A DNA stretch of 64,000 nt from Sediminihaliea albiluteola (GTDB lineage Bacteria > Pseudomonadota > Gammaproteobacteria > Pseudomonadales > Halieaceae): positions 310,001-374,000 of the forward strand of contig NZ_JACFXU010000013.1 in assembly GCF_014077625.1 (NCBI RefSeq), in the 5' to 3' direction. The notes beneath the pieces are model-generated. The model searched no databases and had not been told where the DNA came from. It saw only the letters and a program-made list of their open reading frames with translations. This document shows, piece by piece, positions 1 to 64,000 of the stretch (position 1 is the stretch's first letter; each line of letters starts with the position of its first letter). The translations under genes and the position numbers were made by a program.

Positions 1-1996
1 AGCGCTCGGCAGAGCCGGCGTTGGTGAGCAGTGTGGTCGCGGTGCCGTCATCGGTCTTAACTTGGCTGACCTGAAGGTCATCGTACTTGTAGCCGTAAAT
101 CGCGCCGTTGATCCGCAGGCGTCTATCCCACCAGTCGCTTTTGAAGCCGAGCTCGAGTTGTTCGATCGTTTCTTCATCGTAGGTGTTGTCGTACTGCTCA
201 CCGTTAAAGCCACCACTGCGGTAGCCGGTGGCGTAGCGCAGGTAGGTGTTTAGTTCGTCAGTTGCCTGGAAGGCCACAGTAAAGTTACCGCTAGTGTTGC
301 TGAAGTCTTTACTGCGACTGACCGCTCTAGCGGGTGTGACGCCAAAGGGTGACACCACTTCACCGTAGTCGTAGTCAATTCTTTTCTTTTCTTCGGTGTA
401 GCGCAGGCCGGCAGTTAGGGCTAAGCGGTTATCGAACCAGCCCGGTGTCCATGTGGCCTGAGTAAAGGTGGCCCAAGCGTAAGTGTCGCTGTAATAGCTT
501 TCATCTACAACACCGCCTAAAGGTGCAGCAAAGACCGCATCGCGCTCGAATGCGCCTTCATCCCAAAAACGGTAGTAGCCCAAGACATAATCCACTGTTT
601 CGGTGGTGCCGATCATTTGTAATTCAAGCGACTTCTGCTCGTACTCAGTGCTGGTGTTTTGATTAGTGTGGTAGGCGCCGAGGTTATCAATACCATCCCA
701 CAGGGCATCAATCGGCAAGAACTCTGTGGGGATGCCCAGCTCGTAAGCTGCGCCATAAATCTGGCCCAGGGTGCTGTGAACCAAACTGTTCATGGCGCCA
801 ACACCATTACTGTCAAGGCTCGAATCGATGTTCTCGATATCACCATATACGAATGTTTCGAGCTCCCGTTGAGCCGCGATGCCGCGGAAGGTTACATCTC
901 CCAGAGCACCCATATCACCCGCATCGAATGTCAGGGTGAGTGCATGACCGTCAGAGTCGTTTTTGGAAAGCGGTGTGAAGTCAGCCATACCGCTGCTAGC
1001 ACGCCCTTGGCCGCGAGCCTGTGCTTGCTCTAGGCCGCTGATGGTCTGCTGCAGGGAGGGAATCCAGCGCTCACTGATACGCGGGTCAGCAGCGGGAATT
1101 TGCGCCCATCCTTGAGCTGCGCCCAAGGTGCCACGCAAGCCATCTAGCATGCTGACATTGCCAGCTGCATCTAATGGGTTCAGACCGACTACTTGCTGCA
1201 TGGCGTTAACTTCATCGAGCTTGCTGTTGTCATAAGCGTAGTCGACAACAAAGTTGTCAGTGACGTTCAGCTGGGCTGCGAAGCGCCAAGCCTGGCGGTC
1301 CATCTCGTCGAAATCATCGCCGCCGGGGCTTTTGTTCTTGTACAGGCCATCGCGCAGGCGTGTCTGGTAGCCGAAGTTTACGGCCAGTTCACCCAAGCCT
1401 TCGCCCACTTGTCCGACCGAAGGCAAGTCCATGTTGACCTTGAATTGGCGGTAGTCATAGTTGCCGACGCTGGCGGTGGCGCGTAAGCCAAACTCACCAG
1501 TGGGCTTGCGGGTAATAAAGTTTACTGCGCCACCGGTGGAGTTACGGCCGTAGAGCGTGCCTTGTGGACCGCGCAGTACTTCTATGCGCTCCAGCTCGGC
1601 AACATCCATTGCGGAGCCGGCTTGTTTGCCGACAAATACGCCGTCAATGTAGATCCCGACAGCGGGGTCTAATGAAATATTGTTAGGTGCACCGCCAGAT
1701 ACGCCGCGCATATTCAGCGAAACAGCTGCTCGCTGGCCCGGGGCGTCGTAACCAGACATACCAGCGATTTGACCGATAAGGTCTTCACTGTTTTCGATGC
1801 CTCGGTTTTCGAGATCTGTAGTGCTCAGGGCAGTAATTGAAATAGGGGTTTCTTGGCTGGACTCCTCTCGCTTCTGGGCGGTTACTACGACCTCCTCAAG
1901 AGCGTGGCCCTGCGCCATAGTCATTGGAGCGGCGGGTATCGCTAATAGAGAGATGGCCATCGCCAAGGGGCGTGGATTAAAACAGCTTTTTTGCAT
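1..1996 (-). CDS. TonB-dependent outer-membrane receptor (partial, 3' end outside window)
   Basis: Read on the minus strand from an ATG at 1996, preceded by a good ribosome site (AGGTGAGG, complement of about 2001-2008). The N-terminus has a signal peptide (hydrophobic run, then AMA/AQG). It is followed by EEVVVTAQKREES, typical of the start of the mature receptor and plug domain. The plug shows LNMRGVSGG, VGIYIDGVFVG, ELERIEVLRGPQGTLYGRNS and GGAVNFITRKP. A beta-barrel follows (ALTAGLRYTEEKK, YLRYATGYRSGGFN). About 665 residues are visible and the last barrel strands are missing. Such proteins import siderophores, vitamins, glycans or other ligands using the TonB-ExbB-ExbD system. The motifs do not give the ligand. 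The YGRNSTGGAVNF style is the abundant 'catabolic' receptor type of marine gammaproteobacteria and sphingomonads. Confidence 0.93.
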   Translation of the reverse strand, partial: MQKSCFNPRPLAMAISLLAIPAAPMTMAQGHALEEVVVTAQKREESSQETPISITALSTTDLENRGIENSEDLIGQIAGMSGYDAPGQRAAVSLNMRGVSGGAPNNISLDPAVGIYIDGVFVGKQAGSAMDVAELERIEVLRGPQGTLYGRNSTGGAVNFITRKPTGEFGLRATASVGNYDYRQFKVNMDLPSVGQVGEGLGELAVNFGYQTRLRDGLYKNKSPGGDDFDEMDRQAWRFAAQLNVTDNFVVDYAYDNSKLDEVNAMQQVVGLNPLDAAGNVSMLDGLRGTLGAAQGWAQIPAADPRISERWIPSLQQTISGLEQAQARGQGRASSGMADFTPLSKNDSDGHALTLTFDAGDMGALGDVTFRGIAAQRELETFVYGDIENIDSSLDSNGVGAMNSLVHSTLGQIYGAAYELGIPTEFLPIDALWDGIDNLGAYHTNQNTSTEYEQKSLELQMIGTTETVDYVLGYYRFWDEGAFERDAVFAAPLGGVVDESYYSDTYAWATFTQATWTPGWFDNRLALTAGLRYTEEKKRIDYDYGEVVSPFGVTPARAVSRSKDFSNTSGNFTVAFQATDELNTYLRYATGYRSGGFNGEQYDNTYDEETIEQLELGFKSDWWDRRLRINGAIYGYKYDDLQVSQVKTDDGTATTLLTNAGSAER

Positions 1997-2454
1997 GTGG
2001 GCCTCACCTAGTACTGTTATCGCCGCCCTTAGGGCAGGCGTTTTTATGAAGAACTTTGTAACTTATATTATGTCATGGAGGATTTTCATTCCATTTGGCA
2101 CGGTACCCCTGCAGTCGCTCCTAAGCCATGACATTTACAGTCACGCTGGCGACTACTGGTATTAATAGTAATACCGTTGCTCGGATATCTTAGCATTTTG
2201 CTGCGATGGCGGGATAGTTGGGGGCTAATAGTTGTCTGTGGGCGCTTCTGCGAGTGCATCACTTAGGGATGGCTATGGCGATCCGAAGGCGCAGAGCAAA
2301 GCCCTGCACTTCCTCAGCTAGGCCTGTAACACTACAAACTGTGAATTTTCGTTGTGCAGCCCCCGAAGGCTTGGTTTCCGCTATAATTAGGCCATTCATT
2401 TTCCTGATTAGGCCGCCTTTTATCTAGGGGCCTATAGAGTGACAGGGTCCGTTT
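1997..2454. other. 458-bp divergent intergenic region, receptor / lipA
   Basis: No gene is visible. It separates the receptor gene (minus) from lipA (plus). It contains a near-palindromic GC-rich hairpin at 2021-2040 in the receptor leader, an inverted repeat at 2158-2175, and a perfect -10 hexamer TATAAT at 2382-2387 facing lipA that lacks a good -35. A direct repeat ATTAGGCC flanks the -10 (about 2386-2393 and 2405-2412). The plus-strand frame at 2218-2427 has no family resemblance and is probably chance. Confidence 0.6.
2158..2175. promoter_or_regulatory. Inverted repeat, possible operator
   Basis: GGTATTA-ATAG-TAATACC is a perfect 7-bp inverted repeat with a 4-bp centre. It lies 162 bp upstream of the receptor start codon in the divergent region. 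Size and symmetry would suit a dimeric repressor site. No regulator gene is adjacent, so the assignment is only suggestive. Confidence 0.3.
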
Positions 2455-3441
2455 ATGGCAGACAGTAATCTTATCCCTTCAGTGCAGATCCACAGCGGTC
2501 AGAAGTTTGTAAATGACCGCGGTATCACTGCCATTAAGGACGGGATAAAAGCCCGTAGTAAGTCGTCGCAGCGCTTGCCAAAGCCTGATTGGTTACGCAT
2601 TCAGGTCAAAGGTGGCCCAGTTTATGACGAAGTGAAGCAGATCGTGCATGAGCATCGCTTGGCTACTGTTTGTGAAGAAGCCAAATGCCCCAATATGAGT
2701 GAGTGTTGGAGTGCCGGAACTGCCACTATTATGCTGATGGGTGATGTCTGTACCCGTGCCTGCCGCTTTTGTGCGGTCAATACGGGCAACCCAAAGGGCT
2801 GGCTCGATCCAGAGGAGCCCGCCAACACGGCCCGCTCAGTTCAGCTAATGGGCTTGCAGTATGTCGTGTTGACCTCAGTGAACCGGGACGACTTACCTGA
2901 TGGTGGGGCCGGGCATTATGCGGCCTGCGTGCGTCAAGTTAAGCAAGACAACCCAGGCACTGCTGTGGAAGCCTTAACGCCTGACTTTTTAGGGGTTTTG
3001 GCTGATGTAGAGACGGTGGTCAACTCCGGTATTGAGGTTTTTGCACAGAACGTTGAGACCGTCCGACGTTTGACCCACCCGGTGCGTGACCCCCGGGCTA
3101 GTTACGATCAGACCCTTGCCGTATTGGCGCACGCCAAAGCCCACCGCCCAGAGGTGCTGACTAAAACCAGTCTGATGCTGGGCTTGGGCGAGACCGAGCA
3201 GGAAATCCTCGAGACGATGGATGATCTGCGCCGCGCTAATGTTGATATTTTAACCTTTGGGCAGTATCTGCAACCCACCGCTAATCATTACCCCATTGAG
3301 CGCTATGTGACGCCACAAGAGTTCGAGCAATATCGTTTGTGGGGCTTAGAGCGCGGCTTTTTAGAAGTTGTGTCAGGTGTGTTTGTGCGCTCGAGCTATC
3401 GTGCGGAGCAGGTGCTGCAGAAAAATAATGTGGGGCTGTAA
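2455..3441 (+). CDS. lipA: Lipoyl synthase
   Basis: Radical-SAM enzyme that inserts two sulfurs into octanoyl groups on the E2 and GcvH lipoyl domains, completing lipoate synthesis in the cytoplasm. Both iron-sulfur signatures are present. Cys73-x4-Cys78-x5-Cys84 ([12 protein letters not shown]) binds the auxiliary, sacrificial cluster. Cys99-x3-Cys103-x2-Cys106 (CTRACRFC) is the SAM cluster. The C-terminal RSSYRAE carries the serine that ligates the auxiliary cluster. At 328 aa it is normal length for gammaproteobacteria. The start is an ATG with a weak ribosome site, with TATAAT about 70 bp upstream. lipB is not adjacent, although lipB and lipA often are, so the octanoyltransferase must be elsewhere in the genome. 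Confidence 0.97.
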
Positions 3442-3468
3442 GCACTACTTACTCAAGCTGAGCTAGCC

Positions 3469-4395
3469 TTGCCATCGTTTATTTGGCAGCGTATTGATAG
3501 TGCGCCCCTTGGCGCTGAGCAATTGCTGGGCTTCAATGTCCTGCGGCTGGACCTCATGCATGGTCTGGCACCGGGCAATAAGATCTTCAAACTTGAGCCC
3601 TGCATTGCTGACGCCAAAGCTAAAGGCTTTCGCCGCTTGCTGTCTTTTGGTGGAGCCTGGTCGAATCATCTGCATGCGCTAGCGGCCTTGGGGCAGCGAC
3701 ATGGCTTAGCTACTGTGGGTGTGGTGCGAGGCGAGCCCGATGGTCCACTGAGCGCGACCCTAGCCGAGGCCCAAGCTGCGGGTATGCAATTGCACTATCT
3801 ATCGCGAACAGCCTACCGACAGCGCCACGAAAAGGTATTTCAAAGACAGCTATTAGCACGCTATGGGCCGGCCTACTTGATTCCTGAAGGTGGTGACTGC
3901 CTCTTGGGCGCTAGTGGATGCATGGCTATTGGCGAGGAGCTGGCTCGGCAGATGCCAAGCGGTGCAAGCATTATCTTGCCGGTAGGCACAGGTACAACGC
4001 TAGCCGGTATTGTTGCATCCTTGGGGCCCGCTTATCGGGTGATCGGAATCTCTGCCTTAAAAGGAGCGCTGGATACGGCATCTCGCGTCCAGCGGCACCT
4101 AGATCAAATAGGGCATAGCCGCGATAGGGCGGCCTGGGAAATCTGTCACGATTATCATTGTGGTGGCTTTGCGCGGGCCCCCGTTGAGCTGCGTGAGTTT
4201 TTGCTGTCAATGGAGCAAAGCAGCGCTATTCCCTTAGAGCCGGTGTATAGCGCTAAAGCGCTGTTGGCTGCGCAAAAGCTCTTAGCCGCGGGACAGCTCG
4301 ACCGCTCTAAGCCGCTGGTGTTTATTCATACTGGCGGGCTGCAGGGCAGACGAGGCTTTGACTGGCTGTCCGATCAAGGATCAGTCCTTCAGTAG
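3469..4395 (+). CDS. D-cysteine desulfhydrase / ACC deaminase-like PLP enzyme
   Basis: Fold-type II PLP enzyme of the 1-aminocyclopropane-1-carboxylate deaminase/D-cysteine desulfhydrase family, 308 aa. The PLP-lysine region GNKIFKLE lies near residue 36, and the substrate-binding FGGAWSNHLHALA follows at about 62-74. A glycine-rich phosphate loop (LPVGTGTTLAGI) and a C-terminal IHTGGLQG complete the pattern. The family splits D-amino acids or ACC into ammonia and a keto acid; substrate cannot be decided from sequence. The chosen start is TTG, 27 bp after the lipA stop, because no ATG precedes the conserved region. The same frame is open back to the lipA stop. Probably cotranscribed with lipA. 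It ends 20 bp from the convergent DUF1853 gene. Confidence 0.85.
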   Translation: MPSFIWQRIDSAPLGAEQLLGFNVLRLDLMHGLAPGNKIFKLEPCIADAKAKGFRRLLSFGGAWSNHLHALAALGQRHGLATVGVVRGEPDGPLSATLAEAQAAGMQLHYLSRTAYRQRHEKVFQRQLLARYGPAYLIPEGGDCLLGASGCMAIGEELARQMPSGASIILPVGTGTTLAGIVASLGPAYRVIGISALKGALDTASRVQRHLDQIGHSRDRAAWEICHDYHCGGFARAPVELREFLLSMEQSSAIPLEPVYSAKALLAAQKLLAAGQLDRSKPLVFIHTGGLQGRRGFDWLSDQGSVLQ

Positions 4396-4415
4396 ACTGC
4401 TTTGGCTGAGGCTGG

Positions 4416-5333
4416 TTAATTGGGCCAGTCGGCATTCACCACAAAAAAACGTCGCTGCTCGCGGCCCTCTGGGTCAAGCTCGGCGATCAATCGCGGCCGT
4501 TGCTGTTCGCTAAAATGCGCTTGCAGAGTATCCACTAAGGCCTTTCTTGATAGTTTTGTATCAGTGGCTTGCGCAACGGCGGGGCTCAACCAGCGCAAGC
4601 GTTCTAGCTCAATATAGAGTGTATTAGCATCTAGGGCTGTGGGCAGATCGCAGCAACGGTACCAGCGACAGAGTTGGCGCTGAGGGTTAAAGTCTTCAGG
4701 CGGCGGCAGGGGAGAGCTCGCCGATTGAAAGAGGTAGCCTTTGATGTCGACTTCTCGCAGGAGAGAATCAATGCCCAATTCGCGCAGTAGGGCTTTGGCC
4801 TGAGGCCGCTCCGATAGGCGGATTTGGTGCTGCATCAAACGCTCTGTTTTAATGTCCAAGCGGTCGCGGTTATTTGGCCCGAGCCATTGGTAGCTATGGC
4901 TTGTGGTCTTATTAGGGGCTAAGCTGCCGTAACTTAAGTAAAATTTGACCGCCAGTTCGAGATGGACGTGCTGGCGACGTTGATGACAGTAATACAAGCA
5001 ATCGAACTCACCGATAGTACGCTTTTCGTTGTATACGGGCAGGTTGTTGGCCACTAAGTCAATGAGAGGGTCCTGGCCTAGAAAAAAATGCCAGAGCCGC
5101 TCGAAATAGAGCCCTAAACGCCGACTCGGTGCGGCAGCGAGAAATGCCAGCAGTTCGTCGGGCTGCTTATCCAATGCTTGCAGCCAAGACAGGCGCTCGG
5201 CGCTGAGTTGAAATTGCGTGTTGACGACCTCCCTTGAGGCCGCTGTTGGCCGCTGGTTTAGCACGATTGGCGGAGAAAAACAGGCCCAGGCCAGATCGCG
5301 AACAGCTTGTTGTCGATAGTGCTGTGGCGTCAT
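4416..5333 (-). CDS. DUF1853 family protein
   Basis: About 305 aa. The N-terminal RQQAVRDLAWACFSPP is the DUF1853 hallmark. Further on are GLYFERLWHFFL, RTIGEFDCLYYC and HLELAVKFYL, which look like a PD-(D/E)xK nuclease-type core (E, D...E-x-K pattern). That reading is inference and no activity is established. Two ATGs are possible, at 5357 and 5333. I chose 5333 because a divergent extended -10 (TGGTATTAT on the minus strand) would place transcription start around 5355, inside the longer version, and because GAGC lies 8 bp before 5333. If 5357 is used the protein is 313 aa. It is divergent from nadK across a very small gap. Confidence 0.8.
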   Translation of the reverse strand: MTPQHYRQQAVRDLAWACFSPPIVLNQRPTAASREVVNTQFQLSAERLSWLQALDKQPDELLAFLAAAPSRRLGLYFERLWHFFLGQDPLIDLVANNLPVYNEKRTIGEFDCLYYCHQRRQHVHLELAVKFYLSYGSLAPNKTTSHSYQWLGPNNRDRLDIKTERLMQHQIRLSERPQAKALLRELGIDSLLREVDIKGYLFQSASSPLPPPEDFNPQRQLCRWYRCCDLPTALDANTLYIELERLRWLSPAVAQATDTKLSRKALVDTLQAHFSEQQRPRLIAELDPEGREQRRFFVVNADWPN

Positions 5334-5360
5334 ACATACGCTCAATGAGGCTTTCATGGT

Positions 5361-5370
5361 TATAATACCA
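5361..5370. promoter_or_regulatory. Overlapping divergent -10 elements (DUF1853 / nadK)
   Basis: The plus strand carries a perfect TATAAT at 5361-5366, 28 bp before the nadK ATG. The same bases read on the minus strand give TGGTATTAT, an extended -10 (TG-n-TATTAT), pointing at DUF1853. No convincing -35 is seen on either side. One symmetrical A/T core could serve both directions, which would couple or compete the two transcripts. Confidence 0.5.
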
Positions 5371-5393
5371 GTCCATTTAGCTTGGGAAACACT

Positions 5394-6278
5394 ATGCAGC
5401 CATCTTTCAAGCGCATTGGCTTAGTCGGCCGTAGCCAGCACGAAGGAGTACAGCCCGTACTAGAAGAGTTGGTCGGACTCTTAGGTCGACGGGGACTTGA
5501 GGTTGTGCTCGAGGACCGACTCGGCGAGTTACTCCCCAAGGGTGATCACAGTCTCGCGACACTCGATGCGATCGGAGAGGATGCCGATTTAGTCATCGTG
5601 GTTGGCGGTGATGGCAGTCTGCTGAGTGCTGCCCGGACCTTGGCCCGCTATGAGACGCCAGTCTTGGGGGTTAATCGCGGGCGTTTAGGCTTTCTTACCG
5701 ATATCAGCCCAGATGAGATAAGCCAGCAAGTGCCGGCCGTATTAGATGGTCACTTTACCCGCGAACGCCGCTTCTTACTGGATGCCAAAGTGACTCGCGA
5801 TGGCAAGACCGTAGGGCGTGCCGACGCACTTAACGACGTGGTGGTTAACTCTGGTACCTCGGCCCAGATGATTGAGTTTGAGCTCTCCATTAACGATACT
5901 TTTGTCTATCGTCAGCGTGCTGACGGACTAATCATATCCACTCCAACAGGCTCAACTGCTTACTCACTCTCTGGTGGTGGACCTATTATGCACCCTACGC
6001 TAGATGCTGTGGTGTTGGTGCCAATGTTTCCTCATGCCTTGAGCAGCCGCCCGATTGTGGTCGACGGAAACAGTGAAATTCGTATCCACATACTGGATCG
6101 CAACCGCATTCACCCACCAGTGACCTGCGATGGTCAGGTAAATATGACTGCCAGGCCAGGCGACTGCGTGGTGATCAGTAAAAAGCCGCATCGCTTGACG
6201 CTATTGCACCCCATTGGTCATAGTTTTTACGCCAGCTGCAGAGACAAACTGCGCTGGAGCAACGCCTTGGTTAATTGA
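5394..6278 (+). CDS. nadK: NAD kinase
   Basis: ATP-dependent NAD kinase, the only route to NADP. The GGDG motif (VIVVGGDGSLL) lies near residue 65. The NE/D-type segment is DALNDVVVNSG, and the substrate loop TPTGSTAYSLSGGGP is present. At 294 aa it is typical. The ATG at 5394 is chosen over the upstream TTG at 5382 because the -10 at 5361-5366 predicts a short leader and GGGA precedes the ATG. The last base of its TGA stop is the A of the next gene's ATG (6278), so nadK and the rhomboid gene are translationally coupled. Confidence 0.96.
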   Translation: MQPSFKRIGLVGRSQHEGVQPVLEELVGLLGRRGLEVVLEDRLGELLPKGDHSLATLDAIGEDADLVIVVGGDGSLLSAARTLARYETPVLGVNRGRLGFLTDISPDEISQQVPAVLDGHFTRERRFLLDAKVTRDGKTVGRADALNDVVVNSGTSAQMIEFELSINDTFVYRQRADGLIISTPTGSTAYSLSGGGPIMHPTLDAVVLVPMFPHALSSRPIVVDGNSEIRIHILDRNRIHPPVTCDGQVNMTARPGDCVVISKKPHRLTLLHPIGHSFYASCRDKLRWSNALVN

Positions 6279-7135
6279 TGTCACAGTCCTTTAAAGCTTT
6301 AAGCGTAAATGTCGATGAGGATTTGCGCCCGCTCAGTGTTGCCTTATTTCAACGCGGTGTGCGACATCGTATCTATGAAAGTCATGGTCAACAGGTGCTT
6401 ATGGTCGCTGATGAGGCCCAAGTCGATGAAGTTGTGCACTTGTATCGCGCCTGGCGGGCGGGTGAGCTGCGTATTGAGCTAGAGCCTCGTCAGCCACCAG
6501 CGCCCCGGGCTGGTGTAACAGAACTGGCGCGTCAGGCCCCGGTGACTTTGCTGTTGATCCTACTGAGTGTCGCTGGCTTCTTATTGGTCTACCTCAATGC
6601 GCCGCTAGCACTGCTGTCCTTGTTTACTTTTACTCCCTTCACACTCAGCGCTGGGCAGGTATTGTTTGAGCCGCAGGGCAGTGAGTATTGGCGACTTTTG
6701 ACACCTGCCTTCCTGCATTTTGGCTGGTTGCACATTGTGTTTAACAGCCTGTGGATGTGGGAGTTAGGCGCTAAGGTTGAGCGAGCTTTGGGCAGTTTAA
6801 ATATGCTGGGCTTGTTTGTCGTAATAGCGGTCGTCTCCAACTCGGCCCAGTACCTCTTTGGTGGGCCGGCTATTTTTGGTGGGATGTCTGGTGTGGTCTA
6901 TGGCCTGCTGGGCTTTGCTTGGTTGGCAGGGCAGCTGCAGCCCGCCTGGCAGATACAGCCCCGAGCAGGGATCATGTTGTTTATGGTTGGCTGGCTGCTT
7001 ATCTGTGTCTTAGGTGTGGTTGAAGTGCTAGGTTTTGGCGCCATTGCCAATGCTGCGCATATCGGCGGACTCCTCAGTGGCGCCGTCCTAGGTGCCGCTT
7101 TTGGCGCGCTGTCGCGGCTATCGGGCGACAACTAG
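6278..7135 (+). CDS. GlpG-type rhomboid intramembrane serine protease
   Basis: About 285 aa. The N-terminal cytosolic domain (residues 1-90) resembles that of GlpG, followed by six predicted membrane helices. The catalytic serine is in GGMSGVVYGLLG at about residue 200. The catalytic histidine is in NAAHIGGLLSG near 255. The conserved HFGWLHIVFNSLWMWELG marks helix 2. Rhomboids cleave single-pass membrane proteins within the bilayer, and GlpG-type enzymes act in membrane protein quality control. The ATG overlaps the nadK stop by one base. In E. coli glpG sits with glpE/glpR; that context is absent here, so a glp name is not used. Confidence 0.93.
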   Translation: MSQSFKALSVNVDEDLRPLSVALFQRGVRHRIYESHGQQVLMVADEAQVDEVVHLYRAWRAGELRIELEPRQPPAPRAGVTELARQAPVTLLLILLSVAGFLLVYLNAPLALLSLFTFTPFTLSAGQVLFEPQGSEYWRLLTPAFLHFGWLHIVFNSLWMWELGAKVERALGSLNMLGLFVVIAVVSNSAQYLFGGPAIFGGMSGVVYGLLGFAWLAGQLQPAWQIQPRAGIMLFMVGWLLICVLGVVEVLGFGAIANAAHIGGLLSGAVLGAAFGALSRLSGDN

Positions 7136-7154
7136 GGGCTATCCCCGCTATAAT
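7125..7154 (+). promoter_or_regulatory. Probable promoter for the DUF1315-DUF2797-pepN run
   Basis: TATAAT at 7149-7154 is preceded, at 18 bp, by GCGACA at 7125-7130 (four of six bases match TTGACA). It lies 36 bp before the DUF1315 ATG and overlaps the 3' end of the rhomboid gene. Confidence 0.5.
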
Positions 7155-7189
7155 TATTCGCTTCGCTCACCCTCAGTCGGGCTGCCCCA

Positions 7190-7444
7190 ATGGACTACAA
7201 CACACTGATTGAAACCCTATCACCAGAGATCTATCAAAAGTTAATGCGCGCTGTGGAGCTGGGCAAATGGCCAGATGGTCGCCCCTTGACTGCCGAGCAG
7301 CGCGAAACTTGTATGCAGGCGATGATTGCCTGGGGCAAGTTGCATTTACCCGAAGAGGAAAGGATCGGCTATATCGACCTGGGCCATAAGGCTGGCGATG
7401 TCTGTGATGATCCAGAACCTACGCCGCTCAACTGGCGGGATTAA
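7190..7444 (+). CDS. DUF1315 (YeaC-like) small protein
   Basis: 84-aa acidic protein. The core LSPEIYQKLMRAVELGKWPDG...LTAEQRE matches YeaC/DUF1315, a conserved gammaproteobacterial family of unknown function. It lies 17 bp upstream of the DUF2797 gene. The C-terminal DDPEPTPLNWRD tail is a frequent end in the family's marine members (from memory). No ribosome site is obvious before the ATG. Confidence 0.9.
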   Translation: MDYNTLIETLSPEIYQKLMRAVELGKWPDGRPLTAEQRETCMQAMIAWGKLHLPEEERIGYIDLGHKAGDVCDDPEPTPLNWRD

Positions 7445-7461
7445 TTAACAAGGAGTTTTAG

Positions 7462-8295
7462 GTGGCCCAAGAACTGGCAGCAGGTGCGCTGCGCAAAATG
7501 AAAACGGCACTGGAGTCACCGGTGCAGTATCAAATGGTCTTTGGTGGCGAGCTGCTCCCTATTAATGACTTATTGGGCCAAGCGGTGCAGCTGGAGTTTT
7601 CAGGCCAAATCAACTGTATTCACTGCGACCGTAAAACTAATAAAAGTTTTAGCCAAGGTTACTGCTACCCCTGCTTTAAGCGCTTAGCTCAGTGTGATAC
7701 CTGTATTATGAGCCCAGAGCGCTGCCATTATCACCAGGGCACCTGCCGTGAGCCTGAGTGGGGCGAAGCCAACTGCATGATCGATCACATTGTCTATCTG
7801 GCCAACACTTCTGGTCTGAAGGTCGGCATCACCCGCCACAGTCAGATTCCTACCCGCTGGATGGATCAGGGCGCCACTCAGGCCAAGCCAATCTTTAGGG
7901 TCAGTAGCCGCTTGCAGTCCGGCCTAGTGGAAACGGTTTTCAAAGCACATGTGGCCGATAAAACGAGTTGGCAGGCGATGCTGAAGGGCTCGGCAGAAGA
8001 CCTTGACCTAGAACAACAGCGCCAGAACTTACTCGCTGAATGCGCGGCTGATATCGAAGCACTGCAACAAGAGCATGGCTTGCAGGCTATTAGGGTGTTG
8101 GAAGATCAGGCAGAAGTGCGAATTGAATATCCTGTGCTCGAATATCCGAGCAAAGTGAAGTCCTTTAACTTAGATAAGACAGCGACAGTCGAGGGCACCC
8201 TGCTGGGTATTAAAGGTCAGTATCTCATCTTTGATACTGGCGTCATCAATATGCGTAAATACGGCGGTTATCACATCGCTTTGTCACAGCTCTGA
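7462..8295 (+). CDS. DUF2797 domain protein, cysteine-rich
   Basis: 277 aa starting with GTG behind a strong AAGGAG at 7 bp. Residues about 50-115 hold paired cysteines (CIHCDRKTNKSF, GYCYPCFKRLAQCDTC, CHYHQGTC) that look like metal- or zinc-binding knuckles. The middle VYLANTSGLKVGITR...RWMDQGA resembles a GIY-YIG-like strand order (YLA...KVGIT...R), as noted for this family. No activity is established. It is followed after 9 bp by pepN, and the pair is probably cotranscribed. Confidence 0.85.
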   Translation: MAQELAAGALRKMKTALESPVQYQMVFGGELLPINDLLGQAVQLEFSGQINCIHCDRKTNKSFSQGYCYPCFKRLAQCDTCIMSPERCHYHQGTCREPEWGEANCMIDHIVYLANTSGLKVGITRHSQIPTRWMDQGATQAKPIFRVSSRLQSGLVETVFKAHVADKTSWQAMLKGSAEDLDLEQQRQNLLAECAADIEALQQEHGLQAIRVLEDQAEVRIEYPVLEYPSKVKSFNLDKTATVEGTLLGIKGQYLIFDTGVINMRKYGGYHIALSQL

Positions 8296-8304
8296 GGTAA
8301 TTTC

Positions 8305-10965
8305 ATGCGAGATGCACAACCACGCGCTACATTCTTACAGGAGTACCAGCCACCGGCTTACTTTATCGAGCGCACGGAGCTGGCTTTTGATCTCTACGAA
8401 GACTACACCACGGTGTTGGCCAACTTGCACTGCCTGCGCAATGCGGATAGCACAGCGGATAACTCACTATTCTTACACGGCGAAGAGTTGGAGCTGCAAT
8501 CCCTGGCGATTGATGGTCGCCCCTTAGCTGAGGATGAATATCAAATCAGTGACAAGGGCTTGCTGATACACCGTGTGCCGGAGCAATTTGAGCTCAGCAT
8601 TGGCACCCGCATCTTGCCGCAAGACAATGCTTCGCTGGAAGGCTTATATAAGTCGAACAAGATGTTTTGTACTCAGTGTGAAGCTGAGGGCTTTCGTAAA
8701 ATCACTTATTACTTGGACCGCCCCGACGTGATGTCGGAGTTTACGGTGACGATTGAGGCTGAGCAGGCTCGCTACCCGGTGCTGTTGAGTAATGGCAACG
8801 CGATCCACGAAGAAAGTTTGGCCAATGGTCGGCACCGAGTTAGATGGCATGACCCCCATCCCAAACCGTCCTATTTGTTCGCCTTGGTGGCTGGTGATTT
8901 GCACTACATCGAAGATCACTTTCACACTATGGGTGGTCGCGAGGTCTGCTTGCGCATCTTTGTGGAAGCAAAAGATCTCGGTAAATGCCAGCACGCCATG
9001 GATTCGTTGAAAAAATCTATGCGCTGGGACGAGGAGGTCTACGGCCGTGAATACGATCTGGATATCTTCAATATTGTTGCCGTAGACGACTTCAATATGG
9101 GAGCGATGGAGAACAAGAGCCTTAATATATTTAATAGCTCCTGTGTACTGTGCAGCCCAGAAACAACCACCGATGCTGGCTTTCAGACCGTGGAAGCCAT
9201 CGTGGCTCACGAGTATTTTCACAACTGGTCGGGCAACCGAGTCACTTGTCGCGATTGGTTTCAACTGAGTTTGAAAGAAGGCTTTACGGTGTTCCGCGAT
9301 GCCGAGTTCTCTGCGGATATGGGCTCTCGCACGGTCAAGCGGGTAGCTGACGCCACAGTGCTGCGCAGTCATCAGTTTGCCGAAGATGCCGGCCCGATGG
9401 CCCACCCTGTGCGGCCTGAGTCCTTCATAGAGATTTCTAACTTCTATACCTTAACGGTGTATGAGAAGGGCGCTGAGGTCGTGCGCATGATCCACACTCT
9501 GCTGGGAGCAGAGGCCTTCCGCCGCGGTTCGGATCTGTACTTTGAGCGCCACGATGGCCAGGCGGTCACCTGTGAAGACTTTGTGCGTGCAATGGAGGAT
9601 GCCTCGGGTGTCGATCTCACACAGTTCAGGCGCTGGTACTCGCAAGCGGGTACGCCGCTTGTAACAGTGCGTGATGACTATGATGCAGAGGCTGAGCGCT
9701 ACACTCTGACAGTGACACAGAGCTGTCCTCCGACACCGGGGCAGCCGCATAAGGAGCCCATGCTGATTCCACTGGCGATGGGCTTGTTGGGCGAGGCAGG
9801 TAATTTACCGCTTAAATTAGCAGGCCAAGCGCCCGATGCAGAGACTGCGGATAATACTTCTACCGTCCTGTTGCTGAGTGAGCCAGAGCAGCACTTTGTC
9901 TTTGAGCAGGTGCGCGAGCGCCCGGTACCCTCTTTGCTGCGTGGTTTTTCTGCACCAGTGCGTTTGGATTATAACTACAGCAGGGCAGAGCTCTGCGCCC
10001 TCATGAGCCGCGATGATGATGGCTTTGTGCGTTGGGATGCCGCCCAGCAATTGGCTTTGTCGGTATTGGATGAAATACAGCAGCAATTGACTGATGGTCA
10101 AGAGCCATCGGTTGACCCCTTGTATTTGGATGCTTGCGCTAGCTTGTTGGCAGATACGAGCTTGGATCCGGCACTGGTCGCCGAGATGCTGCGCTTGCCC
10201 ACCGAGTCTTATCTCGCTGAATTAGCGGCGGCAGAGGGCGCTGATGTTGAGTTGATCCACCGGGCTCGTGAAGCACTTGAAACAGCACTTGCCCAGCACG
10301 CAGAAAGCCAATGGCTCGACGCCTATCGGCGCTCAGTGGTCAATGCCCCCTATGCGCCGGTGGCGGAGCAGATCGCCGCGCGCAGTTTGCGCAACCTCAG
10401 TTTGTATTATCTGGCATGTGCTAAAGCGCAGCATATCGGATTGGCTCAAGCACAGTATGCTGCAGCAACTAACATGACCGATCGTCTTGCTGCACTGCGT
10501 GTGATTAGCCAGCGCGGCACACAACAGCAGAGCGATGAAGCGCTAGATAGCTTTTATCGTGACTGGCAGCATGACTCATTGGTCATCAATCAGTGGCTGC
10601 AGTTGCAGTCAGCGATGCCGGGAGAGGGGGCTTTAGCGCGGGTGCGTTCACTGATGGATCACGAAGCCTTTGATTTACGTAACCCCAATAAAGTGCGGGC
10701 CTTGGTCGCGGGTTTTAGCAACAATAACTCGCTGCAGTTCCACCGCCCCGATGGCGCAGGTTACGCTTTCCTAGCGGAAGTCATTGAACAATTGAATACC
10801 CGTAACCCCCAGATAGCGTCGCGCTTGCTAAATCCACTGACTCGCTGGCGCAACTATCGCCCCGATCGAGGCGAGCTGATGAAAGCGCAACTCGAAAGGC
10901 TGGCGGCACTGCCGGACTTGTCGGTAGACGTTTATGAGGTGGTTAGTAAGTCTCTACAAGACTGA
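8305..10965 (+). CDS. pepN: Aminopeptidase N
   Basis: M1-family zinc metallo-aminopeptidase, 886 aa, the major broad-specificity peptidase that frees N-terminal residues from peptides in the cytoplasm. The exopeptidase loop GAMEN is at about residue 266. The zinc motif HEYFHN is at about 302, with the third ligand glutamate in SLKEGFTVFRD (HExxH-x18-E). The large C-terminal DUF3458-type helical domain runs to the end (WLQLQSAMPG, NPNKVRALVAGF). Length equals the E. coli enzyme. GAGG precedes the ATG by 7 bp. It converges with the bat operon 29 bp downstream. Long open frames antisense to it are shadows. Confidence 0.97.
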   Translation: MRDAQPRATFLQEYQPPAYFIERTELAFDLYEDYTTVLANLHCLRNADSTADNSLFLHGEELELQSLAIDGRPLAEDEYQISDKGLLIHRVPEQFELSIGTRILPQDNASLEGLYKSNKMFCTQCEAEGFRKITYYLDRPDVMSEFTVTIEAEQARYPVLLSNGNAIHEESLANGRHRVRWHDPHPKPSYLFALVAGDLHYIEDHFHTMGGREVCLRIFVEAKDLGKCQHAMDSLKKSMRWDEEVYGREYDLDIFNIVAVDDFNMGAMENKSLNIFNSSCVLCSPETTTDAGFQTVEAIVAHEYFHNWSGNRVTCRDWFQLSLKEGFTVFRDAEFSADMGSRTVKRVADATVLRSHQFAEDAGPMAHPVRPESFIEISNFYTLTVYEKGAEVVRMIHTLLGAEAFRRGSDLYFERHDGQAVTCEDFVRAMEDASGVDLTQFRRWYSQAGTPLVTVRDDYDAEAERYTLTVTQSCPPTPGQPHKEPMLIPLAMGLLGEAGNLPLKLAGQAPDAETADNTSTVLLLSEPEQHFVFEQVRERPVPSLLRGFSAPVRLDYNYSRAELCALMSRDDDGFVRWDAAQQLALSVLDEIQQQLTDGQEPSVDPLYLDACASLLADTSLDPALVAEMLRLPTESYLAELAAAEGADVELIHRAREALETALAQHAESQWLDAYRRSVVNAPYAPVAEQIAARSLRNLSLYYLACAKAQHIGLAQAQYAAATNMTDRLAALRVISQRGTQQQSDEALDSFYRDWQHDSLVINQWLQLQSAMPGEGALARVRSLMDHEAFDLRNPNKVRALVAGFSNNNSLQFHRPDGAGYAFLAEVIEQLNTRNPQIASRLLNPLTRWRNYRPDRGELMKAQLERLAALPDLSVDVYEVVSKSLQD

Positions 10966-10994
10966 AGCTCTAGTTGCGTATCGAGTCGCTTTAC

Positions 10995-12707
10995 TCAAAC
11001 TCCAGAGCTAGGGTAAAGCGACAGTTGTTCTGCAGGCGCAGTACTTTTTCCACGGATCTTTTTACGCAAAGCAGTGACGCAGGTGGCGAGATCTTGCCCC
11101 TGCCACTGGCTGTTATCGCTGGCATAGAGCTGTCGGTTAAGCCTATCAATTTCGTTGCTGAAGTCGTGGTCGCCACAGTGCGCGGCGAACTCTTCTAATG
11201 AGGCTGGTGCTGGGCCCTGGGGGTAGAGATGCTGCGCCCATAACAGCAGAGCTTGGCGTGTTTTCTCCGCTTGGTTAGCTGCGCAGGCCGCTAAAACTTT
11301 TTTATAGCTGCTGCTCTCGTTCGCCGGCGAGGCTGAACGAGTTAAGCTTTGTGCGGGACTGACTCGCTTGGTCTTGCTGGAGCGCCATAGCCACAGGAGT
11401 GTTGCCAGCCAGCCGATGCTGGAGCTGATCGCTAAGGCTTGCCAAAACAACAGCTGATTGCTGGCTGGGGCGCTGCCCCCAGCTACAGTTTTTATTGCCA
11501 CTGTAGGGTCAGCTACTTGTAGGCTGTCTGGACCATCTGCACTACTCTCACTAAGGCCTTCGGCAGCGCTTACGCTGATGTCTCGGCCCGCTAGAACCGC
11601 TTCTCGCAGGATGCCTGCTTCGGTATCCCACCAAGGTATACGGATTTCTGGAATGTGATAATTGCCAGCGGCAGTTGGCACCAGTGCAGCACTGTCTTGC
11701 CTTTGTCCGACAAGACCAGTGCTCAATTCGCTTTCCATAATCTCAGGCTGGTCGGGGTAATATTTCAGGCCCGCTGTAGAGGGAAATAAAACAGGGGGAA
11801 GCTGGGCCCCTTGCAAGCCTTCGGCTACGAGCTGAATACTGCGTGTGGTGGATTCGCCAGCGCTTAATTGCTCTGGCGGTGACGACCAGCGTTCAATAAT
11901 TTTTAGATCTTTGGCTGGCAGCCAGGTTGCCTGGGCCGGAAAATCTTCTGGGCGCGGTAGTACATCGATACGCAAGGCTTCACTATTGCGGCGAACGAGA
12001 CGGCCCTGGGCGCGATTGAACATACTGCGTTGGGGCAGGGCTTCTCGGGCAGAAAATGTTTGTGCAGGTATTTCCAATGTGCCGCTTTGTTCGGGAAATA
12101 TGGCGTAGCGGATTTCGTGTACTAGCCAAGGCCTACCATTCACATTGCGCTGGAAGGACTGTTGCTCCAGTTCTTTAACAAAGGCATTGTCCAGTTTTAA
12201 CTCGGTGACGCTGCGTGAATCGAGGTTGATCGATTGCTGTATTCTCAGCGTGAGTAATACTTGCCCTTGTACATACACGGACTCACGATCTACTTCGGCT
12301 TCAAATACCACGGCTTGATCACCACCGGGTAATTCAGGCGGCTCGCTGACTTCTACGCTGATGGCATTAGTGCGTGCAGAGCCGGAAGATAGCGCAGGAA
12401 TTTGTAGCGTGCCGACACGTTTTGCACTCAGATCAAGAATTAATTGGCGGGTTTGCGAGCGTCTGCCATTAATAATGCTAATGCTGCTGTTATTAGAGCG
12501 CTGCAGAATACTGAAATCTTGCTCGAGTTCGCTGAGCTCTATACGTCCTAAGTCTTCGTTGCCAGTGGCAGAAATCACCAGGCGTAGCGTGTCGCCAAGG
12601 GCCACTTGATGGCGATCAATCTGAGCTTCCAAGGCAGCCTGTGCGCTGCTGCACAGTAGCAGCAAAGCCAGCACATATAAATACAGTCGCTTACCAGTAA
12701 CTTTCAT
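10995..12707 (-). CDS. batD: BatD-like oxygen-tolerance protein
   Basis: 570 aa, last gene of the moxR/bat operon. The ATG at 12707 starts a signal peptide (YLYVLALLLLCSSAQA) followed by LEAQIDRHQVALGDTLRL, the usual BatD beginning. Repeated beta-sandwich segments and QDFSILQRSNNSSISIINGR follow. One membrane helix near residue 430 (LLFWQALAISSSIGWLATLLWLW, split for length: LLFWQALAIS and SIGWLATLLWLW) precedes a cytosolic tail. BatD is thought to assemble with BatA-C at the inner membrane in the envelope or oxidative stress response. It overlaps the batB/C 3' end by 17 bp. The same frame is open 139 codons further upstream through the batB/C glutamine-rich tail, but that extension is Lys/Arg/Ser-rich nonsense and the signal peptide fixes the start. 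Confidence 0.9.
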   Translation of the reverse strand: MKVTGKRLYLYVLALLLLCSSAQAALEAQIDRHQVALGDTLRLVISATGNEDLGRIELSELEQDFSILQRSNNSSISIINGRRSQTRQLILDLSAKRVGTLQIPALSSGSARTNAISVEVSEPPELPGGDQAVVFEAEVDRESVYVQGQVLLTLRIQQSINLDSRSVTELKLDNAFVKELEQQSFQRNVNGRPWLVHEIRYAIFPEQSGTLEIPAQTFSAREALPQRSMFNRAQGRLVRRNSEALRIDVLPRPEDFPAQATWLPAKDLKIIERWSSPPEQLSAGESTTRSIQLVAEGLQGAQLPPVLFPSTAGLKYYPDQPEIMESELSTGLVGQRQDSAALVPTAAGNYHIPEIRIPWWDTEAGILREAVLAGRDISVSAAEGLSESSADGPDSLQVADPTVAIKTVAGGSAPASNQLLFWQALAISSSIGWLATLLWLWRSSKTKRVSPAQSLTRSASPANESSSYKKVLAACAANQAEKTRQALLLWAQHLYPQGPAPASLEEFAAHCGDHDFSNEIDRLNRQLYASDNSQWQGQDLATCVTALRKKIRGKSTAPAEQLSLYPSSGV

Positions 12708-14532
12708 TGTTGGGCTTAATTCCCTGCTGTTGTCGTTGACGGCTTTCGTAGCGAAATTTTTCTCGCAATAACCCCGAAGGGTCATCGGGTACGCGGCGTA
12801 GCCATTGCTCCATGGCCTGATCGCGCTCTGCTTGTTCTGGGCTGGCCTGAGCCTGTTCTTGCTGTGCTCTGGCCTCGGCATCTTCTTGCTGTGCTTGTTC
12901 CTCTGGCTCTTGGCTAGCCTTGTCAGCTTCATCATTTTGCTCAGAGTCCTGATCCTGGTCTTGTGCTTGCTGCTGGGAAGAATCTTGTGGCTCGTTCTGT
13001 TTTGACGCTTGTTGTTCGCTTGGCTCATTGTTTTGCTGAGCATCTTGGGAGTCTTGATCTCCTTGGGACTGCTCTTGATCTTGCCCTTGATCTTGATTCT
13101 GCTGTTGATCCTGATTGTCAGCATCCTCTGAGGATGAGTCCTGCTGCTCTTGTTGTTCTTGCTGCTGCTTCAGTTGCTCCAAGAGTTCAATGTTGTTTTG
13201 TGCATCAGCCTGATCGGGCTTAATTGCCAGTGATTGACGGTAGGCTTCTATGGCTTGATCGAGCTGGCCAGAACGGGCTAAAGCATTGCCGCGGTTATAC
13301 CAATCATCAGCGGAATCGCCACTGGAGAAATTCTCCACGGCGGCTTCGTAGTCACCATTTTGGTAGGCAGCCGTCCCGGCCCAAGCCGGATTATCAAACA
13401 GTTGCTGGGCACGCTCGAGCTCGCCTTGCTCTAGGGCGCGCACACCCTGCTGGTCAGCTGTCAGCCATAGACTATCCCAGCTCTGCGCCTGGGCACTGTG
13501 TGGCTCAAGGACGAAGAACAAAGGCACTAAAGTAAATAGGAGACCACGTCTAAATAGCACTAAAACCAGCGGTAACAAGAGCAGTACCAAGAAATAGCCT
13601 TGATCTTGCCAGTGATCAGCACGGCGACTAGAGCTTGTTAAGCGCTCCTGTCCGGGCAGTAATTCGTTGTTGGCTAAGGCCGCTAGATCCTCCGGGTTCA
13701 TTGCCAATTCCAGTGGCAGATAACGGCCACCAGCCCGGCGCGCTAGCTTGGTGAGGGATTCGCTATCGAGCCCAGGCATGACTATCGCGCCCTGGCTATC
13801 TTTGACAAAGCCACCGCCGGGTAGAGGGAGAGGGGCGCCATTGGCCGTGCCCACGCCCATTACTATCAATTCGGCCCCCGCATCCTGCACAGCCTCAGCA
13901 ATGGAGCTAGTTTGGCTCGCGCTCACTCCATCGGTCAGCAGTACTATGCGGCCGCCGATAATGCCTCCGGATTTCAATAGCTCTAATGCGAGCTCAATAG
14001 CGCTCTGGGCATCACTGCCAGGTACCGGCATCATGTCGGGATTTAGCGCCGGTAGTAAGTTAATAATTGTAGGGTGATCATCAGTCAGTGGGGTTACCAC
14101 GTGGGCGTCACCGGCAAAGGCGATTAGGCCAGTCTGTCCCTCATCACGCTCTTGCAGCAGGTCGATAATGTTCTGCCGTGCTCGGTCAATGCGAGAGGGT
14201 GCTACATCAGCCGCTTTCATTGAATAGCTGAGATCGAGCACAAGCAGCAGAGCCGCCTCCCGCTGATGAACAGGTTGCTGAATTTTGCTGACACTGGGCC
14301 CGACCAGGGCGACCACTGCCAGTAGCCAAGCGATTAATATCCAAGGCAGATAGTTACGCTGACGAATGGCCGCCTGTTCACCGACTAAGTGCTGCAGCAA
14401 TTCAGGCGCGATCACTGAACTCCAGCTACCGGCGCGTTTGCGGCTATACCACAGCGCTATAAATAATACCGCGCAGGGCAATAGTGCCCAGAGCCATTCG
14501 GGCCGCATTAGATGAAGGCCGCCAATAGTCAT
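12691..14532 (-). CDS. BatB/BatC fusion: von Willebrand A domain plus TPR and Gln-rich tail
   Basis: 613 aa. N-terminal membrane helices (LHLMRPEWLWALLPCAVLF, WILIAWLLAVVALVG) are followed by a VWA domain with the metal-ion site DLSYSM near residue 96, a T in the middle and TDGVSAS. A further membrane helix is at about 310-325. TPR repeats follow (DWYNRGNALARSGQLDQAIEAYRQSLAIKPDQADAQNN region, about 410-455), as in BatC. The last 150 residues are very rich in Gln, Asp, Glu and Ser. BatB and BatC are separate genes in Bacteroides; in gammaproteobacteria this fused form is usual. Its start overlaps the batA stop by 4 bp. Probably a membrane-anchored scaffold working with the MoxR ATPase. Confidence 0.92.
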   Translation of the reverse strand: MTIGGLHLMRPEWLWALLPCAVLFIALWYSRKRAGSWSSVIAPELLQHLVGEQAAIRQRNYLPWILIAWLLAVVALVGPSVSKIQQPVHQREAALLLVLDLSYSMKAADVAPSRIDRARQNIIDLLQERDEGQTGLIAFAGDAHVVTPLTDDHPTIINLLPALNPDMMPVPGSDAQSAIELALELLKSGGIIGGRIVLLTDGVSASQTSSIAEAVQDAGAELIVMGVGTANGAPLPLPGGGFVKDSQGAIVMPGLDSESLTKLARRAGGRYLPLELAMNPEDLAALANNELLPGQERLTSSSRRADHWQDQGYFLVLLLLPLVLVLFRRGLLFTLVPLFFVLEPHSAQAQSWDSLWLTADQQGVRALEQGELERAQQLFDNPAWAGTAAYQNGDYEAAVENFSSGDSADDWYNRGNALARSGQLDQAIEAYRQSLAIKPDQADAQNNIELLEQLKQQQEQQEQQDSSSEDADNQDQQQNQDQGQDQEQSQGDQDSQDAQQNNEPSEQQASKQNEPQDSSQQQAQDQDQDSEQNDEADKASQEPEEQAQQEDAEARAQQEQAQASPEQAERDQAMEQWLRRVPDDPSGLLREKFRYESRQRQQQGIKPNNESYW

Positions 14533-15566
14533 GCTTTGTTTCCTGTAATGCGGGGGCTGCGCAACAGGCCGCTTTGCTGGCAGCGGTATAGGGCGAGAAA
14601 AAAGCTCAGCAAGAGAGCGACTGCTAATGGCCAGTGCGCTAAAGATTGACGGGGTCTAAACACCGAAGCGTCTTGCTCTACTGGCTCCAGTTCATCCAGC
14701 ATTTGATAAATAGCTGCCAGTTCTTTTGGATCGCGAGCTCTGAAATAACGCCCGCCGGTTAACTGGGCAATCTCGCGCAGTGCCTCCTCATCCATGTCGG
14801 CAGAGGGATTCACTTGGCGGCTGCCAAAACTGGAGCCAAACAAGCCCGGCATGGTCATCTGGTCAGCGCCGATACCAATGGTGTAGATCCGAATATCGAG
14901 GTCCCTTGCTAAGCGCGCTGCCTCTAAAGGCTGGACGGAGCTGGCGTTGTCTTGCCCATCGGTGAGCAGGATGAGTACTCGGCTCTGTGCGGGGCGTTCT
15001 TTTAGGCGCTTAACGGCTAAACCTATGGCATCGCCAATCGCTGTCTCTTGACCGGCAAAGCCAAGCTGGGCCTCTTCAAGAAAACGCTGCACAGTGGCAG
15101 TGTCAAAGCTCAGTGGCGATTGAACATAAGCGTGACTGCCGAATAATATCAGCCCCAAGCGGTCGCCCTGGCGGCGCGCAATAAAATCAGCTCCGACAGC
15201 TTTAACAGCATCGATACGGCGTACATAGCGCTGGCTGACCTGCATATCTTCGATGCGCATACTGCCGCTGAGGTCAACAGCGAGCATCAGGTCGCGGCCG
15301 CTGTTGGGTAATTCGACCGGGTCACCAATCCACATGGGGCGAGCCGAGGCGATCAGTAAGCAGATCCACAGCAGACTCAGAGCAATTAGTGCCAGGCGCC
15401 CAGAGCTTGCTGTAGTGCTTGCGCTGCGCTCACTGAGCTGCTGCCACTGATCAAAGAAGGGGGCGCGCAAGGCCAGCTGCTGGCTGCGCGTGGCAGGCAA
15501 TAGGCGCCGCAGCAACCAAGGTAAAGGTAGCAGCAGAAATAACCAAGGCCATTGCCATTCAATCAT
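14529..15566 (-). CDS. batA: BatA-like von Willebrand A domain membrane protein
   Basis: 345 aa. The N-terminal WPWLFLLLPLPWLLRRLLPA helix and a second helix near 60 (LIALSLLWICLLIASARP) lead to a VWA domain with complete MIDAS: DLSGSM near 94, the threonine in GQETAIGDAIG, and LTDGQDN. A last C-terminal helix (WPLAVALLLSFFLALY) ends the protein. This is the standard BatA layout. MoxR-type ATPases and VWA proteins act together as chaperone-like pairs that mature or repair envelope complexes. The start overlaps the DUF4381 stop (ATGA) and its stop overlaps the batB/C start. Confidence 0.92.
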   Translation of the reverse strand: MIEWQWPWLFLLLPLPWLLRRLLPATRSQQLALRAPFFDQWQQLSERSASTTASSGRLALIALSLLWICLLIASARPMWIGDPVELPNSGRDLMLAVDLSGSMRIEDMQVSQRYVRRIDAVKAVGADFIARRQGDRLGLILFGSHAYVQSPLSFDTATVQRFLEEAQLGFAGQETAIGDAIGLAVKRLKERPAQSRVLILLTDGQDNASSVQPLEAARLARDLDIRIYTIGIGADQMTMPGLFGSSFGSRQVNPSADMDEEALREIAQLTGGRYFRARDPKELAAIYQMLDELEPVEQDASVFRPRQSLAHWPLAVALLLSFFLALYRCQQSGLLRSPRITGNKA

Positions 15567-16048
15567 GAGGCGGCCCTATGTCGTAAAATCCATTGTTTTG
15601 CACTGCGGTGCAAGTGTTCTATCTCAGCCGGCTTAACAGCGCTGTTTTTTGCATATAGCTGGGTGTTTAGGCTCTTGCTAAAGGCCTGCTGGTCGGGCTT
15701 GGGGTTAGTCTGCTGGAGAAAATCTAGCCAAGCCTGGCCGCTAAGTGCTGCTACATCTCGCTGAGGAAAACTGCGCAATGCTACGATCTTGAGCAAGCGG
15801 TTACATTCATTCAGGTAAGGCAAGTGCTCATTAGCAGCGATTGATTGGTAGCAGTTCTCTAACTGGGCCACTGCAGTGCGGCGATAGCGGCGCCGGCGAT
15901 GGCGCCGCAGAAGCAAGTAGAGGCCACTGAGCACTGCCACTAAGAAAAGTATTGCCAGTACCCACCAGCCCGGAGCGGGGGGCCACCAATGTGGATCGGC
16001 CGGTAGGCGAAGCGGGGCCAGTTGTGCTAAGGGATCTTGTGATTGCAT
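15563..16048 (-). CDS. DUF4381 membrane protein of the bat operon
   Basis: 161 aa from the ATG at 16048, one base after the DUF58 stop codon. The motif LAQLAPLRLPADPHWWPPAPGWW (in parts) with its proline/tryptophan-rich stretch, followed by one membrane helix (WVLAILFLVAVLSGLYLLL) and a very basic turn (RRHRRRRYRR), is diagnostic of DUF4381. Members sit between DUF58 and batA genes in most gammaproteobacterial moxR operons. Function unknown; the short single-pass topology suggests an assembly partner for the VWA proteins. A longer reading beginning at 16090 would overlap DUF58 and lacks support. Confidence 0.88.
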   Translation of the reverse strand: MQSQDPLAQLAPLRLPADPHWWPPAPGWWVLAILFLVAVLSGLYLLLRRHRRRRYRRTAVAQLENCYQSIAANEHLPYLNECNRLLKIVALRSFPQRDVAALSGQAWLDFLQQTNPKPDQQAFSKSLNTQLYAKNSAVKPAEIEHLHRSAKQWILRHRAAS

Positions 16049-16049
16049 G

Positions 16050-16991
16050 CTAGCGTCCCTCCGCGCCGTAATAGCGCTGTAACACAGCAAAAGGGGAGTC
16101 GCTTGTTGACAGCTCTAATAAAGGAATCCCAAGCCGCTGCATACTGGCTGTTAGATTGTCTGCTCGGATACGGGCGCTTTGCGCATAGTTTTTGCGCAGG
16201 GTTTTATCAGCGGTATTGAGCTGGGTGCGTCTTTGGCCATCGGTGACCGCATAGAGTCCGGCTTGAGGCAGTTCGCGCTCCAGCGGGTCAGAACAGGCAA
16301 AGGCCGTTATCTCGGTGTGTTGAGCTAGTTGATAGAGGTGCTTTTGTGCGCGAGTTTCATTTGCACCCTGAAAATCGCTGATCAAATAGATACTGCTGCC
16401 TGGCCGCGCCACATGACGTAGTTGTGACAGCATGTCGCTGAAGCTATTCGCAGAATGGATATTTTTCAGTGGCAGTAGCTGATTGTAATGAGCGATTTCT
16501 GAGAGAATCGCCAGCACTGTTTTACGGCTGCGGCGAGGGCGAATCTCGCGGTGTTGCTGCTCGTTAAATACTAGGGCACCTACGCGATCGCCGTTAGCTA
16601 ATGCGCTCCAAGCTATTAAGCTGGCTATATGCGCAGCGAGCACCGATTTGAAACAGTGCTGTGAGCCAAAAAACTGGCTGTTGCGCTGATCAATAGCAAT
16701 CAGTACAGGGCGCTCCCGTTCTTCGCGGAATAGTTTGGTATGGGCGTCGCCGGTTCGTGCAGTCACGCGCCAATCGATACTGCGAATATCATCTCCAGGC
16801 TGATAGGCGCGCACTTCTTCGAAGTCAATGCCACGGCCGCGGAAATTACTTTTGTTGGGCCCAGCCAGTGCGCTCAGGGCACGTTTTCGTCGCCATAGCT
16901 GCAGCTGCACAGCATAAAAACGCTGTGCGATCAGAGTGGCCAGATCGACATATGCGCCAGTGGCGGGTTGCTGCATCTTATTGGCTGGCAT
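16050..16991 (-). CDS. DUF58 domain protein (MoxR-associated)
   Basis: About 313 aa. RGRGIDFEEVRAYQPGDDIRSIDWRVTARTG (in parts) and KLFREERERPV are the DUF58 signature, a degenerate VWA-like domain. LIAIDQRNSQFFG occupies the MIDAS position with only a partial D-x-x-x-S pattern, so metal binding is doubtful. No membrane helix is evident, unlike many DUF58 proteins. The ATG at 16991 lies 10 bp past the moxR stop. A TTG at 17009 overlapping moxR is the alternative; neither has a strong ribosome site. Family members work with MoxR ATPases in envelope stress functions. Confidence 0.88.
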   Translation of the reverse strand: MPANKMQQPATGAYVDLATLIAQRFYAVQLQLWRRKRALSALAGPNKSNFRGRGIDFEEVRAYQPGDDIRSIDWRVTARTGDAHTKLFREERERPVLIAIDQRNSQFFGSQHCFKSVLAAHIASLIAWSALANGDRVGALVFNEQQHREIRPRRSRKTVLAILSEIAHYNQLLPLKNIHSANSFSDMLSQLRHVARPGSSIYLISDFQGANETRAQKHLYQLAQHTEITAFACSDPLERELPQAGLYAVTDGQRRTQLNTADKTLRKNYAQSARIRADNLTASMQRLGIPLLELSTSDSPFAVLQRYYGAEGR

Positions 16992-17001
16992 GCTTGGCTG
17001 C

Positions 17002-17958
17002 TCAGGCAACGGGTACTAAAGCGGTCAGTTCACGGATCACTTGGTCGCTAGTGACACCATTGGCTTCAGCTTCGAAGCTCAGAATTAAACGGTGCCGCAA
17101 GACGTCAGCGGCGACTGCTTGCACGTCATCGGGGCTGACAAAGTCCTGGCCTTTGAGCCAGGCGTGGGCGCGGGCACAGCGATCGAGTGCGATGGTGGCC
17201 CGAGGGCTGGCGCCGTATTCAAGCCACTCTGCCAGTTGGGAGGAGTAGGCAGAAGGATCACGTGTGGCGACCACGAGCTGCACAATGTATTCCTCCACCG
17301 CTTCGGCCATATGCAGAGCCAGTACCTCAGAGCGAGCGGACATCACCGCCGCCTGGCTGAGTGAGGGCGCAGCTTCGGTGTTGTGCTGGGCTGCTTCAGC
17401 CCGAGTCAGGCGCAATATGTCCCGCTCTGCTTGAGCGTCGGGATAGCCGACTTTAACGTGCAGTAGGAAACGGTCCAGCTGGGCTTCCGGTAGTGGATAG
17501 GTACCCTCCTGCTCAATGGGGTTTTGGGTAGCCATCACCAGAAACAGCTCCGGCAGATTGTAGGTCTTGCTGCCTACACTAACTTGCCTTTCTGCCATGG
17601 CTTCCAGCAGAGCAGACTGAACCTTAGCTGGCGCGCGGTTGATTTCGTCTGCCAACACTAAGTTGTTAAACACGGGTCCCTGTTGAAACTCAAAGCTTCC
17701 CGTTTGAGGGCGGTAAATTTCGGTGCCTGTCACATCCCCAGGCAGTAGGTCTGGCGTGAACTGAATGCGATGGAATGAGCCTTCAAGACCATCAGCCAGC
17801 GCTTTGATAGCCCGGGTTTTGGCCAGTCCAGGGGCCCCTTCCACCAATAAGTGGCCATCGGCGAGCAGGGCGATAATTAGCCGTTGCACCAAATGGGCTT
17901 GGCCAATAATTTGCTGGCTGAGCCAGTGTTCCAATGCTTTAAGGTCTGCGCTTGCCAC
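17002..17958 (-). CDS. MoxR-family AAA+ ATPase
   Basis: About 318 aa. Walker A is EGAPGLAKTR (the usual G-x-P-G-x-(G/A)-K-T), Walker B is LVLADEINRAPAKVQ, followed by sensor ATQNPIEQEGTYPLPEAQLDRF, read in parts. The C-terminal lid has GASPRA and HRLIL. The MoxR family are chaperone-like ATPases paired with VWA proteins, here DUF58, BatA and BatB/C. I chose the GTG at 17958 because AGGAGA lies 4 bp before it and the protein then starts just ahead of the LSQQIIGQ segment, as usual. ATGs at 18018 and 18057 give longer forms without ribosome sites. First gene of a six-gene operon. Confidence 0.95.
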   Translation of the reverse strand: MASADLKALEHWLSQQIIGQAHLVQRLIIALLADGHLLVEGAPGLAKTRAIKALADGLEGSFHRIQFTPDLLPGDVTGTEIYRPQTGSFEFQQGPVFNNLVLADEINRAPAKVQSALLEAMAERQVSVGSKTYNLPELFLVMATQNPIEQEGTYPLPEAQLDRFLLHVKVGYPDAQAERDILRLTRAEAAQHNTEAAPSLSQAAVMSARSEVLALHMAEAVEEYIVQLVVATRDPSAYSSQLAEWLEYGASPRATIALDRCARAHAWLKGQDFVSPDDVQAVAADVLRHRLILSFEAEANGVTSDQVIRELTALVPVA

Positions 17959-18260
17959 GCTGTCTCCTATCGGGTCGCTATTTGTTATTGGGCTCGGCAG
18001 GGTGCCGGGTGTTGGCATAAAGGCAATGTGGACACCGAGCCTGCCAAGAGGCCGCATTTTAACTAAGCCCAGTTGCTAGGGCCACGGCTTTTCCAAAAGC
18101 CTTATGTGGACCCCTCTGAGACTCAATTGCTGTGCAAAAGTTCCAGCCGCAACAGGCTACAGTCACAACTCATTTGGGCTAGACTATCTCTGTGAGATAA
18201 CAGAGCTGGCTGTGCCCGCTGGGGGTGCAGAGGCGTCCATTACAGGAGTTGAGAACCCCG
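17959..18260. other. Divergent intergenic region, moxR / glutamate dehydrogenase
   Basis: About 300 bp with no gene if the GTG start of moxR is right. It contains the hairpin TATCTC-TGT-GAGATA at 18185-18199 and an AGGAG at 18243-18247 ahead of the dehydrogenase gene. No clear sigma-70 hexamer pair was found for either direction. Confidence 0.5.
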
Positions 18261-21200
18261 ATGGCCTGGGATGCACTGAAACAAAGTTTACTCAAAGACT
18301 TAGCCAAAAGAATCGAGAAGCGCAGTGATGTTGCGCACCGTCAATCACTGCATAATTTGGCGGCGGTATTTTTAAGTCGCTTTGCAGCTGAAGATATGCG
18401 GGGGCGCTCGGTAGAGAATCTTTACGGTTGTCTTTACGGTTTGCTGCGCTTTATGCACAGCTGGGACAAACCAGAGCCTAAGGTGCGGATTTTTAATCCG
18501 GAATTGCAGGGCCATGGCTGGGAAAGCAAGTACACCGTGGTGGCGGTGCTGTGCCGAGATATGCCCTTCTGTACAGCCTCGGTGCGAGGTGAGTTGAACC
18601 GGCGCAATATCCGCATTCACACACTGGCCAGTTGTAATGTGGTCACCGAGCGCGACTCAGATAATGCTTTGCTCTCTGTAGTGGATGACCAAGAGAGGGA
18701 AGATGATTCCGTCTCTCAGGAAAGTTTACTGTATTTTGAAATAGGTCGGCACTCGAATCCCGAAGAGCTAGAACAGCTGCGCAGTACGCTGACGGCTATT
18801 TTGTCTGAGGTCGCCCTTGTCGTAGACGACTTTCAAGAGATGCGGCAGCGCCTCGATGAGACCTCCAGCTTGGTTGAGGCGAGCAAGTGTATTGATGCCT
18901 CAAATCGAGAGGAAGCTCTGGCCTTTTGCCAGTGGTTGCGTCAAGACCACATGACATTTCTTGGCTATGAATACTTGAGCGTGCAGCGCAGCGGCCCTGG
19001 CTTCGAAGTAAAAGTTCAAGATGAGCTCAGTCTGGGCTTGTTGCGTGAACGTACTACGCACGGAGTTAAGGACTTAATCTCCGATCTTAATACCATGTCA
19101 CCCGAAGAGTTGCAGCGCCGTCAATTGAGCTTTTCAAAATCTAGCCTGCGCTCCCGCGTTCACCGCTTAGCCTATCCCGATTACGTCGAAATTAAAGCCT
19201 ACAATGATCAGGGTGAAGTGATCGGACAGCACCGTTTTATCGGATTATTTACCTCGACTGTTTACACCATGAACCCTTCGCTGATTCCGATTTTGCGGCG
19301 CAAGGTGGAACAGGTCATGGAGCTGTCGGGCTTGGAGTACGACGAGCACGATGGCCGCGAGTTGATGCGTGTGCTGGAACTATTCCCGCGCGATGAATTA
19401 TTTCAATCCAGCGTCCGCGAACTCTATGACACCGTGGTGGCGGTTAACCAAATTCAAGAGCGGCGCCAAACCCGATTGTTTGTCCGCAAAGATGTGCACG
19501 CTAAGTTTGTAAACTGCCTCGTTTACATGCCCCGGGACCGCTATAACACTGAGCAGCGAGTCAAGATGCAAAACATTTTGAGCAGCGCTTTTGGTGCCGA
19601 AGAATCTGAATTTACCACACACTTTACAGAGTCCATTTTAGTGCGTTGCCACTACGTGCTGCGCGTCGACCCCTCCAATCCGAGGGACTACGATGTCAAC
19701 GAAATAGAGGAGCAGATAGTGCAGGCCACACTCGCTTGGGAAGACCGCTTAAGGATCCGTTTAGTAGAAGAGTTTGGTGAGGAGCAGGGCGAGCACCTAG
19801 CGCGCAATATCGGCTCTGGTTTCCCGCCAGGTTATCGGGATGATTTTGATCCACGTGTTGCCTTGATGGATATTCGTCAGATTCTCTCATTAAAGCCCGG
19901 CAACGAACTGGTCTTGCGACTGTACCGGCTGCTGGAAGAGGGCGATGAAAAGTTACGTCTGCGTATCTATCACAGCGGCGACTCTCTACCACTGTCGGAT
20001 ATCATGCCTATCCTAGAGAATCTGGGCCTGCGGGTGGTTTCGGAGCGCCCCTATGGTGTGCGGGCTGCCGATAGTAAGCGTTACTGGATTCAAGAGTTTA
20101 GTCTTATTTACTCTCTAGTAAAAAATATCGACCTTGAGCAAGTGCGAGATGATTTCGAGGAAGCCTTTACTCGTATTTGGTTTGGCGAAGCCGAAAACGA
20201 TTCATTCAACCGCCTCTTGTTGGGTACTCAACTCACCTGGCGTGAGATTGCTCTGCTGCGCGCTTATGCGCGCTATTTGAGGCAGATACAGTTCTCTTAC
20301 AGTGTTGAGTACATTGCTGAGACCATGGCTAACCACCTGTCTCTCACTGACCATGTGATGGAGCTTTTCCTGACCCGATTTTCGCCAGTGTTCGATGGTG
20401 ACGAGGGCTGGCGGGCCCAGCGCGAAGAAATTGTTGAAAAACGTATTTTGGATGCTTTGGAGCAGGTAGAAAACCTCAGTGAAGACCGTGTTATTCGTCA
20501 GTTTATTGCGGTGATTAAGGCCACCTTGCGCACCAACTTTTTCCAAGAGGGTGAGTCGGGCAAACTCAAACCTTACTTCTCCTTCAAATTGAATCCGCAG
20601 GCTATTCCGGACATGCCGGCTCCGGTGCCCATGTATGAGATTTTCGTTTACTCGCCCAGAGTTGAAGGTGTGCATCTGCGCGGGGGTAAAGTCGCTCGCG
20701 GTGGTCTGCGCTGGTCAGACCGCCAGGAAGACTTCCGCACCGAAGTCTTGGGCTTAGTTAAAGCACAGCAAGTGAAGAACTCCGTGATTGTCCCTGTAGG
20801 TGCCAAGGGCGGCTTTGTCGCCAAGGCCTTGTCGGCAGATATGTCCCGCGATGAAATTCAGCAGGAGGGCATTGAATGCTACAAAATGTTTATTCGCGGC
20901 CTCTTAGACATCACTGACAACCGAGTTGAGTCGGGTATTCAACGTCCATCTCAGGTGGTGGCAAAAGATGATGAAGACCCCTATATGGTTGTAGCGGCCG
21001 ACAAGGGAACGGCGACGTTCTCGGATATTGCCAATGGCATAGCAGCTGAATATGACTTCTGGCTCGGTGATGCTTTTGCCTCGGGTGGCAGTGTTGGCTA
21101 CGACCACAAAAAAATGGGCATCACCGCCCGCGGTGCCTGGGTCTCTGTACAGCGTCATTTCCGTGAGATAGGGATCGACGTGCAAAATGAAGACTTTACA

Positions 21201-23105
21201 GTAGTGGGTATTGGCGATATGGGCGGCGACGTGTTTGGCAACGGCATGCTGCGTTCCAAGCATATCCGCTTACTAGCCGCCTTTAACCACATGCATATTT
21301 TTGTTGATCCAGACCCCGATGCAGCGACCAGCTATACAGAGCGTGAACGGCTGTTTAAATTGCCGCGCTCAAGTTGGGCCGATTACAACAGTGAGTTGAT
21401 TTCAGCTGGTGGCGGCATCTTTAACCGCAGTGCTAAGTCGGTGGTTATCAGCCCTCAAATGAAGGCTTGTTTCGATATTGAAGAAGATCACCTAACGCCC
21501 AATGATTTGATTTCGCGAATATTGCAGGCTCGAGTAGATTTGCTGTGGAACGGGGGCATTGGCACCTATGTCAAATCCAGCCTTGAGTCACATATGGATG
21601 TGGGTGATAAAGCCAACGATGGCGTTCGTGTCAACGCTAATCGTTTGCGCTGCCGTATCATTGGTGAGGGCGGCAACCTCGGCATGACACAATTATCTCG
21701 TGTGGAATACTGTCTCGGCGGTGGTCGTTCAAATACCGATTTTATTGATAACGCCGGCGGGGTCGATTGTTCTGACCACGAAGTTAATATTAAAATTCTG
21801 TTGAACGCGATAGTAGCCCGCGGTGATCTGACAGAGAAGCATCGCAATGAGCTGCTAGAGCAGATGACCGATAGCGTCACTCAGTTGGTACTTAAAAATA
21901 ATTACCGCCAAACACAGGCTATCAGCTTGGCCGAACACCAAGCGCTTGACCGCAGTGGTGAATACCAACGCTTTATTAGCGATCTCGAATCAGCAGGGCG
22001 ATTGAGTCGAGAGCTAGAGTTTATCCCTAGCGACGAGGAGTTGGCTGAGCGTCGCGGTCATGGCAAGGGCTTAACGCGACCGGAGCTCGCCATACTGGTG
22101 TCCTACAGTAAATCGATGCTTAAAGAAGAGTTAATTGCATCTGACCTTGGCGTGGATCCGCACCTCTCACATTCAGTGGCATCGGCATTCCCCTCAGAGC
22201 TAGTAGAGCGCTATGGCGAAGAATTGTTAGAGCACCGCTTGCACCGTGAGATTCTTTGCACCCAGGTTGCCAATGATATTGTCAACCGCATGGGGCTGAC
22301 TTTTGTAGAACGTCAGCGCAAAGCTACCGGCGCCTCGGTGGCGGATGTCGCTAGAGCGTATACGGCTATTATGGAAGTGTACGCCATCGCCAAACTCTGG
22401 GATGAGATAGAAGCGCTCGATAACCAAGTCGATGCTAAGGTGCAGCTGGACATGATGTTGCACCTGATACGGCTAGTGCGGCGCGCAGTACGCTGGTTGC
22501 TGCGTAACCGTCGTCACCAATTAGCGCCGAGTGCCAGCATTGCTGAGTTTGGCGAAGGTGTGGCTGTTCTGCGGCAGTCGATCCCAGATCTACTGCAGGG
22601 GCGCCTCTTGCAGCAATACCAGGTGCTTGAGAGTCATTATCGTGAGGCCGGTGTCAGTGAGGATTTGGCACGACAGGTGGCTAGCGCAGTACAGTCTTAT
22701 ACCGCACTAGGGATTATTCAGGCCTCTAGCGAAACAGCTGCGCCCTTGCGGCAGGTAGCCGAGCTCTACTTCTACTTAGGTGAAAAACTGGAGCTTGACT
22801 GGTTCAGCGGCCAGATACTCAGTAGCAAGATTAATAATGAGTGGCAGGCGATGGCCCGCGATACTTATCTTGAAGATCTTGAATGGCAGCAACGCACCCT
22901 GGCAGTAGGCGCTTTGAGGCACATGGATGATCAGGGTGATGTCGAAGCTTGTATTGGGCAGTGGGCTGAGCAGGAGGCGGTATTACTAAAACGCTGGCGT
23001 GAAATGCTGAATGAGCTTCACACCACGACTGCGCCGGACTTTGCCATGTTTGCCGTGGCCAACCGTGAGCTCTTAGATCTTGCTCAGAGCAGTGTTCGTG
23101 GCTGA
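18261..23105 (+). CDS. gdhB: NAD-specific glutamate dehydrogenase, large (180-kDa) class
   Basis: 1614 aa, the size of the L-180 class known from Pseudomonas aeruginosa and Streptomyces. It oxidatively deaminates glutamate to 2-oxoglutarate and ammonia with NAD+. The N-terminal half holds ACT-like regulatory segments (FLGYEYLSVQRSGP, RLFVRKDVHAKFVN). The catalytic core starts near residue 780 (VPMYEIFVYSPRVEGVHLRG, GGLRWSDRQEDFRTE, QVKNSVIVPVGAKGGFV). The NAD-binding GIGDMGGDVFGNGML and GEGGNLGMTQLSR follow. The class is allosteric, activated by aspartate or arginine in studied members. ATG 18261 is chosen; a GTG at 18225 would add 12 residues. PutA in this window yields glutamate, the substrate. 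Confidence 0.96.
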   Translation: MAWDALKQSLLKDLAKRIEKRSDVAHRQSLHNLAAVFLSRFAAEDMRGRSVENLYGCLYGLLRFMHSWDKPEPKVRIFNPELQGHGWESKYTVVAVLCRDMPFCTASVRGELNRRNIRIHTLASCNVVTERDSDNALLSVVDDQEREDDSVSQESLLYFEIGRHSNPEELEQLRSTLTAILSEVALVVDDFQEMRQRLDETSSLVEASKCIDASNREEALAFCQWLRQDHMTFLGYEYLSVQRSGPGFEVKVQDELSLGLLRERTTHGVKDLISDLNTMSPEELQRRQLSFSKSSLRSRVHRLAYPDYVEIKAYNDQGEVIGQHRFIGLFTSTVYTMNPSLIPILRRKVEQVMELSGLEYDEHDGRELMRVLELFPRDELFQSSVRELYDTVVAVNQIQERRQTRLFVRKDVHAKFVNCLVYMPRDRYNTEQRVKMQNILSSAFGAEESEFTTHFTESILVRCHYVLRVDPSNPRDYDVNEIEEQIVQATLAWEDRLRIRLVEEFGEEQGEHLARNIGSGFPPGYRDDFDPRVALMDIRQILSLKPGNELVLRLYRLLEEGDEKLRLRIYHSGDSLPLSDIMPILENLGLRVVSERPYGVRAADSKRYWIQEFSLIYSLVKNIDLEQVRDDFEEAFTRIWFGEAENDSFNRLLLGTQLTWREIALLRAYARYLRQIQFSYSVEYIAETMANHLSLTDHVMELFLTRFSPVFDGDEGWRAQREEIVEKRILDALEQVENLSEDRVIRQFIAVIKATLRTNFFQEGESGKLKPYFSFKLNPQAIPDMPAPVPMYEIFVYSPRVEGVHLRGGKVARGGLRWSDRQEDFRTEVLGLVKAQQVKNSVIVPVGAKGGFVAKALSADMSRDEIQQEGIECYKMFIRGLLDITDNRVESGIQRPSQVVAKDDEDPYMVVAADKGTATFSDIANGIAAEYDFWLGDAFASGGSVGYDHKKMGITARGAWVSVQRHFREIGIDVQNEDFTVVGIGDMGGDVFGNGMLRSKHIRLLAAFNHMHIFVDPDPDAATSYTERERLFKLPRSSWADYNSELISAGGGIFNRSAKSVVISPQMKACFDIEEDHLTPNDLISRILQARVDLLWNGGIGTYVKSSLESHMDVGDKANDGVRVNANRLRCRIIGEGGNLGMTQLSRVEYCLGGGRSNTDFIDNAGGVDCSDHEVNIKILLNAIVARGDLTEKHRNELLEQMTDSVTQLVLKNNYRQTQAISLAEHQALDRSGEYQRFISDLESAGRLSRELEFIPSDEELAERRGHGKGLTRPELAILVSYSKSMLKEELIASDLGVDPHLSHSVASAFPSELVERYGEELLEHRLHREILCTQVANDIVNRMGLTFVERQRKATGASVADVARAYTAIMEVYAIAKLWDEIEALDNQVDAKVQLDMMLHLIRLVRRAVRWLLRNRRHQLAPSASIAEFGEGVAVLRQSIPDLLQGRLLQQYQVLESHYREAGVSEDLARQVASAVQSYTALGIIQASSETAAPLRQVAELYFYLGEKLELDWFSGQILSSKINNEWQAMARDTYLEDLEWQQRTLAVGALRHMDDQGDVEACIGQWAEQEAVLLKRWREMLNELHTTTAPDFAMFAVANRELLDLAQSSVRG

Positions 23106-23138
23106 CCCGGCAGATAGTTAAGTGGGTTTTCTAATGTT

Positions 23139-23174
23139 GCCCTGTTGTCTCAGTAAGTCTTGAGATTACAGGGC
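23139..23174. terminator. Hairpin shared by gdhB and rmf 3' ends
   Basis: GCCCTGTTGTCTCA at 23139-23152 pairs with TGAGATTACAGGGC at 23161-23174, broken only by a two-base internal mismatch, around an 8-base loop. It covers the stop codon and last codons of rmf (minus) and follows the gdhB stop by 33 bp. There is no T-run, so it may be a bidirectional processing or stabilising hairpin rather than a classic intrinsic terminator. Confidence 0.5.
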
Positions 23175-23369
23175 GCGGAGTTTGTGCACGCCTGACACTC
23201 CGGTCAGGCCGTCCCATTGATCACTGCGGCCTTCACGCCAGCCAGATATCCAGTTATAACGCTGTTGCTCATTCGCGTGCGGACAAAAATCCTGACTGCG
23301 ACCGGATACTCCGGCCTGATAGCCACGATCATAGGCCCTGCTGCTCATGTCGCGTTTCTGTCTTCTCAT
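23166..23369 (-). CDS. rmf: Ribosome modulation factor
   Basis: 67 aa from an ATG at 23369 behind GGAGG (9 bp). MRRQKRD, AYDRGYQAGVSGRSQDFCP and RYNWISGWREGRSD line up with E. coli RMF (MKRQKRD...RGYQAGI.GRSKE.CP...W..GWREA). RMF binds 70S ribosomes in stationary phase and drives 100S dimer formation. The protein carries about ten extra C-terminal residues (GLTGVSGVHKLRAL region) relative to E. coli. An in-frame TTG at 23492 would add 41 residues with no similarity and is rejected. Expression in the family depends on stringent and stationary-phase signals; no regulator site is identified here. Confidence 0.93.
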   Translation of the reverse strand: MRRQKRDMSSRAYDRGYQAGVSGRSQDFCPHANEQQRYNWISGWREGRSDQWDGLTGVSGVHKLRAL

Positions 23370-23603
23370 AAGAACTTGCCTCCATTGGCAATTGGACACA
23401 AAATCCGCCGAGTGAATCCCTGCACCTTGAGCGCAGAGTGCTCGACGGTTTGTGGGTCTGTTACCCGTATTGCGTCTTAAGTTATATAACAATACAGCGA
23501 AGCGGTGCCCAAAGGCACAGTTCCATCAAAGCAGAGGCTATCCATTAAGTCGACTAACCTTTTGGAATAAGCACGGGCCTTGATATAGCCTTCAATGTAG
23601 ATA

Positions 23604-24008
23604 TTAGGGCAATTGCACAATAACTTGTCTTGTGCGCGGCCCGTGGCGGTGTTCCCAGAGGTAGATTCCCTGCCAAGTGCCAAGCATCAACTGGCGATTT
23701 TGAAAGGGAATGCTGAGCTGAGTGGCGGTCAGAGCTGACTTAATATGAGCCGGCATATCATCACTGCCTTCTAGCGTGTGGGTATACAGTGGGTCCTGCT
23801 CTGGAACCAAGCGGTTGAGCCAATTTTCCAGGTCGCTGCGTGCGCTGTCATCATAATTTTCTTGGATTAACAGGCTAGCGGAGCTGTGTCTGATAAACAG
23901 CGTACACAAACCCTCATCCTCTGTTGATTGCTTAAGTAGTGCGGCAACTAATTCGGTGAAAGGCTGCAAGCCTTGCCCGCGCACGGAAATATTAAGTGTT
24001 TTAATCAA
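23604..24008 (-). CDS. YjbQ / UPF0047 family protein
   Basis: 134 aa. CTLFIRHSSASLLIQENYD, LEGSDDMPAHIKSAL and LGTWQGIYLWEHR are the YjbQ family motifs, with conserved His and Asp residues clustered around a likely metal or phosphate site. E. coli YjbQ shows weak secondary thiamine-phosphate synthase activity, and PGAP names the family accordingly; the true role is unsettled. The start is TTG at 24008, since no ATG is available before the conserved N-terminus. A 5-bp hairpin (GTGCC/GGCAC) lies about 90 bp downstream. Confidence 0.9.
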   Translation of the reverse strand: MIKTLNISVRGQGLQPFTELVAALLKQSTEDEGLCTLFIRHSSASLLIQENYDDSARSDLENWLNRLVPEQDPLYTHTLEGSDDMPAHIKSALTATQLSIPFQNRQLMLGTWQGIYLWEHRHGPRTRQVIVQLP

Positions 24009-24211
24009 ACTGCTTTACTCTGTGTGGCTTGTTGTATCGTAAAAGTGACAGGGCTGTTATGGTCCTAGGTGACCGTCATGATAAAGCTGGGCTAGTTTGC
24101 TGTATATGCTAACACCAAGCCCTTCAATATCAGCTAATCAGTGCTCAGTCGTAGAGCGACTTCGAGCTTTGAATTCATTGTATAAGTTTAAAACTGTTGA
24201 GGGCTAAGAGT

Positions 24212-24664
24212 ATGAAGCAAAGCATTTCAGAGAATCTGCCAGACTGGATTAAAGATCACCTGACACGCTATATCGAGAGTGATGGTGAGGATGGCCATTA
24301 CTGGGATGCGACCCTAGGCGGCGGCGAAGGCATGATTACCACCTTATTGCTCACAACTCTCGGTCGAAAATCAGCTGAACCTTTAACTATCCCCTTGATT
24401 TATGGCAAGGCAGGGGATGGGTACTGTGTCATTGCCTCGAAGGGTGGCGCTCCAGCGCATCCGGCATGGTTCCTCAACTTGGAAGCAAACCCAGAAGTAC
24501 ATGTTCAGGTAGCGGCTGATAAGTTCAAGGCCAAAGCACGTGTAGCAGTGGGACAAGAGCGCGAAGCCTTATGGCAGCAGATGGTCGATAGTTACGCGCC
24601 CTATGCTCAGTATCAAGCTGCCACCGAGCGCCGTATTCCTGTTGTGGTATTAGAGCCACTATAA
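24212..24664 (+). CDS. Deazaflavin-dependent nitroreductase (Ddn)-like protein
   Basis: 150 aa. LLLTTLGRKSAEPLTIPLIY, YCVIASKGGAPAHPAWFLNL and ANPEVHVQV are the signature of the Ddn/Rv3547 family (split beta-barrel flavin/deazaflavin oxidoreductases of F420-using actinobacteria). Homologs in marine gammaproteobacteria are known, and whether they use F420, FMN or heme is uncertain. The ATG at 24212 has GAGGG 7 bp upstream. A TTG at 24197 would add five residues. It stands alone, 177 bp before the tRNA. Confidence 0.85.
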   Translation: MKQSISENLPDWIKDHLTRYIESDGEDGHYWDATLGGGEGMITTLLLTTLGRKSAEPLTIPLIYGKAGDGYCVIASKGGAPAHPAWFLNLEANPEVHVQVAADKFKAKARVAVGQEREALWQQMVDSYAPYAQYQAATERRIPVVVLEPL

Positions 24665-24792
24665 GCACAAGTGATGCTGGCTGAGCTTTTCATTAACTGC
24701 GATTTTCTTGCCTCAGGTTTGCGGATTGCAGCGTAGTAGCACTGTTACTACCTGTTACGCTATTACAGGCTAGGCTAATTGCAGATAGAAAC

Positions 24793-24821
24793 TTGCCATG
24801 GCAAGAGTCACTCAGCATAAT
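24793..24821 (+). promoter_or_regulatory. Promoter of tRNA-Arg
   Basis: TTGCCA at 24793-24798 and CATAAT at 24816-24821 are separated by exactly 17 bp and followed by GC-rich GCGC, typical of stringently controlled stable-RNA promoters. Predicted initiation is near 24828, about 14 bp before the tRNA. The -35 is embedded in a perfect 14-bp palindrome, CTTGCCATGGCAAG (24792-24805). Confidence 0.65.
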
Positions 24822-24841
24822 GCGCAACTTCTTCAGCTCAG

Positions 24842-24918
24842 CCGCCCGTAGCTCAGCTGGATAGAGCAATCCCCTCCTAAGGGATAGGTCGCAGGTTCGA
24901 CTCCTGCCGGGCGGGCCA
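24842..24918 (+). tRNA. tRNA-Arg (anticodon CCT)
   Basis: Complete cloverleaf with encoded CCA. The acceptor CCGCCCG pairs with CGGGCGG (24908-24914). The D-arm is GCTC/GAGC, the anticodon stem ATCCC/GGGAT, and the loop CTCCTAA with CCT at 24876-24878. The T-arm is GCAGG-TTCGACT-CCTGC. It reads AGG codons. The discriminator is G, as expected for tRNA-Arg. This isoacceptor is a frequent integrase target, and the DNA just downstream looks like an element scar. Confidence 0.97.
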
Positions 24919-24974
24919 AAACCCCAGTAAAATCAACTGCTTGTCTTGGCGACTCCTTGCTAACTTTTGTTGGT

Positions 24975-24994
24975 AGTGGCCAGTTAGTGGCCAG
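24975..24994. repeat. Short direct repeat beside tRNA-Arg
   Basis: AGTGGCCAG occurs at 24975-24983 and again at 24986-24994, an 11-bp period, 57 bp past the tRNA 3' end. Similar TGGCCAG arrays sit next to integrase genes at tRNA sites in other genomes (recollection, not verified). No integrase remains here. Confidence 0.5.
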
Positions 24995-24999
24995 ACAAA

Positions 25000-25164
25000 A
25001 TGCAGGGCTTCAAGGCGCTGCATAGTTATCGGGTGGTAGGCATTTCTATCTACCCTAGAGATGGCGCAGATGTTGACACCCTAATCAGAAAGGTAGACGA
25101 GGCGATGTATGCTGCTAAAAATAGCGGTAAAAACGCTTATCACTCTGCCAGTAGTCATTGCTAG
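25000..25164 (+). pseudogene. C-terminal remnant of a GGDEF diguanylate cyclase
   Basis: A 54-codon frame from ATG 25000 to TAG. Residues 13 to 45 read VVGISIYPRDGADVDTL then IRKVDEAMYAAKNSGKNAY, the canonical last two secondary-structure elements of a GGDEF domain. The catalytic GG(D/E)EF loop and everything upstream are missing. In-frame sequence upstream stops at a TAG at 24985-24987. It therefore cannot make c-di-GMP. It lies between tRNA-Arg and ilvB with no partner gene, consistent with the debris of a deletion or an excised island. It has no ribosome site at the ATG and is probably not translated. Confidence 0.85.
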
Positions 25165-25212
25165 CTCTTACTTTATTAAAAGCTGTCTTTGTAACAGGTC
25201 GTCAGTCCTTGT

Positions 25213-27081
25213 TTAAATATTACTGCCTTGCTGTTCGCTGTTTGCGCCGGCTAAATCCTCATCACTCATAATGATGTCGTGATAGCTGCCACCAGCGGGA
25301 ATCATCGGATACACGTTTTCTTCGGGGGCTACGATGACGTCGAGCAGGTAGGGTTCATCCGGGTCGGCGAGCATACGGGTAAAGGCGGCGTGTAAGTCTT
25401 CTTTGCGAGTTACCCGCGCTGAGCTGACTCGGTAACCTTCGGCTATTATTAAAAAATCAGGGTAGATATCTTCCTCTCCATCAGCTTTTACTGAGCAGAA
25501 TGGGTCTGAAAGTGAGGAGCTGGCGCGGTTTTTTTGATAAATCATGTCTTGCCACTGCCGCACCATACCCAGCCATTGGTTATTAATAACGACTACCTTG
25601 ACGCCCAGTTTAAAACGATGGCAGGTGGCTAATTCATGTACGGTCATATTCAGCGAGCCGTCGCCATCAATGTCAATAACGCAGCGCTCAGGAAAGGCAG
25701 CTTTGGCGCCGATGGCGGCGGGTAAGCCGTAACCCATAGTGCCAAAGCCTGAGCTGCTTAAAAAAGATCGGGGTCGGGTTGACTGATAGTGCTGCATGGC
25801 CCACATCTGGTGCTGACCAACACCTAGACTGACGATGGCATCGCCTTTAGTGATTTGTGACAACATAGCTATGGCAAATTGTGGGCTGATAAGATCGCTT
25901 TGCGGTACAGGATAAGGCCAGTCTTGTTTCCACTTTGTTACCTGCTGGCACCACTCGCGTTGCTGGCATGCTTCACTGCCAGCAACTAATTGCTGCAGAG
26001 CTAGGCGAACGTCAGCACAGATGGGCAGGGTGACGGCTTTGTTTTTATTGAGTTCTTTGCGATCTATATCAATATGGATGATGCGCCCGTCTTGTATAAA
26101 CTCCTCTACATTCCCAGTTACTCGGTCGTCAAAGCGCACCCCTACGGCAATAACCAGGTCGGCTTTATTGATCGCGGTGTTGGCGTATTTAGAGCCGTGC
26201 ATACCCAGCGTATGCAGTGCCAGTGGGTGATCTGGTGGAAAGCTGCCGTGGCCCATTAAAGTCGTCGTTACGGGTATTTGGCACAGTTGTGCCAGTTCTA
26301 ATAATTCGGCCTCGGCCTTGGCGCTGGCAATACCGCCGCCGGCATAGAGTACGGGGCGCTGCGCCTCTTTTATCATGCGCAAGGCCTGTTCAAGTTGCGT
26401 TGGGCTAATACGGGCCCGAGCTGGCTCGGGTGGCTCTATTACGGCAGGAATGCGGGGAGGGGTGTAGTTGCCCTCCGAGTCCCGGGGGTAGTGTTGTTGT
26501 ATATCTTTGGGTATGTCTATCAAAACCGGGCCAGGGCGATTGCCGCCGGCAATGGCAAAGCTTTCGCGTACAATTTCAGGAATATCGAATACTTTGCTGA
26601 CGAGATAGTTTTTCTTGGTGATGGGTTCAGTAACGGCAACGATGTCGACTTCCTGAAATGCATTCTTGCCCAATAAGTGGCTGGGGACATTGCCGGTGAT
26701 ACAGACAATACCCACTGAGTCACTCATGGCATCGGCAATACCGGTAACCAAGTTGGTGGCGCCGGGTCCCGAGGTGGCTAGGCACACGCCAACTTTACCC
26801 GTGCTACGGGCAAAGCCCTGTGCCGCGTGAACAGCGCCTTGCTCGTGTTCTGTGCGAATACAGCGGATGCCAAATTCGGCTAGCACATCGAAAATTTCAA
26901 GATTGGCGCCGCCGGGGTAGCCAAAAATCAGATCAACGCCCTCGGCTTGTAATGCCTTGGCCAAGAGCTGTGCGCCACGTAGTGCAAGGTTGCGCTGTTT
27001 GGCACTAATGTCGCTGAGAGCGCTGCCGCTGACTGTGCCTTGATTGGCGTAGGTGACATCATCCACGGAGTGATTAGTCAT
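25213..27081 (-). CDS. ilvB: Acetolactate synthase large (catalytic) subunit
   Basis: 622 aa ThDP enzyme making acetolactate/acetohydroxybutyrate for valine, leucine and isoleucine. The catalytic glutamate is in IRTEHEQGAVHAAQGFA. The FAD-linked middle domain has VGVRFDDRVTGN. The ThDP-Mg motif is GDGSLNMTV...VVINNQWLGMVRQWQ. The C-terminal YPMIPAGGSYHDII ends like IlvB/IlvI. The ATG at 27081 has AGGA 8 bp before it; a start at 27102 is an alternative. About 35 residues precede the conserved domain, a little longer than usual. No ilvN/ilvH regulatory subunit or ilvC is adjacent, unlike the common ilvBN or ilvIHC order, so its small subunit must be encoded elsewhere or absent. Confidence 0.94.
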   Translation of the reverse strand: MTNHSVDDVTYANQGTVSGSALSDISAKQRNLALRGAQLLAKALQAEGVDLIFGYPGGANLEIFDVLAEFGIRCIRTEHEQGAVHAAQGFARSTGKVGVCLATSGPGATNLVTGIADAMSDSVGIVCITGNVPSHLLGKNAFQEVDIVAVTEPITKKNYLVSKVFDIPEIVRESFAIAGGNRPGPVLIDIPKDIQQHYPRDSEGNYTPPRIPAVIEPPEPARARISPTQLEQALRMIKEAQRPVLYAGGGIASAKAEAELLELAQLCQIPVTTTLMGHGSFPPDHPLALHTLGMHGSKYANTAINKADLVIAVGVRFDDRVTGNVEEFIQDGRIIHIDIDRKELNKNKAVTLPICADVRLALQQLVAGSEACQQREWCQQVTKWKQDWPYPVPQSDLISPQFAIAMLSQITKGDAIVSLGVGQHQMWAMQHYQSTRPRSFLSSSGFGTMGYGLPAAIGAKAAFPERCVIDIDGDGSLNMTVHELATCHRFKLGVKVVVINNQWLGMVRQWQDMIYQKNRASSSLSDPFCSVKADGEEDIYPDFLIIAEGYRVSSARVTRKEDLHAAFTRMLADPDEPYLLDVIVAPEENVYPMIPAGGSYHDIIMSDEDLAGANSEQQGSNI

Positions 27082-27277
27082 AGAGAGTCCTGTTATGAGC
27101 AAATTGAGGGCAGCTTGGAGACCGCCTGAGCTTCATCTGTATGATGCGGGCTGCCTTAAATACCTCACTGTTGGCGCGAGAGCGCATGTGTTGCAGCAAT
27201 TACCCACAGCTCAACAGCCATTCTGCCAGCAGCTACAGTTGTCTATTACTCTGCAAAAGCTTGCTAGTACTGTAGCG

Positions 27278-27290
27278 AATCACAGTGATT
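27278..27290. promoter_or_regulatory. 13-bp palindrome upstream of ilvB
   Basis: AATCACAGTGATT is a perfect inverted repeat about the central A, 197 bp upstream of the ilvB ATG. It could be a regulator site or chance. No leader peptide rich in branched-chain codons was seen in the 235-bp interval, so attenuation is not evident. Confidence 0.25.
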
Positions 27291-27316
27291 TTAGCAGTCT
27301 TCAGTAGCCTGCTCAC

Positions 27317-28036
27317 TCAGTCAGACAAATAATATTCGACCGTTGAAACCACCCGAATCTTCTTAATGTGGGGGTTGTTTCTATCGCGAGGGCTGATACT
27401 AAATTGTCCCTGAGAGGCTTTCTTGATTTTACCCAGTTTGCTATCAGAGTCTTTAGCAAATTTTTGCGCCACTTCTCTGGCTTGCCGAGTGGCCTCTTCA
27501 ATCATTTCAGGTTTGATTTTGTTCAAGCTGTTATAGATATATTCAGTTTGTGATTCGTAGTCGCCAGCGGTGAAGACGATACCTTGTTTTCCGAGATCAG
27601 AGAGTTTGCCCATTACAGCGCGCACAGTTTCTATCTTTGTTGAATAAACAGTGACCGTTTGCATCGCCGTATAGCGGAACTTGGCTTGGTCATTACTGCC
27701 CCATTGTTGAGCAGATCTATCGGTGATGGCTGGTGATGAGAAGCTTATTTCATCAGCTGAAATGCCATTTTTGATTAGAAAGTTTCTTATTTTTAAGGTG
27801 TTGTGATCGATTAAATTGTACAGCTCTTCAAGGTCGTTACTGGCCGCGCTAAATTGGATTGGCCATAGCACAATATCTGAGCCAAGTTCTCTTTCTGAGA
27901 GACCTTTGACGGTGACGCTTCTCTCAAACTGTTTGACCTGCACCGCGGCATTGCTCAGTTGATAACCCAGAGCAGCTAAGCCAATGGCAATAAAAAAACC
28001 TAATATTAACGCGCTACCGGTATTGATTTTCGACAT
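27317..28036 (-). CDS. SIMPL (DUF541) domain periplasmic protein
   Basis: 239 aa from the ATG at 28036 behind GAGG. An N-terminal membrane anchor or signal (ALILGFFIAIGLAALGYQL) is followed by FERSVTVKGLSERE, the usual SIMPL opening (v.G.ge...pD). The C-terminal half ends KIRVVSTVEYYLSD. Family members such as E. coli YggE are periplasmic or envelope proteins linked to oxidative stress. The exact function is unknown. It sits between ilvB and the catalase gene, divergent from catalase across 255 bp. Confidence 0.88.
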   Translation of the reverse strand: MSKINTGSALILGFFIAIGLAALGYQLSNAAVQVKQFERSVTVKGLSERELGSDIVLWPIQFSAASNDLEELYNLIDHNTLKIRNFLIKNGISADEISFSSPAITDRSAQQWGSNDQAKFRYTAMQTVTVYSTKIETVRAVMGKLSDLGKQGIVFTAGDYESQTEYIYNSLNKIKPEMIEEATRQAREVAQKFAKDSDSKLGKIKKASQGQFSISPRDRNNPHIKKIRVVSTVEYYLSD

Positions 28037-28291
28037 CTTTAGTTCCTCTAGATACTGCGTTGCCAACTGTGTATGTTGATGGACCTAGTATGGAAAGTAC
28101 TGCACTGGCTATGAAAATGTTGTAACAGCTTACTCCAAACAGCTGGAGTGCAGTGTTGTAAGCTGCACAGCACTGTCATTAGACCGCCAGCTAAGAATAC
28201 ATGTACTTCCACTATTATAAAAACTAAGCTGCTAACTGCCCTATATCAGCGTGATTTAGTCTCAATCTAAGTTTGAACAAGGAGCCACACC

Positions 28292-29743
28292 ATGACCGAT
28301 AAGCCAAAGTTGACCTCCGTCTCAGGCTGTCCCATCGCCAACAACCAAGATAGTGTCACAGCCGGTCCTCGCGGGCCGATGCTGTTACAGGATGTTTGGT
28401 TCTTGGAGAAGCTGGCGCATTTTGATCGTGAAGTGATTCCAGAGCGCCGTATGCATGCAAAGGGCTCCGGAGCTTTTGGCAGTTTTACTGTTACCCACGA
28501 CATTAGTAAGTACACAAAAGCAGCTTTGTTTAGCGAGGTGGGCAAGCAGAGCGATATGTTTGTGCGTTTTTCAACGGTTGCTGGAGAACGTGGTGCAGCT
28601 GATGCTGAGCGCGATATTCGCGGCTTTGCCATGCGCTTCTACACCGAGCAGGGCAACTGGGATCTAGTGGGTAATAATACGCCGGTATTTTTCTTTCGGG
28701 ACCCGCTCAAGTTTCCAGACTTGAATCACGCGGTTAAGCGCGATCCCCGGACAAACTTGCGCAGCGCAACAAATAATTGGGATTTTTGGACTGGTCTACC
28801 CGAGGCATTACACCAGGTCACAATTCTGATGAGTGATCGAGGCATTCCAGCTTCCTACCGCCATATGCATGGCTTTGGCTCTCATACCTTTAGCTTTATT
28901 AACGCGGATAATGAGCGCTACTGGGTTAAATTTCATTTTAAAACCCAGCAGGGCATTAAAAACTTGAGTGATCAAGAAGCCGCTGAGCTGGTCGGCAGAG
29001 ACCGCGAAAGCTCACAGCGGGACTTATACGAAGCCATTGAGAATAAGGACTTCCCGCGCTGGACCATGTATGTGCAAATTATGCCGGAAGCCGAGGCCGC
29101 GACCGTGCCCTACCACCCATTTGATTTAACCAAAGTGTGGCCAAAAGCCGATTACCCCTTAATGGAAGTGGGTTACTTTGAGCTGAATAAAAACCCAGAA
29201 AACTATTTTGCGGATGTGGAACAAGCAGCGTTCAACCCAGCACATATTGTTCCAGGCATTGGCTTTTCACCTGATCGTATGCTGCAGGGCCGCTTGTTCT
29301 CTTATGGTGATGCGCAGCGCTATCGTTTGGGCGTGAACCATTCTCAGATTCCCGTGAATACGCCGCGCTGCCCATACCACAGCTACCACCGTGATGGCGC
29401 TATGCGGGTAGATGGTAACCAAGGCAGTCGCTTGCACTATGAGCCCAATAGCCAGGGTGAGTGGCAGGAGCAGCCAGATTTTTCCGAGCCGCCTTTGGCT
29501 TTAGAGGGCGCGGCTGATCGCTTTGATTACTGGGCAAGCGAGCCGGATTACTTCAGTCAGGCTGGCAATTTATTTCGTTTGATGAGTGCCGAACAACAGC
29601 AAGTGCTGTTTGAGAATACCGCAAGGAATATGAATTCTGTGCCAGATGAGATAAAGCTTAAGCACATCCATCATTGCATGCAGGCTGATCCGGCCTATGG
29701 TGAGGGTCTTGCTAAAGCCTTAGGGCTTGAAGTAGCTGTCTGA
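28292..29743 (+). CDS. katA: Monofunctional heme catalase
   Basis: 483 aa clade-3-type small-subunit catalase, degrading hydrogen peroxide. The distal histidine is in [16 protein letters not shown] (residue about 55). The distal asparagine is in [13 protein letters not shown]. The proximal tyrosine is in [14 protein letters not shown] near 340. AAGGAG precedes the ATG by 8 bp. The first 20 residues contain a cysteine (SGCPIANNQ) as in several clade-3 enzymes. An OxyR gene is not adjacent, and I could not identify a convincing OxyR site upstream. Confidence 0.95.
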
Positions 29744-29791
29744 TAGACAGTTCTCTAGTTGCGGCTGGGAACTTGACTGATTTTTAGGCAC

Positions 29792-29821
29792 AAAAAAAGG
29801 CAAGCTATGACAGCTTGCCTT
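29792..29821 (-). terminator. Intrinsic terminator of the cold-shock gene
   Basis: A perfect 10-bp stem (AAGGCAAGCT at 29797-29806 with AGCTTGCCTT at 29812-29821, 5-base loop) is followed on the minus strand by a run of T (complement of 29792-29798). It is 22 bp past the csp stop. It may also serve the convergent catalase gene as a bidirectional hairpin. Confidence 0.85.
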
Positions 29822-29842
29822 GATCAGGGAATACTTTAGCTA

Positions 29843-30052
29843 TTAGATAGCTAGAATATTCTCAGCTTGAGGGCCTTTTTGGCCTTGAGTTACAGTGAAC
29901 TCGACCTGTTGACCTTCAGTCAGTGTTTTGAAGCCAGAGCCGGTGATGGCGCTGAAGTGTGCGAAAACGTCTGGGCCAGATTTTTGCTCAATAAAGCCAA
30001 AACCTTTTGACTCGTTAAACCATTTTACGGTGCCAGTAGTTGTATTAGACAT
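29843..30052 (-). CDS. Cold-shock domain protein (CspA family)
   Basis: 69 aa. [16 protein letters not shown] contains RNP1 (KGFGFI) and DVFAHFSAI contains RNP2-like VFAHF. It is a single OB-fold that binds single-stranded RNA/DNA and melts secondary structure. Length and sequence are standard. The minus-strand leader has AGGATAA before the ATG. Such genes often have long structured leaders. The 727-bp gap upstream leaves room for one but I could not place the promoter. Confidence 0.95.
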
Positions 30053-30779
30053 AACAGATTATCCTGTAGATAAATATAAAGTTGCCTTCATGAGGCATGA
30101 ATAGCGGGAAAAATAGACTAAGATTTAAAACTACAAGGACGAAGAACTACAAGAGGCGACGCGATGGAGAATATAAAAACAGGTTTACTTTCTAGCTGCG
30201 AACAAAGATATAGGTAGTTAGGACTTAAGTCAAAGGCTTTCTTGTAAATAATAACATTAAGCAGTGAGCCCTTTTTTATTATTAAGCTATGCAGTCCGCT
30301 TTGTAGGCATTGAGAGCAGTTGCTTAGCCTCAAAAGATCGCCTGTTATACCCCACAGAAGACCTCGCTCTCTGCAGAAGAGCTATTTTCATCGTACTCTA
30401 AGGATATGTCGCCCTGTTGATTGTGGTCGATTATGGTATCCTCCTGCCCCAAAGTTTTCAGAAGGTGGCTTTAAGGCCCTGATAAAACTGAATAAAACTG
30501 TTATTAAATGTTTTTTGGCCGGCTAGTTTTTGCTTGTGTCGCTTGCTTTTTTATTCGATAGCGAAACGTTTAATTATTGTGACATCTAAGGATCTTGCTA
30601 TCTGTTTGTCCATTTCCGGGTCCCTAGTTCGCCTGATTTTAGGCTGAATCTTCCTTCTGTTGCTGCTTTATGTGGCGCTTTGCTGCGCTGATTAGACGAG
30701 TGTTGGTCCATCACTGCCGGCCGATAGCAGTGTTTTTGCTTGCTGGCGGCGGCTAGTTATACCCAATGGAGGTTGAGGT
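30053..30779. other. 727-bp gene-free stretch, csp / symporter divergent region
   Basis: AT-rich near csp (30060-30300), then mixed. Two open frames exist (30118-30333 minus, 71 codons; 30320-30526 plus, 68 codons). Neither has a ribosome site or recognisable motif. The minus frame lies where a csp leader would be. The segment 30480-30530 ends in an AT-rich run then GGCCGGC. A possible small RNA or long csp leader cannot be excluded. Confidence 0.5.
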
Positions 30780-32450
30780 TTGAACGAGAACGGATTTACT
30801 CAGTTTTCAACAGTCACCGTGCTGTTGCTACTGCTGGCCTTCTATGGCGGCACCTATTTGTTGACCTTGTTGATCCGTAAAGACAAAGAGGACACGGCCG
30901 GCTTTATGGTTGCTGGGCATCAAGTGGGCTTTGGTATGGGGGCGGCCAGCATGACGGCGACCTGGATTTGGGCGGCGTCTTTTTATGCCGCGGCGACATC
31001 CGGCTACACCTATGGCGTATCGGGGCCGATTCACTACGGCCTTTGGGGCGCTTTGATGATTCTGTTTATCTATCCTTTTGGCCGCCGCTTCCGTCAATTG
31101 GCACCTAATGGCCATACCTTGGGTGAGCTGATTCATGCGCGACACGGACCCTCGAGCCAATTGATCCTAGCGGGCTCTAATGTCTTAGGCAGCATCATCA
31201 GTTTGATGGTGAATTTTACCGCAGCCGGTGCCTTAGTGTCGGTCTTGTCGCCGCTGTCCTTTCAGGCCGGTGTGCTAATTGCAGGTGTGGGCGTTTTGTC
31301 CTACACCTTGACCTCGGGCTTCAGAGCCTCGGTTTTTACTGACTTTGCCCAATTGATTGCTTTGATGGCCATTGCAATCGTTATTATCCCTGCAGTGTTA
31401 TTTTCAGCTGGGGGGCCGAGCATGATGGTAGAGGGGCTAAGTCGCATGACGGATGAGCAGGCCAGCATGCTTTCAGTCGACGCCATCATGAATCAGGGAG
31501 CACCATTTTTTGTTGCCGTGCTAGCTTACGCAATCGGCAACCAAACAATTTCTCAGCGCCTGTTTGCGGTGCGTAAGAAAAACATCAAATCGACCTTCCT
31601 GACTGCAACACTTGGTTATGGTGCTATCGTGATCGGTTTGGGGATGATTGGTCTGATGGCTTTATCGGTGGGTATTGAGCCTATTGATGGCAATATGAAC
31701 AACTTAATCCCGCAGATGGTTTCCACCTATCTACCGCCTGTATTCGTGGCGCTGTTCTTTATATTAGTTATTGGCTCGCTGTCTTCTACAGCGGATTCCG
31801 ATCTCTCAGCCCTGTCTGCGATTATGATGGCTGATGTGTATGGCAAGAATATCGCTAAAGATGATCCTAATCCTAAAGTAATGCTGCTGATAGGGCGGGT
31901 GACAATGATTGTGGCAACAGTCGCCGGCCTAATCTTTGCCAGTTTCTCGCTCGATATTCTGGTCATGTTGGTATTTGTGGGCGCGCTATGGGGCTCAATT
32001 GTTTTCCCAGTGATCATTAGTTGCTTCTGGAGCAGGGTGTCAAACGCTGCCTTTACCTGGTCGGTTCTGGTTGCCATGCTGATGTTCTGTATTGCGCGAT
32101 TCGAGCTGCTAGAAATGAGCGGTCTGACGGTGCAGCTCTTTGAATTCCTCGCCTCTGTTGGGGCTTCAGTAGTGATTGGCCTGATGATCTTTGGTTTCTT
32201 TGGTCGTGCTGCAGGCTTGTTAGCGGGTGCTTTGACACTTGTTGCGATGCTGGTATTTGCTACAGGTTTCTTGCGCGATTATATGGTGCTGGTTGCTTCG
32301 TTGACGGCATATGGTACTAGCGCGATTGTTTGTACTGCGATGACGCTACTCAGCAATGAGCGCTTTGACTTTGATTTAATTAAAAAACGTGTCGGAAATT
32401 ACGACGACATTGCAGAAGAAAACTCTGCCCTAATACCGGAGGGAGTATAA
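30780..32450 (+). CDS. Sodium:solute symporter (SSS) family transporter
   Basis: 556 aa with about 13-14 predicted membrane helices. SSS signatures are GFMVAGHQVGFGMGAASMTATWIWAASF (read in parts) in TM1-2, the sodium-site serine region SLSSTADSDLSALSA in TM8, and YAIGNQTISQRLFAVRKK. The SSTADSDL element resembles urea (DUR3-like) and other organic-solute members more than the proline/pantothenate groups, but substrate is not certain. The start is TTG with GGAGG 7 bp upstream. The next gene starts at the A of its TAA stop (TAATG), so the small protein is translationally coupled. Confidence 0.9.
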   Translation: MNENGFTQFSTVTVLLLLLAFYGGTYLLTLLIRKDKEDTAGFMVAGHQVGFGMGAASMTATWIWAASFYAAATSGYTYGVSGPIHYGLWGALMILFIYPFGRRFRQLAPNGHTLGELIHARHGPSSQLILAGSNVLGSIISLMVNFTAAGALVSVLSPLSFQAGVLIAGVGVLSYTLTSGFRASVFTDFAQLIALMAIAIVIIPAVLFSAGGPSMMVEGLSRMTDEQASMLSVDAIMNQGAPFFVAVLAYAIGNQTISQRLFAVRKKNIKSTFLTATLGYGAIVIGLGMIGLMALSVGIEPIDGNMNNLIPQMVSTYLPPVFVALFFILVIGSLSSTADSDLSALSAIMMADVYGKNIAKDDPNPKVMLLIGRVTMIVATVAGLIFASFSLDILVMLVFVGALWGSIVFPVIISCFWSRVSNAAFTWSVLVAMLMFCIARFELLEMSGLTVQLFEFLASVGASVVIGLMIFGFFGRAAGLLAGALTLVAMLVFATGFLRDYMVLVASLTAYGTSAIVCTAMTLLSNERFDFDLIKKRVGNYDDIAEENSALIPEGV

Positions 32451-32584
32451 TGAGTAACGAGTTGGTATATGCCACTTATATTCTTGTTTGGCCTGCCTTG
32501 TCCCTAATTGTTCTATCAGTGATTTGTGGCGCGGTGATTAGGGACCTTCGCAAGGCTCGAAAATCAGATGATGATTTAATTTAG
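32450..32584 (+). CDS. Small membrane protein, putative symporter small subunit
   Basis: A 44-aa frame starting at the last base of the symporter stop (TAATG), with GGAGGGAG 5 bp before the ATG. It reads SNELVYATYILVWPALSLIV as one long hydrophobic helix (about 6-30), then VIRDLRKARKSDDDLI, a basic then acidic cytosolic tail. Very short proteins of this layout are annotated 'putative transporter small subunit' next to SSS genes in many gammaproteobacteria (recollection). It likely pairs with the upstream transporter as an accessory or stability subunit. Confidence 0.8.
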   Translation: MSNELVYATYILVWPALSLIVLSVICGAVIRDLRKARKSDDDLI

Positions 32585-32696
32585 GGCGCGCTGTTGCGCT
32601 CGATACTGTGTGAGCTCTTGCTCAAATAGTAAGGACGGCCAATTTTAGCGCTCGAAAGTGGGCGTTGGAGATGGGCCTTAAGAAAATACTCTTCAC

Positions 32697-32742
32697 AAAA
32701 AAAAGGCGGCAGGAGCGCGCTAGATGATGCGCCCCTGCCGCC
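32697..32742 (-). terminator. Intrinsic terminator of the peroxiredoxin gene
   Basis: GGCGGCAGG at 32705-32713 pairs with CCTGCCGCC at 32734-32742. An inner GCGC/GCGC pairing extends the stem. On the minus strand it is followed by eight T (complement of 32697-32704). It lies 34 bp beyond the peroxiredoxin stop and could also block read-through from the symporter operon. Confidence 0.85.
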
Positions 32743-32775
32743 AATCCCTATTGGATCGAAAGTGCTTGCGCTAAA

Positions 32776-33432
32776 TTACTTGCTGGGTGCTTTGGCGAAG
32801 CGCAGATAGGGCAGTTTAATATCTAGTTCGCCAAACTTCTCCTTGGCCTGTGCATCGTCGAGGCTTAGTGCAACTATCACATCTTCACCAGGAACCCAGT
32901 CAGCTGGGGTGGCGATCGCGACACCATCAGTGGTTTGGATAGCATCTAAAGCCCGCAAAATTTCTGCGAAGTTACGACCTACCGACATGGGGTAAGTCAT
33001 GGTCAGGCGAATTTTTTTGTCAGGGCCAATGATAAATACGGTTCGTACAGTCGCGCTGTCTGCAGGTGTTCTGCCGTCGGGTAGGTAAGCCTCTGCAGGT
33101 AGCATGTTGTAGAGCTTAGAGACCTTCAGTGAGGTATCGTCAATGATCGGGAAGTCGGCTTGAGTGCCAGCAAAGGCTTCAATGTCGCGCACCCATTTTT
33201 TGTGATCATCGACACTGTCTACCGATACACCCATGACCTTGGTGTTGCGCTTATTAAACTCAGGGACAAGTTTGGCGACTGCAGCGAACTCAGTGGTGCA
33301 GACCGGGGTAAAGTCCTTGGGGTGTGAAAACAGAATAGCGTAGCTATCGCCAATCCAATCGTGCAGTGACAGCTCGCCGGCGGTGGAATCCGCTGTAAAA
33401 TCTGGTGCAATATCATTAATTCTAATAGCCAT
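32776..33432 (-). CDS. 1-Cys peroxiredoxin (Prx6 type)
   Basis: 218 aa thiol peroxidase. The peroxidatic cysteine is in HPKDFTPVCTTEFAA near residue 46, and the PRTxxxx-like region and DSVDDHKKWVRDI follow. The length with a C-terminal extension (PYLRFAKAP) and the absence of a second conserved Cys fit the 1-Cys Prx6 group, which reduces peroxides and lipid hydroperoxides. GAGGA precedes the ATG. With catalase 4 kb away it forms a loose peroxide-defence neighbourhood. Confidence 0.95.
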   Translation of the reverse strand: MAIRINDIAPDFTADSTAGELSLHDWIGDSYAILFSHPKDFTPVCTTEFAAVAKLVPEFNKRNTKVMGVSVDSVDDHKKWVRDIEAFAGTQADFPIIDDTSLKVSKLYNMLPAEAYLPDGRTPADSATVRTVFIIGPDKKIRLTMTYPMSVGRNFAEILRALDAIQTTDGVAIATPADWVPGEDVIVALSLDDAQAKEKFGELDIKLPYLRFAKAPSK

Positions 33433-33812
33433 TGATAAAGTCCTCTTTAGTCATAAGCCAATAGCTGAAACGCTAGCATTGCGCTGCGTAAGCAGGTTGG
33501 GGTGTTGATGGGGTTTTTATAGACCGACTGCATATTAGGCAGTGCTCGCCTTCTTTGCAGCATATGGTGCCATGATTACATCTACTAATGACAGTTTCGG
33601 CGCCAATAAGTTCCCTATAAGTACATCGAAAGCTCTATGAGAGGGGTTTATTGTCAGCTGATCAGCTAATTTTGCTCCACTGTGCGACTAGGCTTAGGCT
33701 TTTTGCTTGCGCTCCCTTGCAATCACTGCGGTGGCGTATCAATCTATCGGCCATTATTGTCGGTGCGGGTCGCCGGCATATCTTTGCTTTATTTTTTTGA
33801 GGTGGAACCCCT
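33433..33812. other. 380-bp divergent intergenic region, peroxiredoxin / slt
   Basis: No gene. It holds the perfect 12-bp palindrome AGCTGATCAGCT at 33656-33667 and an AT-rich tract just before slt (33785-33800). No convincing -35/-10 pair was identified. Confidence 0.5.
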
Positions 33813-35747
33813 TTGCGCTACATGCTTAGTGTCATTTACCTTAGCTTGGTCACAGTATTAAGCACTGTTGCTTTATCGTCTCATGCGGCCACAAGCCTTG
33901 AGCATTATCGCAGCCAATACAGCGAAGCTTTAGAGGCACTTAAGCGGGGGCGAAATACAGATTATCAGCGACTGCGCTCTAGCTTAGATGATTACCCTTT
34001 AGCTATTTATCTTGATTATCAGGACCTGCGTCGTAACTTAGCATCGCTGCAGCTATCACAAGCACAAGATTTTCTGCGGGCCAGTGAGGGTTCCCCGCTT
34101 TATTTGCGCTTCTTATCGGCTTATCTCGACCAGCTTGGCAAACAGCGACAGTGGCAGAGCTTTTTAAGCGTCATGCCGCAAGAGCCCAATAGCATCGAAC
34201 TGAAGTGTTATTACTTTCGTGCTCGTTTGGCTAGTGGTGCCAAGGATGTCGCCTGGGAAGGGGCTGAGAGTCTTTGGGTTTATGGCCGTTCACGGCCTAA
34301 AGTCTGTGATCCGCTGTTCGATGCCTGGATAAAAGATGGGGGCCTTGATGATCGCATCGTTTGGACTCGTATGCTCAATGCCTTTGATGCACGACAGTCT
34401 TCATTAATGCGCTATGTGGGACGTAAGAGTAGCGAGGCCTTGAGGCCCTGGTCGGACAAGTTGCAGCAGGTCTACGCCCACCCAGAGCGTATGCGGCAGC
34501 TGTCTTTGTCCGCTAAAAGTGCTTATGCCAGTGATATTGTTAGCCATGGCTTGGCCTATTTAGCGCGTTATAATCAGGCTATGGCAATTCGATATTGGCA
34601 GCAGTATCAGTCTGAGTTGAGTTTTAGCTTGCCGCAACAGCGCAAGATTGAAGCTGCTATTGTGCGCCACAGCCTTTTTGCTAAAACAGTCGATAATCTG
34701 GACTGGGTAGATCAAGCCCTAGCTCGCCTTAAGCAGGATGATTTAGTCGAGATCCGTTTGCGCTTAGCTCTGAGCAAGCAGGACTGGGCAGTCGTTGCTC
34801 AAATGCTGCCTCTGCTCTCAGAACAAGCTCGTGATGCCAGTGTGTGGCGCTATTGGCAGGCCTATGTCTGGGAACAGCAGGGCGAGAAGGCCCTTGCACA
34901 TCAAGCCTATTCTGCGCTGGCAAAGGAGCGAGATTATTACGGCTTCTTGGCGGCCGACCGGCTGGGCCTAGCTTACAGTTTCAATAACAGCAGTGTTGCC
35001 CTGTCAGACTTTGAGCGTGACAAATTATTGAGCTCGGCTGCTGTACAGCGCATTGTTGAGTTGCGCTTCCACGAGCAAATCAGCAACGCTCACTCTGAGT
35101 GGTATCAGCTGACCCTCGCTACAGAAAACGACTATCTGCTGTCTTTAGCGGTACTGGCACAGAGCCAAGGTTGGCATCGCATGGCCATTGATGCCGCCAA
35201 TCGAGCCAAAGCTTGGGATGCATTAGCGCTGCGTTTTCCCATGCCCTATGAAGAGACTTTTATGCGCTATGCTACGCAGCGCAAGGTGGCTGGCAGCGAA
35301 CTGCTCGCGATTGCGCGACGAGAAAGCGCCTTTTATCCTCAGGCCCGCTCACCGGTAGGCGCTCGCGGCCTGATGCAGATTATGCCGGCCACGGGTCGCG
35401 AGGTTGCTAAGTCACTAGGTGTGGCGCATCGCGATACTGCGCTCTATGAAGTGGAGCATAACGTCCTACTAGGCAGTGAATACTATCGTCGCTTATTAGA
35501 GCGCTTTAATGGCAATCGAATTTTTGCTTTAGCGGCTTATAACGCTGGTCCAAGTAGGGTGGATTTATGGCGGCGCAGTAGGGCGAAGATTGCTGTGCCA
35601 GCAGAGGTCTGGGTTGAGACCATTCCCTATCGTGAGACACGCAACTACGTACAGGCGGTATTGGCTTATAATGCGGTGTTTCGCCACCAGCGAGGGGAGC
35701 AGCCCGGGCCTTTGCTCAATGCCAGTGAGCGCGGCTTAAGCTACTGA
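33813..35747 (+). CDS. slt: Soluble lytic murein transglycosylase
   Basis: 644 aa. Signal peptide (SVIYLSLVTVLSTVALSSHA), a long alpha-helical U-domain as in Slt70, then the C-terminal goose-lysozyme-like domain. The catalytic glutamate is in IARRESAFYPQARSPVGARG near residue 508. GLMQIMPATG and FALAAYNAGPSRV follow, as in family 1A. It cleaves peptidoglycan between MurNAc and GlcNAc in the periplasm with anhydro-product formation. The TTG start at 33813 is supported by GAGGTGG 7 bp upstream; the ATG at 33822 lies too far from it. The stop overlaps the next gene (TGATGATG). Confidence 0.95.
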   Translation: MRYMLSVIYLSLVTVLSTVALSSHAATSLEHYRSQYSEALEALKRGRNTDYQRLRSSLDDYPLAIYLDYQDLRRNLASLQLSQAQDFLRASEGSPLYLRFLSAYLDQLGKQRQWQSFLSVMPQEPNSIELKCYYFRARLASGAKDVAWEGAESLWVYGRSRPKVCDPLFDAWIKDGGLDDRIVWTRMLNAFDARQSSLMRYVGRKSSEALRPWSDKLQQVYAHPERMRQLSLSAKSAYASDIVSHGLAYLARYNQAMAIRYWQQYQSELSFSLPQQRKIEAAIVRHSLFAKTVDNLDWVDQALARLKQDDLVEIRLRLALSKQDWAVVAQMLPLLSEQARDASVWRYWQAYVWEQQGEKALAHQAYSALAKERDYYGFLAADRLGLAYSFNNSSVALSDFERDKLLSSAAVQRIVELRFHEQISNAHSEWYQLTLATENDYLLSLAVLAQSQGWHRMAIDAANRAKAWDALALRFPMPYEETFMRYATQRKVAGSELLAIARRESAFYPQARSPVGARGLMQIMPATGREVAKSLGVAHRDTALYEVEHNVLLGSEYYRRLLERFNGNRIFALAAYNAGPSRVDLWRRSRAKIAVPAEVWVETIPYRETRNYVQAVLAYNAVFRHQRGEQPGPLLNASERGLSY

Positions 35748-36499
35748 TGATGCCGCAGTCTGTAGCGCTAAAAAAGGCCAAGGATTCAGCTTGCGCAGCT
35801 CCAGCACCGCCCGCTCAGCCCTGCGCCTTGCCTTATAGTATCGTGATTCCAGTGCTCAATGAGGCGGAGGCTCTGTCTCAGTTGTTAGCCAGCTTGCGTC
35901 AGCAATGTCCTTCGGCGGAGATATTGGTAGTCGATGGTGGCAGTGCTGACGACTCAGTCAGAGTGGCGCTTCGCGGCGCCGATCAGGTCTTGCTCAGTAA
36001 GCCTGGCCGGGCACGGCAGATGAATCTGGGTGCCCGGGCGGCTAAAGGCGGCTATCTCTTGTTTCTACATGCCGATAGCCAGTTGCTATTTGATGAGACC
36101 CTAGTGCTTAAATGGATAAAGCAGCAGCCTCTGTGGGGCTTTTGTCGAGTGCGTTTGAGCGGTGATCACTTGGCATTTCGTGTCATTGAGCGGGCCATGA
36201 ACATTCGCTCCACCTGTACTCAGGTGGCCACGGGTGATCAGTTACTAGCGGTAGAGCGCGAGCGTTTTTTGACTGAGGGTGGCTTTGCAGATTTGCCCTT
36301 AATGGAAGATGTAGAGTTTTGTAAGCGTTGGCGAAAAATAAGTATTGCCAACTGCCTGCCCGCAACGGTGAAAACCTCCTCCCGGCGCTGGGAAGAGCGA
36401 GGCATCGCTCGCACGGTATTACAGATGTGGGGGCTGCGCTTAGCCTATGTCTGCGGCGTGTCACCGCAGCGTCTGTGGCAGTTTTATTATGGTCGATAG
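35747..36499 (+). CDS. TIGR04283-family glycosyltransferase
   Basis: 250 aa GT2-fold enzyme. YSIVIPVLNEAEALSQLLASL opens the nucleotide-sugar fold (read in parts), DGGSADDS and KPGRARQMNLGARAA are family hallmarks. ATGDQLLAV and GGFADLPLMEDVEFCKR complete the TIGR04283 pattern ('rSAM/selenodomain-associated transferase 2', also called arsenosugar glycosyltransferase). It is coupled to slt (overlapping start) and followed after 8 bp by its common partner, a TIGR04282 protein. No radical-SAM gene is adjacent. Substrate is therefore open. Confidence 0.9.
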   Translation: MMPQSVALKKAKDSACAAPAPPAQPCALPYSIVIPVLNEAEALSQLLASLRQQCPSAEILVVDGGSADDSVRVALRGADQVLLSKPGRARQMNLGARAAKGGYLLFLHADSQLLFDETLVLKWIKQQPLWGFCRVRLSGDHLAFRVIERAMNIRSTCTQVATGDQLLAVERERFLTEGGFADLPLMEDVEFCKRWRKISIANCLPATVKTSSRRWEERGIARTVLQMWGLRLAYVCGVSPQRLWQFYYGR

Positions 36500-36507
36500 G
36501 ATCGTCA

Positions 36508-37146
36508 GTGACTGCCAATAGTGCCCTAAAAGAAGTGTTGATACTGCAGTTTGCTCGCAGTCCACAGCCTGGCCAGGTAAAAACTCGTATGCAGCCCTAT
36601 TTAAGTCCCCAGCAAGCCTGTGACTTACATGAGGCACTACTTGAATGGACCTGCCGGCGCGTCGTCGGAGCAGGTCTGGCAGAGCTGGAGCTATGGGTTA
36701 GCGGCAAGCTTGATGCGCCAGTGTTTGAGCGCTGCCTGGCTCTTGGCGCTAGCGCTCTGCGCACACAGCAAGGCAGTGATCTAGGGCAGCGGATGCAGCA
36801 TGCGCTTGCTGATGCTCTAGGGCGTGCGCAAAAAGTGATTCTTATTGGCAGTGATTGCCCCGCCATTGACCGAGCGTATCTTGAGCAAGCAATTGAGCTA
36901 CTCAATAGTAAGGATTGCGTGCTGGGGCCAGCATATGATGGTGGCTATGTCTTGATTGGCCTGACAGGCTTTGTGCCAAATTGTTTTACTGCGGTGCAGT
37001 GGGGCAGTGAGCAAGTGTATCGACAGACAGTCGCGCATTTGCAGGCGGGAGCGGTTAATTGGGGAGCCCTTGGCAGCTTAGCTGATATCGATCGACCAGA
37101 AGATTTGCCTTTGTGGCAAGCACTTCACTCCACCGCAGGCGGCTGA
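36508..37146 (+). CDS. TIGR04282-family glycosyltransferase-like protein
   Basis: 212 aa from GTG 36508, 8 bp after the upstream stop. LILQFARSPQPGQVKTRMQP, GSDLGQRMQHAL, VILIGSDCPAID and GPAYDGGYVLIGL are the DUF2064/TIGR04282 signature, a nucleotidyl-transferase-like fold. It is nearly always paired with TIGR04283. The longer frame from 36328 overlaps the upstream gene and is a chance extension. An AGGA is 7 bp before the GTG. The two proteins probably act in one pathway that transfers sugars to an unusual acceptor. Confidence 0.9.
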   Translation: MTANSALKEVLILQFARSPQPGQVKTRMQPYLSPQQACDLHEALLEWTCRRVVGAGLAELELWVSGKLDAPVFERCLALGASALRTQQGSDLGQRMQHALADALGRAQKVILIGSDCPAIDRAYLEQAIELLNSKDCVLGPAYDGGYVLIGLTGFVPNCFTAVQWGSEQVYRQTVAHLQAGAVNWGALGSLADIDRPEDLPLWQALHSTAGG

Positions 37147-37178
37147 ACTAAAGACCGCAATCTTATGAGCCTAAGTCA

Positions 37179-37586
37179 TTAACGGCTGACACTGGCCTTA
37201 ACTGGCTTATCGACAAACTCTGTATCAGCAATATAACTGCCACTGGCGCGCTGGTAGAGCAAGCAGGCAATAGCAGTGCAGTAGCTTAGATTAGTCGCTA
37301 ACTCGCGATCGGGATCGCTCAAAAAAGCGCGCTGGCTGGCCAAGCCACGAACACGACTGGCCATGTCTGGCTGGAAGGCTAAAAAGCGATCCCAGATATC
37401 TCGATGCTGGGCCGGTGTAATATGGAATAAGCCTAAGCCGTCTTTTTTAACTGAGAACAGACCGAGTTCGGGGGCAGCGATAGCTGCATTGAATAAGAAA
37501 GATTCAGTGCTGGGGCTCCAGGCTCCCAAGTACTCAAGGGTAGGTCGGATGACCTGCTCCCTTAGTAGTTCTGCGGTAACGAACAT
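37179..37586 (-). CDS. Unassigned 135-aa protein
   Basis: Start ATG 37586 with AGGAAG 7 bp upstream. RPTLEYLGAWSPSTESFLFN, GLFHITPAQHRDIWDRFLAF and NLSYCTAIACLLYQRA can be read in parts. The arrangement resembles small proteins near lysis/tail genes of marine phages, where a similar 'RP...L..L..WS...E.LL...A..E' segment precedes '..Gi.qi.p.THrdiWd' (recollection, not verified). That would be a degenerate lysozyme-like or phage-recruited protein. No catalytic motif can be assigned. It stands alone between the glycosyltransferases and yciH. The real gene status is supported by a good start site and protein-like composition. Confidence 0.6.
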   Translation of the reverse strand: MFVTAELLREQVIRPTLEYLGAWSPSTESFLFNAAIAAPELGLFSVKKDGLGLFHITPAQHRDIWDRFLAFQPDMASRVRGLASQRAFLSDPDRELATNLSYCTAIACLLYQRASGSYIADTEFVDKPVKASVSR

Positions 37587-37889
37587 AGCCTACTTCCTCG
37601 CAGGGATGACAAATCCGCCAGATACTGCAGTGTTAACTCTTATTAGTCGGCCAGTTGGCTAAATAATAGCGCTTGTGCAGATTAAAAAAACCTTGCACAA
37701 AACTGAGCCCTTCATAGGACCCTTTTACCATAGAGGATAAATAAGTCCAATAAAAATAAGGGCTTGGAAAGCTTATTTCACAAATATTATGGGAATATTG
37801 CCTAACTTAGTGTTAAAGCCTGGGCTTATAGCGTGCAGCGCAGTTTTGCACAGGAAAAAGAGCTAAAAATCCTTTCACCCCGGCACTCT
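37587..37889. other. 303-bp intergenic region with repeated TGCACA elements
   Basis: AT-rich, no gene. TTGTGCA (37673-37679) and TGCACAA (37694-37700) form an inverted repeat with a 14-bp spacer. A second pair, GTGCA (37833-37837) and TGCAC (37847-37851), lies 150 bp away. The similarity between the two sites suggests possible binding sites for one regulator; none is adjacent. Confidence 0.4.
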
Positions 37890-38255
37890 TTATCCGCCAG
37901 CGAGCTTTACTGTGAAGCCTTGCTTCTCCAGCTCAGTTTTTAGTGCTTGCCGCTGGTCACCCTGAATTTCAATCTTGCCTTCTTTCACAGCGCCGCCAAC
38001 GCCGCATTTTTGCTTTAAGGTTTTAGCCAGCGCTTTGAGCTCTTTGTTGGCCAAGGGGATGCCACTGACGATAGTCACAGCTTTGCCGCCACGCCCTTTA
38101 GTTTCGCGTTGGATTCGCACAATACCGTCACCGAGAGCAGCGGGACGGTCTTTAGCGCAGACACACTCCAATACGGGACGGGCACACTGGGGGCAGCGCC
38201 GCCCACTGTCGGTGGAATACACAAGTCTGCTATTAGATTTTGCTTCGCGGGCCAT
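37890..38255 (-). CDS. yciH: SUI1/YciH-type translation factor
   Basis: 121 aa from ATG 38255 with GGAGG 5 bp upstream. The N-terminus has a CPQCARPVLECVC knuckle (two CxxC-like pairs). The SUI1 fold follows: IVRIQRETKGRGGKAVTIVSG (in parts), LKALAKTLKQKCGVGGAVKEGKIEIQGD (in parts). Bacterial YciH resembles eIF1 and influences start-codon fidelity in vitro. An earlier in-frame start at 38327 would overlap slyX and is rejected. Divergent from slyX across 73 bp. Confidence 0.95.
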   Translation of the reverse strand: MAREAKSNSRLVYSTDSGRRCPQCARPVLECVCAKDRPAALGDGIVRIQRETKGRGGKAVTIVSGIPLANKELKALAKTLKQKCGVGGAVKEGKIEIQGDQRQALKTELEKQGFTVKLAGG

Positions 38256-38328
38256 GGTTCCTCCGGGGCATTGTGGTGAGCGCGGCAGTATATTAGCCTG
38301 CGAGCTAATTTTGAATGGAGTGTGCACG

Positions 38329-38559
38329 ATGGATGATGTCGATATCCTGAACCAACTTAGCGAACTGCAGAGCCAGCTTGCTTTTCAGGACGATACAATA
38401 GCTGCCCTTAATGATGCCCTAGCGCAGCAGCAGCGTGAGTTGCTGACTTTGCGGCGTCAACTGGAGTTGCTCAAGCAGCGCCAAGATGAACAGGCAGCAG
38501 CACTGGATCAAGGTTCTGATGAGGCTGCTCCAGCCCTTGAAAGGCCGCCACATTATTAG
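38329..38559 (+). CDS. slyX: SlyX family protein
   Basis: 76 aa. A long amphipathic coiled coil (LSELQSQLAFQDDTIAALND, LTLRRQLELLKQRQ) with the C-terminal ERPPHY is the SlyX hallmark (E. coli ends PPHY). ATG 38329 follows GGAG. Function unknown; in E. coli it is encoded next to slyD. Here it is divergent from yciH instead. Confidence 0.93.
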   Translation: MDDVDILNQLSELQSQLAFQDDTIAALNDALAQQQRELLTLRRQLELLKQRQDEQAAALDQGSDEAAPALERPPHY

Positions 38560-38679
38560 TTTTGCAGTGCTGTAGTTGCAGCGCTGTGGTCAATCGTACA
38601 AACTCCATAGCTTCCCGCAACATTGACTTTGCAGACCGACAGCTTGGGCTGTTAAACATTAATCTAATAAGGAGTCACA

Positions 38680-39915
38680 ATGTCAGAGTCTTCGCGAAAT
38701 GATACAGCTGAACAGGCTGAGTTTCGGCAATATTGTCGAGAGTGGTTGGCTGAGAATAAACCGAGTGATCCTCCCGTTCGCTTGCCCCAATCAGCTCTAG
38801 AAATTATGACTGAGCCGCAGCTTGAGTATCTTCAAGCTTGGCAAAAGTCAGCTTACGAGGCCGGTTTGGTTGGCTGTGATTATCCCAAAGAAGTCGGCGG
38901 AGGTGGTCGCAAGGACTGTCAGCGTGTGGCGAATGCGGAGATGATAGCTGCGCGTACCCCATTTTTACCCAACGTCATTGGTCTGGGTATGGCCGCGCCC
39001 ACGGTGTTTTATCACGCCCGAGATGAATTAAAGCAGCGCTTATTGCCACGCTTGTTTTCTGGAGAGGATATCTGGTGTCAGGGCTTTAGTGAGCCCGGTG
39101 CCGGCTCGGACTTGGCCAGCGTGCAAACCTTCGCTGAGCGCAAGGGAGATAAATGGCTTATTAATGGCCATAAAGTATGGACCTCATTAGCGCACTTTGC
39201 CGAGTGGATGATTATTTTACTGCGTACGGATAAGTCCCATAAGTATGATGGCTTATCGTACTTTGTGGTGCCGATACGCTCGGCCCTAGGCAAAGGCGTC
39301 ACGGTGCGCCCACTGATTAAAATCACCGGTGAAACAGGCTTTAACGAAGTAATTTTTGAAGACTTAGAGGTGGATGACAGCTACCGCTTAGATGAGTTGG
39401 GCAAAGGCTGGCAGGTGGCCATGACGACCCTGTTGCACGAGCGTGGGGCAGGGGAATTGCAGTCGCCGCGTTCAGGTGGCATGCGCAGTAAGTCGAGTCA
39501 TCAGATCAGCACTTCTACTTTGATTGATTTAGCGCGCAATACCCGCCGCGGTGAGGGCGTGGCGGCAGACGATCCGTTACTGCGCGATAAAATTATGGAG
39601 CAAATGATCTACGAGAAAGGTTTTGAACAAAACCAACGACGCAACCGAGTCCAAGCCCTGACTGATCATCCGATGCGCCTTGCCCTGCAAAACAAGCTAT
39701 TGGCCAGTGAGAATGCCCAGCAGATTTCAGAGTTGGCAATGGAAATTGCGGGGGCGGGTTCCTCGCTGTACTTATCCGACGAAAATGCCCCTGCAGGTGG
39801 TCAATGGCCGCTGTCGTACATGAATAGTTTCGGTATGACTATTGCTGCGGGAACCAGCGAGGTACAGCGTAATATTCTCGGTGAGCGCGTGCTAGGCATG
39901 CCGAAATCGAAATAA
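38680..39915 (+). CDS. Acyl-CoA dehydrogenase (411 aa)
   Basis: FAD enzyme catalysing alpha,beta-dehydrogenation of an acyl-CoA. FSEPGAGSDLASVQT and WLINGHKVWTSLAHFAEW mark the flavin/substrate site. GYW-like segment is IIEDLEVDDSY... (read as VIFEDLEVDD), and the C-terminal AGTSEVQRNILGERVLG is conserved. It starts with ATG and AAGGAG 6 bp upstream. It is followed 24 bp later by a second acyl-CoA dehydrogenase; such head-to-tail pairs form heteromeric (alpha2beta2) enzymes in steroid side-chain and branched-substrate catabolism. Acyl substrate cannot be told. Confidence 0.92.
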   Translation: MSESSRNDTAEQAEFRQYCREWLAENKPSDPPVRLPQSALEIMTEPQLEYLQAWQKSAYEAGLVGCDYPKEVGGGGRKDCQRVANAEMIAARTPFLPNVIGLGMAAPTVFYHARDELKQRLLPRLFSGEDIWCQGFSEPGAGSDLASVQTFAERKGDKWLINGHKVWTSLAHFAEWMIILLRTDKSHKYDGLSYFVVPIRSALGKGVTVRPLIKITGETGFNEVIFEDLEVDDSYRLDELGKGWQVAMTTLLHERGAGELQSPRSGGMRSKSSHQISTSTLIDLARNTRRGEGVAADDPLLRDKIMEQMIYEKGFEQNQRRNRVQALTDHPMRLALQNKLLASENAQQISELAMEIAGAGSSLYLSDENAPAGGQWPLSYMNSFGMTIAAGTSEVQRNILGERVLGMPKSK

Positions 39916-39939
39916 GCGGAAGCCATAGGAGAATAAGAA

Positions 39940-41058
39940 ATGAAACAACCCAATGATTTCAGCTTCGGTGAAGAAGCGTCATTGCTTAAAGATTCCGCTC
40001 GAAAGTTTTTTGCAGAGCACCTGCCCGTTGAGAGTTTGCACCGTTTGGTAGCAGCAGATCACAATCCAGATCGAGCCCCAGAGGTGCTGTGGCGCGCTGA
40101 TCTGTGGCAACAAATGGTTGAGCTTGGCTGGACCATGTTGGCGGTGCCTGAGCGCTCTGGCGGTTTGGGTATGCCCCTTGTGGCAGTTGCTGGATTAGTT
40201 GAAGAGCTGGGTCGCGCGGCTTTTCCCTGCCCACTGCTGGGGACGCTCAATGTGAGCTATATTTTAGCTGCTGCCGGTGAGGGTGCTGATGCTGCTCTGC
40301 AAGAGATTATTGCGGGCAAAGCGGCAGCGCTGGCTATGACTAATCGCCACGGCGACTGGGAGCTGGAACACACAGAGCTGCGCTACAAGGCCGGCAAATT
40401 AAATGGCAGCGCTTGGTTTGTACAGGATGCCGCTAAAGTCGATTACTTGCTCGCCGTAGCACAGACTGATTCCGGATACGGTCTCTACTGGGTAGCTGCT
40501 GATAGCGAAGGGGTGACCCTAACGCAGGACGCTATCGTCGACCTGACGCGCGACCAAGCCCATATTAGCTTTGACAATGTGGCGGCGCAGGAGATCAGTG
40601 GCAAAGCGCTGTCCGCACTGACTCAAGCGTTTCCGGCTATTTGGACGCTGCTTGCGGCAGATATTGTCGGGGCAGCAGAGTGGCAGCTACAGACCACTGT
40701 AGAGTATGTTAGCACCCGGCAGCAGTTCGACCGTCCGCTAGGCTTTTTCCAGGCAGTTAAACACCCCTTGGTCAATGTGATGCTTAAAACCGACCAAGCT
40801 AAATCGCTGGTTTACAACGCGGCCTGCGCCTATGACTGTGAGCCCGCTGCAGCGGCCAAGTACGCCCATATGGCACTGGCATCAGCCAGTGACTTGGCGG
40901 GCTTTGCTTCCAGTCGCTCAGTGCAGTATCACGGCGGTATTGGCTTTACTTGGGAGTGCTTTGTTCACTTGTATTTTAAGCGCCAGAAACACAGTCAGGC
41001 TCTGTGGGGTGATGCCAGCTGGCATCGGGCCCGTATGGCCGAGATTGTATTTGCTTAA
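39940..41058 (+). CDS. Acyl-CoA dehydrogenase (372 aa)
   Basis: Partner of the preceding gene, 24 bp downstream, with AGGAG before the ATG. DFSFGEEASLLKDSARKFF opens the N-terminal helical domain. LGWTMLAVPERSGGLG and VEELGRAAFPCPLLGTLNV follow. TRQQFDRPLGFFQAVKHPL is the C-terminal domain arginine/FAD motif and YHGGIGFTWE holds the position of the catalytic base region. Its sequence is diverged, as in the non-catalytic or regulatory subunit of heteromeric acyl-CoA dehydrogenases. A strong terminator hairpin follows 3 bp after the stop. Confidence 0.9.
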   Translation: MKQPNDFSFGEEASLLKDSARKFFAEHLPVESLHRLVAADHNPDRAPEVLWRADLWQQMVELGWTMLAVPERSGGLGMPLVAVAGLVEELGRAAFPCPLLGTLNVSYILAAAGEGADAALQEIIAGKAAALAMTNRHGDWELEHTELRYKAGKLNGSAWFVQDAAKVDYLLAVAQTDSGYGLYWVAADSEGVTLTQDAIVDLTRDQAHISFDNVAAQEISGKALSALTQAFPAIWTLLAADIVGAAEWQLQTTVEYVSTRQQFDRPLGFFQAVKHPLVNVMLKTDQAKSLVYNAACAYDCEPAAAAKYAHMALASASDLAGFASSRSVQYHGGIGFTWECFVHLYFKRQKHSQALWGDASWHRARMAEIVFA

Positions 41059-41061
41059 GTG

Positions 41062-41095
41062 AACAGGCCGCTGCGAGATTTCGCAGCGGCCTGTT
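41062..41095. terminator. Bidirectional hairpin terminator
   Basis: A perfect 15-bp stem: 41062-41076 pairs with 41081-41095, closing the 4-base loop GATT. It lies between two convergent genes, 3 bp after the acyl-CoA dehydrogenase stop and 10 bp before the thioesterase stop. T-rich sequence flanks it on both sides. Confidence 0.8.
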
Positions 41096-41105
41096 CTATC
41101 AAGTT

Positions 41106-41783
41106 TTAGTCTTTTTCGAACATCTCTTTCAAGGTGTTGGAGGGGCGAATGAACAAGCCTTCACTGCGAGCAGTGACTTCGCCGTTGGCGAGTAACTCGG
41201 CAGTGACCACGGTCTTTCGCCCATCAACTCGGTCTACGCTGCCACGCAAGTCTAGGTCAGTGTTCAGGGGGGTGGGGCGCAGGTAGCGCACATGCAGCGT
41301 GCCAGTCATGCCGGATTGACCGCCAGCGATTTGGGCCATGCCCAAAAACTGATCTAAGATGGCTGCCACATAGCCTCCATGCACGAAGCCTGGAGGTCCT
41401 TCATAGGCATAGCCGCATTTCACCTTGCCAAAGGCCAGCTTGCCCTCTAGCCACATGTTCAGCCCCGGTGACAGTGGATTGCTTAGGCCACCAATGGCGT
41501 TCAGTTCGTAATTTAACTCGCCGCGACTCCCGTGCTCTTGGGTGTTGGCAAATTCCTGTGAGCCATAATAGCGTGGTGAATTTGCTAGGGCCTTGTTAAG
41601 TTCAGAGATGGTGGCGCTGGCCTGCTTCAATAGCTCTTCACTGGGGGCTGAGGTGACGAGTGTGTTACTCAGCTCGCGCAGAGCTTGTGCTAATTCGCGC
41701 TTGGCGGCCCAGTGGCTGGAGACGGGCGGCGTAATCTCCGCTGAGGCAAAAGGGTTAAATGTACTAGGGGAATCGTCAGGCAT
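41106..41783 (-). CDS. PaaI-family thioesterase (hotdog fold)
   Basis: 225 aa. The hotdog core is GPPGFVHGGYVAAILDQFLG (residues about 128-147) with HG-x-x-x motif, followed by TGTLHVRYLRPTPLNTDL and the strand GRKTVVTAELLANGEVTARSEG (in parts). Such enzymes hydrolyse acyl-CoA thioesters. An N-terminal region of about 75 residues (PPVSSHWAAKRELAQALREL) lies outside the fold. It neighbours the acyl-CoA dehydrogenases (convergent) and an epoxide hydrolase, consistent with degradation of acyl or cyclic substrates. Confidence 0.88.
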   Translation of the reverse strand: MPDDSPSTFNPFASAEITPPVSSHWAAKRELAQALRELSNTLVTSAPSEELLKQASATISELNKALANSPRYYGSQEFANTQEHGSRGELNYELNAIGGLSNPLSPGLNMWLEGKLAFGKVKCGYAYEGPPGFVHGGYVAAILDQFLGMAQIAGGQSGMTGTLHVRYLRPTPLNTDLDLRGSVDRVDGRKTVVTAELLANGEVTARSEGLFIRPSNTLKEMFEKD

Positions 41784-41813
41784 GCTTCTATTGTCCTTGT
41801 TAGCGCTTCTTGT

Positions 41814-42965
41814 TCAGCGCAGGCTTTGAAAGGCTTTACGTAATTCGTTTACAAAGAGCTCGGGCTGCTCAAAGGCGGCAAAATGGCCGCCCTTGGAGAG
41901 TTCGTTCCAGTAAATAAGTTGGGTGAAACGTTGTTCAGCCCAGCGCCGGCTACAGCGCATTATTTCTTTGGGAAAAATAGAGCAGGCCACCGGCATTTCA
42001 ATGGTATCCATATTCGGCGAGGCGAAACTCTCCCAGTAAAGTCGCGCAGAACTGGCCGCGCAGTTATTTAGCCAGTAGAGCATGACGTTATCGAGTAGCT
42101 CGTCGCGGCTTAGGATATGCTCAGGATGTTTCTGGCCATCGCGCTCACAATCAGTCCAGGCGTAGAACTTCTCTATAATCCAAGCCAGCTGGCCAACCGG
42201 TGAGTCTGCTAGGCCGTAGCCGAGGGTCTGGGGCCGAGTGGACTGCTGTTTTGCATAAGCAGAGTCCCAGCGTTGATAGAAGTTCATGTCCTCAAGGGAC
42301 TTTTGCTCCTGCTCCGTTAACTTATCCATGCTCTCAGGGTCAGGTGCTGCGATGGGCATGTTGAGGTGAATAGCCGCGCAGTGCTTGCTTTCTGTTTGCG
42401 CGATACTTTGGGTCACCATACTGCCCCAGTCGCCGCCTTGGGCCACGTAGCGGGAATATCCTAGACGCTGCATCAGAGTGCCCCACATACGCCCAATACG
42501 TTCTACACTGGTGCCAGCGGTACGTGGCTTAGCGCTGAAGCCGTAGCCGGGCAGTGAGGGGGCAACCACATGGAAGGCCTCACTGGCCTTGCCGCCGTTC
42601 TTAGTGGGATCAATGAGGGCCTCAATGACTTTATAGAACTCCACTACCGAGCCCGGCCAGCCATGGGTAATGATGATTGGCAGAGCATCGGGGTGCGGGC
42701 TGCGGGCATGAATAAAATGGATGTCGATATCATCGATAGTGGTGATGAATTGCGGCCAGCGATTCAAGCGTTCTTCGCTGGAGCGCCAGTTATACTGGTG
42801 GCGCCAGTACTCGCTGAGCTCGCGTACATAAGCTAGGGGCGCGCCTTGACTCCAGTCGTCGACAGTTTCACTGTCGGGCCAGCGACATCGGTCGAGGCGC
42901 TGATGCAGATCATCGATTTGCTGCTGGGGAATATCAATGCGAAAAGGCTGGATTAGATCACTCAC
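41814..42965 (-). CDS. Epoxide hydrolase (EHN-type alpha/beta hydrolase)
   Basis: 383 aa. The N-terminal EHN domain begins IQPFRIDIPQQQIDDLHQRL. The oxyanion region is IIITHGWPGSVVEF. The nucleophile aspartate is in QGGDWGSMV near residue 178. The late histidine is in SKGGHFAAFEQPEL. It opens epoxides to diols. GTG start at 42965 with AGGAG 7 bp upstream. It is transcribed just ahead of the thioesterase gene on the same strand with a 30-bp gap, likely one operon. Juvenile-hormone-like and limonene epoxides are common family substrates but no specific substrate follows from sequence. Confidence 0.93.
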   Translation of the reverse strand: MSDLIQPFRIDIPQQQIDDLHQRLDRCRWPDSETVDDWSQGAPLAYVRELSEYWRHQYNWRSSEERLNRWPQFITTIDDIDIHFIHARSPHPDALPIIITHGWPGSVVEFYKVIEALIDPTKNGGKASEAFHVVAPSLPGYGFSAKPRTAGTSVERIGRMWGTLMQRLGYSRYVAQGGDWGSMVTQSIAQTESKHCAAIHLNMPIAAPDPESMDKLTEQEQKSLEDMNFYQRWDSAYAKQQSTRPQTLGYGLADSPVGQLAWIIEKFYAWTDCERDGQKHPEHILSRDELLDNVMLYWLNNCAASSARLYWESFASPNMDTIEMPVACSIFPKEIMRCSRRWAEQRFTQLIYWNELSKGGHFAAFEQPELFVNELRKAFQSLR

Positions 42966-43135
42966 GCTAGGACTCCTGTTGGCCCGAATCGGGCTTTAGC
43001 TCACCGTAGCCAGCGCCATCGCCTATTGCAAGACGCCACAGACCATGCTCTGGCAGCTTGAGCGCCAACGGTTTAATTGCTGAGTCTGATCATGGCAGTT
43101 GTCGGTACCAGATGCTGTGCTAGAGATATTAAATT

Positions 43136-43474
43136 TTAGTCATCGCTCCACACCCTGCGCAGTGGCTCACCAAAGTCATCATAGAGAGTTTTGCGTCGAG
43201 GCTTGGGGGTTTTTGCCGGGGCTTTGGCCTTGCTGTTCCGTTTAAGCATTGCTTGGCGGCGGGCCTCGATTGCAGCCACCACTTCGGGTACGGGGGTGCG
43301 CTCAGTGCGCGGCTCAAGGAATAAGTTGCGACTCCTGTGGGCTGAGGGCGAGAGCGGGTCAGCGCCGCTGACACCTCGAGGGACGGTTTCGACTTCACCA
43401 CCTTTATCTAAATAGCGCAGCATGGCGTCTTCTAGAGCCGCGCGTAACTCCGCTTTTGATATCGGTTTTTTCAC
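43136..43474 (-). CDS. Unassigned basic 112-aa protein, possibly SutA-like
   Basis: From GTG 43474 (a TTG at 43480 is the alternative; no strong ribosome site for either). SKAELRAALEDAMLRYLDKG then GEVETVPRGVSGADP, followed by a basic, proline-rich middle (KRNSKAKAPAKTPKPRRKTLYDD in parts) and an acidic C-terminal end. The first segment ('A..AMLRYLxKGGEVxxVPxGVSxADP') is reminiscent of the conserved core of SutA, the RNA polymerase-binding protein of Pseudomonas stationary phase. This is recollection, not a match I could test. The charged low-complexity makeup fits an intrinsically disordered regulator. Confidence 0.6.
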   Translation of the reverse strand: MKKPISKAELRAALEDAMLRYLDKGGEVETVPRGVSGADPLSPSAHRSRNLFLEPRTERTPVPEVVAAIEARRQAMLKRNSKAKAPAKTPKPRRKTLYDDFGEPLRRVWSDD

Positions 43475-43639
43475 AGTCAATGCCGCCGGATAAGCAGCTG
43501 GTCCCTATGATTAAAACCCCTGAGTATACCCCTGCTGGAGAACATTGACAGTATTAGCGCGCCGCGCGGTCTACAGTCGCTATTTTGTGTCAGGCTCCCA
43601 TTCTGGTTTAATGCAGCACTTACTTAGCGGAGAAAACAC

Positions 43640-44713
43640 ATGTTCTGGCTTGTCATCACGATTGTGGCCCTAGTGGCCTTTACCCTGATCTATCTGCGCG
43701 GGGAAAACTTGTCAGAGTTCGATCAGCCCCCTCTAGCTCAATCAAAGACTAGTCCCAGTGAAGCGCACTTAGATGTCGTCGCTGCGATGGAAGACTTTGC
43801 GCGGCAGGGACAGCGGCATAGGGGCAAACAGCGATTAAAGGTAATACGGGATTACTTAGACAGTATGAGTGAGGGCCGCGACTTTGTCAGCGAGTTCCGA
43901 GCTGAGACTAAGGCTGAGGTCCGCGGTGAGTGGGTGTTGGCGCCAGGAGCTGACCCGCGTCGCCGATTGCTCTATATCCACGGCGGGGCCTGGATGGCGG
44001 GCAGCCCCAAAAGCCATAGGGCTCTGACCAATAAACTGTCCATGGATACCGGCTGTGCAGTGTTTTCTTTGGATTATCGTCTCATGCCGGAGAATCGCCG
44101 GCGCGACAGTGTGGAGGACTGTAAAGCGGCCTACCGCTGGATTCTAGAGCACGGCCCTGATGGCCAAGAAGCGCTTGATTATCTGGTAGTGGCAGGGGAC
44201 TCCGCCGGTGGCAACCTCACTTTAGTGACAGTGGCCTGGGCCCGTGATGAAGGCTTGCGTAAAGCCGATGCCGCGATAGCTTTTTCACCTGCAACCGATA
44301 GTGCAATGACATCGCCAAGTCTCACCACCAACCTTGCCACGGACCCCATGCTAGGCCCCGCCTTTGGCTTTTTAACAAAAATTCCACTGGCGCTGCTATG
44401 GTGGGCTTCCTGGCTCAGTACTAGAATACGCCCCGCTGACCCCGTCGTGTCTCCTATACGTGGCAACTTGGCGGGTTTACCACCAATTCTCATTCAAGCC
44501 AGTGAGGCAGAGATGCTACTCGATGACTCACGTCGTTACGTTGCTAAGGCACAGGCAGCTGGTTCCCCGGTAGAGCTTCAGACCTGGCCACATATGGTGC
44601 ACGTGTGGCAGATGTTCACCCCAGAGCTACCAGAGGCAGAGGAGGCCTATGACAAGTTGCTGGAGTTTTTACAGCGTGTGCAAAAATCAAACAAAGAAGG
44701 TCCGGTAGCATGA
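43640..44713 (+). CDS. Alpha/beta hydrolase, HSL (hormone-sensitive lipase-like) family, membrane-anchored
   Basis: 357 aa. A single N-terminal helix (MFWLVITIVALVAFTLIYL) anchors it. The oxyanion HGGAW motif (LLYIHGGAWMAG) is near residue 115, and the nucleophile GDSAGGNL near 190. The late histidine is in WPHMVHVWQMF. HSL-type carboxylesterases cleave short to medium acyl esters. GGAG is 8 bp before the ATG. Its stop overlaps the following PlsC-like gene by 4 bp (ATGA), so the two are cotranslated. It begins a four-gene plus-strand run. Confidence 0.92.
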   Translation: MFWLVITIVALVAFTLIYLRGENLSEFDQPPLAQSKTSPSEAHLDVVAAMEDFARQGQRHRGKQRLKVIRDYLDSMSEGRDFVSEFRAETKAEVRGEWVLAPGADPRRRLLYIHGGAWMAGSPKSHRALTNKLSMDTGCAVFSLDYRLMPENRRRDSVEDCKAAYRWILEHGPDGQEALDYLVVAGDSAGGNLTLVTVAWARDEGLRKADAAIAFSPATDSAMTSPSLTTNLATDPMLGPAFGFLTKIPLALLWWASWLSTRIRPADPVVSPIRGNLAGLPPILIQASEAEMLLDDSRRYVAKAQAAGSPVELQTWPHMVHVWQMFTPELPEAEEAYDKLLEFLQRVQKSNKEGPVA

Positions 44714-45462
44714 GGTTTATTCGATCCTTACTGGTATTTACTTGGATTGTGGCTATCGTTATTCCCTACGGTATTGCGCTGCTAATCGCATCCCTGTTTG
44801 TTTCTAAGGACAATCTCTGGTGGTGGTTTGCTGCGCCCTACTTAAAGAGCGTCATTGGGGCTGCGCGCTGGATAGGCGGGGTGCGCTATCGTGTCGAGGG
44901 TATGGAGAACCTGCCATCCACTGAGGATATGCAGCGGGTGATTCTGTGCCCCAAACACCAATCCACTTGGGAGACCTTTTTCTTTCCCAGCATAACGCCC
45001 CATCCCCTGGCCTATGTTTTTAAAAAAGAGCTTTTGAGCATCCCAATATTTGGCTGGTGTATGGGCCGCTTAGACATGGTTCACATTGATCGCAGTAAGA
45101 AATCTGCCGCTTGGGCTAAAGTCGCCAGTCAGGGCCGAGCACTGATGGATAAGGGCAAGTGGATCATTATGTTCCCCGAGGGTACGCGGACTGAGCGGGG
45201 CAAAAAGGGGCATTATAAAACCGGTGCCACTCGCCTAGCAGTGGACACTGGCGCTAGTGTGATTCCCATTGCTGTGGCATCTGCTCGCTGTTGGCCGCGT
45301 CGTTCTTTTTCCTTCATTCCGGGCGTTATCGATGTCTCAATTGGCAAGCCGATTTCTGCTGTAGGGCGCGAGCCGGGCGAGCTGATGGACGAGGTCGAGC
45401 AGTGGATAGAAACTGAAATGCGTCGCATAGACCCAGAGGCATACAACAACGAAGCTGCTTGA
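44710..45462 (+). CDS. 1-acyl-glycerol-3-phosphate acyltransferase-like protein (PlsC)
   Basis: 250 aa with an N-terminal hydrophobic helix. Motif I reads KHQSTWETFFF (H-x4-E instead of H-x4-D, a variant found in other proteobacterial PlsC paralogs). Motif III is FPEGTRTERG and the later VIPIAV segment is typical. PlsC transfers an acyl group to lysophosphatidic acid at the inner membrane. The start overlaps the esterase stop, suggesting joint lipid remodelling. A second, housekeeping plsC would be expected elsewhere. Confidence 0.9.
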   Translation: MRFIRSLLVFTWIVAIVIPYGIALLIASLFVSKDNLWWWFAAPYLKSVIGAARWIGGVRYRVEGMENLPSTEDMQRVILCPKHQSTWETFFFPSITPHPLAYVFKKELLSIPIFGWCMGRLDMVHIDRSKKSAAWAKVASQGRALMDKGKWIIMFPEGTRTERGKKGHYKTGATRLAVDTGASVIPIAVASARCWPRRSFSFIPGVIDVSIGKPISAVGREPGELMDEVEQWIETEMRRIDPEAYNNEAA

Positions 45463-45486
45463 AGACAGCATTTATAAGTTGCTGGG

Positions 45487-47451
45487 GTGCCTGCAGAGAT
45501 AGAGAGTGTTACCTTTGTCTCTCAGGCTAGCCACAGGAGTGCCTTCTTGCCTAAACATTCAGTAGATGTTGTTGTCGTCAGTGCCGACACAGACTTTCGA
45601 CAAAGCTTAATTGCTGCGCTGATGCGCGTTGCAGCACAAGATAGCCGTGAGGACAGTACTTGTGACCTGCAGTTTCTGTCAGCAGACTCCAGCACTGCAA
45701 CGCTGGATATCGCCCGTGATAACGGCAATCTGCAGGCGATTGTCATCGACGCGCCAGCCATCGCCGATACCCCGCAATTGCTCAGTGAGCTAGAGCAGAT
45801 TCGCCCAGAGCTCGATCGTTTTCTAATGATCGAGGATGACAGCCAGGTGCCGGATATCGCTGTGGAGTTGTTGGATCGACAGGACAGTAAGCCCAGCCAA
45901 CTGTTCCGGCAAGTGCGCAACGCGATACAAGCGCGTATCCGAACCCCATTCGCCGATACTCTGCGCGACTATGTCTACAGTGCTAAAGACGCTTGGCATA
46001 CCCCCGGCCACTCCGGGGGTGACAGTTTGCGGGACAGCCCATGGGTTGCTGATTTTTATCAGCTGATGGGTGAGCATATATTCAATACCGACTTATCGGT
46101 ATCGGTGCAGACACTGGACTCCTTGCTGGAGCCCCATAGTGTGATTCAAGAGGCCCAGGATTTGGCCGCGGAAACCTTTGGGGCCAAGCATACATTTTTT
46201 GTCACTAATGGCACCTCGACCGCCAACAAAGTCATTATCCAGCATCTGCTTGGTGCCGGTGGCAAAGTGATTCTCGATCAGGCTTGCCATAAATCGGTGC
46301 ACCATGCGGTTATTTTATTTGGCGCTGAGCCGGTCTACCTCCAGGCCTCGGTAAAAACACAGTACGGATTTTATGGCCCTGTGCCGGCCGAGCGCGTCTT
46401 TAAGGCCATGGATACTCACCCAGAGGCCAAGCTGCTGGTTCTCACCTCCTGCACCTACGATGGCTTTCGCTACAACTTAAAGCCCATTATTAGCCGGGCC
46501 CATGAGCTGGGTATCAAAGTGTTGATTGATGAGGCTTGGTACGCTCACGGCCGCTGTCATCCGGCGTTTCGCCCCAACGCGATCGACAGTGGCGCAGACT
46601 ATGTCACTCAGAGTACCCATAAAATGCTCTCTGCTTTCTCGCAGGCCAGCATGATTCATGTGGCGGACCCTGATTTTGATGAGCACCGCTTCCGTGAAAA
46701 CTTAAATATGCACACCTCCACCAGCCCGCAGTACGCCATGATTGCCAGTTTGGATGTGGCGCGTAAGCAGGCCAGCTTAGAAGGTTATTCCCAGATGTCG
46801 CGCTGTTTGAGAATTGCCGCGCGTTTACGGGAAGGCATTAAGCGCAGCGGCGTGTTTAGAGTGCTGGACTTAGAAGATATTTTGCCACTAGAGCTGCGTG
46901 ATGATGGCATTAGTCTGGATCCCTTAAAGCTGAGTATTGATACCTCGGCTTCGGGCATGAGTGCACGTCAAGTTCAGTTGCAGCTCTACGAAGATTTTGG
47001 CATACAAATTGAAAAGGTTACCCACAATACACTGACCGTACTGGTGACATTGGGGGCCACCCAGAGCAAAGTGTTGCGCCTGATTAATGCCTTACAAAAA
47101 ATAGCCACTAGGGTAGGGCGTGGTGAAAGTGATGACACAGAACCCTTAATTGTGGAATTACCGCCCCTAAGTGATTTTGCTCTATTGCCGCGCACAGCCT
47201 ATTTTAGTCCTTCAAAAGTTGTCATGTTGGCAGAGGAAGCTGGCGGTATTAATCGACAGCTAATAGGACGAGTGAGTAGCGAGCAGGTGGTGCCCTATCC
47301 GCCGGGTATCCCAGTGCTGAACCCAGGCCAGGTGATTACTGCGGAAATCGCCAGTTTTCTGTTGGCGCAATACCGCAGCAACAACGGTATCGAGTTGCAC
47401 GGTTTACTAGAGCGTCGGGAAAAACCTTGCCTGAGGGTGGTAGAAGAATAA
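45487..47451 (+). CDS. PLP-dependent amino-acid decarboxylase (Orn/Lys/Arg class)
   Basis: 654 aa, fold-type I. An N-terminal receiver-like wing domain (VDVVVVSADTDFRQSLIAAL, residues about 25-150) precedes the PLP domain. The histidine stacking on PLP is in DQACHKSVHHAV. The aspartate is in VLIDEAWYAHG. The PLP lysine is in TQSTHKMLSAFSQ near 378. The C-terminal domain closes the protein (YPPGIPVLNPGQVIT). It decarboxylates ornithine, lysine or arginine to a polyamine precursor; I cannot choose among them. GTG start, 24 bp after the acyltransferase, with weak ribosome site. The pyridoxal motifs and GIPVL-PG match the biodegradative group. Confidence 0.9.
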   Translation: MPAEIESVTFVSQASHRSAFLPKHSVDVVVVSADTDFRQSLIAALMRVAAQDSREDSTCDLQFLSADSSTATLDIARDNGNLQAIVIDAPAIADTPQLLSELEQIRPELDRFLMIEDDSQVPDIAVELLDRQDSKPSQLFRQVRNAIQARIRTPFADTLRDYVYSAKDAWHTPGHSGGDSLRDSPWVADFYQLMGEHIFNTDLSVSVQTLDSLLEPHSVIQEAQDLAAETFGAKHTFFVTNGTSTANKVIIQHLLGAGGKVILDQACHKSVHHAVILFGAEPVYLQASVKTQYGFYGPVPAERVFKAMDTHPEAKLLVLTSCTYDGFRYNLKPIISRAHELGIKVLIDEAWYAHGRCHPAFRPNAIDSGADYVTQSTHKMLSAFSQASMIHVADPDFDEHRFRENLNMHTSTSPQYAMIASLDVARKQASLEGYSQMSRCLRIAARLREGIKRSGVFRVLDLEDILPLELRDDGISLDPLKLSIDTSASGMSARQVQLQLYEDFGIQIEKVTHNTLTVLVTLGATQSKVLRLINALQKIATRVGRGESDDTEPLIVELPPLSDFALLPRTAYFSPSKVVMLAEEAGGINRQLIGRVSSEQVVPYPPGIPVLNPGQVITAEIASFLLAQYRSNNGIELHGLLERREKPCLRVVEE

Positions 47452-47491
47452 GCTTTAAGACTCATTAGATAATAAATAAATGGAAGTTAGC

Positions 47492-49015
47492 ATGACGGAT
47501 AATCGACCCGTACTCATTGGTGTGGCCCAGCAGACCTGGCGCGAAGCAGATACTTTGCGCTCACCACTTGATGTCATGGAGCAAATGGCCCGCTCCGCTG
47601 TTGCCGATTGTGGCAGTGACAAAGTGCTCGACTCCATTGATATGGTCGCCACCGTGCCGCTGTTGGCTGACCAGCTTCCGGGATTGGCTGAATTGTTGCC
47701 ACGCAATATAGGCTCAGCTCTGTGTGACCGCATGGCTATCCAGGCGCAGTGTGTTAGCACCCATGTTGGCGGCAATACACCGCAGCAACTGCTGACATAC
47801 TGTGCCGATGCGCTGGCTACGGGAGCGAGTAAAGCGGTGCTGCTGGCCGGTGCTGAAATGATTGCTAGTCTGACTACGGCCTTACAAAATGGCAGTGATA
47901 TTTCAGCTTGGCAGGAGCAGGGCAGGGATGCGGCAGTCATGCTCAGTGAAGATCGGGCTGGGGTTAGCGATATCGAAGAAGCTCATGGGCTCTTTGAACC
48001 CATCCTGTCTTATCCACTGTTTGAAAGTGCCTTGCGTCATGCTAATGGCTGGACTGAGGCCGAGCACAAAGCCCAGCTTGGGGCACTCATTAGCCGCATG
48101 AGTGAGGTGGCAGCGAATAATCCCTACGCCTGGCGCCAGCAGCGCTGGACAGCTGATGAGGCAATCAGTACGGCCAATGGCAACCGCATGATTTATCACC
48201 CCTATACCCGGGTCATGAATGCCATCTTAAAAGTCGATATGGCTGCGGCAGTGCTAATGACAACTGCCGGTCACTGTCGTGAGCTGGGGGTCGATCCAAA
48301 GCAGATGGTTTATCTGAGAGGGGCGGCAGATGCCAGTGAAATCTGGCATCTCACTGAGCGGCCGACGCTGCATCAATCGCCGGCGATAGAGGCAGCAGCT
48401 AAGGAGGCGCTGAGACAAGCCGCTTTGGCTGTTGAGGAGCTTGATCTATTTGATATTTACAGTTGTTTCCCCTCTGCAGTGCAAGTGGCCTGTGATGCCA
48501 TTGGCATTGCTATCGATGACCCGCGCGGGGTTACACTAACCGGAGGGCTGACACTTTTTGGTGGGCCAGGTAATAACTACAGCCTACACGGCATTGTTGA
48601 AATGGTGCGGCAGTTGCGGGCTGGTCGCGGCCGTCACGGCATGGTCACTGCCAACGGCTATTATCTCACTAAGCACGCTATTGGGGTCTATTCAGTGGAG
48701 CCTGGTCCTGAGCCTTGGTCCGCTGAACAACGGGTAGATCCACAGCCAGCTCTTGATCGTATAGTTCCTGTGGAAGTGGCATCGCAACCTGAGGGTGAAG
48801 CGGTGGTTGAGGCCTTCACTGCCGCTTATGATAAGGGCTTGCCAGTGCGCGGTATTGTGATTGGACGATTGCGCGATGGCCGCCGTTTTGTCGCCCACAC
48901 AGCCGCGGATACTGAGTTGCTCCAGGAGATGCTCAAGCGAGAGCTGGTCGGCACGCGTGGCATCGTCACCGCCGGTAGCCCGGTGAATCACTTTCAGCCA
49001 CTGAGCGCTGACTAA
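47492..49015 (+). CDS. Thiolase-like protein (acetyl-CoA acetyltransferase family)
   Basis: 507 aa from the ATG at 47492, preceded by GGAAG at 5 bp. RPVLIGVAQQTW opens the thiolase fold. The region expected to hold the nucleophilic cysteine reads AIQAQCVSTHVGGNTPQQLL, with Cys in a changed context. FDIYSCFPSAVQVACDAIGI and TLTGGLTLFGGPGNNYSLHGIVEM (in parts) are the C-terminal thiolase histidine/cysteine equivalents. The C-terminal 100 residues form an OB-fold-like extension (VRGIVIGRLRDGRRFVAHTA). Long thiolases of this kind occur in lipid and steroid catabolism of Spongiibacteraceae and mycobacteria. It starts 40 bp after the decarboxylase and ends convergent with putA. Confidence 0.88.
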   Translation: MTDNRPVLIGVAQQTWREADTLRSPLDVMEQMARSAVADCGSDKVLDSIDMVATVPLLADQLPGLAELLPRNIGSALCDRMAIQAQCVSTHVGGNTPQQLLTYCADALATGASKAVLLAGAEMIASLTTALQNGSDISAWQEQGRDAAVMLSEDRAGVSDIEEAHGLFEPILSYPLFESALRHANGWTEAEHKAQLGALISRMSEVAANNPYAWRQQRWTADEAISTANGNRMIYHPYTRVMNAILKVDMAAAVLMTTAGHCRELGVDPKQMVYLRGAADASEIWHLTERPTLHQSPAIEAAAKEALRQAALAVEELDLFDIYSCFPSAVQVACDAIGIAIDDPRGVTLTGGLTLFGGPGNNYSLHGIVEMVRQLRAGRGRHGMVTANGYYLTKHAIGVYSVEPGPEPWSAEQRVDPQPALDRIVPVEVASQPEGEAVVEAFTAAYDKGLPVRGIVIGRLRDGRRFVAHTAADTELLQEMLKRELVGTRGIVTAGSPVNHFQPLSAD

Positions 49016-49036
49016 TTAGCTCAAGCTGCGCTAATT
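49014..49036. terminator. Hairpin between convergent thiolase and putA
   Basis: AATTAGC at 49014-49020 pairs with GCTAATT at 49030-49036 (7 bp, 9-base loop). It overlaps the ends of both genes. No T-run, so it is a weak terminator candidate. Confidence 0.35.
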
Positions 49037-52000
49037 GCTCGGCAGCGTCAGTAGTGAGGCATTGCCACCAGCGGCGGTGGTATCGATGCTGATGGTCTTT
49101 TCTAGCACGTTCTGTTGTAACAGTGTTTGCGAATCGACAGTGCAAATTAGCGCTGTGATCGCGCCAGAGCGCTGAGCCAGTCGTTGTGAGACATCATGCA
49201 AATAGTGACTGTGGGGATGAAGCAACACGCCATCGAGGGAGTCTGAGCTGAGTACCGCGGCGGCACACTTAAGCGGGGCAAGCTCGAAGAGCCCTTCGGG
49301 AAGGCCTGCAGCCTTAAGGGCATCTGCCAATTCTTGCCAGCTGTTGAGCAAGTCATCGGCAGCTAGGGCCAGCACTGAGTTACCTGCCACCAGTACAGAG
49401 ATAAGGGCGATGAGGTATTCGCCCTTATGCTGCTCACTGTCTAGCAGTAGGCACAAACGGCCACGGGCCTCTAATATAAGTGTATTTGATTCACCGGTGG
49501 GGCCAGCTAAGACTGTGGGCTTAGCCAAATACTGGCCAGCGAAGCGTAATTGCTCATGGGCCGCGCTGACTACGCTTTCCAGCTGCCATGCTTTCTCGGT
49601 CTTAGCAAGAAGGGTGTAGCGGGCAATAAACTGGCGCAGTACTGATAGGCGAGTGTTTACTGGCTGCCCGGCCCAGTTCTGCTGGGGCACAGTGGAATAG
49701 TTTAGGGGGATTTTTTCTGGGTTGATTGTGGCGCTGGCTAAGCGGCGCTGAGCTGTGCTGTGCTCGACCTCCTCAGCTGTGCTCACTAGGCGACTCAGGT
49801 AATGAGGTCCCCCGGCTTTTGGACCTGTGCCCGACAAACCCCGGCCGCCGAAAGGCTGTACGCCAACAATAGCGCCAATCATATTGCGATTAACGTAGAT
49901 ATTACCGGCTTGAATAAGGCGCGCGGCTTCTTGGCAGCTACTGTCAATGCGGCTGTGTATGCCAAAAGTCAGGCCATATCCACTGTGATTGATTTGCTCG
50001 ATGACCTGATGAAAATCTTCTGCGCGATAGCGAATCACATGAACAATCGGCCCGAACACTTCCTCTTTTAGCAAAGATAAATCAGAGATCTCGTAGAGTC
50101 TGGGAGCAAAGAACTTATGCCCCTCACCCACAGGGGCTGCGCAGGTATGAAGTAGTCGCCCAGCACTGCTCATGTATTGGACATGTTGATTTAAGCGCTC
50201 TAGCGCTCTTGCATCGATCACTGGGCCAATATCTGTTTTGAGCCAGGCGGGGTCGCCGACATGCAGTTCGTCCATAGCTCCGATAGTCATAGCAATGATT
50301 TTGTCAGCGATTTCCTCCTGTAAAAACAGCACGCGCAGTGCCGAGCAGCGCTGCCCCGCACTATGAAAGCCTGAGCTGATGATATCGTCTACGGCCTGTT
50401 CGGGCAGGGCAGTGGAGTCAACGATCATGCAGTTTAGCCCGCCGGTTTCGGCGATTAGTGGCAGCGGCGCATCTGGCCGCTGAGCAAGTGATCGGTAGAG
50501 CCAAGTAGCCGTTTTCGTCGAGCCGGTGAACATCACTGCCTTAATTCGCTTATCGGGTAGCAGTCTTTCACCGACCGGCAAACCGGGTGAAATGAGGAGC
50601 TGTAAAGCATGGGCCGGTAAGCCGCAGTCCTGTGCTAATTGCGCGCAGAGAATGGCAATTAAACTCGTTTGCTCGGCGGGCTTGGCCACTACGGTATTGC
50701 CGGTGACCAGCGCGGCACAGACCTGAGCAATAAATATGGCCAGAGGAAAGTTCCAAGGGCTGATGCAGAGCACCACCCCTCGAGGTCGTCGGCCAGGACT
50801 TGAGCACTCTTGTTGCTCTGCGAGGCTGGCGTAGTAACGGCAGAAATCCACCGCTTCGCGGACTTCGGCGACAGCATCAGCCAGCGTTTTACCTGCTTCT
50901 TTACAACACAGGGCAATTAATTCAGCGCTGTTCTGCTCCAGTGCATCAGCTAGCTTACGCAGTAGCTCTGCGCGCACTTTGAGCGGCGTTTTGGACCATG
51001 TTGGAAAGAAAGCATGGGCTCGATCTAGGGCGCTATCGATGTCCTTTTCCCCAGCGAAGCTAATCCGGCCAATGAGTTCTTTGTGCTCTGCTGGGTTGCG
51101 GACTTCGATGCTATTGTCGCCGCTGCTGTAATCCAGTGGAAGTTGATCCAAAAAGCTATTCATGGCTTTGCGGTAGGCCGTTACGATCAGTGGGTCGCCA
51201 AGGTCTATACCTTTTGCGTTGGCACGTTCACTGCCGTAGAGCGCTCCGGGTAAGGAGATGTAGGGGTTGGACTTGTGCTGCAGATTGCGCACTTGCTCCA
51301 CTGGGTCTTCCAGCAAGGCTTCTATCGGAAAGTTTTGATCGACAATATTATTGACGAAGGAGCTATTGGCGCCATTCTCTAATAGACGTCGCACAAGGTA
51401 GGCGAGCAGTTCAGCATGGACGCCAACGGGTGCATATACCCTACAAGCGACTTTTGTCTCAGTGATAATTTGATCGTAAAGTGCTTCGCCCATACCGTGG
51501 AGGCGCTGGAATTCATAGCACTGACTGTCATCACACATTTCCAAAATACTGGCCACCGTGTAGGCGTTATGGGTGGCAAATTGAGGGTAGAGGCTGTCTC
51601 GGTATTCGAGCAGCTTTGCAGCACAAGCTTGATAGGACACATCACTTGAAGCTTTGCGAGTAAATACCGGAAAGTTATCGAAGCCCTGAACCTGAGCCTG
51701 TTTGATTTCGCTATCCCAATAGGCGCCTTTGACCAGTCGCACCATTATTTGCCGACCAACGCGCAGGCTTAGTTCTCGCAGCCACTCAATGACTAGGATG
51801 CTGCGTTTTTGATAAGCCTGTACGGCGATGCCAAAGCCGCTCCAGCCCGCTAGTTCAGAATCTGAAAAAACAGCCTCGATAATGTCTAGTGATAAGTCCA
51901 GGCGATCGGCTTCTTCGGCGTCAATAGTAAGGCCAATATCCACTGCCTTTGCGGCAAGGGCCAGTTGTTTAAGCCGCGGTACCAGCTCTTCCATAAGGCG

Positions 52001-52792
52001 TTCACGCTGAGCAAATTCATAGCGCGGGTGAATGGCGGATAACTTTAGCGAAATCCCCGGGCTAGCCACCGGTCCCCGTGCCCCAGCAGCTCGGCCAATC
52101 ACTTCAATGGCCTTCATATAGTTAGCGAAATAGCGATCGGCGTCAGCCATATTGCGAGCGCCTTCGCCGAGCATGTCGTAGGAGTAGCGGTAGCCCCGTT
52201 GTTCAAAGTCTTTGGCCCGCTCCATCGCGCTGTCAATGCTGCTGCCCATGACAAATTGGCTGCCCATCTTTTGCATGGCGTAGCGAACAGCGCTGCGAAT
52301 CAGCGCTTCGCCTAGGCGCCCTATGCTGCGCTGTAATAGCCCGAATGGCTCAGCTGGGTTCTGCTCATTGTAATGGAGCACTTTGCTGCTGAGCAGAAGA
52401 GCCCAGGTGGAGGCATTGACCAATAGTGAAGGGCTGTTACCCCGGTGACTGCTCCAGTTGCCGGCGCTGAGTTTATCGCGGATCAGTCGTTCTATGCTGT
52501 GCTGGTCGGGTATTCGCAACAGGGCTTCAGCTAGGCACATCAGTAGCACGCCTTCCTCGCTAGAAAGCGCGTATTCTTGAAGGAGCGCATCGACACTACT
52601 GCTGCCCGACTGTTCGGCGCGGATGTGCAGCACTAGTTTGCGCGCTCGCTGCCAAGCACGGCTGCGCGCCGCATGGCTAATCTGGGCCATTGCCAGCAGC
52701 CTGTCTAGCAGTTGATCTTCATCTTCGCGATACTGTGAGCGCAGTTGCGTGCGCAGGCTATTGTCTGCAGTCACAGAGCCAGTAAACAGCAT
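49031..52792 (-). CDS. putA: Bifunctional proline dehydrogenase / L-glutamate-gamma-semialdehyde dehydrogenase
   Basis: 1253 aa. The FAD proline dehydrogenase barrel covers about residues 190-480 (RLVKGAYWDSEIKQAQ, YPQFATHNAYTVASIL, RVYAPVGVHAELLAYL). The NAD aldehyde dehydrogenase covers about 570-1000 (VLCISPWNFPLAIF, ETGGLNCMIVD, catalytic cysteine in SAGQRCSALR). A C-terminal ALDH-like remnant of about 200 residues follows (LLLDSEQHKGEYLIALI). It converts proline to glutamate with channelled pyrroline-5-carboxylate. There is no N-terminal ribbon-helix-helix region, so it cannot autoregulate DNA as in E. coli. ATG 52792 is chosen; a TTG at 52807 adds five residues. Confidence 0.96.
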   Translation of the reverse strand: MLFTGSVTADNSLRTQLRSQYREDEDQLLDRLLAMAQISHAARSRAWQRARKLVLHIRAEQSGSSSVDALLQEYALSSEEGVLLMCLAEALLRIPDQHSIERLIRDKLSAGNWSSHRGNSPSLLVNASTWALLLSSKVLHYNEQNPAEPFGLLQRSIGRLGEALIRSAVRYAMQKMGSQFVMGSSIDSAMERAKDFEQRGYRYSYDMLGEGARNMADADRYFANYMKAIEVIGRAAGARGPVASPGISLKLSAIHPRYEFAQRERLMEELVPRLKQLALAAKAVDIGLTIDAEEADRLDLSLDIIEAVFSDSELAGWSGFGIAVQAYQKRSILVIEWLRELSLRVGRQIMVRLVKGAYWDSEIKQAQVQGFDNFPVFTRKASSDVSYQACAAKLLEYRDSLYPQFATHNAYTVASILEMCDDSQCYEFQRLHGMGEALYDQIITETKVACRVYAPVGVHAELLAYLVRRLLENGANSSFVNNIVDQNFPIEALLEDPVEQVRNLQHKSNPYISLPGALYGSERANAKGIDLGDPLIVTAYRKAMNSFLDQLPLDYSSGDNSIEVRNPAEHKELIGRISFAGEKDIDSALDRAHAFFPTWSKTPLKVRAELLRKLADALEQNSAELIALCCKEAGKTLADAVAEVREAVDFCRYYASLAEQQECSSPGRRPRGVVLCISPWNFPLAIFIAQVCAALVTGNTVVAKPAEQTSLIAILCAQLAQDCGLPAHALQLLISPGLPVGERLLPDKRIKAVMFTGSTKTATWLYRSLAQRPDAPLPLIAETGGLNCMIVDSTALPEQAVDDIISSGFHSAGQRCSALRVLFLQEEIADKIIAMTIGAMDELHVGDPAWLKTDIGPVIDARALERLNQHVQYMSSAGRLLHTCAAPVGEGHKFFAPRLYEISDLSLLKEEVFGPIVHVIRYRAEDFHQVIEQINHSGYGLTFGIHSRIDSSCQEAARLIQAGNIYVNRNMIGAIVGVQPFGGRGLSGTGPKAGGPHYLSRLVSTAEEVEHSTAQRRLASATINPEKIPLNYSTVPQQNWAGQPVNTRLSVLRQFIARYTLLAKTEKAWQLESVVSAAHEQLRFAGQYLAKPTVLAGPTGESNTLILEARGRLCLLLDSEQHKGEYLIALISVLVAGNSVLALAADDLLNSWQELADALKAAGLPEGLFELAPLKCAAAVLSSDSLDGVLLHPHSHYLHDVSQRLAQRSGAITALICTVDSQTLLQQNVLEKTISIDTTAAGGNASLLTLPSN

Positions 52793-53035
52793 GAGCTCAA
52801 ACCCCAAAATAGAGTTGGTCCATAAAGTGTAGTCAGTTTGCGGCAGAGCGCGGTGTCAGTGGCTTATTTCTAGGCCGATGATTTAGCAGTCGCTATTTAA
52901 GCGGACTTGGCTACAGCAAGGAGGCCATCGCTGGGTGGCCTTTGGCTTGGCCAGAGCCTTTGTTAATCGCGGCTTGTTTCTGGTAATCAAAGGGTCCTGA
53001 ATATATCCTGCGTGCTTTGCCACTGCGAGGGGCTT

Positions 53036-54310
53036 ATGGCCAATCCAATAACCGACAGCGCTGCTAACTTGCCGATAATTCAGAGCGATGCCGTTACCAT
53101 GGGGCTTTTGGCCTTGTGTTTGGGCTTGGTGTTCTACACTGAGCACTCTGGTAAAGCGATATTTCAACGCTTCTATCGCTACGTGCCCTCGCTATTATTG
53201 TGTTATTTGCTGCCGTCTATTCTCAATACCGCTGGCCTGATCAGTGGTGAGCATTCACAGATTTATTATGTGGCCTCGCGTTTTTTATTGCCGGCGGCTT
53301 TAGTCTTACTGACCCTGTCTATTGATCTAAAGCGCATCGTGGCTTTGGGGCCGAAAGCTATCATCATGTTTTTAACCGGCACCCTTGGTATTGTGATTGG
53401 TGGGCCGATTGCAATTTTACTGGTGGGGCTAGTGAGTCCCGAGACAGTAGGTGGTGCTTCGCCCAATGAAATTTGGCGTGGCCTGTCAACGATTGCCGGC
53501 AGTTGGATTGGTGGCGGCGCCAACCAAGCAGCTATGTATGAAATGTGGGAAGTATCAGATGAAATCTTTCCCGCGATGATTGCGGTCGATATTATCGTTG
53601 CCAACCTATGGATGGCGGTGCTGTTAATTATGGCCAGTCGGGCCGACGCCCTGGATGAAAAACGCGGTGCGGACAGTTCGGCTATCTACGAAGTGCGCAT
53701 GGCTGTAGAGCACTTTCAAAAGCATCACGCGCGCAATCCCTCGCTGGCTGATTTTATGCTGATATTGGCTATCGGCTTGGGCGTAATGGGTTTTTCGCAT
53801 TTACTAGCCGATAACATTGCACCTTGGATTAGCACGAATTGGCCGCAGCTCAACCGTTTTAGCTTGGGTAGCCAGTTTTTCTGGCTGGTGGTCATAGCTA
53901 CCACAGTGGGCCTGGGCTTGTCTTTTACGCCGGTACGCAAGCTGGAAGCGGCGGGCGCGTCTCGGGTCGGCTCGGTATTTATTTATTTTCTGGTGGCTTC
54001 GATCGGCATGAAGATGGATATTAAAGCGATCGTGAATTATCCGGGAATTTTCATCGTGGGGCTGATCTGGATTAGTATTCACGCGGCTTTGTTATTGCTG
54101 ATGGCCAAATTGATTAAAGCACCGACTTTCTTTATCGCTGTTGGAAGTCAGGCCAACGTTGGTGGGGCCGCGTCTGCACCTGTGGTCGCAGCGGCCTTCC
54201 ATCCGGCTTTAGCCCCTGTGGGAGTGTTGCTGGCGGTCTTGGGTTACGCTTTGGGTACCTACGCAGCTTGGCTCTGTGCAGTGTTAATGCAGATGGCGGC
54301 GCCGGTTTAG
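53036..54310 (+). CDS. DUF819 family membrane protein (YjcL-like)
   Basis: 424 aa with about 12 predicted membrane helices. GTLGIVIGGPIAILLVGL, AGSWIGGGANQAAMYEMW and SQANVGGAASAPVVAAAF are the DUF819 signatures. The paired glycine-rich GGGANQ/ANVGGAASAP motifs in inverted halves resemble the ion-coupled transporter fold of the CPA/BASS group. Substrate unknown. GAGGGG lies 5 bp before the ATG. It is divergent from putA (243 bp between ATGs) and convergent with the asparaginase-like gene. The amino-acid enzymes on both sides suggest an amino-acid or dipeptide substrate (inference). Confidence 0.85.
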   Translation: MANPITDSAANLPIIQSDAVTMGLLALCLGLVFYTEHSGKAIFQRFYRYVPSLLLCYLLPSILNTAGLISGEHSQIYYVASRFLLPAALVLLTLSIDLKRIVALGPKAIIMFLTGTLGIVIGGPIAILLVGLVSPETVGGASPNEIWRGLSTIAGSWIGGGANQAAMYEMWEVSDEIFPAMIAVDIIVANLWMAVLLIMASRADALDEKRGADSSAIYEVRMAVEHFQKHHARNPSLADFMLILAIGLGVMGFSHLLADNIAPWISTNWPQLNRFSLGSQFFWLVVIATTVGLGLSFTPVRKLEAAGASRVGSVFIYFLVASIGMKMDIKAIVNYPGIFIVGLIWISIHAALLLLMAKLIKAPTFFIAVGSQANVGGAASAPVVAAAFHPALAPVGVLLAVLGYALGTYAAWLCAVLMQMAAPV

Positions 54311-54318
54311 TGCGCCGC
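54296..54318. terminator. Hairpin at DUF819 / asparaginase-like convergence
   Basis: GCGGCGC at 54296-54302 pairs with GCGCCGC at 54312-54318 over a 9-base loop. It spans the DUF819 stop codon. No T-run, so termination strength is uncertain. Confidence 0.4.
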
Positions 54319-54321
54319 AGC

Positions 54322-54807
54322 TCAGAGGGTACTTTCGAAACGGTTGGCTGCTAGGTTTTTAACGACTTTATCGGCATCGAAGACTCGCCCATTCATGGCG
54401 ATATAGACCCCGGGCGCTTTACTTTGTACCGCGCCGATGGCGCAACCGATGTTGAATACGGCATCTGATTGAGCAAAGGCAGCGGGTTGCAGGGCGCCGG
54501 TCAGTACAATACGCTTATTGGGGATGCCGGCTAGTGCTGCTGCGGTGGCCACCATGCCGTCGGTGCCGTGGGTGATCAACACGTGTTCCTCTGAACAATT
54601 TTCGGTCAGGGCCCTGATTCGCGCGCGGTCCTGATCATCCATATCTAAACTATCTTTGCGCATCGCAGATTCCACGCTGAACTCAAAACTGACGCCCATG
54701 CGTTCAAGCAACTCGCCGATGACTGGATCGCCAACTTGGAAGTCGCTTTTTGCATCGAAGTAAATTTTATCGATGGTGCCGCCGGTGGTGATGATATGTA
54801 GTTTCAT
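54322..54807 (-). CDS. One-domain asparaginase-like protein
   Basis: 161 aa, about half of a normal L-asparaginase. The first active-site motif is HIITTGGTIDKIYF near residue 8-17. The second is HVLITHGTDGMV around 78-86, giving the Thr-Lys-Asp/Thr-Gly set except that the long C-terminal domain is missing. The protein ends cleanly with a stop after AANRFESTL, so it looks like a naturally short family, not a truncation. Catalysis in this short class is unproven. There is no ribosome site visible before ATG 54807. Confidence 0.85.
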   Translation of the reverse strand: MKLHIITTGGTIDKIYFDAKSDFQVGDPVIGELLERMGVSFEFSVESAMRKDSLDMDDQDRARIRALTENCSEEHVLITHGTDGMVATAAALAGIPNKRIVLTGALQPAAFAQSDAVFNIGCAIGAVQSKAPGVYIAMNGRVFDADKVVKNLAANRFESTL

Positions 54808-55027
54808 AAGTCAATGATTTGGCGTGAAGTGAGCCATAGTATAGCGGTGGCGGGGCCTGTGGTTCCAGCAGCTAAAAAGTGCCGTCTCCTAGGCTGGTAA
54901 TAGCTTATCTGGCTGCGCTATCGCGCAGAAGTGGGCATTATGGCGTAGGCGCCTCCTTGGCATCTGGCTATACTGACCACAGTATCGAGCGCCAATCCCA
55001 GCAGCCAAATAGACGAGGGTTCATTGC

Positions 55028-55657
55028 GTGGGCTTTTACGATAAATATATTTTGCCACATATCATCAATTGTGGCTGTGGCACTAAGCCGATGCAGCGTC
55101 AGCGGCAAAAAATTGTGCCTCAAGCAAGTGGTGAGGTGTTGGAGATTGGTATCGGTTCGGGCTTGAACCTGCCGTTCTATGACCCGCGTCAGGTGAGCCG
55201 TGTGATTGGCCTTGACCCCTCTGAATCCTCCTGGAAGTTAGCTGCCGAGCGTGTAGCTAAGATCGAGATACCTGTTGAGTTTATCGGGCTCCCCGGTGAG
55301 CAAATTCCCCTGCCAGATGATAGTGTCGATACCGTGCTAGTAACTTACGCACTGTGTACTATAGCCGACCCTGGGCAGGCATTACTCGAAATGCGGCGAG
55401 TCTTGCGCCCCACGGGGAAACTCTTGTTCTGTGAGCATGGCAAGGCAGCTGATGTCTCCGTGCAGCGCTGGCAGAATCGTATCAACGGCATTTGGCGCCG
55501 TATTGGAGGAGGCTGTAATCTCAATCGTGATATCCCTAAGATCTTGGCCCAAGCAGGTTTTGAAGTGAATTGGCTGGAGCAGATGTACTTGCCTAAATCG
55601 CCTCGTATTGTCAGCTATAACTATTGGGGCTCGGCGCTCGGCGCTAAGCAGGCTTGA
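55028..55657 (+). CDS. Class I SAM-dependent methyltransferase (METTL7-like)
   Basis: 209 aa. Motif I is VLEIGIGSGLNLPFYD (residues about 37-50), the acidic loop IGLDPSESS, motif II VLVTYALCTIADPGQAL and RRVLRPTGKLLFCEHG. The family (Methyltransf_11) includes small-molecule and thiol methyltransferases. The leading GFYDKYILPHIINCGCGTKP with a short hydrophobic stretch suggests membrane association, as in METTL7. GTG start with GAGGG 9 bp upstream. The stop lies 3 bp before the tamA ATG, so it is probably cotranscribed with tamA-tamB. No biochemical link is known. Confidence 0.85.
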   Translation: MGFYDKYILPHIINCGCGTKPMQRQRQKIVPQASGEVLEIGIGSGLNLPFYDPRQVSRVIGLDPSESSWKLAAERVAKIEIPVEFIGLPGEQIPLPDDSVDTVLVTYALCTIADPGQALLEMRRVLRPTGKLLFCEHGKAADVSVQRWQNRINGIWRRIGGGCNLNRDIPKILAQAGFEVNWLEQMYLPKSPRIVSYNYWGSALGAKQA

Positions 55658-55660
55658 TTG

Positions 55661-57421
55661 ATGCATAAGAAGTATTATGCCCGCCTTTGCGGGTGTGCCT
55701 TATTGCTGTGCCTGTCTTTAAGTGTAGAGGCCGCTGAAACCCTCAAATACAAAGTGCAAGGTCTTAGCCGAGCTCAGCTAGAAAATGTCAGCGCCTGGCT
55801 CGGCCCCGCGCCAACGACCGAGGCTGAACGCTCCAACTTTTTGGTCTCCGCTAGAGATCGGGTAGTCAATGGCCTGCAAGCACTGGGCTACTACCACCCT
55901 GAGATCGATATCACTGTAGACAAATCAAAGCAGCCTTGGCAGATGAGCATTGAGGTGGCAGCCGGCGAGCCAGTGACTATTGCTTTATTGGACGTCTCGG
56001 TCTCAGGTGCCGCTGCTGAAGATCAAGAGTTTAATGCCCTGTTGAGCAAGCTGCCCTTGGCCGAGGGCGCGGTGCTGCACCACGGTAAATATGAGGCGAT
56101 GAAAAAATCGCTCTTATCCTTGGGCCAAAAGCGGGGCTATTTCGATGCCCAGATCGCTGTCAGTCGAGTAGAGGTTGAAACGGCAACTCGTCGGGCCACC
56201 GTTCGCTTGCATTACAATAGTGGTCAGCGCTACCGCTTTGGCGAAATTCGACAGGATGAATTGACCTTATTTAGTAAGCAGGTCGAAGCTTTGCGACCCT
56301 TTGCCCAAGGTGATCCTTTCTCGCTCTTTCAGCTGCAAAACTTTCAATCGCAACTGCAGCGCACAGGCTATTTTTCTGGTGTCTTAGTCCAGCCCCATGT
56401 GGATCAAGCAGAGGATTTCCATGTGCCGCTGGACGTCGAGCTGTTTCCTGCTAAGCGTCATAGCGTTGAAGTTGGTATCGGTTATAGCACCGACACTGAG
56501 GAGCGTCTGTCCTTGGTTTGGCGAACGCCATTGATTAACCGCTATGGCCACAGTCAGGAGACACGACTGGAGTATTCAGCGATCAATCCCAGTGGTCGCT
56601 TTACTTACCATATACCGCTGTCCCATCCGCTCAATGATGTGCTGCAACTTCAAGCTCGCCTAGAGCAGAATGAATTTGGCGACATCGACAGTAAGCAACA
56701 GGAGTTAGGTGCATTGCGTGAAATTCGCTCAGGCCGCTGGGTGAGTGCTTATTCCCTGCGTCACTTAAGTGAGCGCTGGGATCTGAACGGCCAGAGCTGG
56801 GATGCCAACTATGCCTTACCTGGCTTTACGCTTTCGCATAAACAACGAGAAGGGGCACTGGTCAACCCCAGCCGCGGCTTATCTCAGTTTTACAAGATAG
56901 AACTGGGCAGTGATCAGGCGGGCTCTGATATGGATTTACTGCGCGCCTACAGCAAGTTGGTGTATGTCACCACACTGCCCAGTGAGCGGCATCGTTTGGT
57001 CGCTCGCTTGGAGCTAGGTGCTGTATTTGCCAGTGACTCAGAGCGCGATGAGCTAGCCCCCTCACTTAACTTTTTTGCCGGGGGTTCACAGAGTTTGCGT
57101 GGCTATGCCTATCAGAGTGTTGGGCGCGAACTTAAGCAGAGAGAGGCTGATGGCAGCAGCAGAAAGTTAGTAGTCGGCGGTAACAGGTTGTTGGTGGGCA
57201 GCCTTGAATATCAGTATCAGTTCAGTAGTGCTTGGCGTGGCGCTCTCTTTGTTGATGCTGGTGACGCCTTTGATCAGGAGCAATTTGACGCCAATTACGG
57301 ACTTGGCTTTGGGCTTCATTACCTGACTCCAGTTGGGGCAATTAAGCTGGAATTGGCTAGCAATGTCAGTGACGAGGATCCGAGTTGGCGCATTCATATC
57401 AATATTGGGGCAGAGTTTTGA
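55661..57421 (+). CDS. tamA: Translocation and assembly module outer-membrane protein
   Basis: 586 aa Omp85 family protein. Signal peptide (CGCALLLCLSLSVEAAE), then POTRA domains (residues about 25-260: VNGLQALGYYHPEIDITVD, LLSLGQKRGYFDAQIAVS), and a 16-strand barrel with GVGYSTD-like VGIGYSTDTEERLS, LEYQYQFSSAWRGALFVDAGDAF and GFGLHYLTPVGAIKLELA. TamA works with the inner-membrane-anchored TamB to insert autotransporter and other outer-membrane proteins or move phospholipid. Its stop overlaps the next start by two bases. The TTG at 55658 is also in frame; ATG is preferred. Confidence 0.95.
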   Translation: MHKKYYARLCGCALLLCLSLSVEAAETLKYKVQGLSRAQLENVSAWLGPAPTTEAERSNFLVSARDRVVNGLQALGYYHPEIDITVDKSKQPWQMSIEVAAGEPVTIALLDVSVSGAAAEDQEFNALLSKLPLAEGAVLHHGKYEAMKKSLLSLGQKRGYFDAQIAVSRVEVETATRRATVRLHYNSGQRYRFGEIRQDELTLFSKQVEALRPFAQGDPFSLFQLQNFQSQLQRTGYFSGVLVQPHVDQAEDFHVPLDVELFPAKRHSVEVGIGYSTDTEERLSLVWRTPLINRYGHSQETRLEYSAINPSGRFTYHIPLSHPLNDVLQLQARLEQNEFGDIDSKQQELGALREIRSGRWVSAYSLRHLSERWDLNGQSWDANYALPGFTLSHKQREGALVNPSRGLSQFYKIELGSDQAGSDMDLLRAYSKLVYVTTLPSERHRLVARLELGAVFASDSERDELAPSLNFFAGGSQSLRGYAYQSVGRELKQREADGSSRKLVVGGNRLLVGSLEYQYQFSSAWRGALFVDAGDAFDQEQFDANYGLGFGLHYLTPVGAIKLELASNVSDEDPSWRIHINIGAEF

Positions 57422-60400
57422 AAGGTCTGATTGCCGCTATTTCACTGCTATTGCTGATGCTATTGCTAGTAGTCCTCGCACTACCTTTTAGTGGAGCTGG
57501 CAGTCGTTTGTTGATTGAGCAGCTCTCTAGTCATAGCCCCCTAGAGTTGAGCTATCACAGTGGCCGACTAGTGGATGATTTGCGACTGGAGTCACTGGCA
57601 TTAAATAGCGACGGTCTTGAGATTGAGTTGCGCGATGTTCAGTTGCGTCTCAATCCAAACTGTTTGCTACAGGCCTTTGTCTGTGTGCGTAAATTACGGG
57701 TGGCTGAGGCGCGAATTGCTGTCCTAGAAAGTGCCCAAGAGGGTGATGAGCAGCCCAGTGAACATGAAACACCAGATAACAGTCGCTTGCTGCTGCCCTT
57801 GAAGGTCTTGGCACCGCATGTGGTGCTAAAACAGTTGCAGCTAAGCTGGCCAGGTGGTGCTTGGTCTCAGCAGCGAGCAGAGCTGGCTTTGGAAGTAAAT
57901 GCCACTGGCATTTACATCACTGAAGCGACAATTCAACAGCCTTTGCTAGAGCTGGATGCCAGTGCAGATGAGTCCTCAGTTCCTGGTCGCATTGAATTAC
58001 CAGAGCTGTGGCTGCCCATCGAACTGGCGGTCGATAAACTGCAGCTGATCCAGCCGGGCTGGAATATCGGCGGCGAAACTATGCAAGTGGAGCAGATGAG
58101 CGTAAGTGGCCGCTGGCGAGATGATCGGCTTGAGTTGGCTCGGCTGGCCTTAAATCACTCCGATTGGGGGCTGTTTCGTCTGCGGGGGCTACTTAGTTTT
58201 ACTGGCGACTGGCCATTATCCTTCGCGCTTCAGGGTAGCGCGGCCCAAAGCTTGCCCTGGCCAATGTTGGCAGGGCGACAATTGGCACTCGAGGCCAGAG
58301 GTGATTTAGCAGAGCTGGCGCTTAACTTACGCAGTGCTGGGACTTGGCCGCTGCAGCTGGATGGCCAGGTCGATGTTTTAGATCCACAGCTGCCTTTTCG
58401 GCTCGCTGGGCGTCTTGAGTCCAAGCAGCCGCTTGTGCTGTCCGAGCACATCACTGTCCCAGATACTACTCCTGCAGTGGAAATTATATTGCCACTGAGT
58501 CTCTCGGCCGAGGGCTCTCTCGATAGCCAGTCTCTACAAGCTAGTCTGGCCTTCAATGCTGCGGGCTATGAGGCTATGCAAGTAGAACTCAAGCTAAGCC
58601 ATCAGGATCAGCGATTAGAGATAGAGCGCTTAAGCCTACAGGAGCCAGGTGAAGAGGGCAGTGGGCTGGCGGCCGAGGGCTCGCTGATATACGGCGAAAG
58701 CCTAGCATTGCAGCTAGGCTTGGACTCTTCCGGCTTTAGCTTGCCAGCATTCAGTGATTATTTATTTGGCCGCCTGGCAGGGCATTTAGATCTGACTTTG
58801 CAGTCGGATGCTGATGCTTGGTCGCTGAATTTATCTGCTTTGCAATTAGCAGGCTCAGTGAATGCCTTGCCAGCGAGTGCCCAAGGGCATGTTGCAGTGG
58901 ATAGTGATAGCCGGCTTAGCGGCGACCTGAACTTTGATATCAATGGAGCCAAGGGCAGCTTGCGTGGGCGTCCGGAAGCGCGTGCCGCCGACATCAAGCT
59001 CCACTTATCCGACTTGGGTCGTTGGCTTAGAGGAAGTCGCGGTTCAATGGAGCTGCAGGCATCGTTAGCGAGGGATGACGCTCAGTTGCTGTTCAGCGCC
59101 GAGCTTGACGATTTAGCTTGGCAGGACTGGCAGATGGAAAGTGCTGAACTGAGCGGTCAAGCCAGCCTGCAAAACTTGGATCGCTTCGAAGCCGCCTTGA
59201 CGCTGCGCAGTGTTAGCCAAGGAAGTCTGTTTTTGGATCAAGTGGACCTCTTGCTAAAGGCCGATCAACAGCAGCGCAGCCTGCGGCTGGTGAGCACTGG
59301 CGATATCGCCACTAAGCTGCAGGCTTCAGCTAGGCGTTCGGCGCAACAGTGGCAGGGCCGGCTGGAGCCCACGGTTGTCGATAGCCCGGCTGGCCAGTGG
59401 CACTTAGAACAGGCAGTTACTTTTACTATTGATCAGTCAGTAGCGACAGTGGCTGATCACTGTTGGCAATCAACAGCCAACCGCCTCTGTGTGGAGCAAA
59501 CGCTGCTGGGCGCGCAGGGCGCATTGCAGGTGGTGCTAGACGGGGATCTGAGTTTGTTAGCTCCTTTAGCCATCGAGGAGGTTGATTTAAGTGGCCAGCT
59601 TAGTGCTGTAGCCAGTGTCAATTGGGGGGGGGATCAGGGCCTGCAGGGCAGTGCTGAGCTGCACTTGCGTGAAGGCTTAATCACTCAGCCTTTAGGCCAG
59701 GGTGAGTTCGCCTCTTGGCGCTGGGATGAGCTTGAGGCACAAGCGCTATATCAATCCTCTGAACTGCAAGTCCAGCTGGCACTGCAGCGAGACGCGCGGC
59801 AAATACTCAAGCTCAATGCCGTTTTGCCACCAGATCCCCAGCAAGCTTTGCGTGGCGAGCTGCGACTGGAGGGCTTAGAGCTTGCCGCGCTGAGGCCCTT
59901 TGTGCCCAGTTTGTCGCGCTTAGAAGGCAGCTTACATGGCGGCTGGACACTGCAGGGCACGGTTGACGAGCCCCGAGCCATTGGCCACTTACAATGGCGC
60001 AATGGCCTTGTCGCGCTGGCCACTAGCCCCAGCGAGCTCAGTGAGCTCACGGTGGATATCGATCTGCGCGGCAGTGATGTTTTACTCGAAGGAAGTGGCC
60101 TGCTCGGTGGTGGCCAGGTGAGCCTGAACGGACAGCTGGAAACCAGACCCGATTGGGCCCTGAACTTGAAGCTGCAGGGTCAAAATAACCGCCTGCTTTA
60201 TCCGCCCAGTGTTGAGGTGGTAGTGAGTCCCGAGCTATCTATCAAGGCCCGTGAAGGCTTAGTTGATTTAAAGGGCCGGGTTCGTGTGGATAGGGGAGAA
60301 GTCCAGCAAGCCGAGCTGCCTGAGGGTAGTATCGATCTGTCTTCCGATGTGGTGCAGGTCGATTACGCTGGCAATGAGATCCAAGGTGATAAGCCCTTTG

Positions 60401-61107
60401 CGACGCGTATTGATGTGCGGGTGATGATTGCCGAGAGGTTCAAGATCAGTGGCGGTGGCTTGGAGGCTACCGTCGGTGGTGAGCTGCAGTTGCAACAGGA
60501 GCCAAGTCGGCCCTTGCAGCTGTATGGCAACCTGAAAGTCCTAGGTGGTGAATATCGCGCTTATGGCCAGCGCCTTGAGATCAAGCAGGGGCGTATTTCG
60601 TTTGCTGGGGATCCAGAAAACCCCGAGCTGGATTTGAGTGCCCAGCGCGAAATACCCCTAGAAAAGGTCACTGCAGGGGTTCGCGTGACAGGCACCTTGG
60701 AGCAACCGACTCTGGATGTTTATAGTGATCCTGCCAAGTCTCAGGCTGAAGCCTTGTCGTATTTAATTCGCGGCAGGGGCCTGGATGCTGGGGCTGGTAC
60801 CGATGGCACCGCTTTGGCTCTGTCGCTGGGCACAGGGATTGTTAACCGCAGTAAAGTTGTCGAGGGTTTGAACAGTTTGCCGGGCTTGAGTCATGTAGAG
60901 TTTGGCGCCGAGGGTTCGGATGATGAAACGGCAGCGACGGTCAGCGGCTATATAGGCGAGCGAATCTACCTGTCTTACGGAGTGGGCCTCTATGAGCCGG
61001 TCAACGTCTTGACAGCTCGTTTGTACCTCCAGACACGCTTGTGGCTGGAGGTGGTGAGTCGTCTAGAGAGCTCAGTCGATCTCTATTACAGCTTTGATAT
61101 CGACTGA
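57418..61107 (+). CDS. tamB: Translocation and assembly module inner-membrane protein
   Basis: 1229 aa AsmA/DUF490-type protein. A single N-terminal helix (LIAAISLLLLMLLLVVLALP) spans the inner membrane, then a long repetitive beta-helix spans the periplasm. The C-terminal DUF490 domain has EYRAYGQRLEIKQGRISFAGDPENPELDLSAQREI (read in parts) and ends YLQTRLWLEVVSRLESSVDLYYSFDID in parts. The last residues interact with the TamA POTRA in studied proteins. The start is a TTG at 57418 overlapping the tamA TGA; the ORF is open further upstream. A run of nine G (59624-59632) lies in the coding region. Confidence 0.93.
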   Translation: MKGLIAAISLLLLMLLLVVLALPFSGAGSRLLIEQLSSHSPLELSYHSGRLVDDLRLESLALNSDGLEIELRDVQLRLNPNCLLQAFVCVRKLRVAEARIAVLESAQEGDEQPSEHETPDNSRLLLPLKVLAPHVVLKQLQLSWPGGAWSQQRAELALEVNATGIYITEATIQQPLLELDASADESSVPGRIELPELWLPIELAVDKLQLIQPGWNIGGETMQVEQMSVSGRWRDDRLELARLALNHSDWGLFRLRGLLSFTGDWPLSFALQGSAAQSLPWPMLAGRQLALEARGDLAELALNLRSAGTWPLQLDGQVDVLDPQLPFRLAGRLESKQPLVLSEHITVPDTTPAVEIILPLSLSAEGSLDSQSLQASLAFNAAGYEAMQVELKLSHQDQRLEIERLSLQEPGEEGSGLAAEGSLIYGESLALQLGLDSSGFSLPAFSDYLFGRLAGHLDLTLQSDADAWSLNLSALQLAGSVNALPASAQGHVAVDSDSRLSGDLNFDINGAKGSLRGRPEARAADIKLHLSDLGRWLRGSRGSMELQASLARDDAQLLFSAELDDLAWQDWQMESAELSGQASLQNLDRFEAALTLRSVSQGSLFLDQVDLLLKADQQQRSLRLVSTGDIATKLQASARRSAQQWQGRLEPTVVDSPAGQWHLEQAVTFTIDQSVATVADHCWQSTANRLCVEQTLLGAQGALQVVLDGDLSLLAPLAIEEVDLSGQLSAVASVNWGGDQGLQGSAELHLREGLITQPLGQGEFASWRWDELEAQALYQSSELQVQLALQRDARQILKLNAVLPPDPQQALRGELRLEGLELAALRPFVPSLSRLEGSLHGGWTLQGTVDEPRAIGHLQWRNGLVALATSPSELSELTVDIDLRGSDVLLEGSGLLGGGQVSLNGQLETRPDWALNLKLQGQNNRLLYPPSVEVVVSPELSIKAREGLVDLKGRVRVDRGEVQQAELPEGSIDLSSDVVQVDYAGNEIQGDKPFATRIDVRVMIAERFKISGGGLEATVGGELQLQQEPSRPLQLYGNLKVLGGEYRAYGQRLEIKQGRISFAGDPENPELDLSAQREIPLEKVTAGVRVTGTLEQPTLDVYSDPAKSQAEALSYLIRGRGLDAGAGTDGTALALSLGTGIVNRSKVVEGLNSLPGLSHVEFGAEGSDDETAATVSGYIGERIYLSYGVGLYEPVNVLTARLYLQTRLWLEVVSRLESSVDLYYSFDID

Positions 61108-61119
61108 GCGTGGCTGAGC

Positions 61120-61767
61120 TTAGATTGTTTTGGGAATGATATAGAGCTCTACACGACGGTTCTGAGCGCGTCCTTGCTCTGAGCTATTGTCGGCAATTGG
61201 CTGGTTAAAGCCCATGCCTTGAACCAGCATTCGGCTGCGCTCGACCTGGCGGGTGACTAAGTAATCAGCAACGCTGCCGGCGCGTCGCTCCGATAGGTTC
61301 TGGTTATGTTGCTGGCCGCCCGTATTGTCGGTGTGCCCGGTGACACGCAAAGTGGTGTCAGCATATTTGCTCAAGACCTGACCCACTGAGTTCAGTACTG
61401 AATAAAAATCTGGGCGTAGGTTGTAAGAGTCGGTTTGAAAGGTAATGTTGCCCGGCATGATCAGCCGTAGGTTATCGCCTTCACGCATAACTTGTACGCC
61501 GCTGCCTTGCAACTGCTCGCGTAACTTGGCTTCTTGTACATCCATATAGGCTCCTACACCTGCGCCAACAAGGCCGCAACCCAAGGCCGCGTTGCGTGCG
61601 TGCTTACTGGAGTCAATGGCGCCGACGAGACCGCAAACCGCGGCAGCGCCGCCGCCATAAGTCGCTGCCTTGCTCACCTGACGCTCGCCGGTGTAGGGGT
61701 TGGTAGTACAGGCACTTAAGGCTAATATGCCCGCTGCGGCCACTGCGGCGTTTCGAATCATTCCCAT
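61120..61767 (-). CDS. OmpA-domain outer-membrane lipoprotein (YiaD-like)
   Basis: 215 aa. The signal ends in the lipobox ALSAC near residue 22. A glycine-zipper membrane segment (GGGAAAVCGLVGAIDSS, ALGCGLVGAGVGAYMD) follows, then an OmpA C-terminal peptidoglycan-binding domain (GNITFQTDSYNLRPDF, VTGHTDNTGGQQHNQNLSERRAGSVADYL in parts, NRRVELYI). It should tether the outer membrane to peptidoglycan. ATG 61767 is chosen for its GGGAG at 8 bp; a longer start at 61797 is possible. It converges with tamB 12 bp away. Confidence 0.92.
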   Translation of the reverse strand: MGMIRNAAVAAAGILALSACTTNPYTGERQVSKAATYGGGAAAVCGLVGAIDSSKHARNAALGCGLVGAGVGAYMDVQEAKLREQLQGSGVQVMREGDNLRLIMPGNITFQTDSYNLRPDFYSVLNSVGQVLSKYADTTLRVTGHTDNTGGQQHNQNLSERRAGSVADYLVTRQVERSRMLVQGMGFNQPIADNSSEQGRAQNRRVELYIIPKTI

Positions 61768-62051
61768 CAATCTTGCTCCCTTTGTTTGTTGTGTCACTCA
61801 GGCCTCTAGAGCTGTACTCTTGCATAGCCTGTGCCATGCTTGGACAGCATGAAAAGCGATATGTTCGCTCGCTGAGTTATCGGCTGAAGCGGCACACAGT
61901 AGCGCTTTTTCCCTAGATTTTGTAGTTTACAGCAGCCTTTATTCAGGGCGGCCTTAAACCAAGCCCAAAGGATGGAGATCACTGCCTTGTTAAAATTGAT
62001 ATGGCCTTGTCCCGCTAAGAACTCAGCTCAGCTAAGTGTCAGGTGCTCTTG

Positions 62052-63158
62052 ATGGACCCTTTGAGCCAAGGGGTGTTGGGCGCCTCTCTGCCGGCATCTA
62101 TGAGCAAGCCTGGCAATACAGTAGCAGCATTATTACTGGGCTTTTTGGCCGGTATGGCAGCCGATCTGGATGTGCTAATCCGCTCCGCTGAAGACCCTCT
62201 GCTTTTTCTTGAGTATCACCGGCAATTTACCCACTCACTGATATTTATTCCTATTGGCGGCCTGCTGTGTGCATTGGTGTTGCACCCTTTGATCGGGCGT
62301 CGACGGGGCCTGAGCTTTGCACGCAGCTTGCTGTTTTGCAGCTTGGGCTACGCTACCCACGCTGTGCTCGATGCCTGCACCACCTATGGCACCATGTTGC
62401 TGTGGCCCTTTAGTAGCGATCGTATTGCCTGGAATACGATATCGATTATCGATCCACTCTTTACCTTGCCGCTGCTGCTACTGATCGCTGCTGCAGCGAT
62501 ACGCGCACAGCCACGCTTAGCGCAGTTAGCCCTGGTCTGGGCCTTGGGCTACATGAGTCTGGGCTTGTGGCAGCGCAATAGTGCGCTGGACTTAGGGCAT
62601 CAGCTCGCTGCGGCGCGAGGTCACCAGGTGCAACGACTGGAGGCCAAGCCCAGCTTTGGCAATATCCTGCTGTGGAAGGTGGTCTACCAAACAGAGGATC
62701 GCTTCTACGTGGATGCAGTGCGCAGTGGCCTGAGTCCGCGAGTTTATCCCGGTGATTCTATCGCTCGCTTAGATCTAGAGCGCGATCTGCCCTGGCTGGA
62801 TGCCACTTCCCAGCAGGCGACAGATATCGCGCGCTTTACTTGGTTTAGCAATGGTTATGTGGCCTTAGACCCCGACCGCCCGCAGCGCGTTATTGATATC
62901 CGTTACTCCATGTTGCCTAACGAGCTGCAGGCCTTGTGGAGCATTGAGTTAGATCCCTCAGCAAGCAGTGATCAGCACGTCGCTTATCGCACTCACCGGC
63001 AGGCTGGCAGGGACAGTTTTGCTGACTTATGGTCTATGCTCACTGGCGCCGCGGAGTCTCTGCCACTGCAGAGTTTGGCCGAGCAAGCAGCCCAGCGCTC
63101 GGTGCCAGCGGTAGACCAACTGCGACTAGATCAGAGTAGGGCTTCAGCTAAGTATTGA
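62052..63158 (+). CDS. YbcI/YdjM-type membrane-bound metal-dependent hydrolase
   Basis: 368 aa. MDPLSQGVLGASLP begins the family motif, followed by ADLDVLIRSAEDPLLFLEYHRQFTHSL (read in parts). The His/Asp set (H in YHRQFTHS, D in AADLD, HAVLDACTTYG) matches the YdjM/YbcI/DUF457 family ('inner membrane, metal-dependent hydrolase', no demonstrated activity). About five membrane helices occupy the first 180 residues; a soluble C-terminal region follows. AGGTG is 6 bp before the ATG. It stands alone. Confidence 0.9.
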   Translation: MDPLSQGVLGASLPASMSKPGNTVAALLLGFLAGMAADLDVLIRSAEDPLLFLEYHRQFTHSLIFIPIGGLLCALVLHPLIGRRRGLSFARSLLFCSLGYATHAVLDACTTYGTMLLWPFSSDRIAWNTISIIDPLFTLPLLLLIAAAAIRAQPRLAQLALVWALGYMSLGLWQRNSALDLGHQLAAARGHQVQRLEAKPSFGNILLWKVVYQTEDRFYVDAVRSGLSPRVYPGDSIARLDLERDLPWLDATSQQATDIARFTWFSNGYVALDPDRPQRVIDIRYSMLPNELQALWSIELDPSASSDQHVAYRTHRQAGRDSFADLWSMLTGAAESLPLQSLAEQAAQRSVPAVDQLRLDQSRASAKY

Positions 63159-63225
63159 GCGAAGAGTAGGCCATCATGGGGAAGGTTGATAGTAGTGGCC
63201 ACTAGACTGATCTAGGTGGAGAGCA

Positions 63226-63251
63226 GCGCGCTGTGATCAATTACAGCGCGC
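63226..63251. terminator. Hairpin between hydrolase and aminotransferase genes
   Basis: GCGCGCTGT at 63226-63234 pairs with ACAGCGCGC at 63243-63251 with an 8-base loop, between convergent genes. No T-run follows. Confidence 0.4.
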
Positions 63252-63285
63252 GCTGGCATGTGGATGGGAATGGCTAGGAGGCCGT

Positions 63286-64000
63286 TTAGCCCTTAGCGTA
63301 GATCGCTTTGGCGGCTGCTTGAGCGAGGCCGGTGCGGATCTTAGCGCCCTGATCATGTAGCACAGACTCTAGTGCTGCCAGGCAGATTAGGACATGGCGC
63401 GCGCTACTGCTGTGCCCCATCAGGCCGATGCGCCAAGTTTTACCAGCCAGTGCACCTAAGCCCGCGCCGATTTCCAAATCAAACTCATTGAGTAGCGCGC
63501 TGCGTACTGCGGCATCATCTACACCCTCGGGAATGCGCACCGAGTTCAGTTGCGGCAGGCGATGAGCCGCATCAACCGCCATTTCTAAGCCCATAGCCTC
63601 AAGGCCTGCCACGAGTGCTTGATGGTTGAGTTGGTGACGCGCCCAAGCGGCTTCGAGGCCTTCTTCTTTGAGCATTAATAAGGATTCATGCAGGGCGTAA
63701 AGCGCATTGACAGGAGCGGTGTGGTGGTAGGCACGCTTTGATTCACCGCCCCAGTAGCCCATTACCAACTGCATATCGAGAAACCAGCTCTGGACTGGGT
63801 GTTTGCGCTGTTTAATACGCTCGACAGCGGCCGGGCTGAAAGTGACCGGTGATATGCCCGGTACACAGGACAGACATTTCTGGGTGCCAGAGTACAGCGC
63901 ATCGGCGCCCCAGGCGTCGACACGAAGCTCCATGCCGCCCAGAGAGGTGACGGTATCGACAATGCTCAGGGCATTGTGCTGCTTGGCCAAGGCGCAGAGC
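63286..64000 (-). CDS. Alanine-glyoxylate / serine-pyruvate aminotransferase family (partial, 5' end outside window)
   Basis: The visible 238 residues are the C-terminal two thirds of a fold-type I PLP aminotransferase. DTVTSLGGMELRVDAWGADAL and the PLP lysine SGTQKCLSCVPG are near its visible N-terminus, and YWGGESKRAYHHTAPVNALYAL and WRIGLMGHSSS complete the class V pattern. Family enzymes transaminate glyoxylate with alanine, serine or related donors. The sequence runs off the right edge, so its start and operon are unknown. Confidence 0.93.
   Translation of the reverse strand, partial: LCALAKQHNALSIVDTVTSLGGMELRVDAWGADALYSGTQKCLSCVPGISPVTFSPAAVERIKQRKHPVQSWFLDMQLVMGYWGGESKRAYHHTAPVNALYALHESLLMLKEEGLEAAWARHQLNHQALVAGLEAMGLEMAVDAAHRLPQLNSVRIPEGVDDAAVRSALLNEFDLEIGAGLGALAGKTWRIGLMGHSSSARHVLICLAALESVLHDQGAKIRTGLAQAAAKAIYAKG

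Follow-up and report, generated by a model that had tools for sequence, protein, structure and literature searches.

The DNA analyzed here is a stretch of 64,000 nucleotides (the window), and the locus of interest begins with an intact tRNA-Arg(CCT) gene at 24842-24918 on the forward strand. ARAGORN calls no other tRNA in the window. An integrated element would presumably have used the 3' end of this gene as its attachment core. On the same strand, a pattern scan found an exact match to WATCAANNNNTTR, which we take to be the IHF consensus, at 24931-24943. This is followed by a 30-bp segment at 24965-24994; a similarity search of the genome found it again, at 97% identity, at C9:214716-214745. 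The segment includes an 11-bp tandem unit at 24974-24994, TAGTGGCCAGT, reported by TRF as 1.9 copies with a 100% match, such that the 9-mer AGTGGCCAG occurs at 24975-24983 and again at 24986-24994. We presume these units to be integrase arm-type sites of a P' arm.

Beyond the repeat lies a junction of ~40 bp (24995-25035, forward strand), in which inspection of the forward frames and searches that gave no informative match left no recognized homology, and which would contain the breakpoint of a presumed deletion. It is followed on the forward strand by the 3' tail of a 5'-truncated GGDEF (diguanylate cyclase) gene, stop codon included, at 25036-25164 (Pfam match). The next gene, which is ilvB-like by its open reading frame and Pfam match, occupies 25213-27102 on the reverse strand and ends at 25213. 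The initial annotation had described a tRNA-Arg(CCT), a double repeat and a 54-codon frame encoding only the end of a GGDEF domain, and all three were confirmed by ARAGORN, TRF and Pfam. It was also correct in placing the repeat downstream of the tRNA, though not "right after" it, as the repeat starts 55 bp past the tRNA.

A truncated GGDEF gene

The open frame at 25000-25164 on the forward strand has 54 codons. Residues 13-45 of the frame (25036-25134) match positions 127-160 of the 161 positions of the Pfam GGDEF profile PF00990 with an E value of 1.5e-6, which is above the gathering score. The GG[D/E]EF loop sits in the middle of the domain. Since only profile positions 127-160 are present, the part with the loop is absent, as the initial annotation had stated in calling the catalytic loop gone. 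What we found is therefore a gene fragment and not a complete GGDEF domain with its GG[D/E]EF loop. Between the tRNA and the ATG of the frame there are stops in all three forward frames, and no GGDEF sequence was recognized there by eye. The residual tail would be unable to form an enzyme and is presumably not a working protein.

A conserved short frame in relatives, which the initial annotation had named as a finding that would speak against a scar, was not observed: at E 1e-9 the tail had no match in the 139 other family genomes searched. At 1e-6, matches were found in 40 of 58 genomes including its own, and all except that of the window lie in frames of at least 397 aa. The 17 other matches to the tail in its own genome are all in open frames of at least 349 aa. 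A recent duplication of one of the genome's own genes was rejected, as the best of these other matches reaches 46%.

In one scan of GTDB species genomes, 45 loci were confirmed, the best of which (L136, Marinobacter salexigens) matches at 71% over 41 residues and belongs to a 484-aa MASE1-GGDEF protein. At the DNA level, the tail and this gene are 82% identical over 33 codons, with 18 differences distributed 3, 2 and 13 over codon positions 1, 2 and 3. Because the differences are mostly in the third position, most of the divergence appears to have arisen under coding constraint. From these comparisons the GGDEF piece looks foreign to the family, 33 codons being too few for a tree. The 12 kb examined at the Marinobacter locus contain no tRNA, nor was an integrase recognized by eye, and the locus thus gives no support for the cyclase having been cargo. 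Phage records contained no match to the tail, and 245 plasmid records matched it at 1e-3, at least five of them at 60-80% identity.

We also considered the tail as an old neighbor of the ilvB-like gene. This was rejected: in 10 relatives with the gene at 70-74% identity, there was no 1e-6 match to the tail within ~190 kb of the gene or on its contig (several of these contigs are short). In addition, for each of the 10 relatives the 1.5 kb downstream of the ilvB-like gene was inspected by eye, and its three longest frames showed no recognizable GGDEF protein.

The tandem repeat and integrase genes beside tRNAs

A scan of viral contigs for GTGGCCANTTNGTGGCCA returned 16 loci. An integrase gene was beside the repeat in only two of these (L254 and L243), and none was seen at the other 14. 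On the viral contig L254, a tRNA-Pro is followed by 55 bp, then GTGGCCACTTAGTGGCCA, then 10 bp and the end of a 365-aa integrase gene; the repeat is made of 11-bp units of the TAGTGGCCACT type. The integrase is of the lambda type: its sequence matches PF00589 at E 3.5e-18 and, at E 5.5e-9, PF09003, the lambda arm-binding domain. At L243, 4 bp separate such a repeat from the end of a gene for a PF00589 integrase. The L254 integrase has 28 relatives, for which 15 loci were inspected, 14 of them with DNA beyond the gene. At seven of the 14 (one being the L254 contig), three 10-11-bp units run from the stop codon on and are followed by tRNA-Pro sequence, the tRNA being recognized partly by eye.

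Similar arrangements occur in the same family as the window. In one family member (L035), an intact PF00589 integrase gene has, within its 3' end, an 11-bp tandem repeat that lies 66 bp downstream of a tRNA-Arg(CCG). In a second (L016), an 11-bp tandem unit at 1632-1650 lies 54 bp past a tRNA-Arg(CCT), and at L032 a repeat lies 67 bp past a tRNA-Arg(CCG). No integrase was recognized at L016 or L032 before the contigs end, 708 and 270 bp downstream, respectively; L016 is maybe another scar. By eye, 11-bp-spaced units and a tRNA-like stretch follow the integrase gene at a Pseudomonas phage locus, and neither was seen at a Marinobacter phage integrase locus. Other searches were less productive. 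The single match of one viral pattern scan had no tRNA or integrase recognizable by eye, another scan gave 40 loci, most of them inside long open frames and all lacking a tRNA, and a further scan gave zero matches. A 101-base query containing the repeat had one plasmid match at E 3, which was disregarded.

The tandem units in the window are 55 bp past the tRNA, the same distance as at L254 (66 bp at L035), and from this shared anatomy they are probably integrase arm-type sites. The putative IHF site at 24931-24943 lies between the tRNA, as presumed core, and the tandem repeat. Exact matches to the IHF consensus number 5 in the window versus 1.6 expected. Two overlapping exact matches on opposite strands are also present at 46512-46527.

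To place numbers on the repeat itself, its 20-mer occurs once in the window, with 0.02 occurrences expected by chance (at most 3 mismatches); the single 9-mer is less special, with 5 occurrences versus 0.85 expected. We examined 46 tRNAs at 32 loci picked by similarity to tRNA-Arg(CCT), two of the tRNAs having less than 100 bp of flank. A period-11 repeat was found downstream of four (window included) and upstream of none, and all four cases are 54-67 bp from their tRNA. A period of 13 was also seen three times downstream of these tRNAs. Intergenic DNA contains 11 period-11 repeats per 106,961 bases, two of which are the copies in the window's own genome, and this background predicts ~0.75-0.9 such repeats in the 8,900 bases of tRNA flank. 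It was used in place of a mostly coding background (4 period-11 repeats in 479,254 bases), which is too favorable. The repeat statistics are weak on their own and no more than suggestive; the case rests on matching anatomy.

A second copy in the same genome

At up to 3 mismatches, the repeat 20-mer occurs in its own genome at two places, the tRNA-Arg locus and C9, and there is no third. The two copies align in blocks, starting ~45 bp before the window repeat. The C9 copy is also preceded by an exact IHF consensus (6663-6675 of the 14-kb locus L191, by eye), both copies thus carrying the consensus on the tRNA or core side. It is flanked by an hsdM/hsdS gene pair and by a gene that is sirtuin-like by eye. 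ARAGORN called no tRNA in the 14-kb locus, no integrase was recognized there either by eye or with five integrase queries at 1e-3, and the two Rfam matches in the C9 region are both far below the gathering score. The second copy is possibly a second island scar. In the same locus, where the IHF site and repeat together span 6663-6746, a stretch resembling a tRNA 3' end was noticed by eye at 6513-6537 on the opposite strand, ~130 bp away.

Gene neighborhood and missing parts

In the window, a gene of the F420 type lies 177 bp upstream of tRNA-Arg(CCT). In two relatives (G015 and G002), ~15 kb of genes lie between the orthologue of this gene and tRNA-Arg(CCT), and next after the tRNA comes a TetR gene in convergent orientation; this gene is 59.5% identical between the two and has no tblastn match in the window at E 1. 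From this context, the tRNA would seem to be native and the sequence downstream of it to have changed in the window.

Five integrase queries at 1e-3 recovered no integrase remnant from the window. Because there is no integrase gene next to the arm sites, we refer to the locus as an orphan remnant and not as a working attL. No second copy of the core was found in the window. A genome-wide search for the core gave only another tRNA-Arg, the T-arm of a tRNA-Gln and two short matches (14 and 18 bp) that look like chance. The window has two repeat units versus three in the phage loci. The motif at 11-bp spacing is present in 14 of 390 genomes of the order. Since the 13 places outside the window's own genome are all in open frames of more than 300 codons, and none is beside a tRNA, no intact element with exactly these arms was seen among the 390 genomes.

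An orphan attachment site as the likely origin of the locus

The locus is likely to be an orphan attL in which the end of a lost tyrosine-integrase element on the tRNA side has been joined by a deletion to the tail of a diguanylate cyclase gene. This reading follows from the tRNA 3' end, the IHF consensus and the arm-type repeats, which match integrase loci in order and spacing. What is observed directly is the set of parts and the order in which they stand, the second copy in the genome, and loci elsewhere in which this architecture is accompanied by integrase genes. In such a scenario, an element with a tyrosine integrase would have inserted at the 3' end of tRNA-Arg(CCT) and left the tRNA intact. 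In elements of this kind, tandem arm-type sites are bound by the N-terminal part of the integrase and the core by its catalytic part, and IHF bends the intervening DNA. The junction on the tRNA side (tRNA, IHF site and arm sites) would have persisted, and the remainder of the element, integrase gene included, would later have been lost by a deletion. Precise excision would remove the arm sites as well, and for this reason a deletion of another kind is proposed. Its right end would fall inside the diguanylate cyclase gene, leaving the last codons (~43 with the stop). The suggestion in the initial annotation that the tRNA had been an integrase target is well supported by the repeat, the IHF consensus and their spacing, which match integrase arms beside tRNA genes. 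Its further proposal, that an island or neighboring gene was deleted and left a non-functional tail, appears largely right as to the scar and is partly supported, the deletion itself being deduced from what is left, as a search of the genus extended to a single genome, that of the window.

It is unlikely that the arrangement is a coincidence in which an unrelated rearrangement set the GGDEF fragment by the tRNA and the tandem repeat is unrelated noncoding DNA. Repeats of this grade do occur at ~10 per 100 kb of intergenic DNA, and the failure to find an integrase remnant or a second core is in keeping with this explanation. A GGDEF gene near this tRNA also needs no scar, as in another family member (L030) an apparently complete GGDEF gene on the opposite strand ends beside tRNA-Arg(CCT) (by eye). 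Against coincidence, the type of unit, its period and its distance from the tRNA equal those of integrase-bearing loci, an IHF consensus lies between, and the second copy has the same layout.

There is a very small chance that the repeat marks one end of an insertion sequence (of the IS21 family, for example) and that this IS eliminated the 5' portion of the GGDEF gene. Repeated transposase sites are a feature of IS21 ends, and the motif does have a second copy in the genome. However, there is no IstB match at 1e-40 in the window's own genome. Likewise, no two GTGGCCA motifs lie within 45 bp of each other in the 30 loci fetched, of 37 IstB loci from 97 genomes. An IS21 end was thus rejected as far as these loci reach; they may lack left IS ends, and they cover the IS21 family alone.

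Equally improbable is that the element is still present to the right (the ilvB-like gene and beyond) and that only its integrase has been lost. The ilvB-like gene was not beside tRNA-Arg(CCT) in the relatives examined, which speaks for this reading, but no duplicate of the core lies rightward in the window. Nor is the ilvB-like gene obviously foreign, as genes 70-74% identical to it are present in 10 of the 36 other family genomes searched.

It is most improbable that the 54-codon frame encodes a working small protein and that the locus is no scar. In favor of this, no stop interrupts the frame, and conserved residues of the GGDEF C terminus are retained. However, no ribosome-binding site is seen before the ATG by eye, 43 stop-free codons are expected by chance in ~1/8 of cases (hand calculation), and there is no counterpart at 1e-9 among the 139 other family genomes, the 1e-6 matches in relatives being in frames of at least 397 aa.

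Comparison with known attachment sites

The orphan attL reading has parallels in characterized systems. In lambda attL, integrase bridges the core and arm sites while IHF bends the DNA between them, as outlined in PMC4880445. The order of core, IHF site and arm sites described there for a lambda-type prophage attL is that of the window, and the same function may be inferred. The window differs in having no integrase or prophage, in that its presumed core is the 3' end of tRNA-Arg, in having two units and in that binding is predicted only. At the KplE1 prophage attL, located at the E. coli argW tRNA, arm sites beside the tRNA core have been worked out and IHF is used in excision, according to PMC2951348. 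As in the window, a tRNA 3' end serves as core and integrase arm-type sites are just downstream. In contrast, the integrase promoter of KplE1 overlaps attL in that account, whereas the integrase genes of L254 and L035 have their 3' ends toward the tRNA, and the window has no such gene. In Cluster K mycobacteriophages, the predicted integrase arm sites are 11-bp repeats that occur in pairs close to a core within a tmRNA or tRNA gene, as described in PMC3203893; there the sequence and hosts are other and the phages intact.

As for the cyclase, its place as island cargo or as a flanking gene is a choice in which we lean slightly to cargo. Vibrio genomic islands reported in PMC10672970 carry diguanylate cyclases, a precedent for GGDEF cargo in marine gammaproteobacteria. 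The Vibrio island cyclases described there are intact, whereas the window has a 3' fragment only, whose status as cargo is presumed at most.

Junctions of lost elements are hard to see because the integrase, their usual marker, is gone. At this locus the tRNA, the IHF consensus and the 11-bp arm repeats can all be read side by side, pointing to a simple way of searching for elements that have come and gone. It is an ordinary kind of genome scar, unusually readable; it would record a lost, probably foreign diguanylate cyclase, and if the reading is true, no principle is changed. We give very little credence to the idea that the two orphan half-sites, at the tRNA-Arg locus and on C9, have been retained because they still bind IHF or an incoming integrase, serving as landing pads or decoys and so steering where the next element of the same integrase kind inserts.

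With regard to the gene beside the proposed scar, the genome has two ilvB genes. The other, on C10, is 45% identical to the window copy, and its relatives were found widely. The window copy may thus represent a paralogue that only some members of the family have.
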